Below are positions 1 to 64,000 of a stretch of 64,000 nucleotides of DNA, piece after piece. Both the position numbers and the translations under genes were made by a program. This DNA comes from Halorussus limi. GTDB taxonomy: Archaea; Halobacteriota; Halobacteria; Halobacteriales; Haladaptataceae. Positions within the stretch are counted from its first letter, which is position 1, and every line of letters starts with the position of its first letter. A model generated the notes under the pieces. It did not search any database. It saw nothing but the letters and a program-made list of their open reading frames with translations, and had not been told where the DNA came from. The stretch lies in the NCBI RefSeq assembly GCF_023238205.1, contig NZ_CP096659.1, positions 3,303,626 to 3,367,625 on the forward strand, written 5' to 3'.

Positions 1-1
1 C

Positions 2-397
2 GCGCTGATGGACGCGCTGGCGATGCACCTCGTCCAGCGCCCCGAGGACTACGACGTGGTGGTCTGCCCGAACCTCGCCGGCGACGTGCTGTCGGACCTC
101 GCGGCGGGTCTCGTCGGCGGACTGGGTCTCCTGCCCAGCGCGAACGTCGGCGACGAGCGCGCGCTGTTCGAACCGGTTCACGGTACCGCGCCGGACATCG
201 CGGGCGAGGGCGTCGCCAACCCGAGCGCGGCGATGCTGTCGACCGCGATGCTGTTGGAGTACTTGGGCTACGACGACGCCGGCCAGCGCGTGCGCTCTGC
301 GGTCACTGAGACGCTCGCGTCGGGTCCCCGAACGCCGGACCTCGGCGGCGACGCGACGACGAGAGACTCGACTGACGCGGTGCTGTCGAGGCTCTGA
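2..397 (+). CDS. leuB: 3-isopropylmalate dehydrogenase, C-terminal part (partial)
   Basis: The reading frame is open from the window edge, so only the last 131 residues are seen. LeuB oxidises and decarboxylates 3-isopropylmalate in leucine biosynthesis. The segment [11 protein letters not shown], which holds the conserved acidic metal/substrate region, and the family signature [12 protein letters not shown] (about residue 57 of the visible part) are characteristic of the isocitrate/isopropylmalate dehydrogenase family. Isocitrate or tartrate dehydrogenase cannot be wholly excluded because the specificity-determining N-terminal half lies outside the window, but the short C-terminus and this motif set fit LeuB best. 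Confidence 0.9.
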
Positions 398-456
398 GAA
401 CGTACCGTCGAGACGCTACTTCGGAGAACTCTGATTCAGGGTCCGTTCCCGAACGA

Positions 457-690
457 TTATCGAAGCGGGTCGCGGCCGCCGATGAGGTTGGTCGTGTCCA
501 CCTCGTCTGCGCGCGCTCCTCCTTTCTTGACCTCCGTCGCGGTCATGCACTCCAGACAGCCGAATACCTCGTTGTGGTTGTTCCCGAAGACGCGTGCGAA
601 GTCCCGGGTGACGAAAGAGCCACAGCTCTGGCAGCGGTTCTCGGCCATCGTGTCGTCGCCGTTGGTGAGTCTGTTGTCGGTCGTGGTCAT
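457..690 (-). CDS. Small zinc-finger protein (DUF7563-like)
   Basis: A protein of about 77 residues with two CxxC pairs (CQSC and CLEC) that should bind one zinc ion. I recognise it as a conserved haloarchaeal family of unknown function, close to what is annotated DUF7563. The start is uncertain: the ATG at 690 begins MTTTDNRL, an internal ATG at 648 begins MAENRCQSC directly before the zinc knuckle, and an upstream ATG at 723 also exists. I chose 690 because the residues between 690 and 648 look polar and protein-like, whereas the 723 extension looks untranslated. It is a single gene transcribed toward leuB. Confidence 0.7.
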   Translation of the reverse strand: MTTTDNRLTNGDDTMAENRCQSCGSFVTRDFARVFGNNHNEVFGCLECMTATEVKKGGARADEVDTTNLIGGRDPLR

Positions 691-743
691 GAGTGCGCGA
701 TAGATACACACAATCCTATCCACTTTGTTATCCAGTACCTACA

Positions 744-805
744 CCCCCGTAATCAACCATTAGCGGCCTCAGTAAGCGGTTGTTACGCGGGGTATTGGAA
801 CCCCG
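744..805 (+). other. Overlapping inverted repeats in an AT-rich intergenic stretch
   Basis: Two possible stems share bases. Bases 744-758 pair almost perfectly with 778-792 (one small bulge and one mismatch), and 788-793 (CGGGGT) pairs with 800-805 (ACCCCG) around a six-base loop. The two stems cannot form together because 788-792 is used by both. The stretch is clearly poorer in GC than its surroundings and sits between the zinc-finger gene and the small gene at 914, which has a strong ribosome binding site and so probably a leader. Function unknown. Confidence 0.35.
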
Positions 806-913
806 TTAATTCCGAAATCGTACCGCTAATTTAAGTCACCGGCGCGCCAAAGCCGCGCGGCCGGTCGTCGGTGCCCCGTCGCTTAAGAGGATTGACCGCT
901 TACTCGGGAGGTG

Positions 914-1069
914 ATGCCCAAGATAGAACTCGACGAGGAGACCATCGAGCGCTTGGACAGTCTCCGGGTGGAGGACGAGTCCTACGACGAAATCGTCGAG
1001 GAACTCATCAACATCTACGAGGCCGAGGAGCGCACGCTGTTCCACGGCGGCGACTACAGCGGCGACTAG
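914..1069 (+). CDS. Small ribbon-helix-helix/antitoxin-like protein (DUF7557-like)
   Basis: A 51-residue acidic protein beginning MPKIELDEETIERLDSL and ending in GGDYSGD. The opening strand followed by helices resembles VapB/DUF7557 antitoxin-like proteins of haloarchaea. GGAGGTG directly precedes the ATG, an unusually strong Shine-Dalgarno sequence for this window, arguing for a leadered mRNA and supporting the start. No toxin gene (PIN or RelE type) is adjacent, so an antitoxin role is not shown. Its stop codon overlaps that of the convergent asd gene by three bases. Confidence 0.75.
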   Translation: MPKIELDEETIERLDSLRVEDESYDEIVEELINIYEAEERTLFHGGDYSGD

Positions 1070-1746
1070 CGCTCGACCAGTCTCGTCTCGCCGGCCCGAA
1101 CCGTCTGGCCGCGCTCCACCGCCACGTCCGCGAGGGCCACCTCGGGCGGTAGCAGTACGTCCGCCCGACTCCCGAACGAGATGTGGCCGAGTCGCTCGCC
1201 CCGTTCGAGTTCGTCGCCGGGTTCGACGTAGGGGTGGATGCGCCGCGCGAACGCCCCGGCGACCAGCGTCACCTCGTGGTCGGCGAACCGGACGTGGAGT
1301 TTCTCGTTGTTGTCCGACTCCTTCGAGAAGGCGGGCCGGTGAGTGCCGGGTTCGTGTTCGACCGCCCGGACCCGACCGCCGAGGGGTGCCCGGTTGACGT
1401 GAACGTCGGTGACGTTCATGAACACGCCGACCCGGACGCGGGTCTCGGTTTCGTTCCCGTCGTCCGTCTCGTGGCGCTCCTCTCGAACCACCGATACCCG
1501 ACCGTCCGCGGGCGCGAGGACGCCCGACTCCGGCGGCGTCCGGTCTGGGTCCCGGTGGAACAGCAGCGCGCCGGCGCTCAGAAGCGGCGCCGCGAGGCCC
1601 CACCGTCTGGTCCACTCCTTCGACCGCGCGAGTACGGCCGCGGGAACTGCCAGCGCGAGCGCCAGCAGGGCGTAGCGCCACGCGCCGGGCGCGAATCGGT
1701 TCCCGGAGTCCGGCCCCTGCCGACCGTCGGGTCGCTCTCCGGCCAT
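1066..1746 (-). CDS. asd: Archaetidylserine/phosphatidylserine decarboxylase proenzyme
   Basis: A 226-residue pyruvoyl-dependent decarboxylase that makes the ethanolamine phospholipid from its serine form at the membrane. Two N-terminal hydrophobic stretches (about residues 25-40 and 51-64) anchor it. The self-cleavage site is the Gly-Ser of ISFGSRADV (Ser193), which would become the pyruvoyl group of the small subunit. The conserved His region NVTDVHVNRAP is present. The length matches the short archaeal/Bacillus-type family. It starts at an ATG overlapping the stop of the DUF5799 gene upstream (ATGA), so the two are translationally coupled. Substrate choice (archaetidyl versus phosphatidyl) is inferred from the archaeal origin. 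Confidence 0.9.
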   Translation of the reverse strand: MAGERPDGRQGPDSGNRFAPGAWRYALLALALAVPAAVLARSKEWTRRWGLAAPLLSAGALLFHRDPDRTPPESGVLAPADGRVSVVREERHETDDGNETETRVRVGVFMNVTDVHVNRAPLGGRVRAVEHEPGTHRPAFSKESDNNEKLHVRFADHEVTLVAGAFARRIHPYVEPGDELERGERLGHISFGSRADVLLPPEVALADVAVERGQTVRAGETRLVER

Positions 1747-2204
1747 CACTCGCTGGCGGCCTGGCGCACTCTCGACCACTTCCCCTGCGATTCGAGGCGC
1801 TGCTGAAGTTCGCCCGCGTACTCCTGTGCGAGTCGGTTGGCCGCTTCGAGGCGGTCCCGGTCCACGCCGCTGCCGCCGCCACCGAGGCCGAGGGCGTCCT
1901 TCACGGAGTCGAAGACGCCGCCACCGCCGCTCTGCTTGCCGCCGCCCCCGCCGCCGCCCGCGACGGAGTTCATCTGGTTGCGGATGTTCTCGAGTTCGGG
2001 CATCACCTGCTCGACCTTCGAGGTGTCGGCGACGATGCGGGCCTGCTCGGCGTCGCCGGGGTTCTCGATTTCGAACTCGACTGCGGTCATGATGAGGCCC
2101 CACTCCTGCCGGGAGAACTGCGAGTCCGCGACTTCCTGTGCGAACTCCTGGTCGACCGACATCCGGTCGCCGACGATGAGGTCCTGCCACGCGCGTTCGG
2201 TCAT
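1746..2204 (-). CDS. DUF5799 family haloarchaeal protein
   Basis: A 152-residue soluble protein. The N-terminus (MTERAWQDLIVGDRMSVDQ) and the segment QEWGLIMTAVEFEIENP are the hallmarks of a conserved haloarchaeal family known as DUF5799. A glycine-rich linker near residues 83-112 separates the N-terminal part from a helical C-terminal part. It lies upstream of, and overlaps, the decarboxylase gene asd, so a link with membrane lipid or membrane-associated processes is possible but only by context. Function unknown. Confidence 0.85.
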   Translation of the reverse strand: MTERAWQDLIVGDRMSVDQEFAQEVADSQFSRQEWGLIMTAVEFEIENPGDAEQARIVADTSKVEQVMPELENIRNQMNSVAGGGGGGGKQSGGGGVFDSVKDALGLGGGGSGVDRDRLEAANRLAQEYAGELQQRLESQGKWSRVRQAASE

Positions 2205-2331
2205 GTCCGAACGGTTGGGTTCCGGGGAGTATGAGGGTTTTCCTACTCGACTCGGCTCTCCGTCGCGGCCGAAACGCCGCTCGTCACCCGGACGCAGAAA
2301 AAGAAACTCCGAATTCGCTCGGCTTCCGGCC

Positions 2332-2727
2332 TCAGAACGCGCCGCTCTCGACGGTCACGTCGGCTTCAAGGTCGGTCTTCAGCGCGTCGTGGACCTTGCA
2401 GAGTTCGTCGGCGCGCTCGACGACCTGTTCGGCCTGTCCGTCGTCCATCTCGGCCTCGGTCTTGACCGTGAACTCGACGGCCGAGAGCTTGTCGTCGTCG
2501 TTGAGGTCGCCGGACACGTCGATTTCGATGCGGCCGAGGTCGCCCACGTCGCGCTGTTCGCCGCCGACGCGGAGCGCGGGGACGTAACACGAACCGTAGG
2601 CCGCCAGCAGGGATTCGAGCGTGTCGGGCGCTTCCTCGCCCGTGGCGTCGATGGTGACCTCGAAATCTCGAATCTGGTTCTCGGCCGTGTACCCCTCTTC
2701 GGAGACAGTTGTGACTTCCTTCGTCAT
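2332..2727 (-). CDS. OsmC family protein
   Basis: A 131-residue OsmC/Ohr-fold protein. The family removes organic hydroperoxides through two conserved cysteines; here they are in AAYGSCYVPALRV and DELCKVHDAL, in the expected positions for the OsmC branch. The length is typical. It is monocistronic between DUF5799 and the UPF0173 hydrolase, all on the same strand but separated by 100 or more bases. A peroxidase role is inferred from the family, and the substrate cannot be told. Confidence 0.88.
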   Translation of the reverse strand: MTKEVTTVSEEGYTAENQIRDFEVTIDATGEEAPDTLESLLAAYGSCYVPALRVGGEQRDVGDLGRIEIDVSGDLNDDDKLSAVEFTVKTEAEMDDGQAEQVVERADELCKVHDALKTDLEADVTVESGAF

Positions 2728-2826
2728 GCGCCCGGACGTTCGCCCGCCAGACCCCTAAGGTTTGCTCATCCCCGGGCGAGCGAACGAGAGAAGCAGTCGG
2801 GCCGCCAGCGGACCGTCAGCGGGCCG

Positions 2827-3552
2827 TTACTCGCTCAGGTCGAACGTCTCGTCGCCGTCCAGAATCTTCACCTCGGCGTCGCTCCCCGTACCCTTGACCT
2901 CCTTGCGGAAGTCCTCGGGGTCCTGCTCGATGGGCGCGAAGGTGTCGTAGTGCATCGGGAAGGCGTAGTCGGCGTCGACCCAATCGACCGCGATGGCGGC
3001 CTGCATCGGTCCCATCGTGAAGTGGTCGCCGATGGGCACCGCGGCGGCGTCGGGTTCGAGGAACGGACCGATGACGTCGCGCATCTCGGTCTGGAGCGAG
3101 GTGTCCCCGGCGTGGTAGAACGACTGACTCTCCTGGTCGCTGATTTGGGTCGGCTTGGTGTCGCTGATGACGAAACCGCCGGGCATCCCGCCGGACGTGC
3201 CGTAGGAGGTGTCCATCCCGTTGGTGTGGTCGGCCCGGACCATCGTGACGAAGGCGTCGTCGCACTCGACGGTCCCGCCGAGGTTCATTCCCATCCCGCC
3301 GACGGCCTCGTAGTCGCCGAACTCGTCGCGACAGTACTCGACGATTTCGGGCGTGGCGACCAGTTCCGTCCCCTCGTAGCGGTCCACGTCGCCGATGTGG
3401 TCGGCGTGACCGTGCGTGAGCAGCAGGTAGTCCGGGTCGAGTTCCTCGGGGTCGGTGTCCGTCTTCGGGTTGTCGAAGAAGGGGTCGATGAGGAGTTCGG
3501 TCTCGTCGACCTCTACGTGCCACGTCGAGTGGCCGTACCAAGTGAGTTTCAT
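2827..3552 (-). CDS. Metal-dependent hydrolase, UPF0173 (metallo-beta-lactamase fold)
   Basis: 241 residues. The zinc-binding motif [10 protein letters not shown] (about residue 46) with the downstream metal histidines in [14 protein letters not shown] and MHYDTF define a metallo-beta-lactamase-fold hydrolase of the UPF0173 group. The start [11 protein letters not shown] is the family's usual one. The physiological substrate of UPF0173 is not established. It stands alone on the minus strand. Confidence 0.9.
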
Positions 3553-3624
3553 AGGCGCGCAAATCTACACGCGGTTCGCACTTAAAGGATGTTGGCGCGG
3601 AGAGACGGAGGCGTCGCTTCGGCC

Positions 3625-3888
3625 CTAACTACCGCCGCGGTTCGATTCGAGGAGTTCCCACCCGGTCGCGCTCCGGACCGCCCAGTCCAGCGCGAGTCCG
3701 ACCGCGACGACGGCCAGCGAGAACCCGACGAACAGGCCGACCAACTGGACGCTCTCGCCCGCGGTCGGAGTCAACACCAGACTGAGGGCGAACAGCATCG
3801 AGGCCATGAACAGAATCGGGAGTGCGAACCACTTCAGCACCCAGTGGTCGTCGAGATACCGACTAGCCGTGCGGACGAGGTCGGACAT
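3625..3888 (-). CDS. Small two-helix membrane protein
   Basis: An 87-residue protein with two predicted membrane helices (around FALPILFMASMLFALSLVL and LVGLFVGFSLAVVAVGLAL). I chose the ATG at 3888 (MSDLVRTASRY) over an in-frame start at 3918 because the extra residues look untranslated. It resembles unnamed haloarchaeal membrane proteins; no functional motif is visible. Confidence 0.65.
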   Translation of the reverse strand: MSDLVRTASRYLDDHWVLKWFALPILFMASMLFALSLVLTPTAGESVQLVGLFVGFSLAVVAVGLALDWAVRSATGWELLESNRGGS

Positions 3889-3978
3889 CGAATCACCTAC
3901 GGTGGGACACTCCACCACAGGTCATAAAACTAACTATTCTGTGAAACGTCCGCCCGGACGAGCGCGGAGTCTTCGGAG

Positions 3979-4959
3979 TCAGTCGGACTCGCAGGCCCGC
4001 GGCCCGTCGGCGACGTGCGACCGGTCGGGCGCGGCGTCTTCGCTCCATTCCGCCGGGAGGTACGCGCCAACGTCCACCGACTCGCTGCCGAGGACCGCGA
4101 ACCCGGCGAAGATGGTCAGGAACCCGGCGACGGCCAGCGGCGAGACGGCCTCGCCCAACAGCGCCCACCCGCCGAGGGTGGCGACGACCGGGACGACGTA
4201 GAACACCAGATTCGCGCGAATCGCGCCGGTCGAGTCGAGGAGACCGAAGTAGGCGATGTACGCGACCGCCCCGGCGAAGACGCCGACGTAGCCGAGCGAC
4301 GCCAGCGCGACCGGCGACCACGTGATGGCCGCGGCCGACTCCCCGGCCCACGCGCTCAGGAGGTGACAGAGGAGCGCGCCGAACGGGAGTCCCCACGCGG
4401 TGCGCGCCGTACTCGGGAGGGTCCCGTCGGCCCACCGGATGAGCACGCTTCCGAGCGCACCGCTGACAGCGCCCGCGAACAGAATCGCTTTGCCGAACGC
4501 GCTCCCGCCGAGCAGGTTCGCGGGGTCGGGACTCACGACGAGACCGACGCCGAGGAGTCCGAGAGCCATCCCGGCGGCCCCGCGGGCCGAGAGTCGCTCG
4601 TCCGAGAGGAGCGCGGCCGCGAACACGGGCGTCAGGATGGGGTTGAGGCTGAAGACGATGGACCCCACGGCGCTGGTGGCGTACTGCTGGCCGACGAACA
4701 GCAGGGCGTTGGTGAGTCCGATGGCGAGGACGCCGGTCGCCAGAATCCCGACCGCGTCGCCCCGCGTTCGCGGGAGCAGGTCCTCGCGGGAGTTCGTCAG
4801 GACCGCGTACCCCGCCAGCGCCACGGCCGCGACGTCGAACCGGAGCGCGACGAACAACAGCGGCGGGAAGTAGTCGAGACCCGCCTTCGCGGCCACGAAC
4901 GTCCCGCCGAAGAGGACGCCCGCGACCGCGAAGAGGGCCAGCGTGCGACGCCGGACCAC
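3979..4959 (-). CDS. EamA/DMT family transporter
   Basis: A 326-residue membrane protein with about ten hydrophobic helices arranged as two EamA repeats. Typical DMT features are the early segment GVLFGGTFVAAKAGL and the half-ending stretch VGSIVFSLNPILTPVFAA, which recurs in the second half as NLVFYVVPVVATLGGWALLGE. The family exports metabolites or amino acids, and the substrate is not evident. A GTG start at 4959 (MVRRRTLALF) precedes the first helix immediately. Single gene, with its promoter region shared back-to-back with the regulator at 5183. Confidence 0.9.
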   Translation of the reverse strand: MVRRRTLALFAVAGVLFGGTFVAAKAGLDYFPPLLFVALRFDVAAVALAGYAVLTNSREDLLPRTRGDAVGILATGVLAIGLTNALLFVGQQYATSAVGSIVFSLNPILTPVFAAALLSDERLSARGAAGMALGLLGVGLVVSPDPANLLGGSAFGKAILFAGAVSGALGSVLIRWADGTLPSTARTAWGLPFGALLCHLLSAWAGESAAAITWSPVALASLGYVGVFAGAVAYIAYFGLLDSTGAIRANLVFYVVPVVATLGGWALLGEAVSPLAVAGFLTIFAGFAVLGSESVDVGAYLPAEWSEDAAPDRSHVADGPRACESD

Positions 4960-5182
4960 GTTACGCTCCCGTCCCGCCGCTCCGAATCGAGCGGGCCGAT
5001 ACGCCGGAGAGTTTCGAAAGAGAATTCGGAATCATCTTACTCTCCGTAAGAGCGGCACCCTCTTAGGCCCGTTCAGAAAACGTTTCGCGGGGAGAAACGC
5101 GGGCGTCGCGCGGTAGCCGGTCGCGGGGTGAAATCCTTTCACGGTGCGAAAACAGTTTACCGCGACGGGTCCGAGGGCCAGT

Positions 5183-5977
5183 ATGGAATCCGCGCTGGAG
5201 GAAATCGAGTTCCTCGCGCTCTCGCCGAATCGGGTCGAAGTGCTGGAACTCCTCGCGGCCGACCGGCGCACCCGGGGCGACCTCGCGGCGGCCACCGGCG
5301 CCTCGCAGGCGACGCTCGGCCGGATTCTGAGCGACTTCGAGGACCGCTCGTGGGTCAGACGCGAGGGCGGCGAGTACGCCGCGACCGCAACGGGCCGACT
5401 GGTCGCCGAGGGATTCACCGACCTACTGGCCGTCCTCCAAACGGAGAGCGAACTCCGGGAAATCGTGGAGTACCTGCCGACCGACGCGATGGAGTTCGAC
5501 CTCGGTCGCCTCGCCGACGCCACCGTCACCCGCCCGAGTCAGACCCGACCGAACGCGCCGGTCCAGCGCGTCCTCGACCTGCTTCACGAGACCGAGGAGT
5601 GTCGAGTGTTCTCCCACGCGTTCAACGAGCAGAGCCTCGACGCGATTCGGGAGCGGACGACCGACGGCGACCGGACCTTCGAGGGGGTCTTCTCGCGGAG
5701 CGCCATCGACGCGCTCGCGGAGGACTCGGGGCTGCGGCGGCGACTGGCCTCGCTGCTCGACGCCGAGGGCGTAGCTGTTCGAATCCACGAGGACGGAATT
5801 CCCGCCGCGGTGACGATAGCCGACGACCGGGTCCACATGCTGTTGCGCGACGAGAGCGGCGTGCTCCGGGCGTCGATAGACACCGACGACCCGGCCGTTC
5901 GCTCGTGGGCGAGCGACGCGTTCGACCGCTACTGGCGGGCGGCGTCCCCCCTCGACGCCGACGAGTTCGCGCCGTGA
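5183..5977 (+). CDS. Winged-helix transcriptional regulator with FilR1-like sensor domain
   Basis: A 264-residue protein. Residues 1-75 form a winged helix (LALSPNRVEVLELLAADRR, GASQATLGRILSDFEDR), and the rest matches the methanogenesis-regulator FilR1-type domain of many haloarchaeal regulators (CRVFSHAFNEQ, FEGVFSRSAIDAL, VHMLLRDESG, WASDAFDRYW). The ATG at 5183 is preferred over 5144: a TTTACC box at about 5156-5161 lies 25-26 bases upstream, as for a leaderless mRNA. It sits 55 bases before the GMC dehydrogenase operon and may regulate it, or itself, but this is inference. Confidence 0.85.
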   Translation: MESALEEIEFLALSPNRVEVLELLAADRRTRGDLAAATGASQATLGRILSDFEDRSWVRREGGEYAATATGRLVAEGFTDLLAVLQTESELREIVEYLPTDAMEFDLGRLADATVTRPSQTRPNAPVQRVLDLLHETEECRVFSHAFNEQSLDAIRERTTDGDRTFEGVFSRSAIDALAEDSGLRRRLASLLDAEGVAVRIHEDGIPAAVTIADDRVHMLLRDESGVLRASIDTDDPAVRSWASDAFDRYWRAASPLDADEFAP

Positions 5978-6008
5978 GCGCCCGCACCGACATGGCAACC
6001 CCTAAGTT

Positions 6009-6022
6009 TTAGGCCGGCCTAA
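6009..6022. promoter_or_regulatory. Perfect 14-bp palindrome overlapping the GMC operon promoter
   Basis: TTAGGCCGGCCTAA is its own reverse complement. It lies 11-24 bases before the ATG at 6033 and abuts the TATA-like AAGTTTTA (about 6004-6011), where a bound repressor would block transcription. Half sites TTAGG/CCTAA resemble those of DtxR/SirR-type metal-dependent repressors found in haloarchaea. The operator role is inferred. Confidence 0.5.
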
Positions 6023-6032
6023 CTCTCCCCGA

Positions 6033-6587
6033 ATGGAACTGACCCGTCGGGACGCGCTGGTCGCACTCGCTGGCGGCGGTGCGGCGGTCGGCACGGGCGC
6101 GGTCCTCTCGGGGGAGTTCGCGGACGCGACGCCCTTCGCCGACGACCCCGCGCCGGAGGACCGACTGGACACCCTGCTCGCGGTCGCCGAGGTCGTCTAC
6201 CCCTCCGAGGTCTCGGGCGTCGAGGAGTTCGTCCGGACCTACGCGCTCGGCCGGGTTTCCGACCGGCCCGACTACCGCGAGGGGATGGTCGACGCGCTCG
6301 CGACCCTCGACGAGTACGCCCGGTCGTGGTTCGACGACGACTTCCGACGACTCGACGCCGGGGCGCGCGAGAAACTACTGGACCAGATGGGCGTCGACAC
6401 CGCGAGTCCGTCCCCCGAGGGCGCGGACCCGGACCGCGTGCGCTACTACCTCGTCAACGAACTGCTCTACGCGCTCTACACCTCGCCGACCGGCGGGAAA
6501 CTGGTCGGCATCGAGAACCCGCAGGGCCACCCCGGCGGCACCGGAAGCTACCGGCGGGGGCCCAACGGAGGCGGAGGGACGGAATGA
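6033..6587 (+). CDS. Gluconate 2-dehydrogenase subunit 3 family protein (Tat-exported)
   Basis: A 184-residue small subunit of a GMC-type membrane/periplasmic dehydrogenase. The N-terminus MELTRRDALVALAGGGAAVG is a twin-arginine signal (RRDALVAL), so the folded complex probably leaves the cell with this subunit. The middle (LLAVAEVVYPSEVSGVEEFV) and the end (GKLVGIENPQGHPGGTGSY) match Gluconate_2-dh3 proteins. The stop overlaps the start of the large subunit (ATGA), a strong sign of one complex. The substrate is unknown. Confidence 0.9.
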   Translation: MELTRRDALVALAGGGAAVGTGAVLSGEFADATPFADDPAPEDRLDTLLAVAEVVYPSEVSGVEEFVRTYALGRVSDRPDYREGMVDALATLDEYARSWFDDDFRRLDAGAREKLLDQMGVDTASPSPEGADPDRVRYYLVNELLYALYTSPTGGKLVGIENPQGHPGGTGSYRRGPNGGGGTE

Positions 6588-8227
6588 CCGACGGCACGCC
6601 GGCCGACCGCGACCGAACGCCGTCCGAGCGCGCGGACGTGTGCGTGGTCGGGGCCGGTCCCGCCGGCGCGCTCGCGGCCCACCGCCTCGCCGAACGCGGC
6701 CGCGACGTGGTGATTCTGGAGGCCGGGGAGCGCTTCGACTTCGCGGACCGCGAGCGCCGCATGGAGCGGTCGATTCGCCCGGCCCACGGCCCGCTGTCGG
6801 TCTGGGAGATGGGCGGCGCGCGCGACCGCTTTTCCTCCGACGGCGAGCGGTTCTACCCCCTGAACGCCGCTCGCGTCAAGGGCGTCGGCGGCACCACGCT
6901 CCACTGGCAGGGGATGGTGATGCGCCTCCACGAGTCGGACTTCGAGGCGTGGCCCGTCGACTACGCGGACCTCCGGCCCTACTACGCCGCGGCCGAGAAA
7001 GCGCTCGGCGTCGCGGGCGCGGACGACAACCCCTACGCTCCGCCGCGCGAGGAACCGTTTCCGCTGCCGGCCTTCCCGCCCTCCCACAGCGACTCCATCT
7101 TCGCCGAGGCGTGCGAGCGCCTCGGCGTGACGATGCACTCGGTCCCCAACGCGCGCAACTCGGAGAGTTACGACGGCCGGAGTTCGTGCGTCGGCTACGG
7201 CACCTGCAAGCCGGTCTGCCCCTCGGGCGCGAAGTACTCGGCCGACCACCACGTCGAGAAGGCCGAATCGGAGGGCGCGCGAGTCGTCACCCGCGCGCCG
7301 GTCCAGCGCCTCGAACACGACGGCGCGGGAGAACGCGTGACGGCGGCGGTTTACGCCACGCCCGACGGCCGGACCCACCGACAGGAGGCCCGCGAGTTCG
7401 TCCTCGCGGCGGGCGGGGTCGAGATTCCGCGCCTCCTGTTGCTCTCGAAGTCCGAGCAGTTCCCCGACGGTCTGGCGAACTCCTCGGGCGCGGTCGGTCG
7501 GTACTTCATGGACCACCTGTTCGCCGGGACGGGCGGCACGCTGGACCGCGAGACCCGCCAGAACCACGTCGGGTTCCTCACCAGCGAGTGCCACCAGTTC
7601 TACGACGACCCGACGAGGGGGACCGAGGGGAGCGCGGGCGGGATTCCGGCGTGGTCGAAAGAAAGCGGGGAACCGAGGCCCGACAGCATCAAACTGGAGT
7701 TCCTGAACTACGCCGGCCCCTCGCCGGTCGAGATGGCGCTCACCGGCGACGAGTTCGGAGACGACCTGCTCGACACCCTTCGCGAGGGCTACGGGAACGC
7801 CATCGCGATGGGCGGACTGGTCGGCCAGCGACCCCGGAAGGAGAACCGCATCGAACTCGACCCCTCGACCACCGACGACCACGGGAACCCGGTGCCGAAG
7901 ATTCACTGGCGCTTAGACGCCCGGACGAAGTCCTCGCTCCGGCGCGCGAACGAGATTCAGCGCGCGATTCTGGACGAACTGGGCGTCAATATCTCGTGGA
8001 CGGTCGGCCCGGAGAACACGGGGCCCGCGTTCCACCACATGGGCACGACCCGCATGGGGACCGACCCGGCCGAGAGCGTGGTGAACCCGCGGCTTCGGAC
8101 CCACGACTTGGAGAACCTCTCGATAGCGTCGAGTAGCGTCTTCAGGACCAGCGGGGCGCTGAACCCGACGCTGACCATCGCGGCGCTCTCGCTGAAGGCG
8201 GCCGACCACGTGGACGAACGATTGTAA
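6584..8227 (+). CDS. GMC family oxidoreductase, FAD-dependent large subunit
   Basis: A 547-residue flavoprotein. The FAD dinucleotide motif CVVGAGPAGALAAHRLAERG is at residues 20-39, a GMC signature GGTTLHWQGMVMR follows, a cysteine-rich segment (SSCVGYGTCKPVCPSGAKY) may bind a cofactor or shape the electron path, and the C-terminal substrate/FAD region reads FHHMGTTRMGTD ... SGALNPTLTIAALSLKAADHV. It has no signal peptide of its own, so it probably hitch-hikes with the Tat-signal small subunit encoded just upstream. It most resembles the gluconate/2-keto-gluconate or choline-type dehydrogenases that pass electrons to the membrane; no cytochrome subunit gene is adjacent. The exact sugar or alcohol substrate is unknown. 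Confidence 0.9.
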   Translation: MTDGTPADRDRTPSERADVCVVGAGPAGALAAHRLAERGRDVVILEAGERFDFADRERRMERSIRPAHGPLSVWEMGGARDRFSSDGERFYPLNAARVKGVGGTTLHWQGMVMRLHESDFEAWPVDYADLRPYYAAAEKALGVAGADDNPYAPPREEPFPLPAFPPSHSDSIFAEACERLGVTMHSVPNARNSESYDGRSSCVGYGTCKPVCPSGAKYSADHHVEKAESEGARVVTRAPVQRLEHDGAGERVTAAVYATPDGRTHRQEAREFVLAAGGVEIPRLLLLSKSEQFPDGLANSSGAVGRYFMDHLFAGTGGTLDRETRQNHVGFLTSECHQFYDDPTRGTEGSAGGIPAWSKESGEPRPDSIKLEFLNYAGPSPVEMALTGDEFGDDLLDTLREGYGNAIAMGGLVGQRPRKENRIELDPSTTDDHGNPVPKIHWRLDARTKSSLRRANEIQRAILDELGVNISWTVGPENTGPAFHHMGTTRMGTDPAESVVNPRLRTHDLENLSIASSSVFRTSGALNPTLTIAALSLKAADHVDERL

Positions 8228-8265
8228 ACTCGGTCCCGGTGTCGCAGACCCTCGAAGTCGCCGCC

Positions 8266-9036
8266 TCACCGCCCGTCGATTCGCGTGCCGGGGTCCTCGC
8301 CAGCGAGGAACTCGCGAAGTGCGTCGGGACCGAAGATGGTCGCGGGCGCGCCGAGGTCCAGCAGGGTCCGGACCTTCCCGGCCATCCCGCCGGTCACGTC
8401 GGTCGCGTCGCTCTCGCCGAGGAACGGGGCCACCTCGTCGTAGGACTCGATTTCCGGAATCACCGCCTCGTCGTCGTCCAGCACGCCGGGGACCGTCGAG
8501 CAGAAGCCCACGCGGTCGGCGTCGATGCCGGTCGCGACGGCCGTGACGGCCTCGTCGCCCGAGAGGATGGTCACGCCCTCGCCGGCGTGGGCCACCACGT
8601 CGCCGTGGAGGACCGGCACGAACCCCTCGCCGAGCATCGTCTCGACCTGCTCGGTCATCAGCGACAGCGCGGCCGCCTCGTCGCGGTAGGCCGCCGAGAA
8701 GGGGTGGACCGGGACCGCGGGCACGTCGCGGTCGTGGAGGCGCGCGAGGACGAAGTCGTCGAGCGTCTTCATCGCGCCGTGGATTTCGACCGCCGCCCGG
8801 GCCTCGCCCGACCCCTCGGTCTTCGAGACGCCGTGTTCGCTGGCGTGATAGTGGCCGAAGCTTCCGCCGCCGTGGACGAGGACGAGGTCAGACACCTCGC
8901 CCGCCGAGAGCGCGTCGGCGACGGCGTCGGCCGCGCGGTCGAGCGCCGGGCCGTCAAGCGCCTCGGGGCGGTCCTTGTCCGTAATCACGCTCCCGCCGAG
9001 TTTGAGGACGGTCGTCGGGGCGTCGCTCGCCGTCAT
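8266..9036 (-). CDS. Isopentenyl phosphate kinase
   Basis: 256 residues, amino-acid-kinase fold. It phosphorylates isopentenyl phosphate to IPP in the archaeal mevalonate pathway. KLGGSVITDK at the N-terminus is the nucleotide loop, and HGGGSFGHYHA carries the His conserved in IPKs and absent from other kinases of the fold. VTGGMAGKVRTLLDLG is the usual late ATP/Mg region. Its ATG overlaps the mevalonate kinase stop (TCAT on the plus strand), so both enzymes of one pathway are coupled. Confidence 0.95.
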   Translation of the reverse strand: MTASDAPTTVLKLGGSVITDKDRPEALDGPALDRAADAVADALSAGEVSDLVLVHGGGSFGHYHASEHGVSKTEGSGEARAAVEIHGAMKTLDDFVLARLHDRDVPAVPVHPFSAAYRDEAAALSLMTEQVETMLGEGFVPVLHGDVVAHAGEGVTILSGDEAVTAVATGIDADRVGFCSTVPGVLDDDEAVIPEIESYDEVAPFLGESDATDVTGGMAGKVRTLLDLGAPATIFGPDALREFLAGEDPGTRIDGR

Positions 9037-10022
9037 CGTTCCTCCACGCGGACGCCGTCGGTGTCCAACTCAGCGCGGAAGGCGTCCTCGCAACCGGGCG
9101 TGTACCGGAGCGCGGTCTCGGTGCTCTCGGTCGGGTCGAGCGCTACGATGCACCCGCCGCCGCCCGCGCCCGTCAGTTTGGCCCCGTACGCGCCGGCGTC
9201 GCGGGCCGCCCAGACCATCTGGTCGAGCGACCGCGAGGAGACGCCGAGCGCTTCGAGCAGACCGTGGTTGAAGTTCATGAGGTCGCCCAGTTCTTCCACG
9301 TCGCCCGCCGCGAGAGCGCGCTCGCCCGAGCGCACGATGTCGCCGATTCCCTCGACGGTGTCGGCCGCGAAGTCGTACTCCTCGCGGAGCGCCCGGACGC
9401 CCGCGACGAGTTCGCCGGTGTCGCCCGCGCCGCCGTCGAACCCGATGACGAACGGCAGGTCCGGCGCGTCGATTCCCCGGCAGTCGTCGCCCTCGACCCG
9501 GACCGCGCCGCCCGTCGCCGAGCAGAACGTGTCGGCGCGCGACGCCTCGCCGTTCTGGACCTCCAGTTCGGCCCGGTACGCGCGCTCGGCGATTTCCTCG
9601 GCGCTCAACTCGACGCCCAACTCGCGGGTCCCGGCGTCGATGCCCGCGGTCGTGACCGCGGCCGACGAACCCAGACCCGCGCCGAGCGGAATCTCGCTCT
9701 CGACGGTGATGTCGAAGCCGGCGTCGGGTTCGCCCGCGGCGTCGCGGGCCTGCTCGACCGCGGCGTCGATGTACCCGATTCCGGCCTGAACCAGCGACTC
9801 GGCCGCGTCCACGTCGGGTGCGCCGTCGCTGCTGTCGCTGTACTCGACCGTGAACCCGTTCAGACTCAGGTCCTCGGCGTGGACTCGGATGCGGTCGTCG
9901 TCGCGGGCCTCGGCGGACACCCGCGCTCGGCGCTCGATGGCGCAGGGGACCGCCGGTTCGCCGTAGACGACCGCGTGTTCTCCGAACAGGTAGACCTTGC
10001 CCGGAGCGCTCGAAACGACCAT
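9033..10022 (-). CDS. mvk: Mevalonate kinase
   Basis: A 329-residue GHMP kinase that makes 5-phosphomevalonate, the precursor of archaeal lipid chains. APGKVYLFGEHAVVYGEPA at the N-terminus, the ATP loop PLGAGLGSSAAVTTAG and the C-terminal KLTGAGGGGCIVAL are the three GHMP motifs in order. The ATG at 10022 directly before VVSSAPGK is the natural start; a much longer frame upstream is non-coding. It is the first gene of the mvk-ipk pair. Confidence 0.95.
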   Translation of the reverse strand: MVVSSAPGKVYLFGEHAVVYGEPAVPCAIERRARVSAEARDDDRIRVHAEDLSLNGFTVEYSDSSDGAPDVDAAESLVQAGIGYIDAAVEQARDAAGEPDAGFDITVESEIPLGAGLGSSAAVTTAGIDAGTRELGVELSAEEIAERAYRAELEVQNGEASRADTFCSATGGAVRVEGDDCRGIDAPDLPFVIGFDGGAGDTGELVAGVRALREEYDFAADTVEGIGDIVRSGERALAAGDVEELGDLMNFNHGLLEALGVSSRSLDQMVWAARDAGAYGAKLTGAGGGGCIVALDPTESTETALRYTPGCEDAFRAELDTDGVRVEER

Positions 10023-10242
10023 ACCGGTGGTTCCGTTCGGGGGGTTAATTCGTTTGCGAAGCCGACCGGTCGGGGACCGGGAGTCGCCCGAGATTTTCGA
10101 CGTTGGGACGGCGGTGGACCCGTCGGTGGTCGAACATCGGGTCGAGAACCGAAGCCAGCGCGCGCCCGGAGTGGGTGAGAGCCCCTCGTATCGCGGGGGT
10201 CTCGGCACAACGGCTAACTGTTCCGATAGCGAAGATTCGGGC

Positions 10243-11202
10243 ATGAAGCTACGAAAGCTCGCGGCCGGAGTCGCCGGCGGTCTCGGAGCCGCCGCGCTCG
10301 GCAATCGACTGCTCTCGTGGAAGTCCGGCGACCTCCGCCCCGCGCTGGAGGGCGACCAGCGCACCTACCGCTGGCGGGGGTTCGACGTCGCCTACACCGA
10401 GGCCGGCGACCCCGACGACCCCGACGTGCTGCTCCTCCACGGGGTCCACGCGGCGGCCTCGAACAAGGAGTTCGACCAGATATTCGACCAACTCGCCAAG
10501 ACCCACCACGTCGTCGCGCCCGACCTGCCCGGGTTCGGGCGCTCGGACCGGCCGCCGCTGACCTACTCCGCGGCGCTCTACACCGCGTTCGTCACCGACT
10601 TCGCCGAAGACATGACCGATGACGCGACCTGCGTGGCCACGTCGCTGTCCGGCGCCTACGCGACCTTGGCCCAGCACCAGTCGGGCGCGTTCTCCCGACT
10701 CGTGCTGGTCGCGCCGACCGGCGACACCGGGCCGCGCCGGACGTGGCTCCGGTCGGTGTTCCGGTCGCCCGTACTCGGACAGGGCCTGTTCAACCTGCTG
10801 ACCAGCAAGCGGTCGCTCCACTTCTTCGACAACCGGGAGGCGTACTCGACGGAGGCCTCGTACACCGAGCGCGACGTGGACTACCAGTGGGAGACCTCCC
10901 ACCAACCCGGCGCGCGGTTCGCGCCCGCCTCGTTCGTCTCGGGCTATCTCGACCCCGACGTGGACTTGGGCGAGGAACTCGCGCGGCTAGACGTCCCCGT
11001 CACCATCATCTGGGGCCGCGACGCCACGGTTTCGCCGCTGGAAAAGGGCGAGCAACTGGCAGAGCGCGCCGACGCGAAACTGGTCGTGTTCGACGAGGCG
11101 AAACTCCTCCCCCACGCCGAGCATCCCGGTCCCTTCCTCGACGTCCTGCTCGACGAATTGACCGAGGAGGAACGCGAGGCCGAACCCGGCGCCGAGACGT
11201 AG
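10243..11202 (+). CDS. Alpha/beta hydrolase
   Basis: 319 residues. The fold's features are visible: oxyanion-hole segment LLLHGVHAAASNKEFD, nucleophile elbow ATSLSGAYATLA (Ser in a relaxed small-x-Ser-x-small motif rather than strict GxSxG), acidic residue region IIWGRDATVSPLEKGEQL and catalytic His in LLPHAEHPGPFLDVLL. The N-terminus (KLAAGVAGGLGAAALG) is weakly hydrophobic and could attach it to the membrane. It is transcribed away from mvk. The substrate cannot be predicted; C-C hydrolase or haloalkane-dehalogenase-like enzymes are the nearest families. Confidence 0.85.
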   Translation: MKLRKLAAGVAGGLGAAALGNRLLSWKSGDLRPALEGDQRTYRWRGFDVAYTEAGDPDDPDVLLLHGVHAAASNKEFDQIFDQLAKTHHVVAPDLPGFGRSDRPPLTYSAALYTAFVTDFAEDMTDDATCVATSLSGAYATLAQHQSGAFSRLVLVAPTGDTGPRRTWLRSVFRSPVLGQGLFNLLTSKRSLHFFDNREAYSTEASYTERDVDYQWETSHQPGARFAPASFVSGYLDPDVDLGEELARLDVPVTIIWGRDATVSPLEKGEQLAERADAKLVVFDEAKLLPHAEHPGPFLDVLLDELTEEEREAEPGAET

Positions 11203-11319
11203 GCGACGCCGCGTTCGGCGCCCCGTTTCGCGCCCGTACCCGCCGTGTTTCGAGAGGACTCTCGCAGTGGCGCGGCCGTAGGGTGAGAGACGTGACGCTC
11301 GAAAAAAGAGTGTCCATAA

Positions 11320-12426
11320 CTACTGCTGGTTCTGTTTCGGGCGCTCCGCGAGCGTGACGTTGACCGTCTGTCGGGCCCCGTCTCGGAGGACCGTCACTTG
11401 CACCGTGTCCCCCGGTTGGGTCTGGGTGAACAGGTACGACAGCAGGTCCTCGCGCGACGAGACGCTCTGGCCCCCGATGCCGACGATGACGTCGCCGCCG
11501 ACCGGAATCCGCTGACCGTTCACGACGGTACTGTCGGTCGCGCCCTGTAGCGCCTCGGCGGCGGGCGTTCCCTCGACGGTGTCCACCACGTAGACGCCCT
11601 CGGTCACGTTGAGGTCGTTCGCCTCGGCGAGCGGGCGAGTGAGCGTGACTCCCTGCACCCCGAGGAACGGATAGGCGTACTCGCCGTCTTGGATGAGCGC
11701 GGGCACGATTTGCTCGACGATGGACGCGCCGATGGCGAACCCGATGTTATCACCGCCACCGGCCTGATTCACGCCGACCACGGCCCCGGTGTCGCACGCG
11801 ACGAGCGGTCCGCCGCTGTTCCCGGGGTTGATGGGCGCGTCGGTCTGGATGGAGTTCGGCAGCGGGAACCCGACCGGCGACGTTCGGTTGACCCCGCTGA
11901 CGATGCCCGAGGTGATGGACGTCTCCAGACCGAACGGACTCCCGATAGCGGCGACTCGGTCGCCCGGATTCGGCGTCGCGTTCGCGACGGGGAGCGACTC
12001 GACGTACTCCGGCGTGCTGTTCACGCGGACGACCGCGAGGTCGGCGGCCTGGGTGGCCCCGATCACGGCGCCCGGACGAGTCTCTCCGCGGGCGAACCGG
12101 ACGCCCACGTTCGACGTCTGGTTGACGACGTGCTGGTTGGTGACGACGTAACTCGTCCCGTTGGCCGACGCGACGTCGAAGACGAATCCGGAACCGCTCC
12201 CCTGCCCGGCCTGAATCTGCACGACCGAGTCTATCGTCTGGTTGTACAGTCGCGAGTAGTCGCAACTCGCGGCCCCCGATTGTTGGTATGCCTGTCCCCC
12301 GCTTCCGACGGACGGACTCGCCCCCACGCGACTGTCCGTCGGCGTCGCTGCGCCGAGCGCCGCCACCGGGGCGACCGCGACGGTGGCGACGACGAGAAGC
12401 AGCGTCAGTTCGTATCTCCTCACCAT
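11320..12426 (-). CDS. HtrA/Deg-like secreted serine protease with PDZ domain
   Basis: 368 residues. A signal-type hydrophobic N-terminus (LLLVVATVAVAPVAALGAA) is followed by a trypsin-like domain whose triad is His in YVVTNQHVVNQ, Asp in AADLAVVRVN and Ser in PINPGNSGGPLVACD. A PDZ-like domain follows (YPFLGVQGVTLTRPLAE ... GDVIVGIGGQSVSSREDLL). The order and length match bacterial DegP/HtrA with one PDZ domain. It likely acts outside the cytoplasmic membrane in protein quality control. Several N-x-S/T sites are present. Confidence 0.93.
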   Translation of the reverse strand: MVRRYELTLLLVVATVAVAPVAALGAATPTDSRVGASPSVGSGGQAYQQSGAASCDYSRLYNQTIDSVVQIQAGQGSGSGFVFDVASANGTSYVVTNQHVVNQTSNVGVRFARGETRPGAVIGATQAADLAVVRVNSTPEYVESLPVANATPNPGDRVAAIGSPFGLETSITSGIVSGVNRTSPVGFPLPNSIQTDAPINPGNSGGPLVACDTGAVVGVNQAGGGDNIGFAIGASIVEQIVPALIQDGEYAYPFLGVQGVTLTRPLAEANDLNVTEGVYVVDTVEGTPAAEALQGATDSTVVNGQRIPVGGDVIVGIGGQSVSSREDLLSYLFTQTQPGDTVQVTVLRDGARQTVNVTLAERPKQNQQ

Positions 12427-12523
12427 GCAGTCGCCTAGCCAACGGAAGCTTGGGTAAGGGTGGTGGCCAACGAGAGCAGAACCGGAGGTCTGGCGTCTCG
12501 TCGCGCTGCGTTCGCTATAGACC

Positions 12524-12928
12524 TCAGCGCGGCCGGAACGCCAACACGCGCTCGTCCGCCGTCTCGCTCTCGCCGATTCCGACGGTGACTTCGGTTCCGA
12601 CGTCGAGTTCTCCGGCGTCCAGTTCTCGAAGCTGACCGGTCAACCGAACCGCACCGAAGTCGGCGACGGCGGTGACGTAGGGCGCGTCGTCGGCGAACTC
12701 GGGCGCGGCGACGTGGACCGTGGTGTACGTCTCGATTTCGCCGGTCTCGGGCAGGGCGACGTGTTCGAGGTCGGTCGCGCCGCAGTGGGGACAGACCCGA
12801 CGCGGCGGGAGCGAGCCGTGACCCTCCGGACATTCGAGGTAGAAGCCCTCGCCCGACTCGATAGCGTCGAGGAAGTCGTCGAAGCCCTCGTCGCGGACCC
12901 GGTCGGCCTCGCCGCTCTCGTCGCTCAT
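12524..12928 (-). CDS. Zn-ribbon/OB-fold (DUF35) protein, thiolase partner
   Basis: 134 residues. An N-terminal helix precedes a zinc ribbon whose second knuckle CPHCG is intact while the first is degenerate (ECPEGHG), then an OB-fold (IETYTTVHVAAPEF, APYVTAVADFGAVRL). DUF35 proteins bridge thiolase and HMG-CoA-synthase-like enzymes in archaea and bind acyl-CoA. It starts inside the stop of the thiolase gene (ATGA), so the two proteins probably form a complex. Confidence 0.9.
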   Translation of the reverse strand: MSDESGEADRVRDEGFDDFLDAIESGEGFYLECPEGHGSLPPRRVCPHCGATDLEHVALPETGEIETYTTVHVAAPEFADDAPYVTAVADFGAVRLTGQLRELDAGELDVGTEVTVGIGESETADERVLAFRPR

Positions 12929-14088
12929 TCTTCCACCTCCAGCACGTGGACTGTGGTACTAGCCACCGTACCGCCCGCATTGTGGGTCACGCCGACGGGC
13001 CCGGGCACGGCGTCGCTGTTGGGGTGGTCGCCCCGGAGCAGTCTGGTCATCTCCACGACCTGACTGGTGCCGGTCGCGCCGACCGGGTGGCCCTTGGCCT
13101 TCAGGCCGCCCGAGAGGTTGACCGGCCGGTCGCCGTCGCGGGTGGTCTCGCCGCGGGCGGCCGCGCCGATTCCCTCGCCCGGCGCGTAGAAGTCGAGGGC
13201 TTCGAGCGCGAGGACCTCCGCGATGGTGAAGCAGTCGTGGACCTCCGCGACCGACACGTCCCGCGGGCCGATTCCGGCGTCGTCGTATGCCTCCTCGGCG
13301 GCGCGCTCTGCCGCGGGCGTGCGGGCGAGGAACTGCCTGTCCTGCAGGGCCATCTTGTCGCCGCCCTGCCCGGTTCCCGTGACCGAGACCGGCGCGTCGA
13401 GGTCGTGTTCTTCGGCGTACTCGTCGCTGACGAGGACCGCCGCGCTCGCCCCGTCGGTGATGGGGCAGGCGTCGTAGAGTCCGAGCGGGTCGGCGATGGT
13501 CGGCGCGTCGAGGGCGTCCTCGACCGTGATGGCTCGCTGGAACTGCGCGAACTCGTTGTCGAGCGCGTTGTCGTGGTTCTTGACCGCGATTTCGGCGAGG
13601 TCCTCCCCGCTCCCGCCGTACTTGTCGAAGTACGCGCGGGCCATCAGCGCGTAGGCCGCCGGGAAGGTCATGCCCGCCCGGACCTCGTAGAGGTCGTCGG
13701 CCGCTATCGCGAGGGCCTCGGTCGTCCCCGCGGTGCCGAGGTTGTTCATGCGCTCGGCCCCGCCGACGAGCGTCACGTCGGCCTCGCCGTTTCGGATGTC
13801 CTTGACGGCCTCGCGGACCGCCACGCCCGAGGAGGCGCACGCGCTCTCGTAGCGCGTCGCCGGAGCGGTCAGCCCCGCGGCCTCGGCCATCAGCGGCCCC
13901 TGATGGCCCTGATGTTCGCTGAGTTCGCCCATGAAGTTGCCGTAGTTCAACTGCTCCACGTCCGCGCGGGGGACCCCCGCGTCCTCGAACGCGCGCTGAC
14001 TCGCCTCGGCGAAGAGGTCCCGGCCGGTCCGCTCGGGGTGCTTGCCGAAGTGGGTGAGTCCGACCCCCGCGACTCGTACGCCTGTCAT
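12925..14088 (-). CDS. Thiolase-family protein (acetyl-CoA acetyltransferase type)
   Basis: 387 residues. The nucleophilic Cys is in YESACASSGVAVREA, and the second catalytic regions are AEVHDCFTIAEVLALE and LKAKGHPVGATGTSQVVEM (His). This is the archaeal SCP2/thiolase type that condenses acetyl-CoA when complexed with a DUF35 protein, but the same group also cleaves beta-ketoacyl-CoAs. ATG at 14088; it overlaps the DUF35 gene. An assignment to mevalonate supply or to beta-oxidation cannot be made from sequence; no HMG-CoA synthase gene is next to it. Confidence 0.9.
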   Translation of the reverse strand: MTGVRVAGVGLTHFGKHPERTGRDLFAEASQRAFEDAGVPRADVEQLNYGNFMGELSEHQGHQGPLMAEAAGLTAPATRYESACASSGVAVREAVKDIRNGEADVTLVGGAERMNNLGTAGTTEALAIAADDLYEVRAGMTFPAAYALMARAYFDKYGGSGEDLAEIAVKNHDNALDNEFAQFQRAITVEDALDAPTIADPLGLYDACPITDGASAAVLVSDEYAEEHDLDAPVSVTGTGQGGDKMALQDRQFLARTPAAERAAEEAYDDAGIGPRDVSVAEVHDCFTIAEVLALEALDFYAPGEGIGAAARGETTRDGDRPVNLSGGLKAKGHPVGATGTSQVVEMTRLLRGDHPNSDAVPGPVGVTHNAGGTVASTTVHVLEVEE

Positions 14089-14350
14089 GCGTCTCTCTTC
14101 GTGATGGACAGTTAAGAAAGCCATCGGTCTTGTGGCCGTCTGGCTGAGCGAAAGAAACGCCGGGTGGCGCCGAGCGTCGGCGTACGTCGCGGAGCGTCCG
14201 CGAGAGAAAACATTTACTCGGTCGCGACTCCCCTCGTTCTGTCGCTGTCGTCTCGACCGTAGATTCGACGCTGGCAGCGTCGGAGCGTCGAGCGCGAGCG
14301 CCGTGGGTGAGCCACGTTCTTGTATACTTTCGACGGAGCCAAGAGCAACC

Positions 14351-14357
14351 TTTACAC
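14351..14357 (+). promoter_or_regulatory. TATA-like box of purD
   Basis: TTTACAC centred about 27 bases before the purD ATG fits a haloarchaeal promoter for a leaderless transcript and supports the chosen start. Confidence 0.55.
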
Positions 14358-14380
14358 TCCCTTGCCTACATCCTCCGGGT

Positions 14381-15721
14381 ATGAGCGAAACAGTCCTGCT
14401 GGTCGGCGGCGGCGGGCGCGAACACGCCATCGCCCGCGCGCTCGGAGAGAGCGACGCAGACCTCTACGCCTGCGCTGGCAACCGCAACCCCGGAATCGCG
14501 GCGCTCGCCGAAGAGTTCGAGACGCTGGAGACGACCAACCCGAAGGCGGTCGTCTCCTACGCCGAGGACGTGGGCGCGACCCTCGCAGTCGTCGGCCCGG
14601 AGGGTCCGCTCGCGGCCGGCGTCGCCGACGCGCTGGACGACGCCGGAATCTACGCCTTCGGCCCGAACGAGGCCGAGGCCCGCATCGAGACAGACAAGGC
14701 GTTCCAGCGGCGGTTCATGCGCGAGAACGACGTTCCGGGCTGTCCGGACTTCGAGACGTTCGACGACCTCGAAGCGGCCTGCGAGTACATCGACGAGTAC
14801 GACGGCGACCTCGCGGTGAAACCCGCCGGACTCACCGGCGGGAAGGGCGTCCGGGTCATCGGCGACCAAGTGACGGCCGAGGAGGCCAAGGCCTACCTCC
14901 GGGACTCCGACTACGACCGCGTGGTTCTCGAAGAGCGACTGGTCGGCGAGGAGTTCACCGTCCAAGCGTTCGTGGCCAACGGCGACCTGCGCGTGACCCC
15001 CGCGGTGCAGGACCACAAGCGCGCCTACGAGGGCGACGAGGGACCGAACACCGGCGGGATGGGCAGTTACAGCGATTCGGGACTCGCGCTCCCGTTCATG
15101 GCCGAAGAAGACTACCGCGAGGCCGTCGACGTGCTGGAAGCCACCGTCGATGCGCTGGACGACTACAAGGGCGTCCTCTACGGCCAGTTCATGCTGACCG
15201 CCGACGGCGTGAAGGTCGTGGAGTTCAACGCCCGCTTCGGCGACCCCGAAGCGATGAACACCCTGCCGGTGCTGAACACCGACTTCCTCGACGTGCTGGT
15301 CGCGGCCCGCGAGAGCGACTCGCTCCCCGAACTCTCGTTCGCACCGAAGGCGACGGTCTGCAAGTACGCCGTGCCCGAAGGTTACCCGACCGACCCCGAG
15401 GCCGGCGCGAAGGTCGAAATCGACGAAGACAGCGTGGCGCGAAACGTCACGGAAGGGTCGAGCGCGGAGACGCGAGACAGCGCGGGTGACGCGCTCCTGT
15501 TCTACGCCAGCGTGGACGAGCGCGAGGACGGCATCTACACGACTACCTCCCGCGCGTTCGCCGTGGTCGGCGTGGCCGACACCATCACCGACGCCGAGGA
15601 AATCGCCGAGGACGCCCTCGGAGTCGCCGGCGAGGAGGGACTCGACGTGCGCCACGACATCGGGAAACCCGACCTCGTCCAACGGCGCGTCGACCACGTG
15701 AACGAACTCCGCGGCGAGTAG
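14381..15721 (+). CDS. purD: Phosphoribosylamine-glycine ligase
   Basis: 446 residues; second step of de novo purine synthesis, joining glycine to phosphoribosylamine with ATP. The N-terminal LLVGGGGREHAIARAL, the ATP-grasp segment VKPAGLTGGKGVRVIGD, GPNTGGMGSYSDSGLALPF and the metal region VVEFNARFGDPEAMNTLPVL are all family signatures. An insertion-like acidic segment (SVARNVTEGSSAETRDSAGDALL) near residues 350-370 lies before the C-terminal domain. The start at 14381 is backed by a TATA-like box 27 bases upstream. Single gene. Confidence 0.97.
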   Translation: MSETVLLVGGGGREHAIARALGESDADLYACAGNRNPGIAALAEEFETLETTNPKAVVSYAEDVGATLAVVGPEGPLAAGVADALDDAGIYAFGPNEAEARIETDKAFQRRFMRENDVPGCPDFETFDDLEAACEYIDEYDGDLAVKPAGLTGGKGVRVIGDQVTAEEAKAYLRDSDYDRVVLEERLVGEEFTVQAFVANGDLRVTPAVQDHKRAYEGDEGPNTGGMGSYSDSGLALPFMAEEDYREAVDVLEATVDALDDYKGVLYGQFMLTADGVKVVEFNARFGDPEAMNTLPVLNTDFLDVLVAARESDSLPELSFAPKATVCKYAVPEGYPTDPEAGAKVEIDEDSVARNVTEGSSAETRDSAGDALLFYASVDEREDGIYTTTSRAFAVVGVADTITDAEEIAEDALGVAGEEGLDVRHDIGKPDLVQRRVDHVNELRGE

Positions 15722-15859
15722 TCCGGCGCGGTCCGCGGCGCGCGGCGAAACCGCCGACGGTCTCGCTCGGCGAGTAATCGCGGGCTTACCCGGTTCAGCC
15801 GTCTCCTGAACCCCCGCAGGCGACCCATAACAAAACTGCTTCTGGCCGTCTCGCCGTCT

Positions 15860-16228
15860 ATGTCTCTGACCGACGAAGGCGACTCTCGGTCGCTGACGCC
15901 CGACACGGCCTTCGACCTGCTCGGCGACGGCGAGCGACGGCGGGCGCTGGCGGCCCTCCGGGAGTTCGACGACGCGGTGAGTCTCGACCGACTCGCGGAG
16001 GCGACCGCGGCCCGACTCGAAGGTACGACGCCGGACGACGTGGCGACCGACCAGTGCGAGCGAACCGCGGCGATGCTCCACCACGCCCACCTCCCCCGAC
16101 TCGAAGACGCCGACGTGGTGTCCTACGACCCGATGTCCGGCGAGGTCGAACTGACCGAGGTGGGCGAGGAGTTAGACCCGTACTTCGAGGTGATGGAGGA
16201 GTACCGCGAGTCGGTCCCGTCGGAGTAG
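15860..16228 (+). CDS. Winged-helix protein (DUF7344-like)
   Basis: 122 residues of one winged-helix domain. The opening LTPDTAFDLLGDGERRRALAAL, the middle TAAMLHHAHLPRLEDADVVSYD and the wing VELTEVGEELDPY follow the pattern of the haloarchaeal DUF7344 group. A paralogue lies at 49688. Probably a transcription regulator; the target is unknown. Confidence 0.85.
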   Translation: MSLTDEGDSRSLTPDTAFDLLGDGERRRALAALREFDDAVSLDRLAEATAARLEGTTPDDVATDQCERTAAMLHHAHLPRLEDADVVSYDPMSGEVELTEVGEELDPYFEVMEEYRESVPSE

Positions 16229-16263
16229 CTACCTTCAAGGCCGAACCCTCCCAAATCCCGACC

Positions 16264-16797
16264 GTGCCCGACGACACCGACGAGTCCGACCCGACGCGAC
16301 GCCACGACCGAATCGCGCGCCACGCCACGCCCGGACCGGGCAACTCCCTCCGGTCGTGGACCCGCGCCAAGAGTCCGCTCCGGGTCGCGCTGAACTACGT
16401 CGTCATCGTCCTCGCGCGCATCTCGCCGAGTCTCAAACTCAAGAGCGTCCTCCTGCGCTCCATCGGCGTGACCGTCGGCGAGGGGGTCTCGTGGGGACTG
16501 GAATCGACGCCGGACGTGTTCTGGCCCGAACTCGTCACGGTCGAGGACCACGCCATCGTGGGCTACGACGCGACTATCCTCTGTCACGAGTTCCTGCAGG
16601 ACGAGTATCGGACCGGCGAGGTAGTCGTCGGCGAGCGCGCGATGATAGGTGCCGGAGCCATCATCCTGCCGGGCGTCGAAATCGGCGAGGGCGCGAGCGT
16701 GGCCGCGAACTCGCTCGTGACCGAGGACGTGCCGCCCGGCGAGACGGTCGCGGGGGTCCCCGCGACGCCGATGGGGAGCGAGGAATCGCCGGAATGA
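16264..16797 (+). CDS. Hexapeptide-repeat acyltransferase
   Basis: 177 residues with a GTG start. After a basic, weakly hydrophobic N-terminal region (ALNYVVIVLARISPSL) come left-handed beta-helix repeats (VGERAMIGAGAIILPGVEIGEGASVAANSLVTEDV) ending in the usual PPGETVAGVPATP. The family acetylates sugars or antibiotics from acyl-CoA. A catalytic-type His (ILCHEFLQ) is present. It follows the DUF7344-like gene by 35 bases on the same strand. The acceptor is unknown; a surface glycan or lipid is plausible. Confidence 0.88.
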   Translation: MPDDTDESDPTRRHDRIARHATPGPGNSLRSWTRAKSPLRVALNYVVIVLARISPSLKLKSVLLRSIGVTVGEGVSWGLESTPDVFWPELVTVEDHAIVGYDATILCHEFLQDEYRTGEVVVGERAMIGAGAIILPGVEIGEGASVAANSLVTEDVPPGETVAGVPATPMGSEESPE

Positions 16798-16933
16798 GGC
16801 GACGAGTCGCTAGCCAACGTAGCAGTAGTACGGAACGGTTACGCGGGGACCGACGCGAGTGGCCCGACGAAACACGAGACCCCGAGCGTCGGTGCGTCGG
16901 TTCCCGGAACCGACGCCGGCCCCGGGCATCGAC

Positions 16934-17719
16934 TCAGTCCCGGATGCGGACGACGCCCTGTTCGAAGACGCGACTGTTCGGGACGATGTACTCCTCGCCG
17001 TCGTTCTCGATGCGCGTGACGAACACGTCCACCTCCTGAACGATGCCCCGGTCGTCGCCGACCCGGACCTCGTCGCCGATGCCGTACGGCTGATTGAGCA
17101 GGAGGTAGACGCCCGCCGCGCTCGACCGCAGGAGGTCCCAGAACGCCACCGCGCCGAAGAGGATGACCGCGAGGACGTAGGCCGCCAGCAGGATGAGCAG
17201 GGCTTCGATGGCGACGTTGACCTGCCCTAGCGCGACCAGCGCGGCGAGGTAGACGATGGTGTACTTGACCAGTCGCGGGATGATTCCTACCTCCGGGAGT
17301 TTGACCGACCGGAGGCGCTCGCCGACCACGAGTTCGGCCTTGTCCGCGACGACGAACCCGACGATGAAGACGAGGATGGCGATGAACAGGTCGGGGATGA
17401 ACGTGAGGACGCCGCTCCAGAACAGTTGGGCGTTCAGCAGGTCGGCGACGTTCAGCGCGATGAGAACGACTACGCCGTAGATGAACCACGAACTCAGCCG
17501 CGAGACCAGCGCGACGGTGTCGGTCCCGAGGCTCTGGGCGGTGCGCTCGAAGGGGGTACGCTCGACCGCTTCCGGGACCCCCGCCGCGGTCAGGAGTCGC
17601 TGGTTGAGGCGGCCGATGGCGTACCCCGCGGCGAGACCGCCGAAGAGGATGAGCAGGGCCAGAATGTACTGAAACTCCTCGCGGAGAAGTACCTCCCACT
17701 GGACCTGCAACACCGACAT
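16934..17719 (-). CDS. Mechanosensitive ion channel (MscS family)
   Basis: 261 residues with about five membrane helices, then a short beta domain. The pore-lining and beta regions are recognisable: LLILLAAYVLAVILFGAVAF, LNQPYGIGDEVRVGDDRGIVQEVDVFVTRI and EEYIVPNSRVFEQGVV, the last two being the MscS beta-domain signature. It lacks the large C-terminal cage domain of E. coli MscS. Its start overlaps the stop of dacZ (TGATG), so both proteins are made from one mRNA; this ties the channel to c-di-AMP and osmotic control. Confidence 0.92.
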   Translation of the reverse strand: MSVLQVQWEVLLREEFQYILALLILFGGLAAGYAIGRLNQRLLTAAGVPEAVERTPFERTAQSLGTDTVALVSRLSSWFIYGVVVLIALNVADLLNAQLFWSGVLTFIPDLFIAILVFIVGFVVADKAELVVGERLRSVKLPEVGIIPRLVKYTIVYLAALVALGQVNVAIEALLILLAAYVLAVILFGAVAFWDLLRSSAAGVYLLLNQPYGIGDEVRVGDDRGIVQEVDVFVTRIENDGEEYIVPNSRVFEQGVVRIRD

Positions 17720-18531
17720 CAGTACTCCTCCGGGTCGAGTTCGAGGACCAGTTCGCCTCCCTTGAACGCCCGGACCAACCCGTCGCTCTCCGAGAGGACG
17801 ATGGCGGTCGCGTTGGTCTCGCGGGTGACGGCGCCGGCCGCCATGTGACGCGCGCCGAGGCCCTTGGGGATGTCGACGCCCTCGGCGGAGGGTTCGAGAT
17901 AGCGATAGGCGGAGACGATTTTACCGGCGTCGCTGATGACGAACGCGCCGTCGAGTCGCGAGAACTCCTTGAGCATCACGTTCACGATGGGGTCGCCGAC
18001 GTGGACGTGGGACTTCTCGAAGGGGTTGTAGCTGAGCGGCCGGGACTTGTTCATCACCTTCCCGGCGTCGCCGACGACGAACAGCGCGCCGACCGGCTTG
18101 CCCTTCTGGCCCTTCTTGCCGAGTTCGATGGCGACCTCGAACACGTCGCGGATGACGCCGGGGTCGCCACGCGAGTTGGCGAACAGGTCGTAGACGCCAG
18201 AGTGAATCGAGTCGCTGGCCCGCGCTCGGGTCACGGTGTCGGTCCCCTCGTCGAACATGCTGACCACGCAGACGACCACGTCGCCGTCCTCGACCAGCCC
18301 TTGCTCCATCCCGCCTTCGATACCGAATCGGATGCGCTCGCGTACGTCGTCGAACTCCAGCGGCAGTTCGACGAACGAGTCGGCCCCGACCGAGTTCTCG
18401 GGACCGACGACCGCGACTTCCAGGTCGTCGAAGTCTGCATACCGGTCGTAGTAAGACCCGCTCGGCGAGAACAGGAAGACGGCGTCGGCGTCCTCCGTCA
18501 CGTCCCCCAAGAGTTCGTTCAGGTCAGCCAT
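17719..18531 (-). CDS. dacZ: Diadenylate cyclase (c-di-AMP synthase)
   Basis: 270 residues. It makes cyclic di-AMP from two ATP. The DAC catalytic motifs are SRLDGAFVISDAG (DGA) and GLGARHMAAGAVTRETNA (RHxxA), both intact. The N-terminal part belongs to the archaeal DacZ architecture, in which the DAC domain is C-terminal. DacZ is known in Haloferax volcanii and levels of c-di-AMP there influence osmotic behaviour. The downstream overlapping gene is a mechanosensitive channel. Confidence 0.95.
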   Translation of the reverse strand: MADLNELLGDVTEDADAVFLFSPSGSYYDRYADFDDLEVAVVGPENSVGADSFVELPLEFDDVRERIRFGIEGGMEQGLVEDGDVVVCVVSMFDEGTDTVTRARASDSIHSGVYDLFANSRGDPGVIRDVFEVAIELGKKGQKGKPVGALFVVGDAGKVMNKSRPLSYNPFEKSHVHVGDPIVNVMLKEFSRLDGAFVISDAGKIVSAYRYLEPSAEGVDIPKGLGARHMAAGAVTRETNATAIVLSESDGLVRAFKGGELVLELDPEEY

Positions 18532-18672
18532 TACCCGAAACGACTCAGTGACCGGAGAAAAGGTTTGTGGGAGGATACATAGCTAAACTGGAACGTCGCC
18601 GTCGGTCGCGCCCCCGACGGCCGCCCGGAGTCGGCGCGACCGACGCCGGAATGATGCCAGCGGTCGGAGGCG

Positions 18673-19299
18673 TTACGACCGCTCCCCGCGGCCGGAACGT
18701 CCGCGGTCGGTCTCGCTCCCCGACCGACTCTCGTCGACCTCGGCGCGACTTTCGCCGGTCTCCGTGCGCTCCCCGCCGGCGTCGGAACGGTCGTGACCGC
18801 CGTCGAACTCCCGGTCGCCGTCGGCCGCGGTCACGACGGACTCGACGCCGCGACCGAACGTGTCGGTCTCGCCGCGGTCGCACGTGCCGCACACGTCGCG
18901 CAAGTCGGACGGAAAGCCCGCGCCGAACACGGCGAGCAGTCCGACCGCGTACGCCCCCGCGGCGACCGGCGGCAACTCGCCGGGGCGGCCGGTCCACCCG
19001 GCGGTCCAGAACAGCGCGACCCCCGCGACTGCGACCGCAGTGCCGACGCCTGCGAGCGACCGAGACCGGTCGGCGTCGGGGGTCCTGCGGAACAGGGCGA
19101 GAAAGCACGCCAGCAGGAAGACGGCCCCGAGCAGAACGCCGAGTCTGAGCGAGGTCGCCTTCCCGACGCCGAACCCGGCGACGAGACTGGCGGTCGCCGC
19201 GACGAACCCCACGACTGCCACCAAACCCCCTGCCAGCAGGAGCACGGCCCGGCCGACCGTTCGCCAGAGAGCCTCCTCGTCGGCCTCGGAACCTGACAT
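18673..19299 (-). CDS. Membrane protein with long acidic cytoplasmic tail
   Basis: 208 residues: four hydrophobic helices (about residues 15-40, 50-68, 82-100 and 113-127), a CGTC-type pair (DVCGTCDRG) just after them, then a disordered Asp/Glu/Arg/Ser-rich tail of about 70 residues. I do not recognise the family. The CxxC could bind metal or be redox active. Single gene upstream of the duplicated tRNA end. Confidence 0.65.
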   Translation of the reverse strand: MSGSEADEEALWRTVGRAVLLLAGGLVAVVGFVAATASLVAGFGVGKATSLRLGVLLGAVFLLACFLALFRRTPDADRSRSLAGVGTAVAVAGVALFWTAGWTGRPGELPPVAAGAYAVGLLAVFGAGFPSDLRDVCGTCDRGETDTFGRGVESVVTAADGDREFDGGHDRSDAGGERTETGESRAEVDESRSGSETDRGRSGRGERS

Positions 19300-19398
19300 A
19301 CTACGCCTGATATGTACGCCGAATGAAAAAGCGTGTCGGAGAGTTTCACCGATGATATTTCCGTCTCGCTCGTCTCTGGGTTCCCTCGAAAATCGTTG

Positions 19399-19423
19399 AT
19401 GCGCGGGACCGGATTCGAACCGG
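19399..19423. repeat. Direct copy of the tRNA-Leu 3' end (att-like scar)
   Basis: These 25 bases are identical to 19500-19524, the last part (T arm and acceptor 3' strand) of the tRNA-Leu gene. Beyond them the two sequences differ at once. Duplication of a tRNA 3' end is the usual result of site-specific integration by a tyrosine recombinase. Only 76 bases lie between the copies and no integrase is near, so this would be a remnant. Confidence 0.75.
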
Positions 19424-19500
19424 AGTCAGACGTGCTCGCTTGCTGTGCGCGACTGACAGGATTCGATTCGGTCCTGCTCTTCGCTCACTTCGGTCGCTCA

Positions 19501-19585
19501 TGCGCGGGACCGGATTCGAACCGGCGGACCCCTACGGGATAGCGTCCTAAGCGCTACGCCGTTGGCCTGGCTTGGCAACCCGCGC
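19501..19585 (-). tRNA. tRNA-Leu (anticodon UAG)
   Basis: An 85-base class II tRNA. Reading the minus strand, the acceptor stem GCGCGGG pairs with CCCGCGC followed by discriminator A; the T arm has GGTTCGAATCC; the anticodon stem TAGCG/CGCTA carries the loop CTTAGGA with anticodon TAG, reading CUA codons; a long variable arm follows. The CCA end is not encoded. No intron is seen. Its 3' end is duplicated about 100 bases further on. Confidence 0.95.
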
Positions 19586-19728
19586 GCAGTCCCACGTTCC
19601 GGCGAGGGCGACAAGAACCTGTCGTTCTCGCCGAGCGGACCGGCGGTTCGGTCTCGCCATCGACCGGTCCGCCCTCGGAGGGTTCGAACTCCCGCGACGG
19701 GACGCTTATGTGAATTCGGTCGCAAACA

Positions 19729-20064
19729 GTGGTCGTGTATCGCGCACGCGACCACGTCGAAAACGAGCGCTGGCTCGCCGAAATCGAGGAGTGCGCCGAC
19801 CGATTGGACCTCGACACCGCCGCGCGCTCGCGCGCGACCGACCTCTTCCTCTCGACCGTCTCGGAGTGGGACGCGCCAGACGAACGGGACGCCGACTCTC
19901 GGCGCGCAGTGGTCGCGGCCAGCCTCTACGCCGGGTCGCTCATCGAAGGCGACCAGCGGTCGCAGGGCGACGTGGCCGAGGCCGCGGGGGTCGCGCGACT
20001 GACGATTCAACAGCGCTGGAAGGAACTCTTGGAGGAAGCCGGGTTACAGCCGCCGTCGTGGTAA
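19729..20064 (+). CDS. TFB-like single cyclin-fold protein
   Basis: 111 residues with a GTG start. It resembles one cyclin repeat of transcription factor B (helices in RATDLFLSTVSEWD, RRAVVAASLYAGSLIEGDQRSQGDVAEAAGVARLTIQQRWKEL), the final helix-turn-helix being the part that contacts BRE DNA in true TFBs. The zinc ribbon and the second cyclin repeat are missing, so it cannot replace TFB in recruiting polymerase. Such small TFIIB-like proteins are widespread in haloarchaea, with role unknown. Confidence 0.8.
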   Translation: MVVYRARDHVENERWLAEIEECADRLDLDTAARSRATDLFLSTVSEWDAPDERDADSRRAVVAASLYAGSLIEGDQRSQGDVAEAAGVARLTIQQRWKELLEEAGLQPPSW

Positions 20065-20174
20065 GCCCCGGAGACGGCGGACGAGTGCGAATCGCGACCT
20101 TTCTGCCGACCCGAGACTGTCACCGAGCGGAACGTATCGCTTAACTAACTCGGACGTAAAGGCTCGGATTACGC

Positions 20175-20495
20175 ATGGCCCAGATACCCGCCAGTCCGCT
20201 GACCACGGCGCTCGTCGGCGCGGGCGTCCTCCTCGTCGGCTATCTGATCAAGTACCGCGGTTGGACCTCGCTGATAGCCGGCGTCGCCCCGTTCGACTCC
20301 GGCGAACCGCGCCCCGTCTTCGCGAGTTACGCCGCCAACGTCACGCTCGTCGCCGGCGGATTCGTGGTCTGTCTGGGCGTCGCGCAGGCGCTCGGGGTGC
20401 TGGCGCTCGTCCCGAGTTGGCTCCGGGGGTTGCTCTTGCTCGCCGCCGTCGTCACCGTCGCTCCGCGGCTGAGCGTGCGAGCGACCGAAGCCTGA
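20175..20495 (+). CDS. Small membrane protein
   Basis: 106 residues with three predicted helices (TTALVGAGVLLVGYLIKY, ANVTLVAGGFVVCLGVAQAL, LRGLLLLAAVVTVAPRL). The layout resembles DUF3784-like membrane proteins, but I do not claim that family. Convergent with coaD. No functional motif. Confidence 0.65.
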   Translation: MAQIPASPLTTALVGAGVLLVGYLIKYRGWTSLIAGVAPFDSGEPRPVFASYAANVTLVAGGFVVCLGVAQALGVLALVPSWLRGLLLLAAVVTVAPRLSVRATEA

Positions 20496-20509
20496 GAATC
20501 GAGAACTGA

Positions 20510-20998
20510 TTAGCGCTCGGCGGACCGACCGTCCCGCTCCGGAGTGAGGTCGCCGTGTTCGTCGATTTCTCCCTTCACGATGCGCGTGCTTGAGATGATG
20601 TCGCCGTCCTCGGCGGTGACGTGGGGCACTACTTCGACCTCCAGCGGGTCGAACCCGCGCTCGGCGCGAATATCGTTGATGCGCTCGGCGCCGTCGGTGG
20701 TCTCGGGCGAGACCACCAGCGCGTCGAACTGCCGTTCGGTGGCGATGCCCGTCGGTTCCGTCAACTCCCGGACCTCGAACTCCCGGTCGTACTCGTCGGC
20801 GAACTCGGCCAGCACCGCCTCCAAGTCGGCCTTCCGCTCGTCGAACGGGCGGACGTACCGGTCCTCGTGGCGCGTCTTCGGCGCGAGTTCGTCGCCGGTC
20901 AGACCGACCGTCACGTCGCCGAGTTCGAAGGCGCGCTCGAACAGCGCGCGGTGGCCGTCGTGGACCGGGTCGAAGGTCCCGCCCAGGGCAACCCTCAT
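20510..20998 (-). CDS. coaD: Phosphopantetheine adenylyltransferase (archaeal type)
   Basis: 162 residues; converts 4'-phosphopantetheine to dephospho-CoA with ATP. The nucleotidyltransferase motif VALGGTFDPVHDGHRAL is at the very N-terminus and the second motif region IISSTRIVKGEIDEHG near the end. This is the archaeal/eukaryotic CoaD type. The start at 20998 (MRVALGG) is chosen over a long upstream in-frame extension that overlaps non-coding sequence. Its C-terminus is rich in Asp/Glu/Arg. Confidence 0.95.
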   Translation of the reverse strand: MRVALGGTFDPVHDGHRALFERAFELGDVTVGLTGDELAPKTRHEDRYVRPFDERKADLEAVLAEFADEYDREFEVRELTEPTGIATERQFDALVVSPETTDGAERINDIRAERGFDPLEVEVVPHVTAEDGDIISSTRIVKGEIDEHGDLTPERDGRSAER

Positions 20999-21059
20999 AC
21001 CCTCGCGAAAGGGTCCCCGCGGCTTAGTGCCTTCGGAATACCGACCCGACGCTCGAATT

Positions 21060-21800
21060 TTACTCGTCTCCGTCGTCGCCCGTCTCACCCTCCTCGCCCG
21101 TCGCGGTCGTCTCGTCGTCGCTCTCCGCGCGCTCCTCGTCCTCGACCCGGATGCTGACCGGTTCGCTCGGTTCGGTCTCCAATCGGGTCTCGGACTCGGA
21201 GTCGAGGTGGTCGTCCAGATTGAACACCGTGTTGAGTTCGTCCTGAATCTGGCCGACGACGCCGCCGACGAGTTCGCTCGGCGCGATGGCGGTGTACTCG
21301 TAGGGGTTGTTGCCCGCACCCTCGCTCTCGCGCTTGCGGCGCTCTACCTTCTCCTCGTCGTGGAGTTCGGCAAGCGACTCCCGGACCGTCGAGGGGTAGA
21401 GACCGGTTCCTTCTGCTATCTCCTCGCTGGTGCTGTGGGGGTGCTGGCGGAGGTAGACGTAGATTCGCGCCCGCGTCTCGGTGTCGAGGACCCACGAGAG
21501 CAGGTCCACGATGCCTTGGTCGAACTGATCGACCGCGCGGTCGGCCTCCTCTTCGAGGCGCTCGCGCCCCTTCGAGATGCGGTCTCGGTCGGTCTCGACC
21601 GACACGTCCTGCTCGACCGACAGTTCCTCCTCGCCCGCCACCTCGACGTTGACTTCCTCGGTGAGGTCGCCTTCCTCGTCCACGTCGAGTTCCTCCTCGA
21701 CCGACACGTCGTCGTCCACGTCCTCGATTTCCGCCTCTTCGACGGCGTCGTCCTCGACGTTCACGTCGGTATCCTCGTCGTCTGTATTTTCCCCGGACAT
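21060..21800 (-). CDS. Winged-helix regulator with acidic disordered N-terminus
   Basis: 246 residues. The first 75 or so are almost entirely Asp, Glu and Val (low complexity). The middle holds a winged helix (DTETRARIYVYLRQHPHSTSEEIAEGTGLYPSTVRESLAELHDEEKVERR) and the C-terminal 50 residues are again acidic. The start at 21800 (MSGENTDDEDTD) is preferred to 21821. Likely a DNA-binding regulator; targets unknown. It lies between coaD and gshA on the same strand. Confidence 0.8.
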   Translation of the reverse strand: MSGENTDDEDTDVNVEDDAVEEAEIEDVDDDVSVEEELDVDEEGDLTEEVNVEVAGEEELSVEQDVSVETDRDRISKGRERLEEEADRAVDQFDQGIVDLLSWVLDTETRARIYVYLRQHPHSTSEEIAEGTGLYPSTVRESLAELHDEEKVERRKRESEGAGNNPYEYTAIAPSELVGGVVGQIQDELNTVFNLDDHLDSESETRLETEPSEPVSIRVEDEERAESDDETTATGEEGETGDDGDE

Positions 21801-21889
21801 GTCCTCTCTACGAGGACACAAGCCGCGCGCGAGTAAAAACCTTGCTTAGAGCGGTGGCGCGCCCCGCTCCGGATTCGTCGGTCGTCGCC

Positions 21890-22972
21890 TCACTTCCGTT
21901 CGAGGACCAGCGACTCGTAGAGCGCGTCGGCGCCCTCCGCGTCTCGAATCCGACGCTGGCGGGCCGCGCCGCTCTCCCCGTCGTAGATGTCTCGGATGCC
22001 CGAGACGCCGAGTCGGTCGCACTCGCGGTCGACGACTTCGCCGAGGCCGATTTCGCCCTCGCGGTCCCGCCGGATGAACCCGGCGTCGTGGCCGTAGCGC
22101 ATCGCTCGCCACTTGTTCTCGTCCAGCAGTTCCCGGCGGTGTCGGTAGCCCTCTTCGCCGTCCTCGTATCTCGCCGCCAAGTCGCGGACGAGCGCGTGGG
22201 TGTACTCCACGAAGGCCATCACGCGGTCGGGGTCGGCCTGCCCGTCGGGCGTCCGGACCTCGACCGTCCCCAGACCGGTGTGGGGTCGCACGTCGTACCA
22301 GAGTTCGCCTCGGTCGGCGATGGACTCCGAGCGCAGCATGGTCTCTTCGAACGCCGCGAAGTCGTCGTAGGAGTCGAAACAGGTCGGCATCCCGGTGTTC
22401 GGGAGCGCCTCGAATATCTTCGCGCGGGCCGACTGGAGACCGGTGTCGAAGCCGTTCCAGTACGGCGAGTTCGCCGAGAGCGCGAGCATCACCGGGATGT
22501 ACCACCGAATCTCGTTGGCTATCCAGACCGCCTTGTCGGCGTCGTCCACGCCGACGTGGACGTGCAGGCCCGCGGTCGTGTTACGGTGCTGCGGATACTG
22601 AATCCGGTCGAGTTGCGCGCGATATCGGTCCTTCTCGGCGTGTTCGAGTTCGCGCCACCGCGCGCCGGGGTGGAGGCCCGCGCCCGCGATTCGGAACCCG
22701 CCGGCCTCGGCGTGGTCCACGAGCGCGTTCCTGACCGCGATCAGGTTCTCGCGGGCGTCAGCGAGTCGCTCTATCTTCGGCGTCTGGGTCTCGATGACGC
22801 ACTTGAACAGTTCGTGGTCGAGTCGTCCGTCGAGCAGTTCGGGCGGGTCGCGCTGGTAGACGAGTTCGTCGGTGCCCGCCGTCGGGCGTCCGCGCTCGTC
22901 GACGACGTAGAACTCCTCTTCGATACCCAGCGTCCCCATCTCTGCGAAGCTCTCAGCCGAACCCGAGTCCAT
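21890..22972 (-). CDS. gshA: Glutamate-cysteine ligase
   Basis: 360 residues of the GCS2 family. It makes gamma-glutamylcysteine, the main low-molecular-weight thiol of haloarchaea. Signatures are [11 protein letters not shown] near the N-terminus (Mg/ATP glutamates), [46 protein letters not shown] and the later [17 protein letters not shown]. The ATG at 22972 (MDSGSAESF) is a natural start; longer upstream frames overlap flpA. Confidence 0.93.
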
Positions 22973-23051
22973 TTCTCGGAGTTTCGTAATCCGAGGTGTA
23001 AATAGTTCCGAACCCGGCAGGGTCGGGCGGTGGCGGGGTCGAGCGAGCGGC

Positions 23052-23714
23052 TCACCGCGGCCGGGCGACCACGCCGAGGTGGTCGTCGTGGTAGGGTTCG
23101 AGTCGCGCCGTCTCCAGCACCTCGTAACCCTCTCGGAGGTCGGCCAGCGCGTCCTCGAACACGTCTTCGGGGTCGCGGGCCACGTCCTCGCTCCGGGCCT
23201 TGAGGGCCGCGAGCAGGCGGCCGTCCGGCGCGAGGAACTGGCGATTCTCGACCGCGACGCGGGCCTGCCCGCGGGTCGCAACGTCCTGCACGATGGCGTC
23301 CACGTCCGACTCCACGACGTGGGCGTAGGTCTCGGGCTTGCGGGCGTCCTTCAGCAGGGGAAAGAGGTTCCGTCGGTCCTCCGCGACCCCGACCAAGTCC
23401 CGGACGGGCCGGGGCGCGAACTCGACCGCGTAGGTCGGTCCCGCGAAGTCCGCGACGTGGCTGACCGTCGTCCCGCTGGCCGCGCCGAGGTAGAGGACGG
23501 TCTCGTCCCCCGCGAGACCGACGTTCATCCCGGACTCGAACATCGCGGCGAGTTTCGACCGCCCGGCGTCCCAGCATCGCCAGCCGTCGTCCGTCGGTTC
23601 GCCGTAGACCGGTTCGCCGCGGGTCGCGAGTCGGTCCCGCCCGTCGAACGCGCGGCGCTCGACGCCTTCGGGGAGGTCGGTCCCTGACGGGCCGGTTTCG
23701 GACGAGTCGGTCAT
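23052..23714 (-). CDS. flpA: Fibrillarin-like rRNA/tRNA 2'-O-methyltransferase
   Basis: 220 residues. Catalytic subunit of the box C/D sRNP, methylating rRNA and tRNA ribose 2'-OH from S-adenosylmethionine. The SAM fold shows in [20 protein letters not shown] (SAM loop) and [17 protein letters not shown], with [16 protein letters not shown] and the end [11 protein letters not shown]. The start overlaps the stop of nop5 (ATGA), forming the expected two-gene operon. Confidence 0.96.
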
Positions 23715-24610
23715 TCTTCGTCACCTCCTGACTGTTCGTCAGTTCCATCGACGTCGTCGCCCCGCCCGCGAATCTGGTCCATGCGACGCTGTAGCTCCGC
23801 GTCGAGTTCCGGCTTGCGTTCGCCCGAGTAGTGGTCGATTCGGGCCGCGATGGTCAGCTTTCCGGCCAACGTCCGCGCGGCGGACCCGCGCTTCTCGGGG
23901 CGGGTCCCCCGGACGAACTCGTGGGTGAAGATGACGCCGTGCTTGGGCGAGGGCGCGTGCCCCCGGAGGTGCGCGAACAGCGAGTCCTCCGCGCCGAGGA
24001 CCTGCAGCGTTCCGGAGGGCTTCTTCGCCAGCGGTTCCAGTCCGCCGGCGAGCGAGACGAGTCGCGCGGCCAGCACCGGCCCGGCCAGCGCCGCGAGGTT
24101 CGGCGCGACCTCCGGCGTCTCGCGCTCGATGAACTCGCGCAACTCCTCGGACTCGTCGGCGAGGTCCGCGGTTCGCCCGGCCAGCGCGATAAGTCGCTCG
24201 TCGGTCGGCGACTCGGGGTCGCGCTCGGCCAACTCGCGGGCGTACTCGACGCCCGTCCCGGCGTCGGGGTAGCGACTCCCCGCCCACTCGGCGACCCGCT
24301 CTGCGAGTTCGTTCGCCTCCGCCGCGGCGTCGTCCATCGCTCGGACCGCGTGGACCAACTGCTGGTCGTCGGCCCGCGCTCGCTCGGCCGCGCCCTCTCG
24401 GGCGGCCCGGAGACTGGCCTCCCGGAGCGCGTCGTAGTACTCCTCGTCGTCGGCCGCGAACCCGGACGCGACGGCCCGCTCGGGCCAGTCGGCGGGCGCG
24501 TCGGCCCGGCCCTCGCGTATCCGGGTCGCACCCGCCTCGGCGTCGTCCGGGGCGACCCCCTCGAACCACCCGCCACCGTCGGTCTCGGGGCGAGTTCCAT
24601 CTTCGGTCAT
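23711..24610 (-). CDS. nop5: Nop5/Nop56-58 box C/D RNP core protein
   Basis: 299 residues. A scaffold that joins fibrillarin and L7Ae to guide RNA. The coiled-coil stretch (about 70-175) and the C-terminal NOP domain are clear: APNLAALAGPVLAARLVSLAGGLEPLAKKPSGTLQVLGAEDSLFAHLRG and SPKHGVIFTHEFVRGTRPEKRGSAARTLAGKLTIAARIDHYSG. The N-terminal fibrillarin-binding region (first 65 residues) is present but short. It overlaps flpA. Confidence 0.96.
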   Translation of the reverse strand: MTEDGTRPETDGGGWFEGVAPDDAEAGATRIREGRADAPADWPERAVASGFAADDEEYYDALREASLRAAREGAAERARADDQQLVHAVRAMDDAAAEANELAERVAEWAGSRYPDAGTGVEYARELAERDPESPTDERLIALAGRTADLADESEELREFIERETPEVAPNLAALAGPVLAARLVSLAGGLEPLAKKPSGTLQVLGAEDSLFAHLRGHAPSPKHGVIFTHEFVRGTRPEKRGSAARTLAGKLTIAARIDHYSGERKPELDAELQRRMDQIRGRGDDVDGTDEQSGGDEE

Positions 24611-24776
24611 GCCCGAGGCTTGCGCGTCGTCGCGTTTAAACCTACGTTACTCGGGTCGCTCCGCGGCGGTCACACGGCGAGAGGCTCCGAGCGGTTCGAG
24701 CGACGCTCGGCGGCGTATCGCGTTCCCGGCCTCGCCAACGTTAAGCCCGAAGCCGTCGCCAGAGAAGAGTGAGAGA

Positions 24777-25136
24777 ATGTCACGCAAAAATCGACGCCGA
24801 AGCCGACGACAGTCCGGGACTAACCCCGAAATCGCGGTAGACGTGGCCGAGCGCGACGACGAGTTCGTCGTGACCGCCGACCTACCGGGCATCCGCAAGC
24901 AGAACATCGACGTGCGCGTCCGGAAGGACCGCGTCCAGATATTCGCCGACCCCGAGGCGGACGACGAGGGCGGCGGTGCCTTCGCCGACCGGGCGCGCGA
25001 GCGGGGGACGGTCAGCCGGACGATTCGCCTGCCCGAGCGGGTGAACGAGAAGCGAACGAACGCCGAGTACCTGAACGGCCGACTCCGAATCACGCTTCCG
25101 AAGCGCGAGCGACGACGGTCCGTGGACGTGAAGTAG
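24777..25136 (+). CDS. Hsp20/alpha-crystallin small heat-shock protein
   Basis: 119 residues. A basic N-terminal arm (KNRRRSRRQS) precedes the crystallin domain (IAVDVAERDDEFVVTADLPGI, NIDVRVRKDRVQIFA, RTIRLPERVNEKRTNAEYLNGRLRITLPK), the last with the family's GRLRITLPK strand. The arginine-rich start is unusual in an acidic proteome. No C-terminal I-x-I motif is seen, so oligomer assembly may differ. Confidence 0.92.
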   Translation: MSRKNRRRSRRQSGTNPEIAVDVAERDDEFVVTADLPGIRKQNIDVRVRKDRVQIFADPEADDEGGGAFADRARERGTVSRTIRLPERVNEKRTNAEYLNGRLRITLPKRERRRSVDVK

Positions 25137-25205
25137 GCCGCCGACTCCGCCGGACGGGGAGCGCCGACCGAAACCGCAAAGGCCCCGCTGGCCCTCTCGT
25201 GACCG

Positions 25206-25595
25206 ATGCACGTCGAACTGTTCGGTCGGCGCGTGGAACTCGACGCCGACAGCGTCGCGGCTTCCGAGGACGAGATTCGGGCGCAGGTCGCCGAGTACGC
25301 CGCGGGCGAGCGCCGCGAGTTCGACCTGTCGGTGGCCACTCCCGAAGGGTTCGCCGGCGAAGTCGCGGCCGAGATGCGAGCGATTCCCTACGGCGAGACC
25401 CGGACCTACGGCGACGTCGCCGCGGCGCTCGACTCCGCGCCGGTCGCGGTGGGCCGGGCCTGCGGGGCGAACCCGGTACCGCTGGTCGTGCCCTGCCACC
25501 GCGTCGTGGGCGCGGACTCGCTCGGCGGGTACTCGGCGGGCGACGGTCCCGCGCTCAAGCGGCGACTGCTCGAACTCGAAGGTGCGCTCGAGTAG
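25206..25595 (+). CDS. ogt: Methylated-DNA-[protein]-cysteine S-methyltransferase
   Basis: 129 residues. Removes methyl groups from O6-methylguanine onto its own cysteine. The active site VVPCHRVVGADSLGGYSAG (PCHRV) and the helix-turn-helix region IPYGETRTYGDVAAALDSAPVAVGRACGANP are complete. The N-terminal domain is shorter than in bacterial Ogt, as in archaeal versions. Convergent with the YwbE gene. Confidence 0.95.
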   Translation: MHVELFGRRVELDADSVAASEDEIRAQVAEYAAGERREFDLSVATPEGFAGEVAAEMRAIPYGETRTYGDVAAALDSAPVAVGRACGANPVPLVVPCHRVVGADSLGGYSAGDGPALKRRLLELEGALE

Positions 25596-25602
25596 CCGTC
25601 GG

Positions 25603-25809
25603 CTACTCGGCGACGACGCGCCGGACGTAGCCCGTCACGCCCGATTCGAGTTTCACCTTCACGCCCTGCGGACTGTCGCCCTCGTCGATGACGGCTCTGA
25701 TGTCGCCGCGAATCGGGTCGGCGTCGGCGGCGTTGTCGGCGTTCGACTGGTCGATTTCGACTGTCATTCCGGGCCTGAGTTCCTCCTCGTCGGGGCGGTT
25801 TCCGGACAT
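25603..25809 (-). CDS. YwbE family (DUF2196) protein
   Basis: 68 residues. LRPGMTVEIDQSNADNA ... IRGDIRAVIDEGDSPQGVKVKLESGVTGYVRRVV is the typical YwbE pattern, a small beta-barrel of unknown function. ATG at 25809, eight bases from the ogt stop (convergent). The next 270 bases upstream hold no gene that I can support. Confidence 0.88.
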   Translation of the reverse strand: MSGNRPDEEELRPGMTVEIDQSNADNAADADPIRGDIRAVIDEGDSPQGVKVKLESGVTGYVRRVVAE

Positions 25810-26083
25810 ACCTCACGTTCGGGCCGGTTCGGACAAGAGGATGACGGCCCCGCGGCTCGCGTGTAAATTCCCACACGGGTGGCCACAACAACTAAGCGGG
25901 TACTCCCGAATGAGTAAACTGCGGTTGCGCCCCGGTTGCGCCGCGACTCCATGACCACGCCGCCCGGCGGTCCCGTCTGTCATCCAATCGCGCTGCCGCC
26001 ATCCAGCGCGGTCCGGTGTCGCGAGTTCCACGCCCTCCACTTTCGTCATCGCACGTCGTTGTTATCGTAGATAGTCGCGCCGA

Positions 26084-26251
26084 CTACTCGAACTTCTCGA
26101 ACGGCTGTTCGCACTCGTTGCAGTAGTGCATCGACCGGCAGAGCGACGGCCCCTTGGGATGCTCGCGTTCGGTCTCGGTCGAACCGCAGTAGGGGCACTC
26201 GGCCCCCGCGTCGTCGCCGGACGTCTCGACGCTCGGGTCTGGTCGTCGCAC
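26084..26251 (-). CDS. PaaD C-terminal zinc-ribbon domain as separate ORF
   Basis: 55 residues, GTG start. A four-Cys zinc ribbon (CPYCG and CNEC) with SLCRSMHYC and ending EQPFEKFE matches the last third of bacterial PaaD, whose C-terminus has CPRC ... ACKALYRCDSCREPF. Here it is a separate ORF that starts two bases after the stop of paaD in another frame. Probably the zinc-binding part of the iron-sulfur-assembly-like PaaD, needed for the phenylacetyl-CoA epoxidase. Confidence 0.8.
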   Translation of the reverse strand: MRRPDPSVETSGDDAGAECPYCGSTETEREHPKGPSLCRSMHYCNECEQPFEKFE

Positions 26252-26253
26252 GG

Positions 26254-26802
26254 TCAGACGCTTAGGCCGAACTCGTTCAGGTCGGCCTTCCCCCGTTCGG
26301 TCACCATCTCGATGGACCACTCGGGACTCCAGACGAGTCGGAGGTCCACCGATTCGACGCCCTCCACGCCCGCGACGGCGCGCTCTACCTCGTCGGTCAG
26401 CATGTCGCGGGCCGGACACCCCGAGTAGGTCAGGGTCATCAGCACTTCGGCGTGGACGCCCTCGTCGACTCGGTCGGTCACTTCGACGCCGTAAACGAGA
26501 CCGAGGTCCACGATGGAGACGGGCATCTCGGGGTCCTCGACGCCGTAGAGCGCGTCCCACACGTCGACCTCGACGCCTTCCGCGCCCTCGCCGGTCGCGG
26601 GCAGGTCCTCGACTTCCGCGCCCTCGACGTACTCGGTGTACGCGCAGAGCGCGGGGTCGGCGCAGTCGTCGAGGCCGGGAATGGCGGCGTCGCCGCTCCC
26701 GGTGACGCTGCCCGTTCCGGGAATCTCGTCGTCCTCGATGTCCTCCGGGTCGTTCTCGCGGAGGTCCGGAATCTCGGGGTCGTAGGGCAGTTCGCTGGAC
26801 AC
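26254..26802 (-). CDS. paaD: Phenylacetyl-CoA epoxidase maturation factor PaaD (MIP18-like domain)
   Basis: 182 residues. Residues 1-75 are an acidic extension not found in E. coli PaaD; residues 80-182 form the DUF59/MIP18-like fold (MPVSIVDLGLVYGVEV, LMTLTYSGCPARDMLTDEVERAV, RLVWSPEWSIEMVTERGKADLNEFGLSV). The conserved cysteine in SGCPA is present. E. coli PaaD continues into a zinc ribbon; here that part is the next ORF. It overlaps neither neighbour: one base from paaC, two from the zinc-ribbon ORF. Confidence 0.9.
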   Translation of the reverse strand: MSSELPYDPEIPDLRENDPEDIEDDEIPGTGSVTGSGDAAIPGLDDCADPALCAYTEYVEGAEVEDLPATGEGAEGVEVDVWDALYGVEDPEMPVSIVDLGLVYGVEVTDRVDEGVHAEVLMTLTYSGCPARDMLTDEVERAVAGVEGVESVDLRLVWSPEWSIEMVTERGKADLNEFGLSV

Positions 26803-26803
26803 G

Positions 26804-27643
26804 TCACTTCACCTCGTCGGGGTCTTTCATGATGCGAGTCGCTTCGCTCCGGCCGAGTTCGCGGTACGTGTTGGTGAACTCGTCCCAGAGGTCGTCCCAG
26901 TCGTCGGTGTGGGACTCGCCGCGCCCGATGTCGTCGGGCAGGTCGGCGTCGGCGTCCACGTCGAGACCGAGGCCTTCGAGGTACGGCACCACCGTGTCGA
27001 ACCACGCCTCGCGCATGTCGGCCAGCGACTCGGTCCGGAGACCTAACTCGTCGATGCGCTCCTCGACCTCCTCGTCGGTCGGCGCGAAGAGGGTGAGCGC
27101 GTAGGGGAACAGTCGGTCGAGCGCGGTCTGGACGCGCTCGCGGCTCTCGTCGTCTTCGGCCAGTCGTTCGAGCCAGTTCTCGGCGTGTTCGCGGTGGTAG
27201 TCCTCTTCGCCCCGAATCTTCCCCACGCGGTCGCGGATGCGGGCGTACGACGAGTCCGCGAGGGCTTCGAGCCGAAGCTCCTCGGCCACGTCGTAGAGGT
27301 ACGACCGCAGGATGGGGTCGGCCCAGTCGCCCTCCCCGTAGGGGAGTTCGGCCAGCGCGGCGTGGCGCCACTCGTCGGCGGGGCGCTCCCAGATGAGGTC
27401 GGGTTCGTCCGGCCCGAAGTCCTGCAGCAGGTCGTACCAGAGTCGGGCGTGGCCCAACTCGTCCTGCGCGATGTTGGCCAGCGCGAGGTCGGATTCGAGC
27501 GTCGGCGCGCGGACCTGCCACTCGGTGTAGCGCTCGGCCGTGACGAACTCGTCGTCCGCGAGGCGGTAGAGGAGGGTCTCGACCGCTTCGCGCTCCTCCT
27601 CGGAGAGGTCGTCCGGCCCGGCGAGTCGCTCGGCGCTCGCCAT
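26804..27643 (-). CDS. paaC: 1,2-phenylacetyl-CoA epoxidase subunit PaaC
   Basis: 279 residues; ferritin-like structural partner of the catalytic subunit PaaA. Signatures: RLADDEFVTAERYTEWQVRAPTLE at the N-terminus and IAQDELGHARLWYDLLQ. The long acidic C-terminus is typical of haloarchaea. Its start codon overlaps the stop codon of paaB by one base. It is part of the paaABCD operon. Confidence 0.94.
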   Translation of the reverse strand: MASAERLAGPDDLSEEEREAVETLLYRLADDEFVTAERYTEWQVRAPTLESDLALANIAQDELGHARLWYDLLQDFGPDEPDLIWERPADEWRHAALAELPYGEGDWADPILRSYLYDVAEELRLEALADSSYARIRDRVGKIRGEEDYHREHAENWLERLAEDDESRERVQTALDRLFPYALTLFAPTDEEVEERIDELGLRTESLADMREAWFDTVVPYLEGLGLDVDADADLPDDIGRGESHTDDWDDLWDEFTNTYRELGRSEATRIMKDPDEVK

Positions 27644-27963
27644 CAGTCGTCACCCCGCTGGCGCTCGGCCTCTGCCTGCACCTGCTCGCTCTCGGAGTCG
27701 GCTACCTCCTCGGCCGCGGCCTCGAAGTTGTACGACTGGGCCCACCGGTAGGACTTGTCGGTCGTACCGCCGAAGTTGGCCTCCTCCGTATCGACTTCGC
27801 CGATTTCCTTCTGGGGGACGACCCAGAGGCTGTTGGTCGGCTTGCGCCGCCCGTGCTGGATTTCGGCGAACATGAGCGCCATCTCGCGGTCGGGCGCGTG
27901 GACGTTGCCGCAGTGGGTGTGGTACTCTCCGGCTTGGTCCTGTCTGAACACTTCCCAAATCAT
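27643..27963 (-). CDS. paaB: 1,2-phenylacetyl-CoA epoxidase subunit PaaB
   Basis: 106 residues. The start MIWEVFRQDQAGEYHTHCGNVHAPD and ALMFAEIQHGRRKPTNSLWVVP are the family pattern. PaaB links PaaAC dimers in the monooxygenase complex. Two bases after the paaA stop. The C-terminal 25 residues are disordered and acidic. Confidence 0.94.
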   Translation of the reverse strand: MIWEVFRQDQAGEYHTHCGNVHAPDREMALMFAEIQHGRRKPTNSLWVVPQKEIGEVDTEEANFGGTTDKSYRWAQSYNFEAAAEEVADSESEQVQAEAERQRGDD

Positions 27964-27965
27964 GG

Positions 27966-28907
27966 TTAGTCGGCCGCCTGCGGGGTCTGGCCCGCGCCCT
28001 TCGCTTCCCAGTCGTCCATGCTGTTGCGGACCCACTCGACCGCCTCTTGAGTGCGACTCCGCTTGCCGATTTGCTCGTGGCTCCCCGGCGAGTCGTTCTT
28101 GGCGATAGTGAAGAACTCGTCCCAGTTCAGGTCGTCCTCCTCGACCTCGTAGGTCCCGTCGCCGTTCTCGCGGATGCGGGGTTCGTCGGGGATTTCGAGG
28201 CCGTACTTCTTCGCCTTCGGGATGTAGGCGTTGAGGAAGGCGTTGCGCAACTCGTCGTTGGTCATCGTCTTCAGGCCCACGTCGGCCGAGAAGTCGTGGT
28301 GGGTGGACTTGTCGTCGGTCGGCCCGAAGAACTGGATGATTCGGGGCCACCACGTCTCGAAGGCGTCTTGAGTCTTCTCCTGTTCGGCCTTCGACCCGGT
28401 CATGAGTTCGTAGAGGATGGCCTCGCCGTGCTTGACGTGGAACCCCTCCTCGAAGCAGACCTTGTCCATCGCGTGGGCGTAGGGCTCCCAGCTACTCTGT
28501 TTGAGCGTGGCCTGTCGGCGCATCGCCGCGCCGTCCACGAAGAAGGCTATCATCGGCGTCTCGACCCACGACTCCATCGGGTAGTGGAAGCAGTTGAGGA
28601 ACTTCCCCTCGCCCTCGGCCAACTCGTCGAGCATCTGCTCGCGGGTCTTGACCCCGAGCGACTCGGCGGCCCGGTAGAGCAGTTGGCCGTGGCCGATTTC
28701 GTCCTGCACTTTCGCGGAGAACGCCAGTTTCCGGTCGAGGCTCGGGGCCTCGCGGATGAACGGGCGTTCGAGGTACGCGCCCATTATCTCGCTGTTCGCG
28801 TGGAACTGAATCATGCGCGTGGCGGCCTTCCGGTACTTCTCCGGGAGGTCGTCCTTCGGGCTGAACTCGCGGGGCCCGGCGCGCTCTTTGACCTGCTCGA
28901 TGTCCAT
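27966..28907 (-). CDS. paaA: 1,2-phenylacetyl-CoA epoxidase catalytic subunit PaaA
   Basis: 313 residues. Di-iron oxygenase that turns phenylacetyl-CoA into its ring-1,2-epoxide. Ferritin-like iron-binding helices: VQDEIGHGQLLYRAAESLG and KVCFEEGFHVKHGEAILYEL, with FHANSEIMGAYLERPF near the N-terminus. The length matches bacterial PaaA. First gene of the operon; its 5' flank (28908-28950) contains a near-palindrome CCGGTTAACCCG at 28937-28948 that may be a regulator site. Divergent from a regulator gene. Confidence 0.95.
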   Translation of the reverse strand: MDIEQVKERAGPREFSPKDDLPEKYRKAATRMIQFHANSEIMGAYLERPFIREAPSLDRKLAFSAKVQDEIGHGQLLYRAAESLGVKTREQMLDELAEGEGKFLNCFHYPMESWVETPMIAFFVDGAAMRRQATLKQSSWEPYAHAMDKVCFEEGFHVKHGEAILYELMTGSKAEQEKTQDAFETWWPRIIQFFGPTDDKSTHHDFSADVGLKTMTNDELRNAFLNAYIPKAKKYGLEIPDEPRIRENGDGTYEVEEDDLNWDEFFTIAKNDSPGSHEQIGKRSRTQEAVEWVRNSMDDWEAKGAGQTPQAAD

Positions 28908-28961
28908 GTATAATCATATAGGTCCCGACCGACATACCGGTTAACCCGTCCATGTGGCGGG

Positions 28962-28969
28962 TTTAAATA
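28962..28969 (+). promoter_or_regulatory. TATA box for the leader ORF/HTH regulator
   Basis: TTTAAATA, centred about 26-27 bases before the ATG at 28992, the best TATA match in this intergenic region. It implies a leaderless transcript starting at the mini-ORF rather than at the regulator ATG at 29057. Confidence 0.6.
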
Positions 28970-28991
28970 CGCCGGCGACAGAGATTCGGCC

Positions 28992-29060
28992 ATGACCGAC
29001 TGGGCGACGACCGACCGCGGACGCCCGGCCGACCGGACGCCGGAGGGAGGCGACCGATGA
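28992..29060 (+). CDS. 22-codon leader ORF upstream of the paa-linked regulator
   Basis: ATG at 28992, stop TGA at 29058-29060, coding MTDWATTDRGRPADRTPEGG plus DR. Its stop overlaps the start of the regulator gene (ATGA) and a TATA box lies at the leaderless distance before it, so it would be the first ORF of the mRNA. The regulator's initiation then depends on translation of this ORF or on the GGAGG before 29057. Not recognised; translation is inferred. Confidence 0.45.
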   Translation: MTDWATTDRGRPADRTPEGGDR

Positions 29061-29698
29061 TAGACGAGTGCTTGGTGGTCGAGTTCTCCGTCACCGGCGA
29101 CGACTGTCCGCTCGCGGAGGCCACCCGCGAGACGGGGACCACCGTCGACGCCCGGCCGCCGCAGTTGCGCTCCGACGACAACGCGCTCCTGCGCTTCTCG
29201 GCGAGCGAGGGGGCCGACGAACTCGCCGCAGTCCTCGACGCCGACGACCGGATTCGCTACCTCCACGCCTCCCGGACCGACAGTCGGACCAACTTCCGGT
29301 GTCTCTCGAAACGACCCTGCGTCGTCCACGAACTCACCGACGCGGGGTTCATGGCCGAGACGCTCCAGTACCGGGAGGGGACCGAGCGCTACACCGGCGC
29401 GGTCGTGGGCCACGACGTGTTACAGGGCGTCCTCGCGGCGGCCGCCGAGACGGTCGGCGTCTCGCTCGAACGGGTCTTTCCCCTCGGGAGCGAGGACGAC
29501 GAGGCGGTCGCCCAGCGGTGGGACGTGACGCCCGCCCAAGAGGCCGCGCTCCGGACCTCGATGGAGATGGGGTACTTCGCGGTGCCGCGAGGCGCGACCG
29601 CCGCTGAGGTGGCCGACGAGTTGGGCATCAGCAAGTCGGCGTTTCTGGAGCGCCTGCGCCGGGGACAGGCGACGCTGTTCGCGCAGGTGTTCGGGTGA
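29057..29698 (+). CDS. HTH_10 (bacterio-opsin activator-like) transcription regulator
   Basis: 213 residues. The C-terminal helix-turn-helix of the Bat/HTH_10 type: VTPAQEAALRTSMEMGYFAVPRGATAAEVADELGISKSAFLERLRRGQATL (residues 155-205). The N-terminal part lacks PAS/GAF signatures and may bind a ligand. GGAGG (29042-29046) is about ten bases before its ATG. It is divergent from paaA, so it is the best candidate regulator for phenylacetate use, by context only. Confidence 0.88.
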   Translation: MIDECLVVEFSVTGDDCPLAEATRETGTTVDARPPQLRSDDNALLRFSASEGADELAAVLDADDRIRYLHASRTDSRTNFRCLSKRPCVVHELTDAGFMAETLQYREGTERYTGAVVGHDVLQGVLAAAAETVGVSLERVFPLGSEDDEAVAQRWDVTPAQEAALRTSMEMGYFAVPRGATAAEVADELGISKSAFLERLRRGQATLFAQVFG

Positions 29699-29707
29699 CT
29701 GTTCTCG

Positions 29708-29938
29708 CTACGACTCGTCGCTCACCGAGTCGCCACTCACCGAATCGCTCGGAGCGATTCGGTCGACGAAGTCCGTCCACACCGTCACTCCGACCAGCGC
29801 GAAGATGAATCCGAACAGCAACGTTCCGACCGGAAACCGACCACCGCCGAGACCGACGACGACGCCGGCGAGCAAGAGTACGACGACCGCGAGCAGACCG
29901 ACGATGGCGTCGAGTCGCTTCCGGAGGGCGTCGTCCAT
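29708..29938 (-). CDS. Small membrane protein, two helices
   Basis: 76 residues: MDDALRKRLDAIVGLLAVVV, two hydrophobic helices (about 12-32 and 37-55), then a tail with repeated Ser-Asp/Asp-Ser (SDSVSGDSVSDES). ATG at 29938 chosen over upstream in-frame starts. Shares the opening alpha-helix/hydrophobic layout with the two tiny ORFs that follow on the other strand. Unknown function. Confidence 0.6.
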   Translation of the reverse strand: MDDALRKRLDAIVGLLAVVVLLLAGVVVGLGGGRFPVGTLLFGFIFALVGVTVWTDFVDRIAPSDSVSGDSVSDES

Positions 29939-30032
29939 GCGGGAGTCCTGTCGGAGCGGTGGCAAGTAAATTTCGGACCTCCCGCCAACGCACACCGAAC
30001 TGAATTTGTGAGCCGGCCGAAACGTTCGAGCC

Positions 30033-30200
30033 ATGACCGACGCCGAAATCGCCCAACGACTCACGGACATCCACCAGACGCTCGAACTGATAGCCCTCCT
30101 GTTGGCGGTGGTAGCGATTAGCCAAGGATTCGTCGGCCTCGTCGCCGGCGGCGTCGCGATACTCCTGCTGGTCGGGAATTCGGTCTCCCGGGCGCTCTGA
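30033..30200 (+). CDS. Tiny membrane protein
   Basis: 55 residues, amphipathic start (MTDAEIAQRLTDIHQTLELI) then two hydrophobic stretches (LIALLLAVVAISQGFVGLVAG and GVAILLLVGNSV). Codon use is like neighbours. Unknown; grouped with the membrane microproteins at 29708 and 30242. Confidence 0.55.
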   Translation: MTDAEIAQRLTDIHQTLELIALLLAVVAISQGFVGLVAGGVAILLLVGNSVSRAL

Positions 30201-30241
30201 CGACCGAGGTTTTCTTGAAGTTCGGCTGTCACGTCCCAATC

Positions 30242-30421
30242 GTGACCGACCCAGACCTCACGCTCGCCGACGTTTACCGCATGCTCGAACTCGTGGCGTT
30301 CCTCCTCGCCGTCCTCGTGTTCCAGAACGGCGGCACCGTCGGCACCGTCGTCGGCGGCGGCGCGGCGTTCCTCCTCGCGTTCGACGCCCTCCTGCGCTTC
30401 GCCGAGCGAATCGGCGAGTGA
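30242..30421 (+). CDS. Tiny membrane protein
   Basis: 59 residues from GTG at 30242: MTDPDLTLADVYRMLELVAF, a helix (LVAFLLAVLVFQNGG) and a second helix (VGGGAAFLLAFDALLRF). An upstream TTG at 30215 is in frame but less likely. Unknown function. Confidence 0.5.
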   Translation: MTDPDLTLADVYRMLELVAFLLAVLVFQNGGTVGTVVGGGAAFLLAFDALLRFAERIGE

Positions 30422-30495
30422 CGGAGAGAGACCAAAGAGTCGCCGCGCGAGTCGTCCCCGAAAAACAGTTAACGGTCACGCGATTGACCGGAACT

Positions 30496-31038
30496 ATGCC
30501 CTCGCTTCAGACGCGACGCGACTTCCTCGCCACCGCGAGTCTCGCAGTCGCGGGAACCGCTGGCTGTGTCGGCGGCGGCAAGGACGAGTCGGACGACACG
30601 AAGCGCGACTTCCTCGTCCTCTCGAACGCCCTCGACGCCGAGCGAGTCGTTTCGGTCGTCGTGACGCAGGACGCCGAGCGAGTCCGCAGCGGTCGGTACC
30701 GGGTCCCGACTGCCACTGCGCTCCACCTCGAAGACGGCTTCGCGTGGGGCACCTACGAGGTCCACGGGAAACTCCACCACGAGGATGCGGCCTACGAGCA
30801 GTGGCAGTCGTGGACGTGGGAACCCCGTAGTTGTGCCGCGAGCGACCACACCAACGACGACGGCTACTGGACCGGGACGCTCCGGGTCGAGGACCCGCTT
30901 CTGGAGTTCTCGCACGACGAGTGCCCGACCGAGTTCGGCGGGTTCGGCGGGGGCAAACGACGACCGAAGGCGGTGGGCGACAACCGCATCGGCGACGTGA
31001 CCGACGCGCCGCCGACCGGAACGACGACCGGCGAGTGA
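30496..31038 (+). CDS. Tat-exported lipoprotein, unknown function
   Basis: 180 residues. N-terminus TRRDFLATASLAVAGTAGCVGG is a twin-arginine signal with a lipobox (TAGC). The mature part has two further cysteines (RSCAA, HDECP) and the segments YEVHGKLHHEDAAYEQW and SHDECPTEFGGFGGG. It ends in a flexible T-rich tail. I do not recognise the family. Confidence 0.7.
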   Translation: MPSLQTRRDFLATASLAVAGTAGCVGGGKDESDDTKRDFLVLSNALDAERVVSVVVTQDAERVRSGRYRVPTATALHLEDGFAWGTYEVHGKLHHEDAAYEQWQSWTWEPRSCAASDHTNDDGYWTGTLRVEDPLLEFSHDECPTEFGGFGGGKRRPKAVGDNRIGDVTDAPPTGTTTGE

Positions 31039-31053
31039 CGCGCCGACTGCTTC

Positions 31054-32406
31054 TCACCACTCCTCGACGACGATTCGACCGTCGATGCCCGCCTCGACGC
31101 CGAACTCGCGGGCGTACTCCACCAGCGCGTCGTACTGCACGCTGACCACCTCGGTCACGTCCGCGCGGGTCACGCCGGGGAACTCGTCGGTGTCGACGAC
31201 GTACTCGTTGGTGGCGACGGCGTACTCCCCGTCGGGGTCGAGAGGGTCGCCGCCGACGCGGACCTCCCGAACCACGTCCGCACCGGGGTCCCAGACGACC
31301 GACATCCCGCTGAACTGCCCCCACCACGCCGCGTCGCCCGGAATCCGGGCCGCGCGCTCGTCGGTGACGACGGTCGCTTCGGCCAGTTCCCGGAGCGCCG
31401 CGCCCGAGACGCGGGCCACGCAGAGGTCGGCGGCGAAAGGCGCCAGTCCCATCACGTCGGCGACGGTCACGTCGCCGGACAGCGGCGGCCCGCTTCGGAG
31501 CATCCCGGTGTCGTAGTACCCCACGTCGGCGTCGCCCGCCCACCGGTAGGCGTCCGCGAGGAGGTTAGAGACGCGCCGCTCGCCCGCGAAGCAGGCCCGC
31601 CGGTCGCGCTCGATGGGGTCCTCGGCGCGGCCAACGACGGCCGAGAGGCCAGTCTCGGCCATCCGGGTCCGCAGGCGCTCGGCGACGCGCTCCGCGCACG
31701 GGAAGCGCTGGACCTCTCGGCGAGTCGCGCGAACCTCCTCGCCCAGTTCGACCTCCCAGACCACGCGGCCGTTCGCACCCGGCCGAACGACCAGCGTGCC
31801 GTCGATTCGGTCGCACCGCTCGCCGTGGACGTGCCCCGCCAGAATCGCGTCGAGGTCGGCCGCTCGGGCGAGGTCGGTCAGGCGCTCGTCGTGGACGTGT
31901 GCAAGCGCGACGACCCGCTCGACTCCCTCGGCGCGGAGGTCGGCGACGCCCGCTCGAATCGCGCTCGCGGGGTCGGTGACGGTCAGCGCGTCCGGAATCG
32001 AGGATTCGGGGTCGCTCACGCCGACGAACCCGACCCGGCGACCTCCCCGCTCGACGACGGTTCGGGGGACGACCCCCGCGTCCGCGGCGAAGGGGTCGCC
32101 GTCCTCGCTGACGTTCGCGCTGACCCACGTCTGGGGCGACTCGCGGACGACGCGGCGCGCCGCGTCGAGACCGTAGTCGAAGTCGTGGTTGCCGAACGTC
32201 TCCACCTCGGGGTCCAGCGCCTCGAACAGGTCGAGCGCCTGCGCGCCGTCTTCGACCATCGGGAGGACGCCCGGCCCGAGGTCGTCGCCGGTGCCGACCA
32301 CGACCGTCTCGCCGTCGCGCCGGGCGTCGATGCATCCCGCGAGGCGGCCCGCGCGCTCGGGGCGGTCGTAGACGTTCTCCACGTCGGAGTAGTGGAGGAG
32401 TCGCAT
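31054..32406 (-). CDS. Metallophosphatase/5'-nucleotidase family protein
   Basis: 450 residues. The metallophosphoesterase motifs are near the start: HYSDVENVYDRPERAG, VVGTGDDLGPGV, FGNHDFDYGLDAAR, ALAHVHDERLTDLA and LAGHVHGERCDRI. The second half resembles the 5'-nucleotidase C-terminal domain (VSNLLADAYRWAGDADVGYYDTGMLRSGPPLSGDVTVADVMGLAPF). No signal peptide is seen, so it would act inside. Substrate: nucleotides or other phosphoesters. Confidence 0.88.
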   Translation of the reverse strand: MRLLHYSDVENVYDRPERAGRLAGCIDARRDGETVVVGTGDDLGPGVLPMVEDGAQALDLFEALDPEVETFGNHDFDYGLDAARRVVRESPQTWVSANVSEDGDPFAADAGVVPRTVVERGGRRVGFVGVSDPESSIPDALTVTDPASAIRAGVADLRAEGVERVVALAHVHDERLTDLARAADLDAILAGHVHGERCDRIDGTLVVRPGANGRVVWEVELGEEVRATRREVQRFPCAERVAERLRTRMAETGLSAVVGRAEDPIERDRRACFAGERRVSNLLADAYRWAGDADVGYYDTGMLRSGPPLSGDVTVADVMGLAPFAADLCVARVSGAALRELAEATVVTDERAARIPGDAAWWGQFSGMSVVWDPGADVVREVRVGGDPLDPDGEYAVATNEYVVDTDEFPGVTRADVTEVVSVQYDALVEYAREFGVEAGIDGRIVVEEW

Positions 32407-32420
32407 CCGTGGGAGACTCC

Positions 32421-32807
32421 CTATCCCGTCTTGTAGACGCCCCGCGCGTCGGCGACCTGCGTCTCATCGTCCTCGGCGTAGACCGCCACGTCCACGACGC
32501 CCACGTCGCTCCCGCATCGGACCACGTCGGCCTCCGCGCGCAGGTCGCCGGTCCCTGCTTCGAGGTAGTCGATGCGCATGTCGACGGTCGGGACCGGTTG
32601 GTCCACCAGCGAGACCAGCGCCGCGCCGCCGACGGTGTCGGCCAGCGTGAACGTCACGCCGCCGTGGGCCATCTGGCGGTCGGCGTTCCACGACAGTTCC
32701 TCGCGCATCTCGACCCGGCCCTCGGCGCGGCCGTCCTCGACTTCGGTCACTTCGACGCCGAGCAGGTCGGCGAACGGCATCTCCTCGAAGAAGCGCTCTA
32801 CGTCCAT
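32421..32807 (-). CDS. PaaI-type hotdog thioesterase
   Basis: 128 residues. The hotdog core ADLLGVEVTEVEDGRAEGRVEMREELSWNADRQMAHGGVTFTLADTVGGAAL has the family pattern with N, H and G around the active-site Asn/Asp. It probably hydrolyses aromatic acyl-CoA thioesters. One of two such proteins in the paa region. Convergent spacing: the metallophosphatase starts 14 bases downstream. Confidence 0.88.
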   Translation of the reverse strand: MDVERFFEEMPFADLLGVEVTEVEDGRAEGRVEMREELSWNADRQMAHGGVTFTLADTVGGAALVSLVDQPVPTVDMRIDYLEAGTGDLRAEADVVRCGSDVGVVDVAVYAEDDETQVADARGVYKTG

Positions 32808-32950
32808 GCCGGCGAGTTTCGCCGGCGAGGGGCTTAAAAATACGTCCTGCGACGGGTCGAGACGCGAGCGGACGACCCGCGCCGAGAGCGCGAAGCGGGA
32901 CGCGCCGAGCGTGAGGTAGCCTTATTTCGGTCGCGGCGGTCGGTGGACGT

Positions 32951-33715
32951 ATGGAACTCGCCGAGGACGACGGCGTCCGCACCGTCACGTTCGACCGGCC
33001 CGAAGTCATGAACGCCTTCACCACCGACACCGCCGAGGAGTTGGCCGAGGTCATCGCCGACACCGACGCCGACGAGTACGACGCGCTGGTCCTCACCGGA
33101 GAGGGCGGCGCGTTCAGCGCGGGCGGGGACATCGAGTCGATGGCCGAACGCGAGGAGACCACCGAGGAGGCCTACGAGCGCGTCACCGAGACCTTCGGCA
33201 GAGTGGTCGAGGAGGCCCTCTCCGCGAAGGTCCCCATCGTCGCCAAGGTGAACGGCGACGCCGTGGGCGCGGGACTGGCGATTACCGCGGTCAGCGACTT
33301 CGCTTACGCCGCGGAGTCCGCGACCTTCAGTTGCGCGTTCGTCCGCGTCGGCCTGATTCCCGACACCGGCGGGTCGTTCCTCCTCCCCCACCTCGTCGGC
33401 CTCCGGACCGCCAAGCGCCTCGCGTTCACCGGCGAGTTCTTCGGGGCCGACGAGGCCGCCGAGTTGGGACTCGTCAACGAGACGGTTCCCGAGGACGAAC
33501 TGGACGAGGCCGTCGCTGACCTGCTCGACACGCTCCGCGAGCGCCCGACGAGGACCATCGGTCTCGCCAAGCGCGCCATCCACGAGAATCTGGGCCGGGG
33601 CTGGCGGGACGGACTCGACTACGAGAACCACGTCCAGTCGCTGGCCTACGACACGCCCGAACACGAGGAGGGCGTCGCGGCGTTCCTCGAAGGTCGGGAC
33701 CCCGAGTTCGAGTGA
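32951..33715 (+). CDS. Enoyl-CoA hydratase/isomerase, PaaG-like
   Basis: 254 residues, crotonase fold. GGAFSAGGDIESMAE is the oxyanion region. The segment VRVGLIPDTGGSFLLPHLVGLRTAKRL matches PaaG (GLIPDCGGTWLLPR in E. coli), where the Asp after IP is catalytic; the first hydratase Glu is absent (AVGAGLAITA instead of GGGCELA). It therefore probably isomerises ring-1,2-epoxyphenylacetyl-CoA to oxepin-CoA. ATG at 32951; divergent from the thioesterase. Confidence 0.85.
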   Translation: MELAEDDGVRTVTFDRPEVMNAFTTDTAEELAEVIADTDADEYDALVLTGEGGAFSAGGDIESMAEREETTEEAYERVTETFGRVVEEALSAKVPIVAKVNGDAVGAGLAITAVSDFAYAAESATFSCAFVRVGLIPDTGGSFLLPHLVGLRTAKRLAFTGEFFGADEAAELGLVNETVPEDELDEAVADLLDTLRERPTRTIGLAKRAIHENLGRGWRDGLDYENHVQSLAYDTPEHEEGVAAFLEGRDPEFE

Positions 33716-33787
33716 CACCGCCGGGTTCGGGCGGGACGGCGAACGTCGAGTGACAGACTCAAGGCGTCGGGCGCGCTATCGTCGCTC

Positions 33788-34147
33788 GTGTCCGACCCAG
33801 ACGACTCGATAGCGACCGACGACGAGTTCGGCGACGCGCCGACCGTGACCTGCGAGCGCTGCGACCGGGAGTGGGACCTCTCGAAGGAGTTCGACGATTT
33901 GGGCGTCGGCAACCACGCCGTCGAGCAGTTCGCGCTCGACCACCGGCGTCACACCGGCCACTTCCCCGACGAAATCGCGACGTGGCGCGCGAGGTGCCGA
34001 AACTGCCCGGAGGAGGCAGAGCGACTCGCCGGCGACGCCGCGACCCGGTGGGCCGAGACCCACGCGCGCCACACCCGCCACGCGGTCGAGATTCACCACG
34101 CGACGGGCGACGAGACGACGCTGGTGGAGGCCGACGACGCCGAGTAA
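33788..34147 (+). CDS. Zinc-finger protein, unknown
   Basis: 119 residues, GTG start, two Cys pairs (CERC and CRNC) with histidines in HRRHTGHFP and HARHTRHA. The long spacing between Cys pairs suggests one metal site with helices between. Acidic. Not recognised; haloarchaeal-like. Confidence 0.65.
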   Translation: MSDPDDSIATDDEFGDAPTVTCERCDREWDLSKEFDDLGVGNHAVEQFALDHRRHTGHFPDEIATWRARCRNCPEEAERLAGDAATRWAETHARHTRHAVEIHHATGDETTLVEADDAE

Positions 34148-34180
34148 CGGGACCGGACAGGGAGAGCGGACGGGCGACCG

Positions 34181-35062
34181 CTACAGTCCGAGGAACTCCT
34201 CGGCGTTCTCCCAGAGAATCTTTCGCTGGACCTCCTCGGGGAAGTCCAACTCCTCGAACTGGTCGAGCCACGGGGCCGGTTCTATCATCGGGTAGTCCGT
34301 ACCGAACATCACCTTGTCCTTCAGGAGGGTCTTGGCGTAGTGGAGGACCTGCTCGTCGATGTAGCGGGGCATCCACCCCGAGAGGTCCATGTAGACGTTG
34401 CCCTTCTGCTGGCAGATGGCGAGTTGCTCTTTCTCCCACGGGAACGCGGGGTGGGCGATGAGAATCTGGAGGTCGGGATGCTCGGCGGCCACGTCGTCTA
34501 TCAGCATCGGGTTCCCGTACTTGATTTTCAGGCCGCGGCCGCCGGGCGCGCCCGCGCCGAGCGTGGAGTTGCCCCCGTGGAAGACCACCGGGACGCCGAG
34601 GTCCTCGATGGTCGAAAACAGTTCCTCGTGTTCGGGGTCGCTCGGGTCGAATCCCTGCGCTATCTGTTGGAACTTGAACCCCGAGAGGTCGAGGTCCTTC
34701 ACCGCGCGTTCGGCCTCCTCGACGCAGTCGTCCTTCAGGGGGTCCACGCTGGCGAACCCGACGAAGAAGTCGTCGTACTCGTCGCGGACCTCGGCCACGT
34801 AGTCGTTCGGCACGGGCGGGTTGCCGGTGTTGGTCTCGGCGTCCCATCCGAGCAGAACGGTCTTCCCGATGCCGACCTCGTGGTACTCCTCGATGAGATT
34901 GTCGTAGGTGTCGGTCTCGATGGACGACCCGAACTTCTCCGCGGCGTCCTCCATCATCAGGCCGCCGGCGTCGTGGAGGAACTCCTCTGTCGGTTGGTGG
35001 CAGTGGGTGTCGACGATGGGGTTCTCGTCGGGGTGGTCGGCCACTACGTCGAGTTTCGGCAT
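34181..35062 (-). CDS. Amidohydrolase family 2 protein
   Basis: 293 residues. TIM-barrel metal hydrolase/decarboxylase: the HxH motif is in VDTHCHQPTEEFL, other ligands in VVFHGGNSTLGAGA, ILIAHPAFPWEKEQLAI and FGTDYPMIEPAP. This family includes aromatic decarboxylases (ACMSD-like). ATG at 35062 (MPKLDVVADHPDENP). Its place between PaaG-like and MaoC genes suggests aromatic metabolism, but the reaction is not known. Confidence 0.9.
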   Translation of the reverse strand: MPKLDVVADHPDENPIVDTHCHQPTEEFLHDAGGLMMEDAAEKFGSSIETDTYDNLIEEYHEVGIGKTVLLGWDAETNTGNPPVPNDYVAEVRDEYDDFFVGFASVDPLKDDCVEEAERAVKDLDLSGFKFQQIAQGFDPSDPEHEELFSTIEDLGVPVVFHGGNSTLGAGAPGGRGLKIKYGNPMLIDDVAAEHPDLQILIAHPAFPWEKEQLAICQQKGNVYMDLSGWMPRYIDEQVLHYAKTLLKDKVMFGTDYPMIEPAPWLDQFEELDFPEEVQRKILWENAEEFLGL

Positions 35063-35188
35063 GGGACGGTGTTCGCGGAGTGTCGTGAAAAATCGTGGGG
35101 GAGGCGAGTCTGCGCGAACAGCTCGCTCCGCTGTGGCCAAACAGAGCCGCGACCGACTGCCGGCGGACGCGTCTCATCGACGCGAACG

Positions 35189-35196
35189 TTTATGTA
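35189..35196 (+). promoter_or_regulatory. TATA box before the gene at 35218
   Basis: TTTATGTA centred 26 bases before ATG 35218, supporting that start over the in-frame ATG at 35278. Confidence 0.55.
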
Positions 35197-35217
35197 GAAC
35201 GACCATAATCGAGCCGT

Positions 35218-35544
35218 ATGCTAGCGTCAGTCACACACCGGCGCGACTCCGGAGCGCTATTCGAGGCCAGAACACCCATGAAACTCGTCGAAGACCTGTT
35301 CGAGATTACGGCGGACGACGAGGTCGTCGCCCGCGTCGGCGGGACGCTGATTCGGGGCAGACCGTCGCGCATAGACCGCGACGAGGCGGGAATCCGCGTC
35401 GAAATCTGTCCGTACGACGGCGACGACCCCCAGTACCGGCTTTCGGCGGTGCGCACCCCGAACGGATGGCGTGAACCCCGCGTCCACCGACGTCCGCTCG
35501 ACGGTGAGTGGGAGGAGTGCGGGCGACTGGCCGAGTTGGAGTAG
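35218..35544 (+). CDS. Conserved hypothetical protein
   Basis: 108 residues; the region from MKLVEDLFEITADDEVVARV to GREPRVHRRPLDGEW-like end is compact and charged. Start uncertain: ATG 35218 fits a leaderless promoter 26 bases upstream, ATG 35278 gives an 88-residue form starting at MKLVEDLFEI. Function unknown; convergent with the MaoC gene. Confidence 0.6.
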   Translation: MLASVTHRRDSGALFEARTPMKLVEDLFEITADDEVVARVGGTLIRGRPSRIDRDEAGIRVEICPYDGDDPQYRLSAVRTPNGWREPRVHRRPLDGEWEECGRLAELE

Positions 35545-35551
35545 CGCGAAC

Positions 35552-36010
35552 CTACTCCTTCTTGATGAGGAACTTCATGTCGCCCTCGAACACCACGGTG
35601 TCCTCCTGATTGGTCATCGTCGTGTCGATGACGACGAGGCCCGCGTCGTCGCGACTCGAAATCTCCTTCGTCTCGACGACTTCCATGTCGAGGCTGATGG
35701 TGTCGTCCATGCGGACCGGGTTCGGGATGTCCATGTAGTTCATCCCGAGGAAGGCCAGCACGGTCCGCTCCAAGATGCCGGTCCGGTAGACGAATCCGGT
35801 CGCCAGCACGAACGTCATCGGGCCGTGGGCCACGCGCTCGCCGAACTCCTCGCCCTCGGCGTACTCCTTGTTGGTGTGGAGTTCGGTCCAGTCGCCCGCG
35901 AACGCCGAGTGCATCACGAAGTCGTACTCGGTGACGGTCCGGCCGACGCTCTCGAAGGTCTGTCCCTCCTCGAAGTCCTCGAAGTGGTGGGGCGTGTAGC
36001 TGTACGGCAT
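35552..36010 (-). CDS. MaoC family (R)-specific enoyl-CoA hydratase
   Basis: 152 residues. Hotdog fold with the hydratase motif: ASP and HIS in AFAGDWTELHTNKEYAEG (D..H) and the family pattern VAHGPMTFVLATGFVYR. Begins MPYSYTPHHFEDFEEGQTF at 36010, after an in-frame upstream ATG at 36037 that looks untranslated. PaaZ of bacteria has a MaoC domain that opens oxepin-CoA together with an aldehyde dehydrogenase domain; here only the hydratase is seen. Could instead serve general beta-oxidation. Confidence 0.88.
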   Translation of the reverse strand: MPYSYTPHHFEDFEEGQTFESVGRTVTEYDFVMHSAFAGDWTELHTNKEYAEGEEFGERVAHGPMTFVLATGFVYRTGILERTVLAFLGMNYMDIPNPVRMDDTISLDMEVVETKEISSRDDAGLVVIDTTMTNQEDTVVFEGDMKFLIKKE

Positions 36011-36207
36011 ATTTCCGAGTTCGCCGGGCGGCGACAAAATTCTATGGTATTTACCGTGAAGGAGTCCGGCGAGGGCCGGAACGGTCCGCGCGGCGCAGGA
36101 GAGCGCCGCGCCCGCGCGCCGGGCCGAGACGCCGCGACGGCCCCAGTCGGCGAGACTCCGTCACTCCCGAAGCCGAGAACTAAGTGTCCGTCGCGCGAAC
36201 CGAATCC

Positions 36208-36609
36208 ATGGCCGACATCCCCGACGAGCGCCGCGAACGAATCGCGTCGGACCCGTTCTGCCGGAAGTTGGGCGTCGAACTCGCCGACCTCGGTCCGGGC
36301 ACCGCGACCACCGAACTCACCGTCACCGACGACCTGCTGAACTTCCACGGAACGCCCCACGGCGGGGCCGTCTACTCGCTGGCGGACGCCGCGTTCGCGG
36401 CCGCGTCGAACGCCGAGGGCGACGCGGCGCTGGCGCTGGAGACCAACGTTTCCTACTTCGAGGCGGTCGAGGTCGGCGAGAACTTGACCGCCGAGGCGGA
36501 ACGCGTCCACGAACGCGGCCGGACCGCCGCCTACCGCGTCGCCGTCACCGACGAGGCCGGCGACGAAATCGCGGCGTTCCGCGGTCGGGTGTACCTGCCC
36601 GGCGAGTAG
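36208..36609 (+). CDS. paaI: Hotdog thioesterase PaaI-like
   Basis: 133 residues, ATG at 36208. DPFCRKLGVELADLGPGTATTELTV and NFHGTPHGGAVYSLADAAFAAASNAEG (N..HGG..D) match phenylacetic-acid-degradation thioesterase PaaI, which frees CoA from dead-end intermediates. Faces away from the MaoC gene; 94 bases before the histidine kinase. Confidence 0.85.
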   Translation: MADIPDERRERIASDPFCRKLGVELADLGPGTATTELTVTDDLLNFHGTPHGGAVYSLADAAFAAASNAEGDAALALETNVSYFEAVEVGENLTAEAERVHERGRTAAYRVAVTDEAGDEIAAFRGRVYLPGE

Positions 36610-36702
36610 CGCGAGCGCCGAATCCGGTCGAGACCGGTCGGAAGGACGCGCGAATCGCTCCAACGGAAAATCTATGAGGGCCCGTTTCTAATTTATCCGT
36701 CA

Positions 36703-38016
36703 ATGAGTTCTTCTGGAATCACGCTCGCCGAAACGCTCACCGTGCTAGAGACGACGGGAGCGCCGGGCGCTCCCGTCACGGCGAGCGAAGTTGCAGAAGC
36801 ACTCGGCTGTGAGCGCCAGACGGCGCGCGACCGACTCGACGAACTCGCGGAACGCGGCGACGCCGAGACCCGGGAGGTCGGCGGGAGCGTTCGCGTCTGG
36901 TGGACGACCGACCGCCAGCGCCGGGACCGCGACCTCGAACGGTACGAGGCCATCGTCCGGACCGTCAACGACGGCATCTACGTCAAAGACGAGGGGAACC
37001 GATTCACGCTGGTCAACGAGACGTACGCGGAGATGCTCGGCTACGCGCCCGACGAACTCGTCGGGCGCGACTCCTCGTTTCTCGTCAGCGAGGAGGTGAT
37101 GAACGCCGCCGAGGAACTGTACAGCGACCTCCGGACCGGCGACCGCCGGACCGAGACCATCGAAGCGTCGCTGGAGACCGCGGACGGCGAGACCGTCGAG
37201 ACCGAGGCGAGTTTCGCGCTGATTCCGCTGGACGAGGAGGGCGAGGAGTACGAGCGAGTCGGCGTCGTCCGGGACGTCACCGAACGCAAGGAGCGCGAGC
37301 GCCGCCTCGAACGACAGAACAAGCGACTCGAATCGTTCGCGAGCATGCTCGCCCACGAACTCCGCAATCCCGTCACCATCGGCCAGATATACGGGAAACG
37401 GCTTCCGGCCGACGAAGCGCCGGAGGCGGTCGAGTACGTCACCGAGGCGTTCGACCGCATCGAGGACATGATAGACGTGCTGTTGGTGCTGGCGCGGGGC
37501 CGCGATGCGGTCGGCGAGTCGGAACCGGTCGCGCTCGCCGACGTGGCCCGCGAGGCGTGGGAGCAAGTGAGCGCGCCGGAGGCGACGCTGGAGATAGCGA
37601 CCGACCGGGTCGTATCCGCGGACGAGACGTACGTCCGGCACCTCTTCGAGAACCTGCTCGAAAACGCGGTCGAACACGGTTCGACAGGCAGTCGGCCGGA
37701 GGCCGACGACGCCGCGGAGCATGGCTCCGCGAGCCCTCGTCCTTCGGACGAGGACGCCGGCCTCACGGTCACGGTCGGCGACGTCCCGAACGGGTTCTAC
37801 GTCGCCGACGACGGCGTCGGCATCCCGCCTGAAGACCGAGAGACGGTGTTCGAGGCCGGGTACACCACCGCGGAGTTGGAGGGCGGAACCGGAGTGGGAC
37901 TGACGTTCGTCGCCGAACTGGTCGAGACGTACGAGTGGGAGTGTGCGGTGACCGAGAGCGAGGCGGGCGGAGCGCGGTTCGAGTTCACGGGCGTCGCACT
38001 CCACTCCGACGAGTAG
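36703..38016 (+). CDS. HTH-PAS sensor histidine kinase
   Basis: 437 residues. The N-terminal winged helix (residues 5-70: VTASEVAEALGCERQTARDRLDELAERGDAE) precedes a PAS domain (residues 85-200, DGIYVKDEGNRFTLVNETYAEMLG), a HisKA-type H-box (LAHELRNPVTI; His218) and a HATPase with N-box ENLLENAVEHG, G-boxes VADDGVGIPPED and GGTGVGLTFVAEL. No membrane helix, so it is cytoplasmic. Between N- and G-box is a duplicated low-complexity insert (EHGSTGSRPEADDA / EHGSASPRPSDEDA, about residues 327-356). No response regulator is adjacent. Confidence 0.9.
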   Translation: MSSSGITLAETLTVLETTGAPGAPVTASEVAEALGCERQTARDRLDELAERGDAETREVGGSVRVWWTTDRQRRDRDLERYEAIVRTVNDGIYVKDEGNRFTLVNETYAEMLGYAPDELVGRDSSFLVSEEVMNAAEELYSDLRTGDRRTETIEASLETADGETVETEASFALIPLDEEGEEYERVGVVRDVTERKERERRLERQNKRLESFASMLAHELRNPVTIGQIYGKRLPADEAPEAVEYVTEAFDRIEDMIDVLLVLARGRDAVGESEPVALADVAREAWEQVSAPEATLEIATDRVVSADETYVRHLFENLLENAVEHGSTGSRPEADDAAEHGSASPRPSDEDAGLTVTVGDVPNGFYVADDGVGIPPEDRETVFEAGYTTAELEGGTGVGLTFVAELVETYEWECAVTESEAGGARFEFTGVALHSDE

Positions 38017-38103
38017 CGGCGGTGTCCGGTGAGAACGACGCCGCCGAACCGGTAACTTTCTTGTCCTATACGGTCGTTAGCTCGAACGCATACGGGTGAT
38101 AGC

Positions 38104-38316
38104 ATGGACAGGAGAGCAGTACTCGGCAAGTCCAAGGCCGAACTCGTCATGGCACGAATCGGAGAGGTGATGGCGGCGTGCTACGTCCTGCTGTTGCTGC
38201 CGGTCCTGCCGGTTCTCATCCCGTACCTCGCCGTCCAGAAGGTGCGCGGCCTGTTCACCGGTCGCTCGGACGAGCGCCGGCAGTTCGACCCCCAGAGCGG
38301 TACGCCGCCGTCCTGA
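38104..38316 (+). CDS. Small membrane protein (DUF7535-like)
   Basis: 70 residues with one to two helices (MAACYVLLLLPVLPVLIPYLAVQKV), basic start (MDRRAVLGKSKAEL) and a short polar tail. It looks like a family I would place near DUF7535, but I am not certain. Single gene. Confidence 0.6.
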   Translation: MDRRAVLGKSKAELVMARIGEVMAACYVLLLLPVLPVLIPYLAVQKVRGLFTGRSDERRQFDPQSGTPPS

Positions 38317-38393
38317 CCGGCGCGGTCTCGGCTCGCTCGGCGAACCCATATTAATTCCTGTGTATTTTTGAACCCGGAGTGTCATCCACCGGT

Positions 38394-39707
38394 ATGCAAC
38401 GCCGCCCGTTCCTCCGGCGCGCGGTCGCCGCGACCGCGACTGCGACGGTTGCCGGACGCCTCGGCGCGCGTCGGTCGTCAGACGGGAGCGATAGCGGAAC
38501 CGCGACCGGCGCGAACTCGGACTCGGCGTCGGCCGCGACCCGGATGGCCGCGACCGACCGCTCGCTGTCGGTCCGCCGCGTCGAGACCTTCGACCACGTC
38601 GTCCGCCTGAACGACCTCGGCGACGACCCGCGCGGGCGCATCACCGCGTTCACCGACCTCTCCGACCGCGAGCGGGCGGTCGTGACCAGCGCCATCGACG
38701 GGACCTACGAGACCGAGGACCCTCCCGAGTGGCTTCGGGAGTTCGCCAGCGCGACGCCGTTCGTCGAACGGGCGGGCACCTACTACCGACTCGACGACAC
38801 CCTGCAGACCTACCGTATCACCGCCGAGACCGTCGCAGAGAGCGACGTGGCGGGCGCGATTGCGACGTACGGCGAGTACCAGCGCGCCGTCACCCGCGAG
38901 GACTACGTGGCCAGCGGTCTCCTGCGAATCGCCCGCCGGGAGGGCATCGAACTGGGCTACGTCTGGCCCGCGCTCCGGACGTTCTTCGAGACCTACGACG
39001 CCGCGCGCTACCACGGCGCGGTCCTCGATTTCACGGTCGAAGTCGAGGGCTCGGGTCCGCCCCACGAACTCTCGGCGACCGAGGTGCCGGTCGCGGAGGC
39101 GGTCGGCGGCCCGGTCTGGAACGCCGACGCCGCCCCGAAGCGGACCCGCACGCTCGTCCGACGCGCCGGACGGGCGCGCGGCGCGTACGGTTTCGACAGC
39201 GCGCCCGAGGGATTCCTCGACGCGCTCGGAGACCACCGGTACGTCGCGCTCGACGGGACGTTCTACACTAGTTCCGTCGAGTCCGACGGCCCGGCCCCGG
39301 TTTCGGTCTCGGCCGCGTTCCGGGACGGCCGACTCCGACTCGCGGCCCGCAACGACGGACCCCGCGAGGTTCGACTCGCCAGCGGTCCGCCCCGACCCTT
39401 CGGCGTCGTCCGGTGTCGCCCGGCGGGACGTTCCGGCGCGGCGACCGGGGTCGCCTCCCGACCGCTCTGGACCGACGCCTACGCCGCGAGCGACCGCGTC
39501 CGGACCGACGGTCGCGAAGTCGAACACGCGGCCGACGTGGCGCTGGTCTCGGCGCTCGCGCCCGGCGAGTCGGTCGCCGAAAGGTACGCGATTCCGGCCG
39601 ACCTCGCGCCCGGCGAGTACGTCGTGGAGGGGTCGCTCGGAGTTGAACGCGGCGAGAGCGACGACCGAGCGACGGCGAAGTACAGGGTCGCGTTCTCGGT
39701 CGAGTAG
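38394..39707 (+). CDS. Tat-signal secreted protein of unknown function
   Basis: 437 residues from the ATG at 38394. N-terminus MQRRPFLRRAVAATATATVAG is a Tat-type signal, then a Ser/Ala/Asp-rich linker, and a domain of mixed strands (VETFDHVVRLNDLGDD, YYRLDDTLQTYRITAETV) with a beta-sandwich-like end (LAPGEYVVEGSLGVERGES). No catalytic motif is seen. A GTG at 38379 is an alternative start. Unknown. Confidence 0.65.
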   Translation: MQRRPFLRRAVAATATATVAGRLGARRSSDGSDSGTATGANSDSASAATRMAATDRSLSVRRVETFDHVVRLNDLGDDPRGRITAFTDLSDRERAVVTSAIDGTYETEDPPEWLREFASATPFVERAGTYYRLDDTLQTYRITAETVAESDVAGAIATYGEYQRAVTREDYVASGLLRIARREGIELGYVWPALRTFFETYDAARYHGAVLDFTVEVEGSGPPHELSATEVPVAEAVGGPVWNADAAPKRTRTLVRRAGRARGAYGFDSAPEGFLDALGDHRYVALDGTFYTSSVESDGPAPVSVSAAFRDGRLRLAARNDGPREVRLASGPPRPFGVVRCRPAGRSGAATGVASRPLWTDAYAASDRVRTDGREVEHAADVALVSALAPGESVAERYAIPADLAPGEYVVEGSLGVERGESDDRATAKYRVAFSVE

Positions 39708-39720
39708 CCCCGAGAGTCGG

Positions 39721-41019
39721 CTACTCGTCCTCGCCGCGGTGGTCGAAGACGCGCTTGACCTTCCCGACCTCTGTCCGGTCCACGACGCCCGGCCCGACGA
39801 CCTCGATTTCGTCGGGCTTGACCTCCAGCGTCTCCTCTAACTTCTCCCGAATCCGGCGTTCCAACTCCTCGTGGGTGCCCCCGTACTCCTCGTGGTACTC
39901 GACGGTGAGTTCCATGCGGTCGAGATTTCCGCGCCGGTAGAGGTCGATGCGGTAGTGCGGTGCCACGTTCTCGACGTCCACCATGACCTCCTCGATTTGG
40001 CTCGGGTAGACGTTCACCCCGCGGACGATGATGAGGTCGTCCGTGCGGCCGGTCACGTTGTCCATGCGGGCGACGGTCCGGCCGCAGTCGCACTCCTCGT
40101 AGGTCAGCGAGGTCATGTCGCCGGTCCGGTAGCGGAGGACCGGCAGGGCCTCCTTCGTGAGGGTCGTGAGGACGAGTTCGCCCTCCTCGCCCTCGGGCAG
40201 GGGTTCGCCGGTCCGTGGGTCCACGACCTCGGGGAAGAAGTGGTCCTCCCAGACGTGAAGCCCGTTCTGGACCTCCTCGCACTCGATGGAGACGCCCGGC
40301 CCGATTATCTCCGAGAGACCGTACACGTCCACCGCGGTCACGTCGAGGGCCGCCTCTATCTCGTCGCGCATCGGGTCGGTGAACGGTTCCGCTCCGATGA
40401 CCACTGTCTCCAGCGGAAGGTCCGTCGGGTCGATGCCCCGCTCCTCGGCGGCCTCCGCGAGGTAGAGGCAGTAGGAGGGCGTGCAGGCCAGCACGTCGCT
40501 TTCGAGGTCCTGAAGCATGTCCAACTGGCGCGCGGTGTTGCCCCCGCCGGTCGGGATGACGCAGGCCCCCAACTCCTCGACGCCGTCGTGGAAACCCAAG
40601 CCCCCGGTGAACAGGCCGTAGCCGTAGGCGTTCTGGACGACCTGTTCGGGGCGAACGCCGGCCGCGTACAGCGACCGGGCCATCACCTCGCGCCAAGTAG
40701 CGAGGTCCTCGTCGGTGTAACTCACGATTTTCGGCTTGCCCGTGGTCCCGGAGGAGGCGTGAATCCGGCGCACCTCCCCGTGTTCGACCGCGAACAGTCC
40801 GTCGGGGTACTCGTCGCGGAAGTCCTCCTTCGTCGTGAACGGGAGGTCGGAGATGTCCTCCACGCCCTCGATGTCGTCGGGCGAGACGCCCGCGTCGTCG
40901 AGCGCCTCGCGGTAGAAATCGACGTTCTCGTAGGCGTACTCGACGGTCTCGGCGAGTCGTTCGCTCTGTAAGTCGCGCAACTCCTCGCGGGGGGTGGTCT
41001 CCACGTCGTTGTAGACCAT
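39721..41019 (-). CDS. paaK: Phenylacetate-CoA ligase
   Basis: 432 residues; activates phenylacetate to phenylacetyl-CoA with ATP, first step of the pathway. ANL adenylation motifs: RIHASSGTTGKPKIVSYTDED, GLSEIIGPGVSIECEEV, VLRYRTGDMTSLTYEECDCGRT and the C-terminal GVNVYPSQIEEVMV. The start MVYNDVETTPREELRDLQSERL is typical of PaaK. It is convergent with the Tat protein gene. Confidence 0.95.
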   Translation of the reverse strand: MVYNDVETTPREELRDLQSERLAETVEYAYENVDFYREALDDAGVSPDDIEGVEDISDLPFTTKEDFRDEYPDGLFAVEHGEVRRIHASSGTTGKPKIVSYTDEDLATWREVMARSLYAAGVRPEQVVQNAYGYGLFTGGLGFHDGVEELGACVIPTGGGNTARQLDMLQDLESDVLACTPSYCLYLAEAAEERGIDPTDLPLETVVIGAEPFTDPMRDEIEAALDVTAVDVYGLSEIIGPGVSIECEEVQNGLHVWEDHFFPEVVDPRTGEPLPEGEEGELVLTTLTKEALPVLRYRTGDMTSLTYEECDCGRTVARMDNVTGRTDDLIIVRGVNVYPSQIEEVMVDVENVAPHYRIDLYRRGNLDRMELTVEYHEEYGGTHEELERRIREKLEETLEVKPDEIEVVGPGVVDRTEVGKVKRVFDHRGEDE

Positions 41020-41075
41020 GTCGAATAATCATTCGCAAGAGAGGGTCTAAACTGTTTGGCCGGTGGTGGGTCGCC

Positions 41076-41669
41076 TCACGCCGTCGCGTTCGCCCACGTC
41101 CGGTCCGGACCGCCGTCTTGCGGACGGAGTTGAGAACAACCGCTCCGGAGCGGACCCGTGTAGCTTCCCGAGCAACCCGCGTACTCGCCGTTTTCGAGCC
41201 AGAGGATGCGAATCCCGTGCGCGTCGGGGAGGACGCCTTCCGGACTCCCGCCAGCAGTCGTCACTTCGAGTCGGTACTGGACGCCCGCCTCACAGGACCG
41301 GTTCGACTCGTTTCGACCGGTCGCGTTTCCGCTGGACTCGACGTGGACCCGGAACGTGCTCAGGTCGGCCCCCGGCGGCGAGGTGCGCTCGACCCACGCC
41401 GAGAGGTCGGCGTCGGGGTCGCCCGTTTCGACGAACGTGACCTGCGAGTAGGTGCCGCCGCTGACCGAACTCCTCGCGTACCCGCTCACCGCCTCCCGAC
41501 ATCCCGAATCGAGGCGTTCGAGTTCGCTGACGTTCATCTCGGTGGGTCCGGTGTGGTCGGAGAATCCGGGCAGCGCGTTGACGGCTTTCGGTTCCCCGCC
41601 GGTCAGGAGGAGACCGACGACGAACGCGAGGAGGAGGGCGTCTTTCAGCTTTCGAGCGTCGAGGACCAT
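41076..41669 (-). CDS. Secreted or membrane-anchored hypothetical protein
   Basis: 197 residues. One N-terminal helix (DALLLAFVVGLLLTGG) then an extracellular part with several N-x-S/T sites (MNVSEL, GNATGRNES) and four or more cysteines (GCREA, SCEAG, AGCSG, GCSQL) that may form disulfides. Unknown function. Confidence 0.65.
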   Translation of the reverse strand: MVLDARKLKDALLLAFVVGLLLTGGEPKAVNALPGFSDHTGPTEMNVSELERLDSGCREAVSGYARSSVSGGTYSQVTFVETGDPDADLSAWVERTSPPGADLSTFRVHVESSGNATGRNESNRSCEAGVQYRLEVTTAGGSPEGVLPDAHGIRILWLENGEYAGCSGSYTGPLRSGCSQLRPQDGGPDRTWANATA

Positions 41670-41740
41670 GCCTCGCGTTTCGCAATTCGAGACTTAAGTT
41701 CGGCGCTTTTGGTTTCAGAACACTAATCAGAATCGGCGGC

Positions 41741-42745
41741 TCAGAAGACGAGTCGGACGACGACTAGCGTGACCGCGCTCACGACGCCGAGCGTGAGTGC
41801 GAGGACCACCAGCGGTCGAACTCCGGTGGCTCGCAGGTCGCGGAGCGCGACGCTCGTGCCGAGGCCCGCGAACGCCACGAGGAACGCCGACCGGTAGGCC
41901 CACTCGATGCGGGCGAGTTGGGCGTCGGTGAAGACGCCCGCGCTGGCGAGGACGACCAGCGCGAGGAACCCGAGGACGAATTTCGGGAAGCCGTCCCAGA
42001 GGTTCCTGAGGAGGGTCGCGCCGGACGCGGCGTCGCCGTCGGACCCGGCGTAGGCGAGCGAGTACGCCACGACGAGGCCGCCGAGCAGGACGTTCCGGGT
42101 CAGTTTCGCCACGGTGGCCCACTGGCCCGCGACTTCGGAGTAGGCGAACCCGGCCGCCGTGACCGGGCCGGTGCTGAACATCGTCAGCCCCGCCCAGATG
42201 CCGAACGTGCGGTCCGGGAGGCCGAGGAACTGTCCGAGCGCGGGGTACGCGAACAGCGTCACCGCGTCGAAGACCAGAATCGTGCTGGTCGCGTAGGCGA
42301 CGTGGTCCTCGTCGGCCCGGATGGCCCCCGCCACGGCGACGACGGCCGAGACGCCGCAGACGCTCGCGCCCGCCGCCACCAGCGACCCGAGTCGCCGCTG
42401 GAGGTCGAACCCCCGCGCGAGCGCCTCCGCGACGACGAGGGTGAAGCCGACGACGCCGACCACCGTGACGAGCAGCGTCGGGCCGGCGTCGAGGAGGGCG
42501 TCCAGCGAGACGCGGACGCCCATCAGGACGATGCCGACCTCGAGCCAGAGCGTATAGGTCGCGACGCCGGGCGCGAAGCGGGCCGAGACGCCGACGGTGT
42601 TGGCGAGGACGCCGCCGACCAGCACCGCGGCCAGTAGCGCGGGGACCGGTGCGACCGCCGCGAGACCGCGGGCGACCACCGCGAGAACGACGAGGAGACC
42701 GAGACCGGGAAGCAGGGCCGGAAGCGAAGGGCGAGCGGACGCCAT
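41741..42745 (-). CDS. YeiH/UPF0324 family membrane protein
   Basis: 334 residues with about ten helices. Characteristic stretches are GGVLANTVGVSARFAPGVATYTLWLEVGIVLMGVRVSLDALLDAGPTLL and LGSLVAAGASVCGVSAVVAVAGAI (the conserved GASVCG). Called a putative sulfate exporter; the substrate is unproved. ATG at 42745 is right before the first helix. Confidence 0.9.
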   Translation of the reverse strand: MASARPSLPALLPGLGLLVVLAVVARGLAAVAPVPALLAAVLVGGVLANTVGVSARFAPGVATYTLWLEVGIVLMGVRVSLDALLDAGPTLLVTVVGVVGFTLVVAEALARGFDLQRRLGSLVAAGASVCGVSAVVAVAGAIRADEDHVAYATSTILVFDAVTLFAYPALGQFLGLPDRTFGIWAGLTMFSTGPVTAAGFAYSEVAGQWATVAKLTRNVLLGGLVVAYSLAYAGSDGDAASGATLLRNLWDGFPKFVLGFLALVVLASAGVFTDAQLARIEWAYRSAFLVAFAGLGTSVALRDLRATGVRPLVVLALTLGVVSAVTLVVVRLVF

Positions 42746-42993
42746 CGTCAGACGGCGACCCGCGCCGCTCGGGCGACGCGGTGGCCGACCGCCGTCGCTC
42801 GCCGACCGCTGTCGAGGTCGGTCCGCCGCCGACCCGCTCGCTCGCCGCGTTCTCCCGGTGGCCGCGCGACTGCCATGTCGTTCCGAACTGGCGGTCCGCC
42901 CTCGGTTAGCCTTTCGGGTTCGTGCCGCTCCGGGTCGGGTTCGCAACCGTCCACAGCGGCAACTATTTCCTCCGAGACCCACACGGTTCGTGC

Positions 42994-44223
42994 ATGCGAG
43001 ACGCCTACATCGTCGGCGCGGCCCAGACCGACTTCGGGTCGTTCCCCGACGAAAGCTACCGGTCGCTGTTCGCCAGCGCGTTCGAGGCGGCCCGCGAGTC
43101 GGTGCCCGCGGGCGTAGACCCCGACGACGTGGACGAGGCGTTCGTCGGCACGCTCGGAGTCGGGGGTCGCCAGTTGGGTCTCTCGGGTCCCGCCGCAACC
43201 GAACACGTCGGTCTCCACGGCATCCCGACCACGCGAGTCGAGAACGCCTGCGCCGCCTCCGGATACGCTGTCCGGCAGGCCGTGCAGGCCGTCCGCTCGG
43301 GGATGGCCGACGTGGTGCTGGCGGGCGGGGTCGAAATCATGACCGACACGTCCAGCGACGCCACCAAGTACTGGCTCGGCGTCTCGGGCGAGACCGAGTG
43401 GGAACGGCTCTCCGGGACGACGTTCGCGGGCGTCTACGCCCAGATGGCCGACGCGCACATGGCCGAGTACGGCACGACGAGCGAGCAACTCTCGCACGTC
43501 GCGGTCAAGAACCACCGGAACGGCGCGAAGAACCCCCACGCGCAACTGGGCTTCGAGTGTTCGCTGGAGGACGCCGAATCGGCCCAGACCGTGGCCGACC
43601 CGCTGACGCTCTATCACTGCTGTCCGACGACCGACGGGGCCGCGGTCGCCCTGATTGCCAGCGAGGAGGTCGTCGCGGAGTACACCGACGACCCGATTCG
43701 GGTCGCGGGCGTCGGCGCCGCGAGCGACGCGGTGGGCCTGTTCCAGCGCGACAGTTACACCGGCATCGAGGCCTCCCAGCGCGCGGCCGAGACCGCCTAC
43801 GAACGGGCGGGAATCGGTCCCGACGACCTCGACTTCGCGGAGGTCCACGACTGCTTCTCCATCGCCGAGATTCTGGCTTACGAGGATTTGGGCTTCTGCG
43901 AACCCGGCGAAGGGGGCGAACTCGTCGAGTCCGGCGCGACCGCGCTCGACGGCGAGTTACCGGTGAACACCTCTGGCGGCCTCAAGTCGAAGGGCCACCC
44001 CATCGGCGCGACCGGCGCGGGACAGGTCGCGGAGGCGTTCAAACAGCTATCCGGCGACGCCGGGAATCGGCAGGTCGAGGGCGCGACCCGCGGCCTGACG
44101 CACAACGTCGGCGGCAGCGGCGGGGCCGCGGTGGTTCACGTACTGGAGCGCGAGGCGCGAAGCGCCTCGGAAGGAACGAGCGGGCCGAGCCCGCGGGAGA
44201 GAGAACGGGAGGTGGCAGAATGA
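42994..44223 (+). CDS. Thiolase-family protein
   Basis: 409 residues. Catalytic Cys in VENACAASGYAVRQAVQAV; also AEVHDCFSIAEILAYEDLG and GGLKSKGHPIGATGAGQVAEAF (His). N-terminal MRDAYIVGAAQTDFGSF and the DUF35-fused neighbour place it in the archaeal thiolase/HMGS-like/DUF35 group. It overlaps the next gene (ATGA). It may thiolyse 3-oxoadipyl-CoA or acetoacetyl-CoA. The C-terminal 15 residues are a polar tail. Confidence 0.9.
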   Translation: MRDAYIVGAAQTDFGSFPDESYRSLFASAFEAARESVPAGVDPDDVDEAFVGTLGVGGRQLGLSGPAATEHVGLHGIPTTRVENACAASGYAVRQAVQAVRSGMADVVLAGGVEIMTDTSSDATKYWLGVSGETEWERLSGTTFAGVYAQMADAHMAEYGTTSEQLSHVAVKNHRNGAKNPHAQLGFECSLEDAESAQTVADPLTLYHCCPTTDGAAVALIASEEVVAEYTDDPIRVAGVGAASDAVGLFQRDSYTGIEASQRAAETAYERAGIGPDDLDFAEVHDCFSIAEILAYEDLGFCEPGEGGELVESGATALDGELPVNTSGGLKSKGHPIGATGAGQVAEAFKQLSGDAGNRQVEGATRGLTHNVGGSGGAAVVHVLEREARSASEGTSGPSPREREREVAE

Positions 44224-45797
44224 CGGGTCAGCGACAGCCCAGAATCGAGGCGGTCGGAGCCTACGCGCCCCGATTCCGGGTCTCGGCCGAGGCGTTCGAG
44301 GAGGCGTGGGGTCAGTTCCACGCGCCGGGAGTGACCGAGAAGGCGGTCCCCGACGCCGACGAGGACGCGCTGACGATGGCCTACGAGGCCGCCGCGCGGG
44401 CGCTCGACGCCGCCGACCGCGACGGCGACGAGGTGGCGTTCCTCGCGTTCGCGTCCACGACGCCGCCGCTGGCCGAGGAGGACCTGACCGCCCGACTCGG
44501 CGGGATGGTCGGGGTCCCGGCCGACGCGACCCGCCACGTCTTCACCGGAAGCACGCGGGCCGGGACGCGGGCGCTCGACGCCGCGCTGTCGGCCGGGCCG
44601 TGGAGTAGCGAGCCGTCCGGTGAAGACGCTTCGCCGGACGCTTCCGGCGAGAGCGTCGGTCTCGTCGTCGCCGCGGACTGCCCGCGGGGCGACCCCGACA
44701 GCGACGAGGACCACGCCGCCGGAGCGGGCGCGGCCGCGTTCGTGCTGTCGGAATCGGGCGACGCGGCGGTCCGCCGGCGCGCCGAGTACGCCGAGGAGTT
44801 CCCCGGCACGCGGTTCCGGCGCGCGGGGTCCGAGACGGTCGAGGGTCTCGGCGCGACGGGGTACGAGCGGCAGGCGTTCACCGACACGCTGGCGGGGGCG
44901 GTCGAGCAGTTAGATGTAGACGGAAGCGAAATCGACGCCGCGGCGGTGCAGACCCCGAACGGCAAGATGCCCTACCGGGCGGCGGGTGCGCTCGGGGTCG
45001 ATTCCGAGGCGATTCAGCGGTGCGCGACGGTCCACGAGTTGGGCGACACCGGGGCCGCGAGCGTTCCGCTCGGACTCGCACGGGCGCTGGCCGACGGCGA
45101 GGCGGGCGACGCCTCGAAACGGTCGAGCGGCGAGGAACGAAGCGACGACCCGCGAGACGACGGCGGCGAGGCGAGAGTACTCGCGGCGTCGTTCGGGAGC
45201 GGCGCCGGTGCCGACGCCCTTCTGGTCGAGACCGGCGCGAGTGGCGACGACGGCGACGGCGTCGCCGCCTCGCTCGCGCTAGACGACGGCGAGCAAGTAA
45301 CCTACGCCGAGTACCTCCGCAAGCGCGGCGAGTTGACCTCCGGCCCGCCCGAGGGCGGCGGGGCGTACGTCAGCGTGCCGTCGTGGAAGCGCACGCTCGA
45401 CCAGCGCCACCGACTGGTCGCCGGGAAGTGCCCGGAGTGCGGCGGCCTCAACTTCCCGCCCGAGGGCGCCTGCAACGACTGCAAGACGCTCGTGGACGAG
45501 TACGACGAAGTGAAACTGACCGGCGAGGGCACCGTCGAGGCCGCGACGGTCATCTCGCAGGGCGGCGCGCCGCCGGAGTTCGCCGAGCAGCAGGCCCAGT
45601 CGGGCGATTTCGGCGTGGCGGTCGTGGCGCTCGACGGTCCCGACGGCGGGTCCGCGAGCGTGCCGGCGCAGGTCGTGGCCGCGGACCCGGCGGACGTGGC
45701 CATCGGGGACCGCGTGGGGACGACGATGCGGCGCATCTACACGCAGGAGGGCGTGACGCGGTACGGGTTCAAAGTTCGCCCGCAGGGAACGACGTGA
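44220..45797 (+). CDS. HMG-CoA synthase-like/DUF35 fusion protein
   Basis: 525 residues. The first ~370 have the thiolase-fold HMGS shape (RIEAVGAYAPRFRVSAEAFEEAWG, VQTPNGKMPYRAAGALGV, VHELGDTGAASVPLGLARAL). The catalytic Cys expected near residue 112 is replaced (FTGSTRAGTRAL, Thr in place of Cys of FACKAGT), and the usual Glu (SES motif) reads AFASTTPPLAEE. The C-terminal part is a DUF35 domain with a full zinc ribbon (C404, C407, C418, C421) and OB-fold. It probably has a scaffold or acyl-binding role for the overlapping thiolase. Confidence 0.85.
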   Translation: MTGQRQPRIEAVGAYAPRFRVSAEAFEEAWGQFHAPGVTEKAVPDADEDALTMAYEAAARALDAADRDGDEVAFLAFASTTPPLAEEDLTARLGGMVGVPADATRHVFTGSTRAGTRALDAALSAGPWSSEPSGEDASPDASGESVGLVVAADCPRGDPDSDEDHAAGAGAAAFVLSESGDAAVRRRAEYAEEFPGTRFRRAGSETVEGLGATGYERQAFTDTLAGAVEQLDVDGSEIDAAAVQTPNGKMPYRAAGALGVDSEAIQRCATVHELGDTGAASVPLGLARALADGEAGDASKRSSGEERSDDPRDDGGEARVLAASFGSGAGADALLVETGASGDDGDGVAASLALDDGEQVTYAEYLRKRGELTSGPPEGGGAYVSVPSWKRTLDQRHRLVAGKCPECGGLNFPPEGACNDCKTLVDEYDEVKLTGEGTVEAATVISQGGAPPEFAEQQAQSGDFGVAVVALDGPDGGSASVPAQVVAADPADVAIGDRVGTTMRRIYTQEGVTRYGFKVRPQGTT

Positions 45798-46118
45798 CCG
45801 AGGACGGATTTCAAACGAGGCGAGTCGCACGCCCGGAGTCTCGACGTAGTTCGAGGTCGGGCCGCAGCGAACGGAGTGACCTGCGGAGTCTTCTGCGGGC
45901 CGTCCCCCGTCGCTCGACGGACCGCCGAGGCGGCAGTTGCCCACCCGTCGGGTTTTCTCCGGACTGCGGTGTCGGCGCGCCGTCGGACGACGCTCACCAG
46001 ACATCTCTGCCTTTCTCAAGCGTGTATTTTCATTGCTGAAGAGAAGGAGTAGGTGGCTACAGCCGCCGGGATTCTAGAAGTGAAAAAGCACTTACCGGCG
46101 ACCTGCGACCTGCCCGGT
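45798..46118. other. 321-base stretch without a supported gene
   Basis: No reading frame here looks coding. A likely hairpin sits at 45862-45886 (CCGCAG ... CTGCGG around 13 bases), just past the fusion gene and so possibly a terminator. The last ~60 bases (46074-46118) are AT-richer and hold a possible promoter for the gene at 46119. I see nothing else. Confidence 0.5.
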
Positions 46119-46799
46119 ATGTCCCCCGACTGGTCCTCGCATCTCCGCCTCGCGGTCGCGCTCGCGCTCGTGGCGAGTCCGTTCTGGCTTCTGCCCGACG
46201 CCGGAGCGACGACCTACGAGTACACCGCCGAGGAGGTCGAGTACACGAGGTACGACACCGGCTACATCCGGGCCGACGGCAAAATCGACGGTCTCGCGTG
46301 CTACGACTACCACAATCTGGACAAGCAGTGCCTCTTCGCGGCCCACGTCGCCCAGAACGGGCCGGTCGTGGTGAACCAGACCCACCTTCTCGCCCGGGAG
46401 TACGAGTTCGACGCCGAGTACGTCGCCGTGGAGGACAGCGGGAGCGGCAAGTACCTCTACCGCTGGCGAGTCAACCGGACCGAGACGGCGAACGAAGACC
46501 GCGTGACCTACGCGCTGTCCGCGGTCAGTCCCCCCGAAATCCTCCGGAACGTCTCGGTCCCCGAGCGCGAGGTCTCGGAAGAGGCCCGGCGCGCGATAGA
46601 CGGCGAGACGGTTCGGACTCGCGGCGAACCGCTCGACGCGGCCCACGAGGTCGTCCGTTCGAACGGCACCTACTACCACCTCTCCGAGACGGAGAACCCC
46701 CGCGGCGGCCCGTCGAAGTGGCAGGCGACCGCCGCGCAGGCGGTGGCGGTTCTCGTCGGACTCGGGATGCTCCGCGGGCGGTGGCGACGGACGAGGTGA
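46119..46799 (+). CDS. Membrane-anchored hypothetical protein
   Basis: 226 residues. Signal-like helix at the N-terminus (LAVALALVASPFWLLPDAGA), an extracellular domain with N-x-S/T sites (VNQTHLL, VNRTETA, RNVSVP) and a cysteine pair (LACYDY, KQCLF), and a C-terminal helix (AAQAVAVLVGLGMLRG) followed by Arg. Unknown; ATG at 46119 chosen over an earlier in-frame GTG/ATG. Confidence 0.65.
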   Translation: MSPDWSSHLRLAVALALVASPFWLLPDAGATTYEYTAEEVEYTRYDTGYIRADGKIDGLACYDYHNLDKQCLFAAHVAQNGPVVVNQTHLLAREYEFDAEYVAVEDSGSGKYLYRWRVNRTETANEDRVTYALSAVSPPEILRNVSVPEREVSEEARRAIDGETVRTRGEPLDAAHEVVRSNGTYYHLSETENPRGGPSKWQATAAQAVAVLVGLGMLRGRWRRTR

Positions 46800-46906
46800 A
46801 CGCGACGGGGACGGCCGCCCGGCGGAGTCGGTCCGTTATCTTCCGACAGAGACGACAGAGAACCGATAGATAAACGCTTAACCGCGCTCCGGTCGCCCAA
46901 TCGGAC

Positions 46907-47803
46907 ATGAACGACCTGCAAGTCGCCGTTTTGGGAGCCGGGACGATGGGCCACGGCATCGCCCAAGTCTCGGCGATGGCCGGGCACAGCGTGACGATTC
47001 GGGACGTCGAGCAGGACCTCGTGGACGAGGGCATCTCGTCCATCGAGTCGAACCTACAGGGCGGCGTCGAGCGCGACAAGGTGTCGGGAGACGAGAAGGC
47101 CGCGACGCTCTCGCGCATCTCTGGGACGACCGACCTCGCCGAGGCCGTCTCGGACGCCGACCTCGTGGTCGAGGCGGTCCCCGAGGACGTGGACCTGAAG
47201 AAACAGACCTTCGAGGACGTGGAGGCCGAAGTCGCGGACGACACCGTCATCGCCTCGAACACCTCGTCGCTCCCCGTGACCGAAATCGTCTCGGCGCTGG
47301 AGCGTCCCGGCCGGGGAATCGGTCTGCACTTCTTCAACCCGGTCCACATCATGCAGTTGGTCGAGGTGGTGGTCGGCGAGCAGACCAGCGACGAGACCGT
47401 CGCGTTCGCCACCGACTTCGTGGAGGACGTCGGCAAGACAGCCATCCAAGTGCGCGACACCGCGGGGTTCGCCTCCTCGCGTCTCGGCGTCGCCCTCGGC
47501 GTCGAGGCCATGCGCATGGTCGAGGAGGGCGTCGCGAGTCCCCGCGACATCGACCGGTCGATGGAACTGGGCTACAACCACCCGATGGGACCGATAGAAC
47601 TGGGCGACGTGGTGGGACTCGACGTGCGCCTCGACATCCTCGAACACCTCCGCGAGGAGTTGGGCGAGCGGTTCCGCCCGCCCCAGATTCTGCGCCGGAA
47701 GGTCCGGGCCGGGAACCTCGGCAAGAAGACCGGCGAGGGGTTCTACGTCTGGGAGGACGGCGAAATCGTGGGCACCAGCGGCGAGTGGGGTGACGACGAA
47801 TGA
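46907..47803 (+). CDS. 3-hydroxyacyl-CoA dehydrogenase
   Basis: 298 residues. NAD-binding GAGTMGHGIAQVSAMAGH (Rossmann) at residues 10-27 and the HAD signature NTSSLPVTEIVSALERPGRGIGLHFFNPVHIMQLVEVV with the catalytic His. The C-terminal domain is VRDTAGFASSRLGVALGVEAMRMVEEGV. It oxidises L-3-hydroxyacyl-CoA in beta-oxidation and corresponds to PaaH in the phenylacetate route. It overlaps the hydratase gene (ATGA). Confidence 0.94.
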   Translation: MNDLQVAVLGAGTMGHGIAQVSAMAGHSVTIRDVEQDLVDEGISSIESNLQGGVERDKVSGDEKAATLSRISGTTDLAEAVSDADLVVEAVPEDVDLKKQTFEDVEAEVADDTVIASNTSSLPVTEIVSALERPGRGIGLHFFNPVHIMQLVEVVVGEQTSDETVAFATDFVEDVGKTAIQVRDTAGFASSRLGVALGVEAMRMVEEGVASPRDIDRSMELGYNHPMGPIELGDVVGLDVRLDILEHLREELGERFRPPQILRRKVRAGNLGKKTGEGFYVWEDGEIVGTSGEWGDDE

Positions 47804-48648
47804 GCGGAGAGAGCGACGACTCGGCGTCCGACGCCGTCGGGAGTCCCGAGGCGGTCGGGGCCGAGTGCGAGACCGTCGAGGTGTCGGTCGGCGACCGCGT
47901 CGAGAACGTGGCCACCGTCACGCTCTCGCGGCCCGACGCCCGGAACGCGCTGAACGCCCAGTTGCGCGCCGAGTTGAAGGACGTGTTAGACGCCATCGAG
48001 GCCAGCGACGTGCGCGTGGTCGTCCTGACCGGCGACGAGGAGTCGGGCGCGTTCGTCGCGGGCGCGGACGTGACCGAACTCCGCGAGCGCGATTCGCTCG
48101 AACAGCGCGAGGCCAGCAAGCGCCCGCGGGTCTACGAGTACGTCGACGACCTCGAACAACCAGTCGTCGGCGCACTCAACGGCCACGCGCTCGGCGGCGG
48201 GTGCGAACTCGCGCAGGCCTGCGACACCCGCATCGCCCGCGAGGGCGCCAAACTCGGCCAACCCGAGATAAATCTGGGCATCATGCCCGGCGGCGGGGGA
48301 ACCCAACGGCTCCCCCGACTCGTGGGCGAGGGACAGGCGATGAAGCTGATTCTCTCGGGCGAACTCATCGACGCCGAGGAGGCCCGCGAAATCGGCCTCG
48401 TGGACGAGGTCCACCCCGAGGAGGAGTTCGAGGACCGGGTCTACGACCTCGCCGAGTCGATGGCCGAGAAGAGTCCGCTCGCGCTGGAGTTCGCGAAGAA
48501 GGCGGTGAAGGCCTCCAGTCGAATGGAACTGGAACAGGGCATCGAGTACGAGGCCGAACTGTTCGCACACCTGTTCGCCTCCGAGGACAAGAACGAGGGC
48601 ATCGACGCCTTCTTCGAGGACCGCGACCCCGAGTGGGAGGGGAAGTAG
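47800..48648 (+). CDS. Enoyl-CoA hydratase (PaaF-like)
   Basis: 282 residues. Crotonase motifs: ESGAFVAGADVTELRER (oxyanion hole), HALGGGCELAQACDTRIAREGAKLGQPEINLGIMPGGGGTQRLPRLVGE with both catalytic glutamates present (CEL and QPE). N-terminal 30 residues are an acidic extension. Translationally coupled to the dehydrogenase, forming a two-gene beta-oxidation unit. Confidence 0.94.
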   Translation: MSGESDDSASDAVGSPEAVGAECETVEVSVGDRVENVATVTLSRPDARNALNAQLRAELKDVLDAIEASDVRVVVLTGDEESGAFVAGADVTELRERDSLEQREASKRPRVYEYVDDLEQPVVGALNGHALGGGCELAQACDTRIAREGAKLGQPEINLGIMPGGGGTQRLPRLVGEGQAMKLILSGELIDAEEAREIGLVDEVHPEEEFEDRVYDLAESMAEKSPLALEFAKKAVKASSRMELEQGIEYEAELFAHLFASEDKNEGIDAFFEDRDPEWEGK

Positions 48649-48667
48649 CGGCCGCGAGCGACGGTTT

Positions 48668-49450
48668 CTACGCCGAATCGAGTTCGGACGCGCGGTCCCA
48701 GTAGGTCCGGAACAGTTCCGCGCCCCACTCGAGCGCGGCGGGCGTGTCGTTCAGCAGGACGCCCCGGAGGTCGCCCGCCTCGTCGTAGATGATGAGGACG
48801 AGACCCTCGCCCTCCGCGACCACGAGGCCGAAGGGGAGGGTCTCGTCGGTCCGGCGAATCGAGAGTCGACCGGTCGCCAGCGCCTCGTCGAGGCGCTCGC
48901 CGTGGCTCTCGCGCAGGTACTCCACGACAGGGGCCTCCAGCACGAGGTCGGCGGTCAGGTCGTCGCCCACCACCTCCTCGTGGAACATGTCCACGTACTG
49001 GGGCAGGACGACGGGCGTGAACCCGACGATTCGGTCGGTCCGGCGGACGAAGTCGTCGATGTACTCGACCGGCCGGGTGGGCGCGTGGCGTTCGCCGCGG
49101 ACGGTTTCGGCCCCCACGAGCAGGTCGGTCGTCACCGGCGCGTCGTCGGGGAGCACCGACAGGAGCGACTCGCTGTCGGTGACGGCCGCCACGCGCTCCT
49201 CGAACGTCCGACGCTCCTCGCCGAGCAGGCGGCCGACCAGCGTGAGCGCCACGCCCTCGTCGGTCTCGGTCACGAGTCCCCGGTCTTCGAGTTCGCGGAC
49301 CGCCTTGTAGACGGTCGAGCGCGAGACGTCCAACTCGTCGCGCAGGTCGCGCTTGGTCGCCGGACCCGCGGCGAGTCGGTCGAGAACCGCCCCGCGCTTA
49401 ACGACCGTCCCGATGCTGTCTCGGAGGATAGAATCTGTGTCGTCGCTCAT
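48668..49450 (-). CDS. Winged-helix regulator with FilR1-like domain
   Basis: 260 residues. HTH at residues 15-65 (AGPATKRDLRDELDVSRSTVYKAVRELEDRGLV), then a FilR1-type sensor domain (DDFVRRTDRIVGFTPVVLPQYVDMFHEEVVG, LSIRRTDETLPFGLVVAEG). ATG at 49450; the long in-frame extension to 49633 is not coding-like. Convergent with the paaF-like gene (19 bases), so it may control fatty/aromatic acid use. A second protein of this type lies at 5183. Confidence 0.88.
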   Translation of the reverse strand: MSDDTDSILRDSIGTVVKRGAVLDRLAAGPATKRDLRDELDVSRSTVYKAVRELEDRGLVTETDEGVALTLVGRLLGEERRTFEERVAAVTDSESLLSVLPDDAPVTTDLLVGAETVRGERHAPTRPVEYIDDFVRRTDRIVGFTPVVLPQYVDMFHEEVVGDDLTADLVLEAPVVEYLRESHGERLDEALATGRLSIRRTDETLPFGLVVAEGEGLVLIIYDEAGDLRGVLLNDTPAALEWGAELFRTYWDRASELDSA

Positions 49451-49687
49451 ATCGACGTTCGCGCTCGTATGGCTGTTGCGTCTTCCGACGCGAGCGACGT
49501 ATTCGTTTCGGCACCTGTCGCTCGCGGTGACAGTCAGCGACGTTTCGAAAGTTCGGACGCGTTTCGGGACTCGAAACACGTCCGACCTGCTCGGACGCGA
49601 GTCCGCGGTCGAACCGCTTCCGGTCGAATACAATCAAAATGCCGTGGCCCCATTCACCCTGTGAACGCTCTCTCCGAAGGTGGAGCC

Positions 49688-50020
49688 ATGATAGGAAACA
49701 GAGACGGTCAGAATCCGACCCGAACTGCCGGCGCGTCCGGGCAGACCGACGTCGCGCCCGAAGAACGCTGTCGCCTGCTCGGCGACTCGCTCCGACGACG
49801 CACGCTCCGTGCGCTCGACCCCGACGAGCGACCTGTCGCGCTCTCGGAACTTCGGGACCGGGTCGCCGACGGGTCGGACTCCGACACCGTCGCGGTTCGG
49901 CTTCACCACGTCCACCTGCCGAAACTCGACGAGGCCGGTCTCGTGAGCTACGACCCCGAACGGAACGTCGTCGAGGCCCGACCCCGGCCCGACTGGGCCG
50001 ACCGGTACCTCGAACGCTGA
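49688..50020 (+). CDS. Winged-helix protein (DUF7344-like)
   Basis: 110 residues. ERCRLLGDSLRRRTLRALDP and VRLHHVHLPKLDEAGLVSYD are the DUF7344-type pattern, close to the paralogue at 15860. AAGGTGGAG lies just upstream of the ATG as a ribosome binding site. Regulator, target unknown. Confidence 0.85.
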   Translation: MIGNRDGQNPTRTAGASGQTDVAPEERCRLLGDSLRRRTLRALDPDERPVALSELRDRVADGSDSDTVAVRLHHVHLPKLDEAGLVSYDPERNVVEARPRPDWADRYLER

Positions 50021-50122
50021 GCGAGTCAGGGTCGGCCTCGCTCGCCCGCGGCGTCGCGGCCGTCTGCGCGCCTCGGTTCGTCGGGCGACCGTGCTACTGT
50101 CTCGGTCGGCGTCGCAACCGTG

Positions 50123-50875
50123 CTACCGCATCAGTTCGCCGCCGTTGACGTTCAGCGTCTCGCCCGTGACGAACCCGGCGTCCCGGAGGTAGGCCGCGGC
50201 CTCGGCGATGTCTCGGGGCTGGCCGAATCGCTCGACGGGAATCTCGGCCATCTCCTCGCGCTTCTCCGCCTCGGTCCGGTCGGCGGTCATGTCGGTCTCG
50301 ACGTGACCGGGCGCGATGGCGTTGACCCGAACCTCGGGCGCGAAGTCCCCGGCGTGGCTCTTCGTGAGGCCCAAAATTCCGGCCTTCGAGGCGGCGTAGT
50401 GGCACTCGACGGGCGCGCCCGTGAACGCCAGAATCGAGGAGACGTTCGTGACCGAGGGCGTCGGTGCGGAGTCGGCGTCGCCGTCCGCCGCATCCCGGAG
50501 GTGCGGTAGCGCGGCCTTGGTCACGTTGAACGCGCCGTTGACGTTGGTGTCCATCACGCTGTCGAAATCCTCGGGCGAGAGGTCCTCGGTGTAGACATGC
50601 TGGTCCACGCCCGCGTTGTTCACGACGTGCGAGAGGCCGCCGAAGGCCTCGACGGCGGCGTCCACGAGGTCGCGCGCGTCGTCGGGGTCGCCCACGTCCG
50701 CCCGGACCGCGACCGCGTCGCTGTCGGTCTCGCGCCGGACGGACTCGGCGACAGTCCGCGCCTTCTGGGCGCTGGAGACGTAGTTGACCGCGACGTCGTA
50801 GCCGTCGCGCGCGAACCGCTCGGCGATTGCCCGGCCGATGCCCCGCGAGGAACCGGTGACGAGTGCTGCTGGCAT
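50123..50875 (-). CDS. SDR-family 3-oxoacyl-ACP/CoA reductase
   Basis: 250 residues. NAD(P) motif TGSSRGIGRAIAERFARDG at residues 7-25, NNAGVD, catalytic Ser (NVSSILAF) and Tyr-x-x-x-Lys (YAASKAG). The C-terminal part GHVETDMTADRTEAEKREEM resembles FabG/acetoacetyl-CoA reductase. Could act in acyl-CoA or polyhydroxyalkanoate metabolism. ATG at 50875. Confidence 0.92.
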   Translation of the reverse strand: MPAALVTGSSRGIGRAIAERFARDGYDVAVNYVSSAQKARTVAESVRRETDSDAVAVRADVGDPDDARDLVDAAVEAFGGLSHVVNNAGVDQHVYTEDLSPEDFDSVMDTNVNGAFNVTKAALPHLRDAADGDADSAPTPSVTNVSSILAFTGAPVECHYAASKAGILGLTKSHAGDFAPEVRVNAIAPGHVETDMTADRTEAEKREEMAEIPVERFGQPRDIAEAAAYLRDAGFVTGETLNVNGGELMR

Positions 50876-50906
50876 ACCCCGAAGGCGACCCGCCACGACC
50901 TTTGCG

Positions 50907-50912
50907 TTTATG
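50907..50912 (+). promoter_or_regulatory. TATA-like box before the gene at 50937
   Basis: TTTATG centred about 27 bases before ATG 50937, consistent with a leaderless transcript. Confidence 0.5.
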
Positions 50913-50936
50913 CCTGCCCGGCGTAACGTGGCACGC

Positions 50937-51533
50937 ATGAGCGACCGGAGCGCGAACTCCGAGACCGGTTCCGCGAGGTCCGACCCGCGGGAGGACCCGG
51001 AGTTGGAGGACCTACTGGACGAACTGGAGGAGTTGGAGGAGACCGTCGACGACCCGGCAGAGCGCGAGCAGGTCCGCGAGACGATACGCGTCGCCCGACG
51101 CGTCTCGACGCCGGGCGCGTTCGGTCGGGTCATCCGCGGGTTCGACCGCCACGACGCCGCCGAGGCGCTGGTCGGGAGCGTGGTGTTCGGGATTCCGATG
51201 CTGGTCGAGGGCGGCACCGCCGAAATCGGGGCGTTCATCGCGGCCCATCCGGTCTCCCTCGCGGTCACTCTCGTCGGCACCATCGGACTGGTCGTCGGCC
51301 TGCTGTACGTGGCCGAAATCCAGCAGGTCGAGATTCACCGACCGCTGTTCGGGGTCGTCCCCCGCCGCCTCGCGGGCGTCGTCGGCGTCTCGTTTTTCAC
51401 CGCGCTCGCCATGATGACCGCCTGGGGGCGCGTCGACTGGACCGACCCGTGGCTGGCGTTCTGCCAGACGAGCGTGACGTTCTCCGCGATGGCGCTCGGG
51501 GCCGCGCTCGGCGACATCCTGCCCGGGTCGTGA
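50937..51533 (+). CDS. DUF2391-like membrane protein
   Basis: 198 residues: an acidic coiled-coil start (LEDLLDELEELEETVDDPAE), then four membrane helices (FDRHDAAEALVGSVVFGIPML ... SLAVTLVGTIGLVVGLLYVAE ... GVVGVSFFTALAMMTAW ... SVTFSAMALGAALGDILPG). The layout and segment GSVVFGIPMLVEGG match DUF2391. Function unknown; ATG at 50937 backed by a TATA box. Confidence 0.8.
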   Translation: MSDRSANSETGSARSDPREDPELEDLLDELEELEETVDDPAEREQVRETIRVARRVSTPGAFGRVIRGFDRHDAAEALVGSVVFGIPMLVEGGTAEIGAFIAAHPVSLAVTLVGTIGLVVGLLYVAEIQQVEIHRPLFGVVPRRLAGVVGVSFFTALAMMTAWGRVDWTDPWLAFCQTSVTFSAMALGAALGDILPGS

Positions 51534-51660
51534 TGCCCGAGTCGTGATGCCCGAGTCGTGACCGACGCGGTAACGGACGGAAAACCGAACGTTCGACACA
51601 AAGTATATCCGTGTCGTTCGGGTATTGGTACCTGTTCGCACAGAACTTCTGGTGAGACGT

Positions 51661-51816
51661 ATGATAGAATGCCCACACTGCGGCTCGGACCTAGATCGGC
51701 AAGCGAAGACCCAGACGCGGCGGAACGGCGAACCGCTCGGCGGCAAATCGACCGGTTCGGAACTCGTCTCCTGTCCCGACTGCGACGAGATGATAGACGG
51801 ATTCACGGCCCACTGA
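51661..51816 (+). CDS. Small zinc-ribbon protein
   Basis: 51 residues, two CxxC pairs (CPHCGSD, CPDCDEM), so one zinc ribbon. The start at 51661 (MIECPHCG) is preferred to an in-frame TTG at 51625; GGTGA lies before it. A TATA-like AAGTATATC is about 55 bases upstream, so the mRNA would have a short leader. Function unknown. Confidence 0.65.
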   Translation: MIECPHCGSDLDRQAKTQTRRNGEPLGGKSTGSELVSCPDCDEMIDGFTAH

Positions 51817-51851
51817 GCCGGAACCCCCACTCGTTTTCTGACTCGGCGGTC

Positions 51852-52277
51852 TCAGAGCGACGCCAGCGTCTCGTGGGCGTTCTCGACAGCGGCCTCCTTC
51901 TTCGCGGGGTAGGCCTCGACCTTCGCGCGGAAAGTGATGCCCTCGCCGAGTTCGGCCTCGCCGCGGTAGGCCGCCTGCTTGTCGAGTCGGAGGAACAGCG
52001 AGCAGTTCTCGTCCACTCGCTCGTCGAGTTCGTCCAGCAGGCCGGCGTCGTCCGGGAGTTCGGCCACCTTCGAGAGGACGTGGCGCATCTCGTCGGCGTT
52101 CTCGACGCGCGCCGAGAGGACGAGGATGCGGTCGCCGTGGTGGCCCTCGCTCTTCGCGCGCTGGATTTCGAACTCGTCGGGGAGGTAGGTCCGCAGGGCC
52201 TGCTCGACGCGCTTGTCGTCTTCGGTCGCGTAGCAGAACGCCCGCAGGTCGATGTAGTGGAACGGAACTTCGGCCAT
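51852..52277 (-). CDS. RNA-binding protein (COG1325-type, exosome-linked)
   Basis: 141 residues, the archaeal COG1325/DUF54 fold (HYIDLRAFCYATEDDKRVEQALRTYLP, SEGHHGDRILVLSARVENADEMRHVLSKV). Such proteins are associated with the archaeal RNA exosome operon in other archaea, but here no exosome genes are adjacent. Role inferred from family. Confidence 0.8.
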   Translation of the reverse strand: MAEVPFHYIDLRAFCYATEDDKRVEQALRTYLPDEFEIQRAKSEGHHGDRILVLSARVENADEMRHVLSKVAELPDDAGLLDELDERVDENCSLFLRLDKQAAYRGEAELGEGITFRAKVEAYPAKKEAAVENAHETLASL

Positions 52278-52323
52278 CGAGAGGAGGTAGGGTCCCCGGA
52301 CGGAAAAAGGCGTTTCGTTCGCG

Positions 52324-52947
52324 TCAGACCATAACGGCGTTCTTCGCCGACAGCGACTGGGGAACGGTGACGTGATAGAGCGTGACCGCGCCGTACTGCG
52401 TCGTGAGTTTCACGGCGGCCTCCTCGCCCTCGGCCAGACCCATCCCGTCGTCGTCGAGGAGATAGGCCGGAATCGTGAGTCGGAAGCGGTCGTCTTGGTC
52501 TGCCAGCACCGGGACGGTGTTACCCGGGTCCTTGATGGGACTGATTCCGAACTCGTCGCTCCCCGGGTCGATGACGTGCCTGCCGCCCTCCATCGTGGAG
52601 TTGTTCCCGACGAGCGTCGTGGCGGTGTCGGGACCTATCCACTCCATCGTGGCCGACGAGAGGTTGATGTCGTCGGCCCCGGACCCGCGCATCACGGTCA
52701 GGTTGACGAGGTCGACGTGGCCGTCGTTGGCCACGTTCCCGTACGCGGACACGATTTCCACCCGGTTCGAGACCTGCGCGCTGGCGTCCTGTCCGGTCTC
52801 CTCGGATTTGGTCTGGAGGAATCCGGCGGTGTTGACGAGCACCCCGGCCGCGATGGCGGCGACCAGCACCATCGCGATGAACACGATGAGCGTTCCGATA
52901 CCGACCTGCCCTCTCTCGGACACGTTCCGGCGTAACAATTTCTTCAC
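52324..52947 (-). CDS. Archaellin (flagellin-type major filament protein)
   Basis: 207 residues from the GTG at 52947. The class III signal [19 protein letters not shown] (cleavage after RG) and the hydrophobic filament helix [20 protein letters not shown] are typical. I chose 52947 over the GTG at 52962 because the TATA box (52969-52977) lies 26 bases before it, whereas for 52962 it would be too close. Other archaellar genes (flaCDE/arl cluster) are not in this window. NSTME and NLTV sites may be N-glycosylated. Confidence 0.9.
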
Positions 52948-52968
52948 ACAGTCCAGAACCACGACTAG

Positions 52969-52977
52969 TATTTAATA
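52969..52977 (-). promoter_or_regulatory. TATA box of the archaellin gene
   Basis: TATTAAATA on the minus strand, centred about 26 bases before GTG 52947. It fixes the likely start codon and indicates a leaderless mRNA. Confidence 0.7.
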
Positions 52978-53042
52978 CCCCTCCTCGGTAGTCGAACGGA
53001 GATGTCAGGAACAAACGGGAACGCGGGAGAAACGGCGCGTCG

Positions 53043-53231
53043 TTACTCGTCGTCTTCGACGGCTTCCAGCGAATCCTCGGGGATGCCGGTCTCCTGTCCG
53101 TCTTCGAAGCTGACGGTGTAGGTGCTGTCGCCGAACATCGTGTCCATGACCTGCGTAATCTGGCCCTCTTCGCCGTCGTACTCGCTGTGCTCGTCGTGCA
53201 GGATGACGCTGTCGTCTTCCTCGAAGCTCAT
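53043..53231 (-). CDS. Small acidic haloarchaeal protein, SH3-like
   Basis: 62 residues (MSFEEDDSVILHDEHSEYDG, EEGQITQVMDTMFGDSTYTVSFEDGQ). The strands around QITQVMDTMFGDSTYTVSF suggest a small beta-barrel like KOW/SH3 proteins. Unknown function. Confidence 0.75.
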   Translation of the reverse strand: MSFEEDDSVILHDEHSEYDGEEGQITQVMDTMFGDSTYTVSFEDGQETGIPEDSLEAVEDDE

Positions 53232-53485
53232 GGGTCGTGATAGCCCCGCTGGTGGTAAAAACGACCCGGTTCGGCGTCGGGGTTCCGGTCGAGAGCCGAG
53301 ACCCCGACTCGGCGCGAGACCTCGATTCGGCGTCGAGGTTCCACTCGGCCCGGGCGGTCGGCCGGTGTCGCCGACCGAAGGCTTATTCGGGCGGCCGGAC
53401 AAGCCTCCGAGTATGACCTTGCGCTCGCCCTCCCTCGCGGTTCGACCCGTCCGCTGTCAGTCGATTCCGTCCGCACGACGCCCCG

Positions 53486-54049
53486 ATGACCACCGTTGAC
53501 GACCTGTGGTATCTCGCCACGCGAGCGGACCAGCGGGCCGAGCAGGTCCACCACCGCCTGACCGACGCCTACGACGACTTCCTCGAACGGAACCACAGCA
53601 GACGCGTCTCGCGCTCGCGGTTCCGGACCCTCGCCGAGCGAATCGCGGAGTTCGGCGCACCGTACGGCGCTCACTCGGTCGTCTACCGGCCGACGGGCGA
53701 ACTCCTGCTCGTCTGGCACGCGGGCGTGGACATGTGGGTCGTCCCCGGCGGCGAACCCGAACCCGACGAGTCGTTTCGGCGGGCCGCCGAGCGGGAACTC
53801 GCCGAGGAGGCGGGCGTCGAGGCCCGGTACGACGGACTGGCGATGAACGTCCGGGTCGAGGTCCGGTGCGACGACTACGCGACGTGGGGCGTCCTCCCGC
53901 TGTTCGAGGCCCGCGTCGAGGGGGCGCCGACGCCCGAACCCAGCGACCCCGACGGCGAAATCACCGACGCCGAGTGGTTCGCCGACCTGCCGGAGAACAC
54001 CCGCGACCGCGAGGACCTGCTGGCGTGGCGCGAGTACGCGCTGGAGTGA
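53486..54049 (+). CDS. NUDIX hydrolase
   Basis: 187 residues. Complete Nudix box GGEPEPDESFRRAAERELAEEAGVE (GX5EX7REUXEEXGU). A 70-residue helical region precedes it, a feature of several haloarchaeal NUDIX proteins. It cleaves a nucleoside diphosphate linked to another moiety; the substrate is unknown. ATG at 53486 (MTTVDDLWYLATRADQRAEQ). Confidence 0.93.
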   Translation: MTTVDDLWYLATRADQRAEQVHHRLTDAYDDFLERNHSRRVSRSRFRTLAERIAEFGAPYGAHSVVYRPTGELLLVWHAGVDMWVVPGGEPEPDESFRRAAERELAEEAGVEARYDGLAMNVRVEVRCDDYATWGVLPLFEARVEGAPTPEPSDPDGEITDAEWFADLPENTRDREDLLAWREYALE

Positions 54050-54206
54050 CCCGGGGTCGCTCGGTTCACACCATTAGTTCTGAGCGCCCGAAGCTATATC
54101 CACGGCGGACCTCACTTTCGGTCGAAACTCGACGCCGACCGATGTGGCGAGCGCGGAGAGCGTCCGGCGCGGCGCCCTCGGTCGGTGTCAGGGAAAACGA
54201 CGACAC

Positions 54207-54524
54207 ATGCACGACGAGATACTGTTACCGACCGACGGCGGACTCGAATACGACGAGGAGAACGACTGCTACCGAACGGCGTGCGAACCGGGCGAACAAC
54301 CACCGAGTTCGGTGGTCGTGAACGCGGTCGCCGCGGTCGCGGAGTGCGACCCGCTGGACCTCGAACCCCTGCGACGCGCGCTCGACCCCGACGCGATAGA
54401 CGACCTCTTCGCGCGGACGCCCGGCGGACGCACTCGGGACGCGGGGAGCGTCGAGTTCTCGCTGGCGGACCACCGCGTCGTCCTCGCCGCGGACGGCGAC
54501 GTCGAAGTCCACCCTCACGCCTGA
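54207..54524 (+). CDS. HalOD1 output-domain protein
   Basis: 105 residues. SVVVNAVAAVAECDPLDLEPLRRALDPDAIDDLF and VEFSLADHRVVLAADGDVEV fit the HalOD1 domain that often ends haloarchaeal signalling proteins. Stand-alone here. It may bind a partner in signal transduction; unproved. Confidence 0.85.
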   Translation: MHDEILLPTDGGLEYDEENDCYRTACEPGEQPPSSVVVNAVAAVAECDPLDLEPLRRALDPDAIDDLFARTPGGRTRDAGSVEFSLADHRVVLAADGDVEVHPHA

Positions 54525-54611
54525 GATAGCGAGGACCGGAAACGGCGAGCGTCCGAGGGAAGCGACAAGCGTCCGAGAGAACGACGATAGCGGAGCGCCC
54601 TGCGGACCGCG

Positions 54612-55433
54612 CTACTCGTGGGAGACGCCTTCGCGCGCCTCGGCGCGCTTCCGGCGGAGCGCCGCCCGCGCGTTGCTCGCGTCGTACCCGAAGAAGACGT
54701 TCTCGGCGTACTCGTCGGCGACTTCTCCCGCGTGGACGAGGTTGTCCACGTCCACGTCCACCGCGTAGAGTTCGACGCTGAACGGCGCGTCGAGCGCGTC
54801 CCGGAACCCGCTGGCGATGGTTTCGAGCCAGTAGGTCGTCTCGTAGGCCATGTCGTAGAGCGGGACGACGAACTCGTCGACGTACTCCGTGAGAGCGTCG
54901 AGGTCGAGTCCGGCCCGCTCGTAGAGGTGGCCCGGGTACGGGTCGGGGTAGAGCGTGAAGTAGGTCTTGCCCGGAATCCGGTCGGCGGCCTCCGCGACGA
55001 ACTCGGTGATAACGTCGGCGCGCCACTCGAATCGGTCCTCGAAGTCGCTGGCTTCGAATCGGGCGTCGCACCGCTCGCAGTGACAGTACTCGGCGCGCGG
55101 GAACCCCACGTCGTCGAGGCGCACGTCGGGGTTCGCCTCGGCGCAGTCCGAGATGATTTCGAGGACGCCCTCGCGGTAGTCCTCGCGCGTCGGGCAGACG
55201 TAGGCCCAGTCGAAGTACGGGCGCTCGCGGGTGGCGAGTTCGCCCGCGTCGCTGACGGCCGCGAGGTCGGGGTCTGCTTCGACCGCGGCGTTGTCCCCGA
55301 AGCACGACACCATGTTCACCCCCTCGGTGAGCGGTTCGGCCGACCGACCGGTCACGTCCTTGACCTCGTAGAAGCCGAGGTCGAACTCCGACCAGTCGAG
55401 TTCCTCCTCGTTTCGCGTGACGACGCCGTACAT
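54612..55433 (-). CDS. Conserved haloarchaeal protein, TIM-barrel-like
   Basis: 273 residues. It has EYCHCERCDARFE (a CxxC site), TYFTLYPDPYPGHLYERAGLD and LYDMAYETTYWLETIASGF, which alternate strand and helix as in glycoside-hydrolase-like barrels, but no known catalytic pair is obvious. I do not recognise the family with certainty. ATG at 55433 (MYGVVTRNEEELD). Confidence 0.7.
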   Translation of the reverse strand: MYGVVTRNEEELDWSEFDLGFYEVKDVTGRSAEPLTEGVNMVSCFGDNAAVEADPDLAAVSDAGELATRERPYFDWAYVCPTREDYREGVLEIISDCAEANPDVRLDDVGFPRAEYCHCERCDARFEASDFEDRFEWRADVITEFVAEAADRIPGKTYFTLYPDPYPGHLYERAGLDLDALTEYVDEFVVPLYDMAYETTYWLETIASGFRDALDAPFSVELYAVDVDVDNLVHAGEVADEYAENVFFGYDASNARAALRRKRAEAREGVSHE

Positions 55434-55524
55434 ACCCGGAGTTGGTCGCCGGACCGGGTAAGTGGTTCGCTCTCCGGCCGACGGTGCGGTTCGCCCACCC
55501 TCGCCACGAGGCGCGTCGCGGCGC

Positions 55525-56286
55525 CTATCCGCGATTGCACCCCTGCGGCAGGGTCGAGTTGGTCGCTGCGGGTTGGTCGACCGACCCGACAGACCAGTTC
55601 GAGGCGTGGCCTCGCATGATGAGCGCCTCGCCGACCGTACCGTTCTTGACCACGATGTCGGGTTTCTTCTCGCCCGCCGCGGGAGCGACCGAGTCGTTGC
55701 CGGTCGCCCGCGGGCCGAGCGAGGCGTTGCCACAGAGGATGGCCGCGTCCACGACGAGGCGGTCGATGACGACGCCCGAGACCGTGCTGTTCTTCGTCCA
55801 CTGGCGGTCGATAGTCCGGTTCTTCACGCTCGGGTCGAAGAAGCTTCCGCCGGGCACGTTGAGAACGGACTTGTTCCGGATGACGAGTTTCTGGGCGGTG
55901 ACGTTCTTCATCCGGGCGCGTTCGAGCGTGAACTGCCCCACCGAGACGTTCGACAGCGTGACGTTCGTCCGACTCCCGTTCTCGGTCGTGGCGTTCCGGA
56001 CGACGACGTTCTTGACGGTCGCGTTCAGCACCGTGGAGTCGCGAATCAGCCACGTCTTGACCGTCACGTTGTCGAGCGAAACCTTGTACTGGGCGAACGA
56101 GTCGTCGGCGTCGGTCGCGTTCCGCTCGACGGCGTCGGTTCGGTGGACCGGTTCGCCGGTCCGCTGTACTGGGCCGTCGTCCGCGCTCCCGGTCGCGGCG
56201 TCGGTGCCGACGCCGAGGACCGGTCCCGCCCCGGCCAGCAGGACGAGGGCCGCGAGCGCGAGTGCGGAAAGTTGTCGTGAGCTCAT
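55525..56286 (-). CDS. Secreted protein with repeated short strands and many N-glycosylation sites
   Basis: 253 residues. Signal peptide LALAALVLLAGAGPVLG. The body consists of repeated V/N-rich strands (NVTVKTWLIRDSTVLNATVK, NVVVRNATTENGSRTNVTLS) suggesting a right-handed beta-helix. At least 15 N-x-S/T sequons are visible (NVT, NAT, NGS, NVS, NKS, NRT, NST, NDS, NGT, NWS), far denser than chance. Surface protein of unknown role; one Cys pair (ILCGN, QGCNR). Confidence 0.7.
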   Translation of the reverse strand: MSSRQLSALALAALVLLAGAGPVLGVGTDAATGSADDGPVQRTGEPVHRTDAVERNATDADDSFAQYKVSLDNVTVKTWLIRDSTVLNATVKNVVVRNATTENGSRTNVTLSNVSVGQFTLERARMKNVTAQKLVIRNKSVLNVPGGSFFDPSVKNRTIDRQWTKNSTVSGVVIDRLVVDAAILCGNASLGPRATGNDSVAPAAGEKKPDIVVKNGTVGEALIMRGHASNWSVGSVDQPAATNSTLPQGCNRG

Positions 56287-56478
56287 CTCCGGAGACGTAC
56301 TTCGAGGCCGAAGATAAACGAAAACGACCGTTCGGTCCGTTTTGTCGCGTAACGGGACGTTTCGTGAAACGTAGCCGCCACTTATCCCAATTCTCGACCG
56401 TGAGTCGCAGTCGGCGCCGGTTCACGGCGGGGCGACGCCGGAGCCGTCGGCCTACGAGTCGTGGCTCGAACTCCCGAC

Positions 56479-56940
56479 CTACTCGACCGCGATGTGGTCC
56501 GCGAGGTCTTCCCGGACGATGGTCTCGCAGTACTCGCACCGGACGCCGTCGTCCAACACGTCGAACTCGGTCTCGACGGGTTCGTTCTCGTTGGTGATGC
56601 AGTTGTGATTCGGGCAGGAGAGAACGCCGACGACGCGTTCGGGGCGTTCGAGGTACTGCTTCTCGGCGACTTCGTACTCCCGGATGATGTTGATGGTCGC
56701 CTCGGGCGCGATGAGCGACAGCACGTCCACCTCGTCTTGGCTCAGCTCGCGGTCCTCCACCTTCACGATGTCCTTGTGGCCCATGCGGTCGCTCGGGACG
56801 TTCATCCCGACGCTGACCGTCTCGCCCGACTCGCCGTCGATGCCGAGGATGGCGAGGACGTTGAGCGCCTGCCCGGCGCGGATGTGGTCGATGACGGTCC
56901 CCCTCGGAATCTTGCTCACGCGGAGTTGGTGGTCGCTCAT
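56479..56940 (-). CDS. pyrI: Aspartate carbamoyltransferase regulatory chain
   Basis: 153 residues. N-terminal nucleotide-binding part ([29 protein letters not shown]) and the C-terminal zinc domain with CPNHNCITN ... CEYCETIV (four Cys). It confers CTP/ATP allostery on PyrB. Its start overlaps the stop of pyrB (ATGA), the expected pyrBI order. Confidence 0.97.
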
Positions 56941-57851
56941 TGTCGTCCCTCCAGCAGTTGGTCGAGCAGCGCCATCCGGACCGGCACGCCGTTGTGGGCC
57001 TGCTCGAAGTAGGTCGCGTAGTCGGTGTCGTCCACCTCGGGCGCGATTTCGTCCACGCGCGGCAGCGGATGCATCACGGTCAGGTCGTCTTTCGCCGATT
57101 CGAGCGTTTCGAGGTCGATGCCGTACTCGCCCGCTATCTCCTGATACTCGTTCTCGTCGGGGAACCGCTCGCGCTGGATGCGGGTGACGTACAGCACGTC
57201 GAGCGACGGCAGGATGTCGTCCAACTCGGTGTGTTCGCGCACCATCGCGCCCGACTCGTGGAGGTCGTAGCGCACGCTCCGGGGGAGTTTCAGGCTCTCG
57301 GGGCTGATGAAGTGCTGGTCGGCGTCGAAGTTGGTCAGCGCGTGGGCCAGCGAGTGGACCGTCCGGCCGTACTTCAGGTCGCCCATGATGCCGATGGTGA
57401 GGTCGTCGAGTCCGGCGTTCTCCCGAATCGTGTAGAGGTCGAGCAGGGTCTGGGTCGGGTGGTGGCCCGCGCCGTCGCCCGCGTTCAGGAGCGGCACGTC
57501 CACGAACTCGCCGACCATCTTGGCCGCGCCCTGACTCGGGTGTCGCAACACCAGCGCGTCGGCGTAGCCCTCGATGACCCGCGCGGTGTCGGCGAGGCTC
57601 TCGCCCTTCTTGACCGACGACGACTCGACGGTGCCCATGTCCACCGCGTCGCCGCCGAGGCGCTTGATGGCGGTCTCGAAGCTCATCTTCGTCCGGGTAC
57701 TCGGCTCGAAGAAGAGCAGTCCCAGTATCGCGTCCTCGTGGCGGTCCCCGAACGCGGCCGGGTCGGCGTCGAACTCGGCCGCTCGGTCGAGGACCGACTC
57801 TACGTCCTCCCGAGAGAGCTGTTTCGCGGTTATGAGGTGGTCGTCCCGCAT
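56937..57851 (-). CDS. pyrB: Aspartate carbamoyltransferase catalytic chain
   Basis: 304 residues. Carbamoyl phosphate + aspartate to carbamoyl aspartate in pyrimidine synthesis. Signature [20 protein letters not shown] and the aspartate loop [16 protein letters not shown] are intact. ATG at 57851 ([27 protein letters not shown]). First gene of pyrBI. Confidence 0.97.
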
Positions 57852-58109
57852 TGGTAGAATAGGGAGGTGGACGCGCCTTGAATCTCTCGGAGTGGAATTC
57901 GAGTCGGCCGAGGGTTCAAATACGAGGCCGCGACGAACCCCGCCCGGACGCTCCGCGCGGTCGCTCGGAGTCGGGGCCGGGGACCGCCAGTCCGACTACC
58001 TCGAGAGAGCTGAGCCACCATCCGAACGCGGCGACGGCGAGCGACCGGAGGGAACGAACGCACCAGCGATGGGCCGAGCCTTAAGCGTCCCGCGGACGTT
58101 GCGACGGGT

Positions 58110-58430
58110 ATGCCGACAGCCTACGTCACCGCGCCGCCCGAGGACGCGTCCGACATCGCCGAGACGCTCGTGGAGGAACGACTCGCGGCCTGCGTCAACC
58201 GGTTTCCCTGCACCTCGGTCTACCGGTGGGAGGGCGAGGTCCACCGAGACGACGAGGTGGTCCTGCTGGCCAAGACTACCGACGAGGGCTACGACCGACT
58301 GGCCGCGCGGGTCGAGGAGTTGCATCCCTACGACGTGCCCTGCATCGAGCGGTTCGAGGAGACGGCGCTGCTGGACTCGTTCGCGGAGTGGCGCGACGAG
58401 GAAGTCGCCGAGAGCGAGGAGCGACGATGA
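58110..58430 (+). CDS. cutA: CutA1 divalent-cation tolerance protein
   Basis: 106 residues. AYVTAPPEDASDIAETLVEERLAACVNRFPCTSVYRWEGEVHRDDEVVLLAKTT and LHPYDVPCIERF are the trimeric CutA1 pattern. Role in metal tolerance is not well defined. A TATA-like CCTTAAGC about 27 bases before the ATG supports the start. Overlaps the next mini-ORF. Confidence 0.93.
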   Translation: MPTAYVTAPPEDASDIAETLVEERLAACVNRFPCTSVYRWEGEVHRDDEVVLLAKTTDEGYDRLAARVEELHPYDVPCIERFEETALLDSFAEWRDEEVAESEERR

Positions 58431-58528
58431 CGCGCCGCGACTGGGGACCGTGGACGCTGGTCGTCGGGGTGTTCCTCGTCGCCGTCGCGGCGATTGCTCG
58501 GGGAGCGCTCCGACGGTTCCGACGGTGA
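58427..58528 (+). CDS. 33-residue single-helix membrane peptide
   Basis: MTRRDWGPWTLVVGVFLVAV then AAIARGALRRFRR: one membrane helix flanked by Arg on both sides. Its ATG overlaps the cutA stop (ATGA), so it is coupled to cutA. Unknown function; too short to be sure it is made. Confidence 0.5.
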   Translation: MTRRDWGPWTLVVGVFLVAVAAIARGALRRFRR

Positions 58529-58541
58529 GCGTGACGAGCAG

Positions 58542-59216
58542 TTAAGCCCGACTCCGGAGTTCGTCCAGCACCGAGAGCGTGCCCTCGGAGTACGATTCGT
58601 CGAGCACCACGTCTGCCGCGCGCTTGGCCTTCTCGTCCGCGTTGGCGACCGCGTAGGACTCGCCGGCGACGCCGAACGTGGACACGTCGTTCTCGGAGTC
58701 GCCGATAGCCACGAACTCCTCGGGGTCGCGGTCGAGGAGCGGCGCGACCGACTTCAGGCCGATTCCCTTCTCGATGCTGGGCGACTTGACGTGGTAGGCG
58801 AAGCCGGTGTCCACGACTTCCAGTCCGTGTTCGGCCGCGAGTTCCTCCAGCGGGCCGAGCGGTTGGTCCCGAGCGACCGCCACCTCGGTCTCCCGCCAGC
58901 GGTTCGTGAGGTCGGTCGGCCCCCACCCGAGGTCGTATCCCGCCGCGACGTACTCCTCGGCGACCCGGCGTGCGGCCTCGCCGTCGCCGTTCCGCGTCAC
59001 CTCCTCGCCCGAGAGGACGATACCGCCGTTCTCGGCGATGACGTTCTGCTCGACGTACATGAAGTGACAGAGCGCCACGGGATAGGGAAACGCCTTCCCG
59101 GTGGCGACGACGACCGGCGCGTCCCAACTCGGAAGAAGGTCGAAGAATCGCGGGTCTACGGAGTCGTCGGGCCGGGTCATCGTGCCGTCGATGTCGAGGA
59201 CGAGCGGCGGAGTCAT
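58542..59216 (-). CDS. HAD phosphatase, archaeal phosphoglycolate-phosphatase type
   Basis: 224 residues. HAD motif LVLDIDGTMTRPDDSV, the cap-type IIB pattern, and the last motif EEFVAIGDSENDVSTFGVAGESYAVANA. Phosphoglycolate phosphatase of archaea is the closest known member; sucrose-phosphatase-like activity is another possibility. Confidence 0.9.
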   Translation of the reverse strand: MTPPLVLDIDGTMTRPDDSVDPRFFDLLPSWDAPVVVATGKAFPYPVALCHFMYVEQNVIAENGGIVLSGEEVTRNGDGEAARRVAEEYVAAGYDLGWGPTDLTNRWRETEVAVARDQPLGPLEELAAEHGLEVVDTGFAYHVKSPSIEKGIGLKSVAPLLDRDPEEFVAIGDSENDVSTFGVAGESYAVANADEKAKRAADVVLDESYSEGTLSVLDELRSRA

Positions 59217-59286
59217 GGCTCACCGTGAGGGCGTCAGCCACAAAAAGCGGTCGTTCGCGGTCGTTTCGGGCGCCCCGACCGGCGGG

Positions 59287-60339
59287 TCAGTCCGAGTAGG
59301 CGACCCCGCCCGTTCCCTGTGCCTCGGAGAACAGGCGGCCTCTCGTCGCCAGCGCGACGCGGACGAGCGCCAGCATCACGGGAACCTCGATGAGCGGACC
59401 GACGACCGTGGCGAGCGCGACGTTACTCCCGATGCCGAACACCGCGACCGCGACCGCGATGGCCAACTCGAAGTTGTTCGACGAGGCGGTGAACGCGACG
59501 CTGATGCTCCCGGTGTAACTGAAGCCGAGCGCGGCGGACGCGCCGTAGGCGAGCGCCCACATCCCCGCGAAGAAGACGAGCAGCGGGACCGCGATGAGCG
59601 CTATCTGCTCGGGGTTCTCGACGATGTACTCGCCCTTGAGCGCGAACATCACGACGACGGTGAACAGCAGGCCGAGCAGACCCAGCGGGCTGATTCGCGG
59701 GACGATTCGGTCGTAGTAGGCCGCCTTGCCCACGGTTCGGAACGCGACCGTCTGGGTCAGGTAGCCGAGCAACAGCGGCAGGCCGAGGAAGACCAGCACC
59801 GTCTGGGCGATGAGACCGATGGAAACGTCCACCGAGGTCCCCCGAAGCACGGTCAGGAACACGAAGGCGTAGGGGACGAACAGCACGATTTGCAGCAGGC
59901 TGTTGACGCCGACGCAGACCGCGCACATCTCCTGATTTCCGGCCGCGAGTTCGTTCCAGACCAACACCATGGCGATGCACGGCGCGATGCCGACGATGAT
60001 GAGTCCGGTGACGAACTCGGGGTGTCCGCCGAGGAAGAGGACTGCGAAACCGTACATCACGAACGGCGCGACGAGTCAGTTGAACGCGAGCGTCAACCCG
60101 ATCTCCTTCCGGGCGGTCCGAGTGACCTTCGGGATGCGCCCGTAGTCAATTTCGGCCATGATGGGGTAAATTATCACGAACAGTCCGATCGCGATGGGGA
60201 GGCTGGTGCCGTTGAACGTGACCGCGTTCAGCAGGTCGGCGACGCCGGGCACCGCGTAGCCCAGACCCACGCCGAGGGCCATCGCGAGTCCGATCCAGAC
60301 CGTGAGATACCGGTCCAGTACGCCGATGTCGTCGCTCAC
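59287..60339 (-). pseudogene. acr3: ACR3-type arsenite efflux transporter interrupted by an in-frame TGA
   Basis: 350 codon positions from GTG 60339. About ten helices and the family's conserved Cys in GIAPCIAMVLVWNELAAGN. At codon 88 (60076-60078) the stop TGA stands where family members have the Trp of FNW (LAFN-stop-LVAPFVMYGF); downstream the frame continues undisturbed to 59287. Coupled to arsR (GTGA overlap). Either a nonsense mutation, a sequencing error, or a read-through case. Confidence 0.85.
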
Positions 60340-60728
60340 GCGTCGCCCACCTCCCGGTCCGCGGCCGCGAGCAGTTCCGCGGCGAGTTCGGTTGCGTCGT
60401 AGTAGCGCCAGTTGCCGTCCTTCCGACGGCGGGCGAGTCCGGCGTCCACGAGGTCGGCGAGCGCGTGACTGACCGCGCTCTCGCTCACGTCCACCAGCGG
60501 TTCGAGTTCGCAGACACAGAGGTCGTCGTCCGCGGCGACGAGGAGTCGCGCGAGTCGGTATCGCGTCTCGTCGCCGAGCACCGCGAACACCGGTCGGGCC
60601 GAGTCGTCCGCGAGGGCGCTGTCGGCGAGGCCGTCCAGTTCCGAGAGCCGACGGTCCAAGTCGGCGTCCCGACACTCGCCGAGTTCGTCGGTGACGAGTC
60701 GCCGGAGTCGGTCGGTCGTGTCTGCCAT
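60336..60728 (-). CDS. arsR: ArsR-type repressor
   Basis: 130 residues. Winged helix with the metalloid site DDLCVCELEPLVDVSESAVSHALADL (C71, C73); a third Cys is at C19, so the As(III) site may not be the classic C-x-C-x-x-C. It should release its operator upon arsenite binding. It overlaps the acr3 start. Confidence 0.93.
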   Translation of the reverse strand: MADTTDRLRRLVTDELGECRDADLDRRLSELDGLADSALADDSARPVFAVLGDETRYRLARLLVAADDDLCVCELEPLVDVSESAVSHALADLVDAGLARRRKDGNWRYYDATELAAELLAAADREVGDA

Positions 60729-60766
60729 GACGGGTGATTGAGCGAAGATTCAGATAGGGCTTCCGG

Positions 60767-60784
60767 TCTGAACCCGCGTTCAGA
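60767..60784. promoter_or_regulatory. Candidate ArsR operator
   Basis: TCTGAACCCGCGTTCAGA: a perfect 7-bp inverted repeat with 4-base spacer, 39-56 bases before the arsR start. A single half site TTCAGA follows at 60749-60754, near where the TATA box should be. Confidence 0.6.
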
Positions 60785-60868
60785 TGGCCGTCGCTCGGCC
60801 GACCGGTAGAGCGACAGGGCGCGTCCCGAGTCGCAGAAAAAGTTCGTCGGGGTCGTCGGACCGACCGC

Positions 60869-62062
60869 TCAGAGGCCGAGCGCCGGCACCCAGACGGTCT
60901 GGGGGAAGACGCCGACCGCGGCAAGCACAGCGACGAGGAAGGTGCCGACCACGATGGCCGCTGCGGGCGGGTCGAAGTGCGTGTCGGCGTGGGCGTAGAA
61001 GACCCGCTGGACGAGTTCGCCGGCGAGCGCGCAGACGAGACCGAAGACGCCGCCGACCGCGAGCGCGGACCCGAGCGGAATCGCGGCCGCGACTTCGGCG
61101 GTCGGCGCCGTCGAGACCGACATCCCGGCCGGGGCCAGCGCCAGCGCCGCGGTGCTGGCGGGCAAACTGATGTGGTGAGTCACCGGAATCTGCTCGACCC
61201 CGCAGTTGAGGAAGACGAGACTCGCCGCGCTGATGCCGAACGCGAGGAACGGGCTCCCCGTCGTGTACGCGGTGAACGCCGCGAGGATGCCCACGACCAC
61301 TCCGAGCGTCGCCACGTTCGCCCACTTGTACTGGTGGGGGAGCCACGGTTCGACGACGAACCGGCCTTCCGCGGTCCCGCCGTCGGAGCGAGGCTCCGAC
61401 GAGGGTCGCGAGTCGTCGCTCGGTTCCCCGCCGTCCGCCGCGGGTTCCCGACCTCCGTCGCCGTCGGCGTCGGCGGTCGCGGCCTCGCCGATGACGCGGC
61501 GGTCGCCGTCCTCGAACGGACTCATGTCGAGGATGCCGCCGCTGGTGTCGCCGATGATGTCGTAGCCGAAGACGATTCGGTGGATGACGGCCGACAGCAC
61601 GACGCCCATCGCGATGGGGTCGTAGGGCATCCCGAGCGTCGAGGAGGCGACTGTCAGCCAGTAGCCCACGATACCGAACGCGCCGCCGACCGCCAGCACG
61701 TCGGGCTTGGTGCCCTGGGCGAACGCGATGTTCTTGGCCTCGTGGAAGTCGAAGTCGGTGTCCATGTACCCCTTCTTGGCGGCGTAGGCGGCCGCCGCCG
61801 CGCCGCCGGCGAAACTGATGGCCGGGGAGAACACCGGGCCGAACGCGATGGCTCCGGTGATGCCGACCGCCGCGAGTTCACTGGACGCGCCCGCGTCGGA
61901 GGCGCCGGCCACGGTCTTGCCGATGACGTTGGCCGCCTCGCCGGCGATGACCATGAAGCCGGTGAAGATGAAGGCCGGGAGTGCTCCGAGCGCCGCGCCG
62001 AACGCGCCGCCCGCGAACGCCGCGACCAGCATCTCGACCGCCCAGAGGTCGCCCCAAGCCAT
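60869..62062 (-). CDS. GlpX-like membrane protein (glycerol locus)
   Basis: 397 residues, about ten helices and a disordered, Asp/Ser-rich central loop (about residues 192-235). The N-terminal GGAFGAALGALPAFIFTGFMVIAGEAANVIGKTVAG and the repeated small-residue helices suggest a transporter or channel. Haloferax has a putative glycerol facilitator called GlpX next to glpK; this fits that position. Distinct from bacterial GlpX fructose bisphosphatase. Confidence 0.75.
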   Translation of the reverse strand: MAWGDLWAVEMLVAAFAGGAFGAALGALPAFIFTGFMVIAGEAANVIGKTVAGASDAGASSELAAVGITGAIAFGPVFSPAISFAGGAAAAAYAAKKGYMDTDFDFHEAKNIAFAQGTKPDVLAVGGAFGIVGYWLTVASSTLGMPYDPIAMGVVLSAVIHRIVFGYDIIGDTSGGILDMSPFEDGDRRVIGEAATADADGDGGREPAADGGEPSDDSRPSSEPRSDGGTAEGRFVVEPWLPHQYKWANVATLGVVVGILAAFTAYTTGSPFLAFGISAASLVFLNCGVEQIPVTHHISLPASTAALALAPAGMSVSTAPTAEVAAAIPLGSALAVGGVFGLVCALAGELVQRVFYAHADTHFDPPAAAIVVGTFLVAVLAAVGVFPQTVWVPALGL

Positions 62063-63673
62063 TCAGTCGTCACCCCCGTCGCGCGCCCAGTCGGTCGAGC
62101 GCTCGACGGCGTCGCCCCACCGGTCGTACATCCGGTCGGCCTCGTCGCGGTCCATCTCCGGGGCGAACTCGCGGTCGACCCGCCAGTTCTGTCGGAGTTC
62201 GTCGGGGTCGTCCCAGTAGCCGACCGCGAGACCGGCGGCGTACGCCGACCCGAGCGCGGTCGTCTCGTCCACCTCGGGGCGGGCGATTTCGGTGCCGATG
62301 ATGTCGGCCTGCAACTGGCAGAGGAAGTTGTTCTTGACCGCGCCGCCGTCGACCTTCAGACTCTCCATCTCGATGTCGCTGTCGGCGACCATCGCCTCGG
62401 CCACGTCGCGGGTCTGGTAGGCGATGGATTCGAGGGTCGCGCGGACGACGTGTTCCCGGCGCGTGCCGCGGGTCATCCCGACGATGGTCCCCCGGGCGCG
62501 CTGGTCCCAGTGGGGCGCTCCGAGACCGGTGAACGCCGGGACGACGTAGACGCCGTCGGTCGAATCGACGCTCCGCGCGAGGGCTTCGGTCTCGGCGGCG
62601 TCCTCGATGAGCGTCATGTCTTCGAGCCACTCGATGGCCGCGCCGGTGACGAAGATGGAGCCTTCGAGGGCGTACTGGACGGGTTCGCCCGAGCGCTGGA
62701 ACCCGACCGTCGTGAGCAGGCCGTGGTCGCTGTCGACCGCTTCGTTACCCGTGTTCATCAGGAAGAAGCTCCCGGTGCCGTAGGTGTTCTTGGCGTCGCC
62801 GGCGTCGAAGCAGGTCTGGCCGAACAGCGCGGCCTGCTGGTCGCCGAGCGCGCCCGCGACCGGAATCTCGGCACCGAGGAAGCCGTCGGGGTCGGTCGTG
62901 CCGTAGTAGTCCTCGTCGCTGGAGGGTCGGACCTCCGGCAGCGACTCCCTCGGTACGTCGAACTCCCGGAGCAGGTCGTCGTCCCACTCCATCTCGTGGA
63001 TGTCGAACAGCATCGTCCGGGAGGCGTTGGTCACGTCGGTGATGTGGTTCCCGGTCAGGTTGTATATCAGCCACGAGTCGATGGTTCCGAACAGGATTTC
63101 GCCCTCGGCGGCCCGCTCTTTCATGTCGGCCGGGCGAGCGCGCTGTGTCTTGATGGGGTCGGCGTTGTCGAGCAGCCACTCGGCCTTGGTCGCCGAGAAG
63201 TAGGCGTCGGCTTCGAGACCGGTCTTGGCTCGTATCTCCTCGACCTTGCCCTCGGATTCGAGTTGTTCGACTCGGTCGGTGGTCCGCCGGTCCTGCCAGA
63301 CGATGGCGTTGTGGACCGGCTTGCCGGTGTCGCGGTCCCAGAGCAGCGTCGTCTCGCGCTGGTTGGTGACGCCGATGGCGGCGAGTTGGTCGGCCGAGAG
63401 GCCCGCGTCGTCGAGCGCCGCCCTCACGACCGACTTGGTGTTCTCCCAGATTTCGAGCGGGTCGTGTTCGACCCATCCGGGTTCCGGGTAAATCTGTTCG
63501 TGCGTTTCGTAGGCGTCCGTTACGACCGTTCCGTCGTGGTCGAAGACCATGAACCGGGTACCTGTCGTCCCCTGGTCGATTGCTCCGACGTACGTTTCCG
63601 TTGTCGTGAGTGAGTCACCGATGGTAATCGCCAGCCGTATCTGGGTTCGCGACACCGCGCGTAGTTTACTCAC
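62063..63673 (-). CDS. glpK: Glycerol kinase
   Basis: 536 residues. FGGY kinase: VGAIDQGTTGTRFMVFDHDG near the N-terminus, GVTNQRETTLLWDRDTGKPVHNAIVWQDRRT, and the C-terminal LKVDGGAVKNNFLCQLQADIIG. The GTG at 63673 gives a 24-residue N-terminal extension relative to the usual start; no other good start exists nearer the YVGAIDQG motif. It is followed immediately by the GlpX-like gene. Confidence 0.95.
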   Translation of the reverse strand: MSKLRAVSRTQIRLAITIGDSLTTTETYVGAIDQGTTGTRFMVFDHDGTVVTDAYETHEQIYPEPGWVEHDPLEIWENTKSVVRAALDDAGLSADQLAAIGVTNQRETTLLWDRDTGKPVHNAIVWQDRRTTDRVEQLESEGKVEEIRAKTGLEADAYFSATKAEWLLDNADPIKTQRARPADMKERAAEGEILFGTIDSWLIYNLTGNHITDVTNASRTMLFDIHEMEWDDDLLREFDVPRESLPEVRPSSDEDYYGTTDPDGFLGAEIPVAGALGDQQAALFGQTCFDAGDAKNTYGTGSFFLMNTGNEAVDSDHGLLTTVGFQRSGEPVQYALEGSIFVTGAAIEWLEDMTLIEDAAETEALARSVDSTDGVYVVPAFTGLGAPHWDQRARGTIVGMTRGTRREHVVRATLESIAYQTRDVAEAMVADSDIEMESLKVDGGAVKNNFLCQLQADIIGTEIARPEVDETTALGSAYAAGLAVGYWDDPDELRQNWRVDREFAPEMDRDEADRMYDRWGDAVERSTDWARDGGDD

Positions 63674-63851
63674 GATGTCGCTCTACTGGTAAACAATATT
63701 GACTTTCATTATAAAACTTTCGTCGAGTCGTTCCATATACGGATATTTTCCGCCCGTCAGAAGGTCTTCGGCCGCCTCTCGAATGTATTTACTCCGTAGA
63801 TGGCAGTGGCGGTAAAGTAAAGTATCGCGGGTCCCACTTCTGAGAAAACGG
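63674..63851. promoter_or_regulatory. Divergent glpK/glpA promoter region
   Basis: An AT-rich stretch of 178 bases. Facing glpK is an AATATTG element (about 63695-63701), about 25 bases from its GTG; facing glpA is TAAAGTAAAGTAT (about 63813-63824), about 33 bases from its ATG. I see no clear inverted repeat for a GlpR-type regulator. Confidence 0.45.
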
Positions 63852-64000
63852 ATGACAGCTACTACGGACGTTCTCGTCGTCGGCGGGGGTTCTACCGGCA
63901 CCGGCATCGCCAGGGACTTGGCGATGCGGGGGGTCGACGTCACCCTCGTCGAGAAAGGGAACCTGACCCACGGGACGACCGGGCGGATGCACGGCCTGCT
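63852..64000 (+). CDS. glpA: Anaerobic-type glycerol-3-phosphate dehydrogenase subunit A (partial)
   Basis: The first 49 residues before the window ends. [20 protein letters not shown] is the FAD dinucleotide fold and [18 protein letters not shown] is the GlpA signature. Oxidises glycerol-3-phosphate made by GlpK. Divergent from glpK. Confidence 0.92.

Follow-up and report, generated by a model that had tools for sequence, protein, structure and literature searches.

A duplicated tRNA-Leu(UAG) end in a haloarchaeal genome looks like one of a class-wide family of small, hairpin-bearing integrative elements

Two kinds of site-specific recombination are relevant to the locus described here. Class II tyrosine integrases target the T-loop of tRNA genes, the mycobacteriophage Ms6 being one example in the available text of its description (PMC1762012). 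The attC site of integrons is presented, in the accessible part of another study, as a palindromic site in which structure is conserved over sequence, with two stems, an unpaired part and a variable tip (PMC4792948). The tRNA-Leu(UAG) locus considered below has features in common with both. Its duplicated tRNA end appears to belong to a small, independent mobile element rather than to be the scar of a large one, and we consider it likely that the repeat marks one of the non-coding integrative micro-elements of a class-wide family, which have a hairpin as their attP and are moved in trans.

The window, by which we mean the whole 64-kb stretch of DNA that was analysed, is part of a 4.6-Mb genome (G000). 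We place this genome in the class Halobacteria on our reading of its sequence, on the match in Haloarcula and on the distribution described below. It contains the target gene, an intact tRNA-Leu(UAG) at 19501..19585 on the minus strand, which was found by ARAGORN and scored 44.9 bits with the Rfam family RF00005. The last 24 bases of this gene, together with the next T, recur without a mismatch 101 bp downstream (19399-19423). A first-pass annotation of this DNA had reported an exact 25-base duplication of the tRNA end with 76 bases between the copies, and this holds: positions 19399-19423 and 19500-19524 agree in 25 of 25 bases at that spacing. The second copy lies 3' of the tRNA and spans its T-loop half and the 3' strand of the acceptor. 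A 24-base pattern taken from the repeat, with up to three mismatches allowed, occurs at two sites only in the window, and a chance repeat was ruled out by 100 shuffles, none of which contained a match to that pattern. When the window was scanned against Rfam, tRNA was the sole family above the gathering score, and the small unit between gene and copy had no Rfam match.

The whole unit measures 101 bp (19400..19500, minus strand, as are all of its parts), beginning with the first base past the tRNA and closing where the displaced copy ends; these limits are given by the repeat period and by the same layout at other tRNAs and in other species. Its parts follow one another in the order of left segment, inverted tRNA 3' end, short hairpin core and direct tRNA 3' end. 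The left segment (19478..19500) is of a short form, and G014 and further members of the genus have a similar segment at this tRNA. The inverted arm, T' (19459..19477), is an imperfect reverse complement of the tRNA 3' end that folds onto the direct copy and is tRNA-specific across the family. The hairpin core (19425..19457) has the P2 stem GTCAG-T-CG / CG-T-CTGAC, with a T.T mismatch, and a loop; it is identified by a match to the hairpin model R1 at 19412-19469 (59 bits) and by covariation of P2 in relatives. The direct copy, T (19399..19423), is the displaced gene end, 25/25 identical to 19500-19524, and is attR-like. In the hairpin as a whole, T' and T make up the outer stem P1, which is followed by an internal loop, by the inner stem P2 of about seven positions with its T.T mismatch, and by a tip of variable length. 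The unit in the window does fold as T'-core-T in single-strand DNA folding, with an only modest z of -1.75, 9 of 200 shuffles being equally good. It is a short variant with a short core, and the core-only model R2 does not return it at E<=0.01. Across the family the units are about 100-170 bp long and non-coding, and some stand in tandem. At the genus loci that were read, the trailer between the tRNA and the inverted arm is often itself a hairpin. Left segments (for example those of L020 and L047) often form an inverted repeat of their own, which is nested and whose ends are T-rich and A-rich; at some tRNAs the left segment recurs behind the last copy.

R1 is a covariance model of the hairpin, and 10 of its 24 training sequences come from the window's own genome. 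Hits in that genome are therefore circular, and the check lies in other genomes and in R2. With the stricter filters (E<=1e-5), R1 matched 281 of 292 Halobacteria genomes and 73 of 77 genera; a laxer search of the 11 genomes that were missed added three at E<=0.01, leaving eight of the 292 without a match. In a draw of 196 genomes from the phylum, R1 was found in 31 of the 33 closest ones (own, same genus or same order) and in none of the remaining 163, 145 of which were counted without being listed individually. Within the genus, represented by 18 genomes, a search with the locus gave numerous additional short matches, and on reading these the same layout was seen in several species behind tRNAs for Leu, Val, Arg, His, Asp, Gly, Tyr, Phe and Ser, and some of these tRNAs carry two units in tandem. 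The genome of the window has units at ten tRNAs, and all ten of its R1 matches adjoin a tRNA. At tRNA-Leu(UAG) itself, 15 of the 18 genomes have at least one unit (two in three of these) and three have none. In a comparison of cores from genus members only (84 of 156 distinct cores), the cores did not group clearly by genome or by tRNA, so that a recent spread is without support.

A virus or plasmid carrier was ruled out, as viral contigs and phage records were negative and the sole matching plasmid is a tRNA array. Pattern scans of the viral contigs gave 0 and 8 stretches, none of the eight being a convincing R1 match (best E 0.14), and 0 records of the phage collection matched. The plasmid belongs to Haloarcula halophila and has 22 tRNAs near a TROVE-domain gene; here the core is flanked by GTCGG and TTCGAATCCGAC, within the T arm of a sequence that on our own reading of the letters appears to be tRNA-Cys-like. 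Dense tRNA arrays of similar order occur both on this plasmid (L235, with the 22 tRNAs) and in the genome of the window (L086, on the short contig C4, 131700-136400, with 13 tRNAs).

The units lie behind the 3' ends of their target genes, which are tRNAs in nearly all cases, and each unit closes with a copy of the gene end that it follows. Because R1 contains the T-loop arms and may favour tRNAs, location was checked in three ways. In three closed genomes, 38 of 44 R1 matches (E<=1e-5) lie no more than 1 kb downstream of a same-strand tRNA in the Rfam list, and two others adjoin a tRNA with the core flipped, so that 40 of 44 are beside a listed tRNA. One of the remaining four is at a tRNA-Leu seen by ARAGORN and missed by the Rfam list, two are at displaced tRNA 3' fragments, which we read as the right ends of islands, and one is at the 3' end of aspS. 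A unit is carried by 48 of the 140 tRNAs in these genomes, and about two thirds are without one. The second check used R2, the core model without the tRNA arms, which found 39 matches (E<=1e-3) in a set of four genomes; as assigned by reading the positions by eye, 36 of them are at intact tRNAs, two at tRNA 3' fragments and one at aspS. Finally, a same-strand tRNA lies 24-455 bases upstream in 161 of 170 deduplicated hits from fetched loci, which are mostly top-scoring ones (65 and 59 loci were used, without L111, L116, L139 and L171, whose hits are already covered by other loci; 185 rows became 170 on removal of 15 antisense duplicates). Several of the nine hits without such a tRNA are cut by the edge of the locus or stand behind a tRNA fragment. 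Two others (L218 and L224) fall in a dispersed repeat of G023, about 245 bp long and away from tRNAs, that holds a similar hairpin core. In G029 (L285:1420-1610 and L305:1480-1640), the core is inverted between arms of unchanged orientation.

The copied ends are those of the tRNAs beside them. Over the 161 units with a same-strand tRNA, the direct copy matches its own tRNA in a mean of 20.4 of 22 bases and other tRNAs in 14.1, and it is exact in 66. The boundaries of the copy can be seen in an identity profile aligned at the gene end (148 of the 161 units): identity is 0.89 at position -21 and 0.93-0.99 from -20 to -1, while it is 0.49 at -22 and near background further to the left; on the right the last base still has 0.72, and past it identity is about 0.4. 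The shared block thus reaches from the T-loop to the gene end, as in the T-loop (class II) tyrosine-integrase elements. The inverted arm also follows its own tRNA, which it fits better than the mean of the others in 151 of 161 units by gapped alignment; an ungapped test was weak (13.3 versus 12.1). At tRNA base 57, the direct copy has the base of the tRNA in 133 of 140 cases and the inverted arm in 128 of 136.

A good illustration of how the gene end is replaced is given by aspS, which is filled in G095 and empty in G294 of the same genus. The sequence past the G095 unit is the native aspS end of G294, and the G095 gene, when read directly, now ends in a different allele that encodes the same last residues. 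The gene thus has a restored end, and its native one was displaced. Of 11 aspS loci searched with the core model, three have units (G095, G188 and G057). Other aspS loci (L317, L319, L321 and L324) have repeated aspS ends or short hairpins without the canonical core, as if the end of aspS were a hot spot for small insertions. For tRNA-Leu(UAG), the flank of the empty G002 site aligns past the copy in G016 (score 42) and not ahead of it (13). This pair is weaker than that of aspS, and the other tRNA-Leu(UAG) pairs tried were too diverged. An empty site, a restored gene and a displaced native end, as expected of a T-loop integrase element, are thus seen together at aspS and less strongly at the tRNA.

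These results bear on how the duplication was first understood. The att pattern that the first-pass annotation saw in it stands as far as the form is concerned, since both the block from T-loop to gene end and the empty/filled pairs are those of site-specific integration at a tRNA 3' end; as the mark of a larger element now lost it is not supported. The sequence between the repeats, which had been taken for an excised or eroded element, is instead a complete unit of the class-wide family, whose members are similar in size and have a conserved, covarying hairpin. It had also been held that an old, decayed tRNA gene would be suggested if distant genera that lack elements showed this layout too. 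The layout is present in such genera, and it indicates a recurrent small element; a decayed gene was ruled out, as the copy extends only from the T-loop to the gene end.

The hairpin structure is under constraint. In an alignment of 24 units (27 sequences less L036, which is read in reverse, and L045 and L049, which have odd arms), 92.0% of cells are paired over the 16 pairs, as compared with 85.0 +/- 0.8 in shuffled alignments, and pairing drops to 48.4% or less when the partner is slid by one column. For the inner stem, 65 of 80 non-redundant cores were aligned (70 of them, less the two cores of L124, L164:1637-1680, L203:824-872 and L137). All seven P2 positions have changed on both sides, and there are 74 double-change cells as compared with 19.5 +/- 4.5 after shuffling, a number that 0 of 500 shuffles reach; as the sequences are related, these shuffle counts are not probabilities, and the slid controls, which keep the relatedness, nevertheless fail to pair. 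The T.T position is unpaired in 49 of the 65 cores, and the loop varies in length.

A hairpin conserved throughout a class could also mean a function for the host. It would then be an RNA element in the trailer of the pre-tRNA, acting for example in termination or 3' processing and kept by selection on the RNA structure, and the strong covariation, the class-wide presence and the position directly behind tRNAs on the same strand are all what one would expect of it. We nevertheless find this quite unlikely, as about two thirds of the tRNAs do without a unit, a single tRNA can have anything from 0 to 2 units within one genus, the core is flipped at two tRNAs, and units are also found at the aspS 3' end and inside the tRNA-like sequence of a plasmid. 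Moreover, an RNA role would not call for the gene end to be copied with a limit at the T-loop.

No more probable is the origin proposed in the first-pass annotation, in which a large tyrosine-integrase island in the tRNA was reduced to its two ends by an internal deletion. The shared T-loop-to-end block does have the form known for class II integrases, as far as the available text of PMC1762012 describes it, and islands do occupy tRNA-Leu(UAG) in the genus. The insertions seen at this tRNA in the genus share longer blocks: a 26-kb island in the tRNA-Leu(UAG) of G013, with a Phage_integrase gene beside the tRNA (L017:295-1719, L051), has a shared block of 52 bp that reaches the anticodon arm. 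In G017, an insertion of 1.4 kb (L274:1741-2709) that contains a TFB-type transcription factor gene and little else separates the tRNA from its displaced 3' part, and the unit is found beyond the insertion, behind the displaced tRNA fragment; the unit was therefore not left by such insertions. Against the island scar it can also be said that the unit stands outside in the island cases, behind the displaced fragment (L128, L267, L270), that the same small unit and core occur at many tRNAs in almost every genome, and that among the loci read none was noticed in which genes separate the tRNA from the hairpin.

Hardly credible, finally, is replication slippage with template switching at the self-complementary T-loops, in which quasi-palindrome correction would keep the arms matched, for although arms do change in concert with the tRNA and stems do remain paired, it leaves unexplained the core common to tRNAs, aspS and genera, the sharp boundary at the gene end and the replacement of the aspS end by another allele, and the often unpaired T.T position is at odds with constant correction.

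For an integrative micro-element, the events may be pictured as follows. A small circle with its own version of the gene end would recombine at the T-loop with the chromosomal gene, and in doing so would restore the gene and push the native 3' end downstream. A tyrosine recombinase provided in trans would probably catalyse the integration, as suggested by the targeting of T-loops, which is that of a known class in the available text of PMC1762012, and by the fact that no gene fits in the unit. The T'-core-T hairpin would probably serve as the attP. More speculatively, it may do so as a folded single strand, a proposal that draws on attC sites acting in this manner, as described in the accessible part of PMC4792948. 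The cores flipped at two tRNAs would fit recombination between the inverted arms. Neither a circle nor an excised unit was seen among the sequences analysed, nor was a recombinase linked to the units. A wider and more tentative idea, possible but in our view doubtful, is that Halobacteria have an integron-like system, with the tRNA T-loop as its platform and attC-like non-coding cassettes that would be integrated as folded single strands in trans, forming arrays behind tRNAs and aspS and persisting through most of the class.

The comparison with integrons and with host-Xer elements draws in part on common background, to which some of the names of the attC boxes and the details of CTX-phage and IMEX belong. 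The units share with integron cassettes and attC a palindromic site with structure conserved over sequence, the two stems with an unpaired part, the variable tip and the tandem arrays. They differ in that the short unit loci inspected showed neither an integron integrase nor attI nor gene cassettes, and in that their target is a gene 3' end that is restored. The host-Xer elements of the CTX-phage type and IMEX are similar in that two inverted sites on a single strand could together make up the attP and the enzyme is not encoded by the element itself, as far as the accessible part of PMC4792948 goes. The units are found not at dif sites but at tRNA 3' ends and aspS, without a virus genome, and for them the use of a single strand is only proposed.

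Short, non-coding, structured repeats of haloarchaea have been described before as the MITEs, PATEs and small mobile repeats of Haloquadratum, which the available text presents as transposon-like (PMC3119063), whereas the units copy a gene end and have site-specific targets. MITEs are dispersed in their insertion; matches to the units concentrate at tRNA ends, also with R2, the repeat in G023 being the exception. The motif behind tRNAs of Methanopyrus kandleri is a different short palindrome in the part of its description that is available (PMC5217627), and no matching hairpin at tRNA ends is described in the accessible parts of works on the Rep-Arvir origins of SNJ2-like viruses (PMC13107129) and on archaeal tyrosine recombinases (PMC8371274). 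A description of the element was not found in the open literature as covered by titles and the starts of abstracts, a scope that excludes most subscription journals.

The closest likeness is to the phages and islands with T-loop integrases, with which the units share the block from T-loop to gene end, the restored gene and the displaced fragment (PMC1762012; PMC4383910, each as far as its available text goes). The units differ from them in being about 100 bp long without an integrase or any other gene, in having a hairpin on one side of the core site, and in occurring at many different tRNAs per genome. At 101 bp, the unit in the window is too short for an integrase and is not classed as a T-loop integrase element for this reason. 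We would describe it as an integrative element with a known use of its target, unusual in being gene-free, hairpin-based and class-wide. For the prediction of att sites and islands in haloarchaea, this means that a repeated tRNA end alone does not imply an island. More broadly, 281 of the 292 genomes searched in a well-studied class have a structured element of about 100 bp that copies gene ends, which raises the question of which enzyme moves it and whether it uses single-stranded hairpins as integrons do.

Follow-up and report, generated by a model that had tools for sequence, protein, structure and literature searches.

A probable young nonsense pseudogene of the arsenite exporter gene acr3 in the chromosomal arsR-acr3 operon of Halorussus limi

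Genes of the haloarchaeal chromosomal clade of ACR3 transporters (TIGR00832) lie behind arsR in the four Halorussus genomes compared, and the gene described here occupies the same position. The acr3 gene of Halorussus limi contains an in-frame UGA flanked on either side by potentially coding sequence, and in this respect it also resembles genes in which UGA is decoded by selenocysteine insertion or by a suppressor tRNA. Stop-codon read-through in archaea is unequivocally known for selenocysteine and pyrrolysine only (PMC8037382; PMC8211752). Our analysis of a 64,000-nucleotide stretch of this genome (the window) suggests a different reading, to which we assign a probability of roughly 0.84, namely that the chromosomal acr3 of the arsR-acr3 operon is a young nonsense pseudogene.

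The acr3 frame and its premature stop

Judging from the full-length match of an orthologue to the TIGR00832 acr3 family (389 bits over residues 6-329; cut-off 282.8), together with a conserved cysteine, the gene is by descent an ACR3 arsenite exporter; the orthologue additionally matches the Pfam family SBF. The operon comprises the following features.

59287..60339, minus strand: acr3, probable pseudogene of an ACR3-family arsenite exporter; 350 codons plus stop, with a GTG start, a TGA end and one internal TGA in the translation
60076..60078, minus strand: premature TGA at acr3 codon 88, replacing an invariant Trp
60079..60339, minus strand: 87-codon remnant 5' of the stop, covering roughly the initial quarter of the protein
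59287..60060, minus strand: open frame 3' of the stop, 257 codons from the GTG at 60060, with an ATG at 60057
60336..60728, minus strand: arsR, intact ArsR/SmtB metalloregulator gene, with a 4-nt overlap between its stop and the acr3 start
60729..60792, minus strand: arsR upstream region with the repeat ATCTGAA/TTCA, putative operator/promoter proposed from an alignment with four congeners

The original prediction had described a frame that is open from 60339 to 59287 except for one TGA, and translation bore this out: the minus-strand frame begins with the GTG at 60339, its terminal TGA ends at 59287, and the TGA at 60078-60076 is the sole internal stop, with neither indels nor a second internal stop in the gene. 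The uninterrupted full-length coding sequence expected of a functional ACR3 exporter is thus broken at codon 88. A tryptophan had been predicted at this position in related ACR3 proteins, and indeed all 110 homologues aligned there, which range from Halorussus orthologues through other haloarchaea to Chloroflexota and Firmicutes, have TGG as this codon, and none has TGA. Comparison with acr3 of close relatives, which had been named as a check, gave the same picture, since all seven of the closest orthologues carry TGG and none shares the TGA. The orthologues of four Halorussus congeners are 93-94% identical (94% in two of them), full length, and stop-free, and farther orthologues are 78-84% identical. 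The TGA at codon 88 is therefore private to this lineage and derives from the ancestral TGG by a single G-to-A change, the one substitution that had been proposed. The peptide patterns used to gather the homologues include none of residues 56, 88, and 98, so the way the search was done does not account for the conservation at these residues.

Other predicted marks of an otherwise well-preserved operon were also recovered. The conserved cysteine (C121) is present in the window copy and invariant in 111 of 111 sequences, arsR retains CVCEL, and the upstream repeat ATCTGAA...TTCA...TATCTGAAT...TCAATC, the putative operator, is conserved in four relatives. A search by sequence for a solved ACR3 structure on which W88 could be placed returned no PDB relative. 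Within the family, residues 135-147 (window 59899-59937) read NQEMCAVCVGVNS, with a CxxC, in the chromosomal haloarchaeal clade, and STEYVTGLVAFNS, without the CxxC, in the plasmid-type copies. The homologue in an Anaerolineales MAG contains one in-frame TAA at position 291, a Glu that is invariant elsewhere, and is probably a pseudogene or a MAG error.

Changes at invariant residues and the age of the probable loss

The expectation that the rest of acr3 would be undamaged failed, as two further residues are altered that are altered in no other homologue.

60172..60174, minus strand: codon 56, ATA (M56I), residue invariant in homologues
60046..60048, minus strand: codon 98, TTC (L98F), residue invariant in homologues

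Both M56 and L98 are invariant across the 110 homologues and changed in the window copy only. In a leave-one-out comparison over 110 sequences, the window acr3 differs at 3 of the 71 positions that are invariant in the rest; 96 of the 110 show no deviation, 12 show one, and one divergent MAG shows five, with zero deviations in all close relatives, including all 15 haloarchaeal relatives listed. Three deviations at invariant sites are better accounted for by a genuine loss of constraint than by one miscalled base. Where the four closest orthologues agree, the changes private to the window copy at the protein level are V51I, M56I, W88stop, L98F, F101L, E277G, D334G, P338S, and E345G, and the private substitutions at such sites amount to 14 synonymous and 8 missense. 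If the gene had stayed as constrained as in the other lineages, 5.0 missense changes would be expected, and full neutrality would give 54.5; the observed 8 indicate that the loss is recent, and acr3 has been free of constraint for at most about 20% of its branch (one-sided 95%). The missense excess by itself is not significant (P = 0.13), and it is M56I and L98F that provide signs of relaxed constraint beyond the stop.

The main rival to the pseudogene reading is a clustered assembly or sequencing error, according to which the true base is G and acr3 is intact, possibly with neighbouring miscalls. The stop needs just one transition, the rest of the frame is open, and the overall dN/dS of the gene is near normal, all of which would fit such an error. 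In addition, six consecutive private substitutions at acr3 nucleotides 151-297 (window 60043-60189) are all C:G to T:A, on both strands, a run that could be either a mutational patch or a local patch of error. A single miscall, however, leaves M56I and L98F unexplained, accounting for only one of the three changes at invariant sites. Moreover, the assembly consists of five contigs with 99.99% completeness, and when 304 kb of the chromosome was surveyed against 320 kb from the closest genome, which paired 127 genes with orthologues over about 37,900 residues, acr3 was the only gene with a stop inside well-conserved sequence, and no other well-supported stop or frameshift was encountered. With acr3 as the lone break among 127 genes, such errors are rare in this assembly, and we consider this explanation unlikely. 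Other apparent stops in the surveyed region were rejected: they come from 5' ends extended too far, from frames on the antisense strand, or from short effects at the ends of the relative's open reading frames.

Translation past the TGA

The position of the stop, exactly on an invariant Trp codon and followed by a largely preserved frame, is what lends some appeal to decoding of the TGA as tryptophan or selenocysteine, by which full-length ACR3 would be made. The UGA is, however, conserved in no homologue, and both arsR and acr3 normally end in TGA, using it as their own terminal stop. No tRNA with a UCA anticodon occurs among the tRNA genes read in the genome, including those of a 15-gene array on contig C4, although some weakly scoring or intron-bearing tRNAs may have escaped this reading; the tRNA-Trp gene has an intron and the anticodon CCA. 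The best candidates for tRNA-Sec (38.2 bits; cut-off 47) and SelD (84.7 bits; cut-off 125) fall below their thresholds, and neither a SECIS element nor any other Rfam family matches at the acr3 locus, so that all three hallmarks of selenoprotein synthesis are missing from these searches. Folding downstream of the stop yielded no stimulatory RNA structure better than shuffled sequences (z = -0.32 and +1.19). With neither a UGA-reading tRNA nor a conserved context, decoding of the TGA as Trp or selenocysteine is exceedingly improbable, and we give almost no credence to the idea that a real TGA is translated, whether as Trp or as some other residue, often enough to be useful and to yield some full-length ACR3.

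The tRNA array itself spans C4:132597-137145 on this 169-kb secondary contig and comprises two Gln (one with an intron), Asp, Pro, three Ser, two Leu, Tyr, two Glu, Met, Arg, and Gly genes; it looks like a virus- or plasmid-borne cluster. Single tRNA genes are present on contig C5.

Re-initiation at the GTG at 60060 or the ATG at 60057 could in principle give rise to pieces of 87 and about 257 residues that together form a working pump. These start codons lie 15 and 18 nt past the stop, the 257 codons that follow are open, and this downstream frame alone still matches SBF; the 87-codon remnant alone has no Pfam match. In Haloferax volcanii, the coupling of termination to reinitiation is almost abolished at a distance of about 20 nt (PMC10666635), and this distance dependence disfavours a two-piece exporter. 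The two start codons are not gained but ancestral, representing the ordinary residues V94 and M95 (V-M or L-M in relatives), and no ACR3 split at codon 88 was seen among the relatives compared (110 homologues aligned). We regard a pump assembled from two pieces as very improbable.

Redundant acr3 copies and comparison with known systems

Two more acr3 genes, both stop-free and both passing the acr3 cut-off, are located at C5:16335-17357 and C4:7697-8719, on contigs (150 kb and 169 kb, respectively) that are presumably plasmids, given their size. These copies are 49% identical to the window acr3. The C5 copy is accompanied by arsR and an arsC-like gene, and the C4 copy by arsD, arsA (ArsA_halo, 1161 bits), and two arsC-like genes. 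With these copies intact, the chromosomal acr3 is probably dispensable. One relative genome (G004) is likewise equipped with backup copies of this kind, but its chromosomal acr3 is intact; redundancy is therefore permissive but not sufficient, and does not explain the loss. The possibility that the allele is shared with plasmids was rejected, as the relatives found there are only 76-78% identical.

Of the three readings that the original prediction had offered, a very recent pseudogene is the one that stood, given the lineage-specific TGA, the two additional changes at invariant residues, and the intact acr3 copies elsewhere; a lone sequencing error proved unlikely, and a read-through site gained no support. 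In the pseudogene reading, the TGG-to-TGA transition at codon 88 would cut the product short at 87 residues, leaving most of the transmembrane protein unmade, and hence the locus is predicted from its sequence to yield no functional arsenite exporter. Selection on acr3 probably relaxed at about the same time, as M56I and L98F indicate, and the loss was probably tolerated because of the two intact genes on C4 and C5. As arsR and its upstream region are intact, ArsR-controlled transcription of the locus may persist and simply give a dead product.

The locus would exemplify early-stage gene loss, in which a chromosomal resistance gene decays while other intact copies persist. The result would correct an annotation and cautions against presuming arsenite export from the chromosomal acr3 locus. 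Its significance beyond annotation is small, although a full-length product, if shown, would bear on archaeal recoding.

Compared with the haloarchaeal chromosomal clade of ACR3 transporters, the window copy differs by the TGA at codon 88, M56I, and L98F, and is very probably non-functional. It departs from selenocysteine and suppressor-tRNA decoding in that the tRNA, enzymes, and cis elements required there were not found here and the UGA is not conserved. With recent nonsense pseudogenes of prokaryotes that have redundant copies, it shares a nonsense change confined to one lineage, a small number of further changes, paralogues elsewhere that are intact, and an intact regulator, differing in gene identity alone; we take the window acr3 to be an ordinary young pseudogene.
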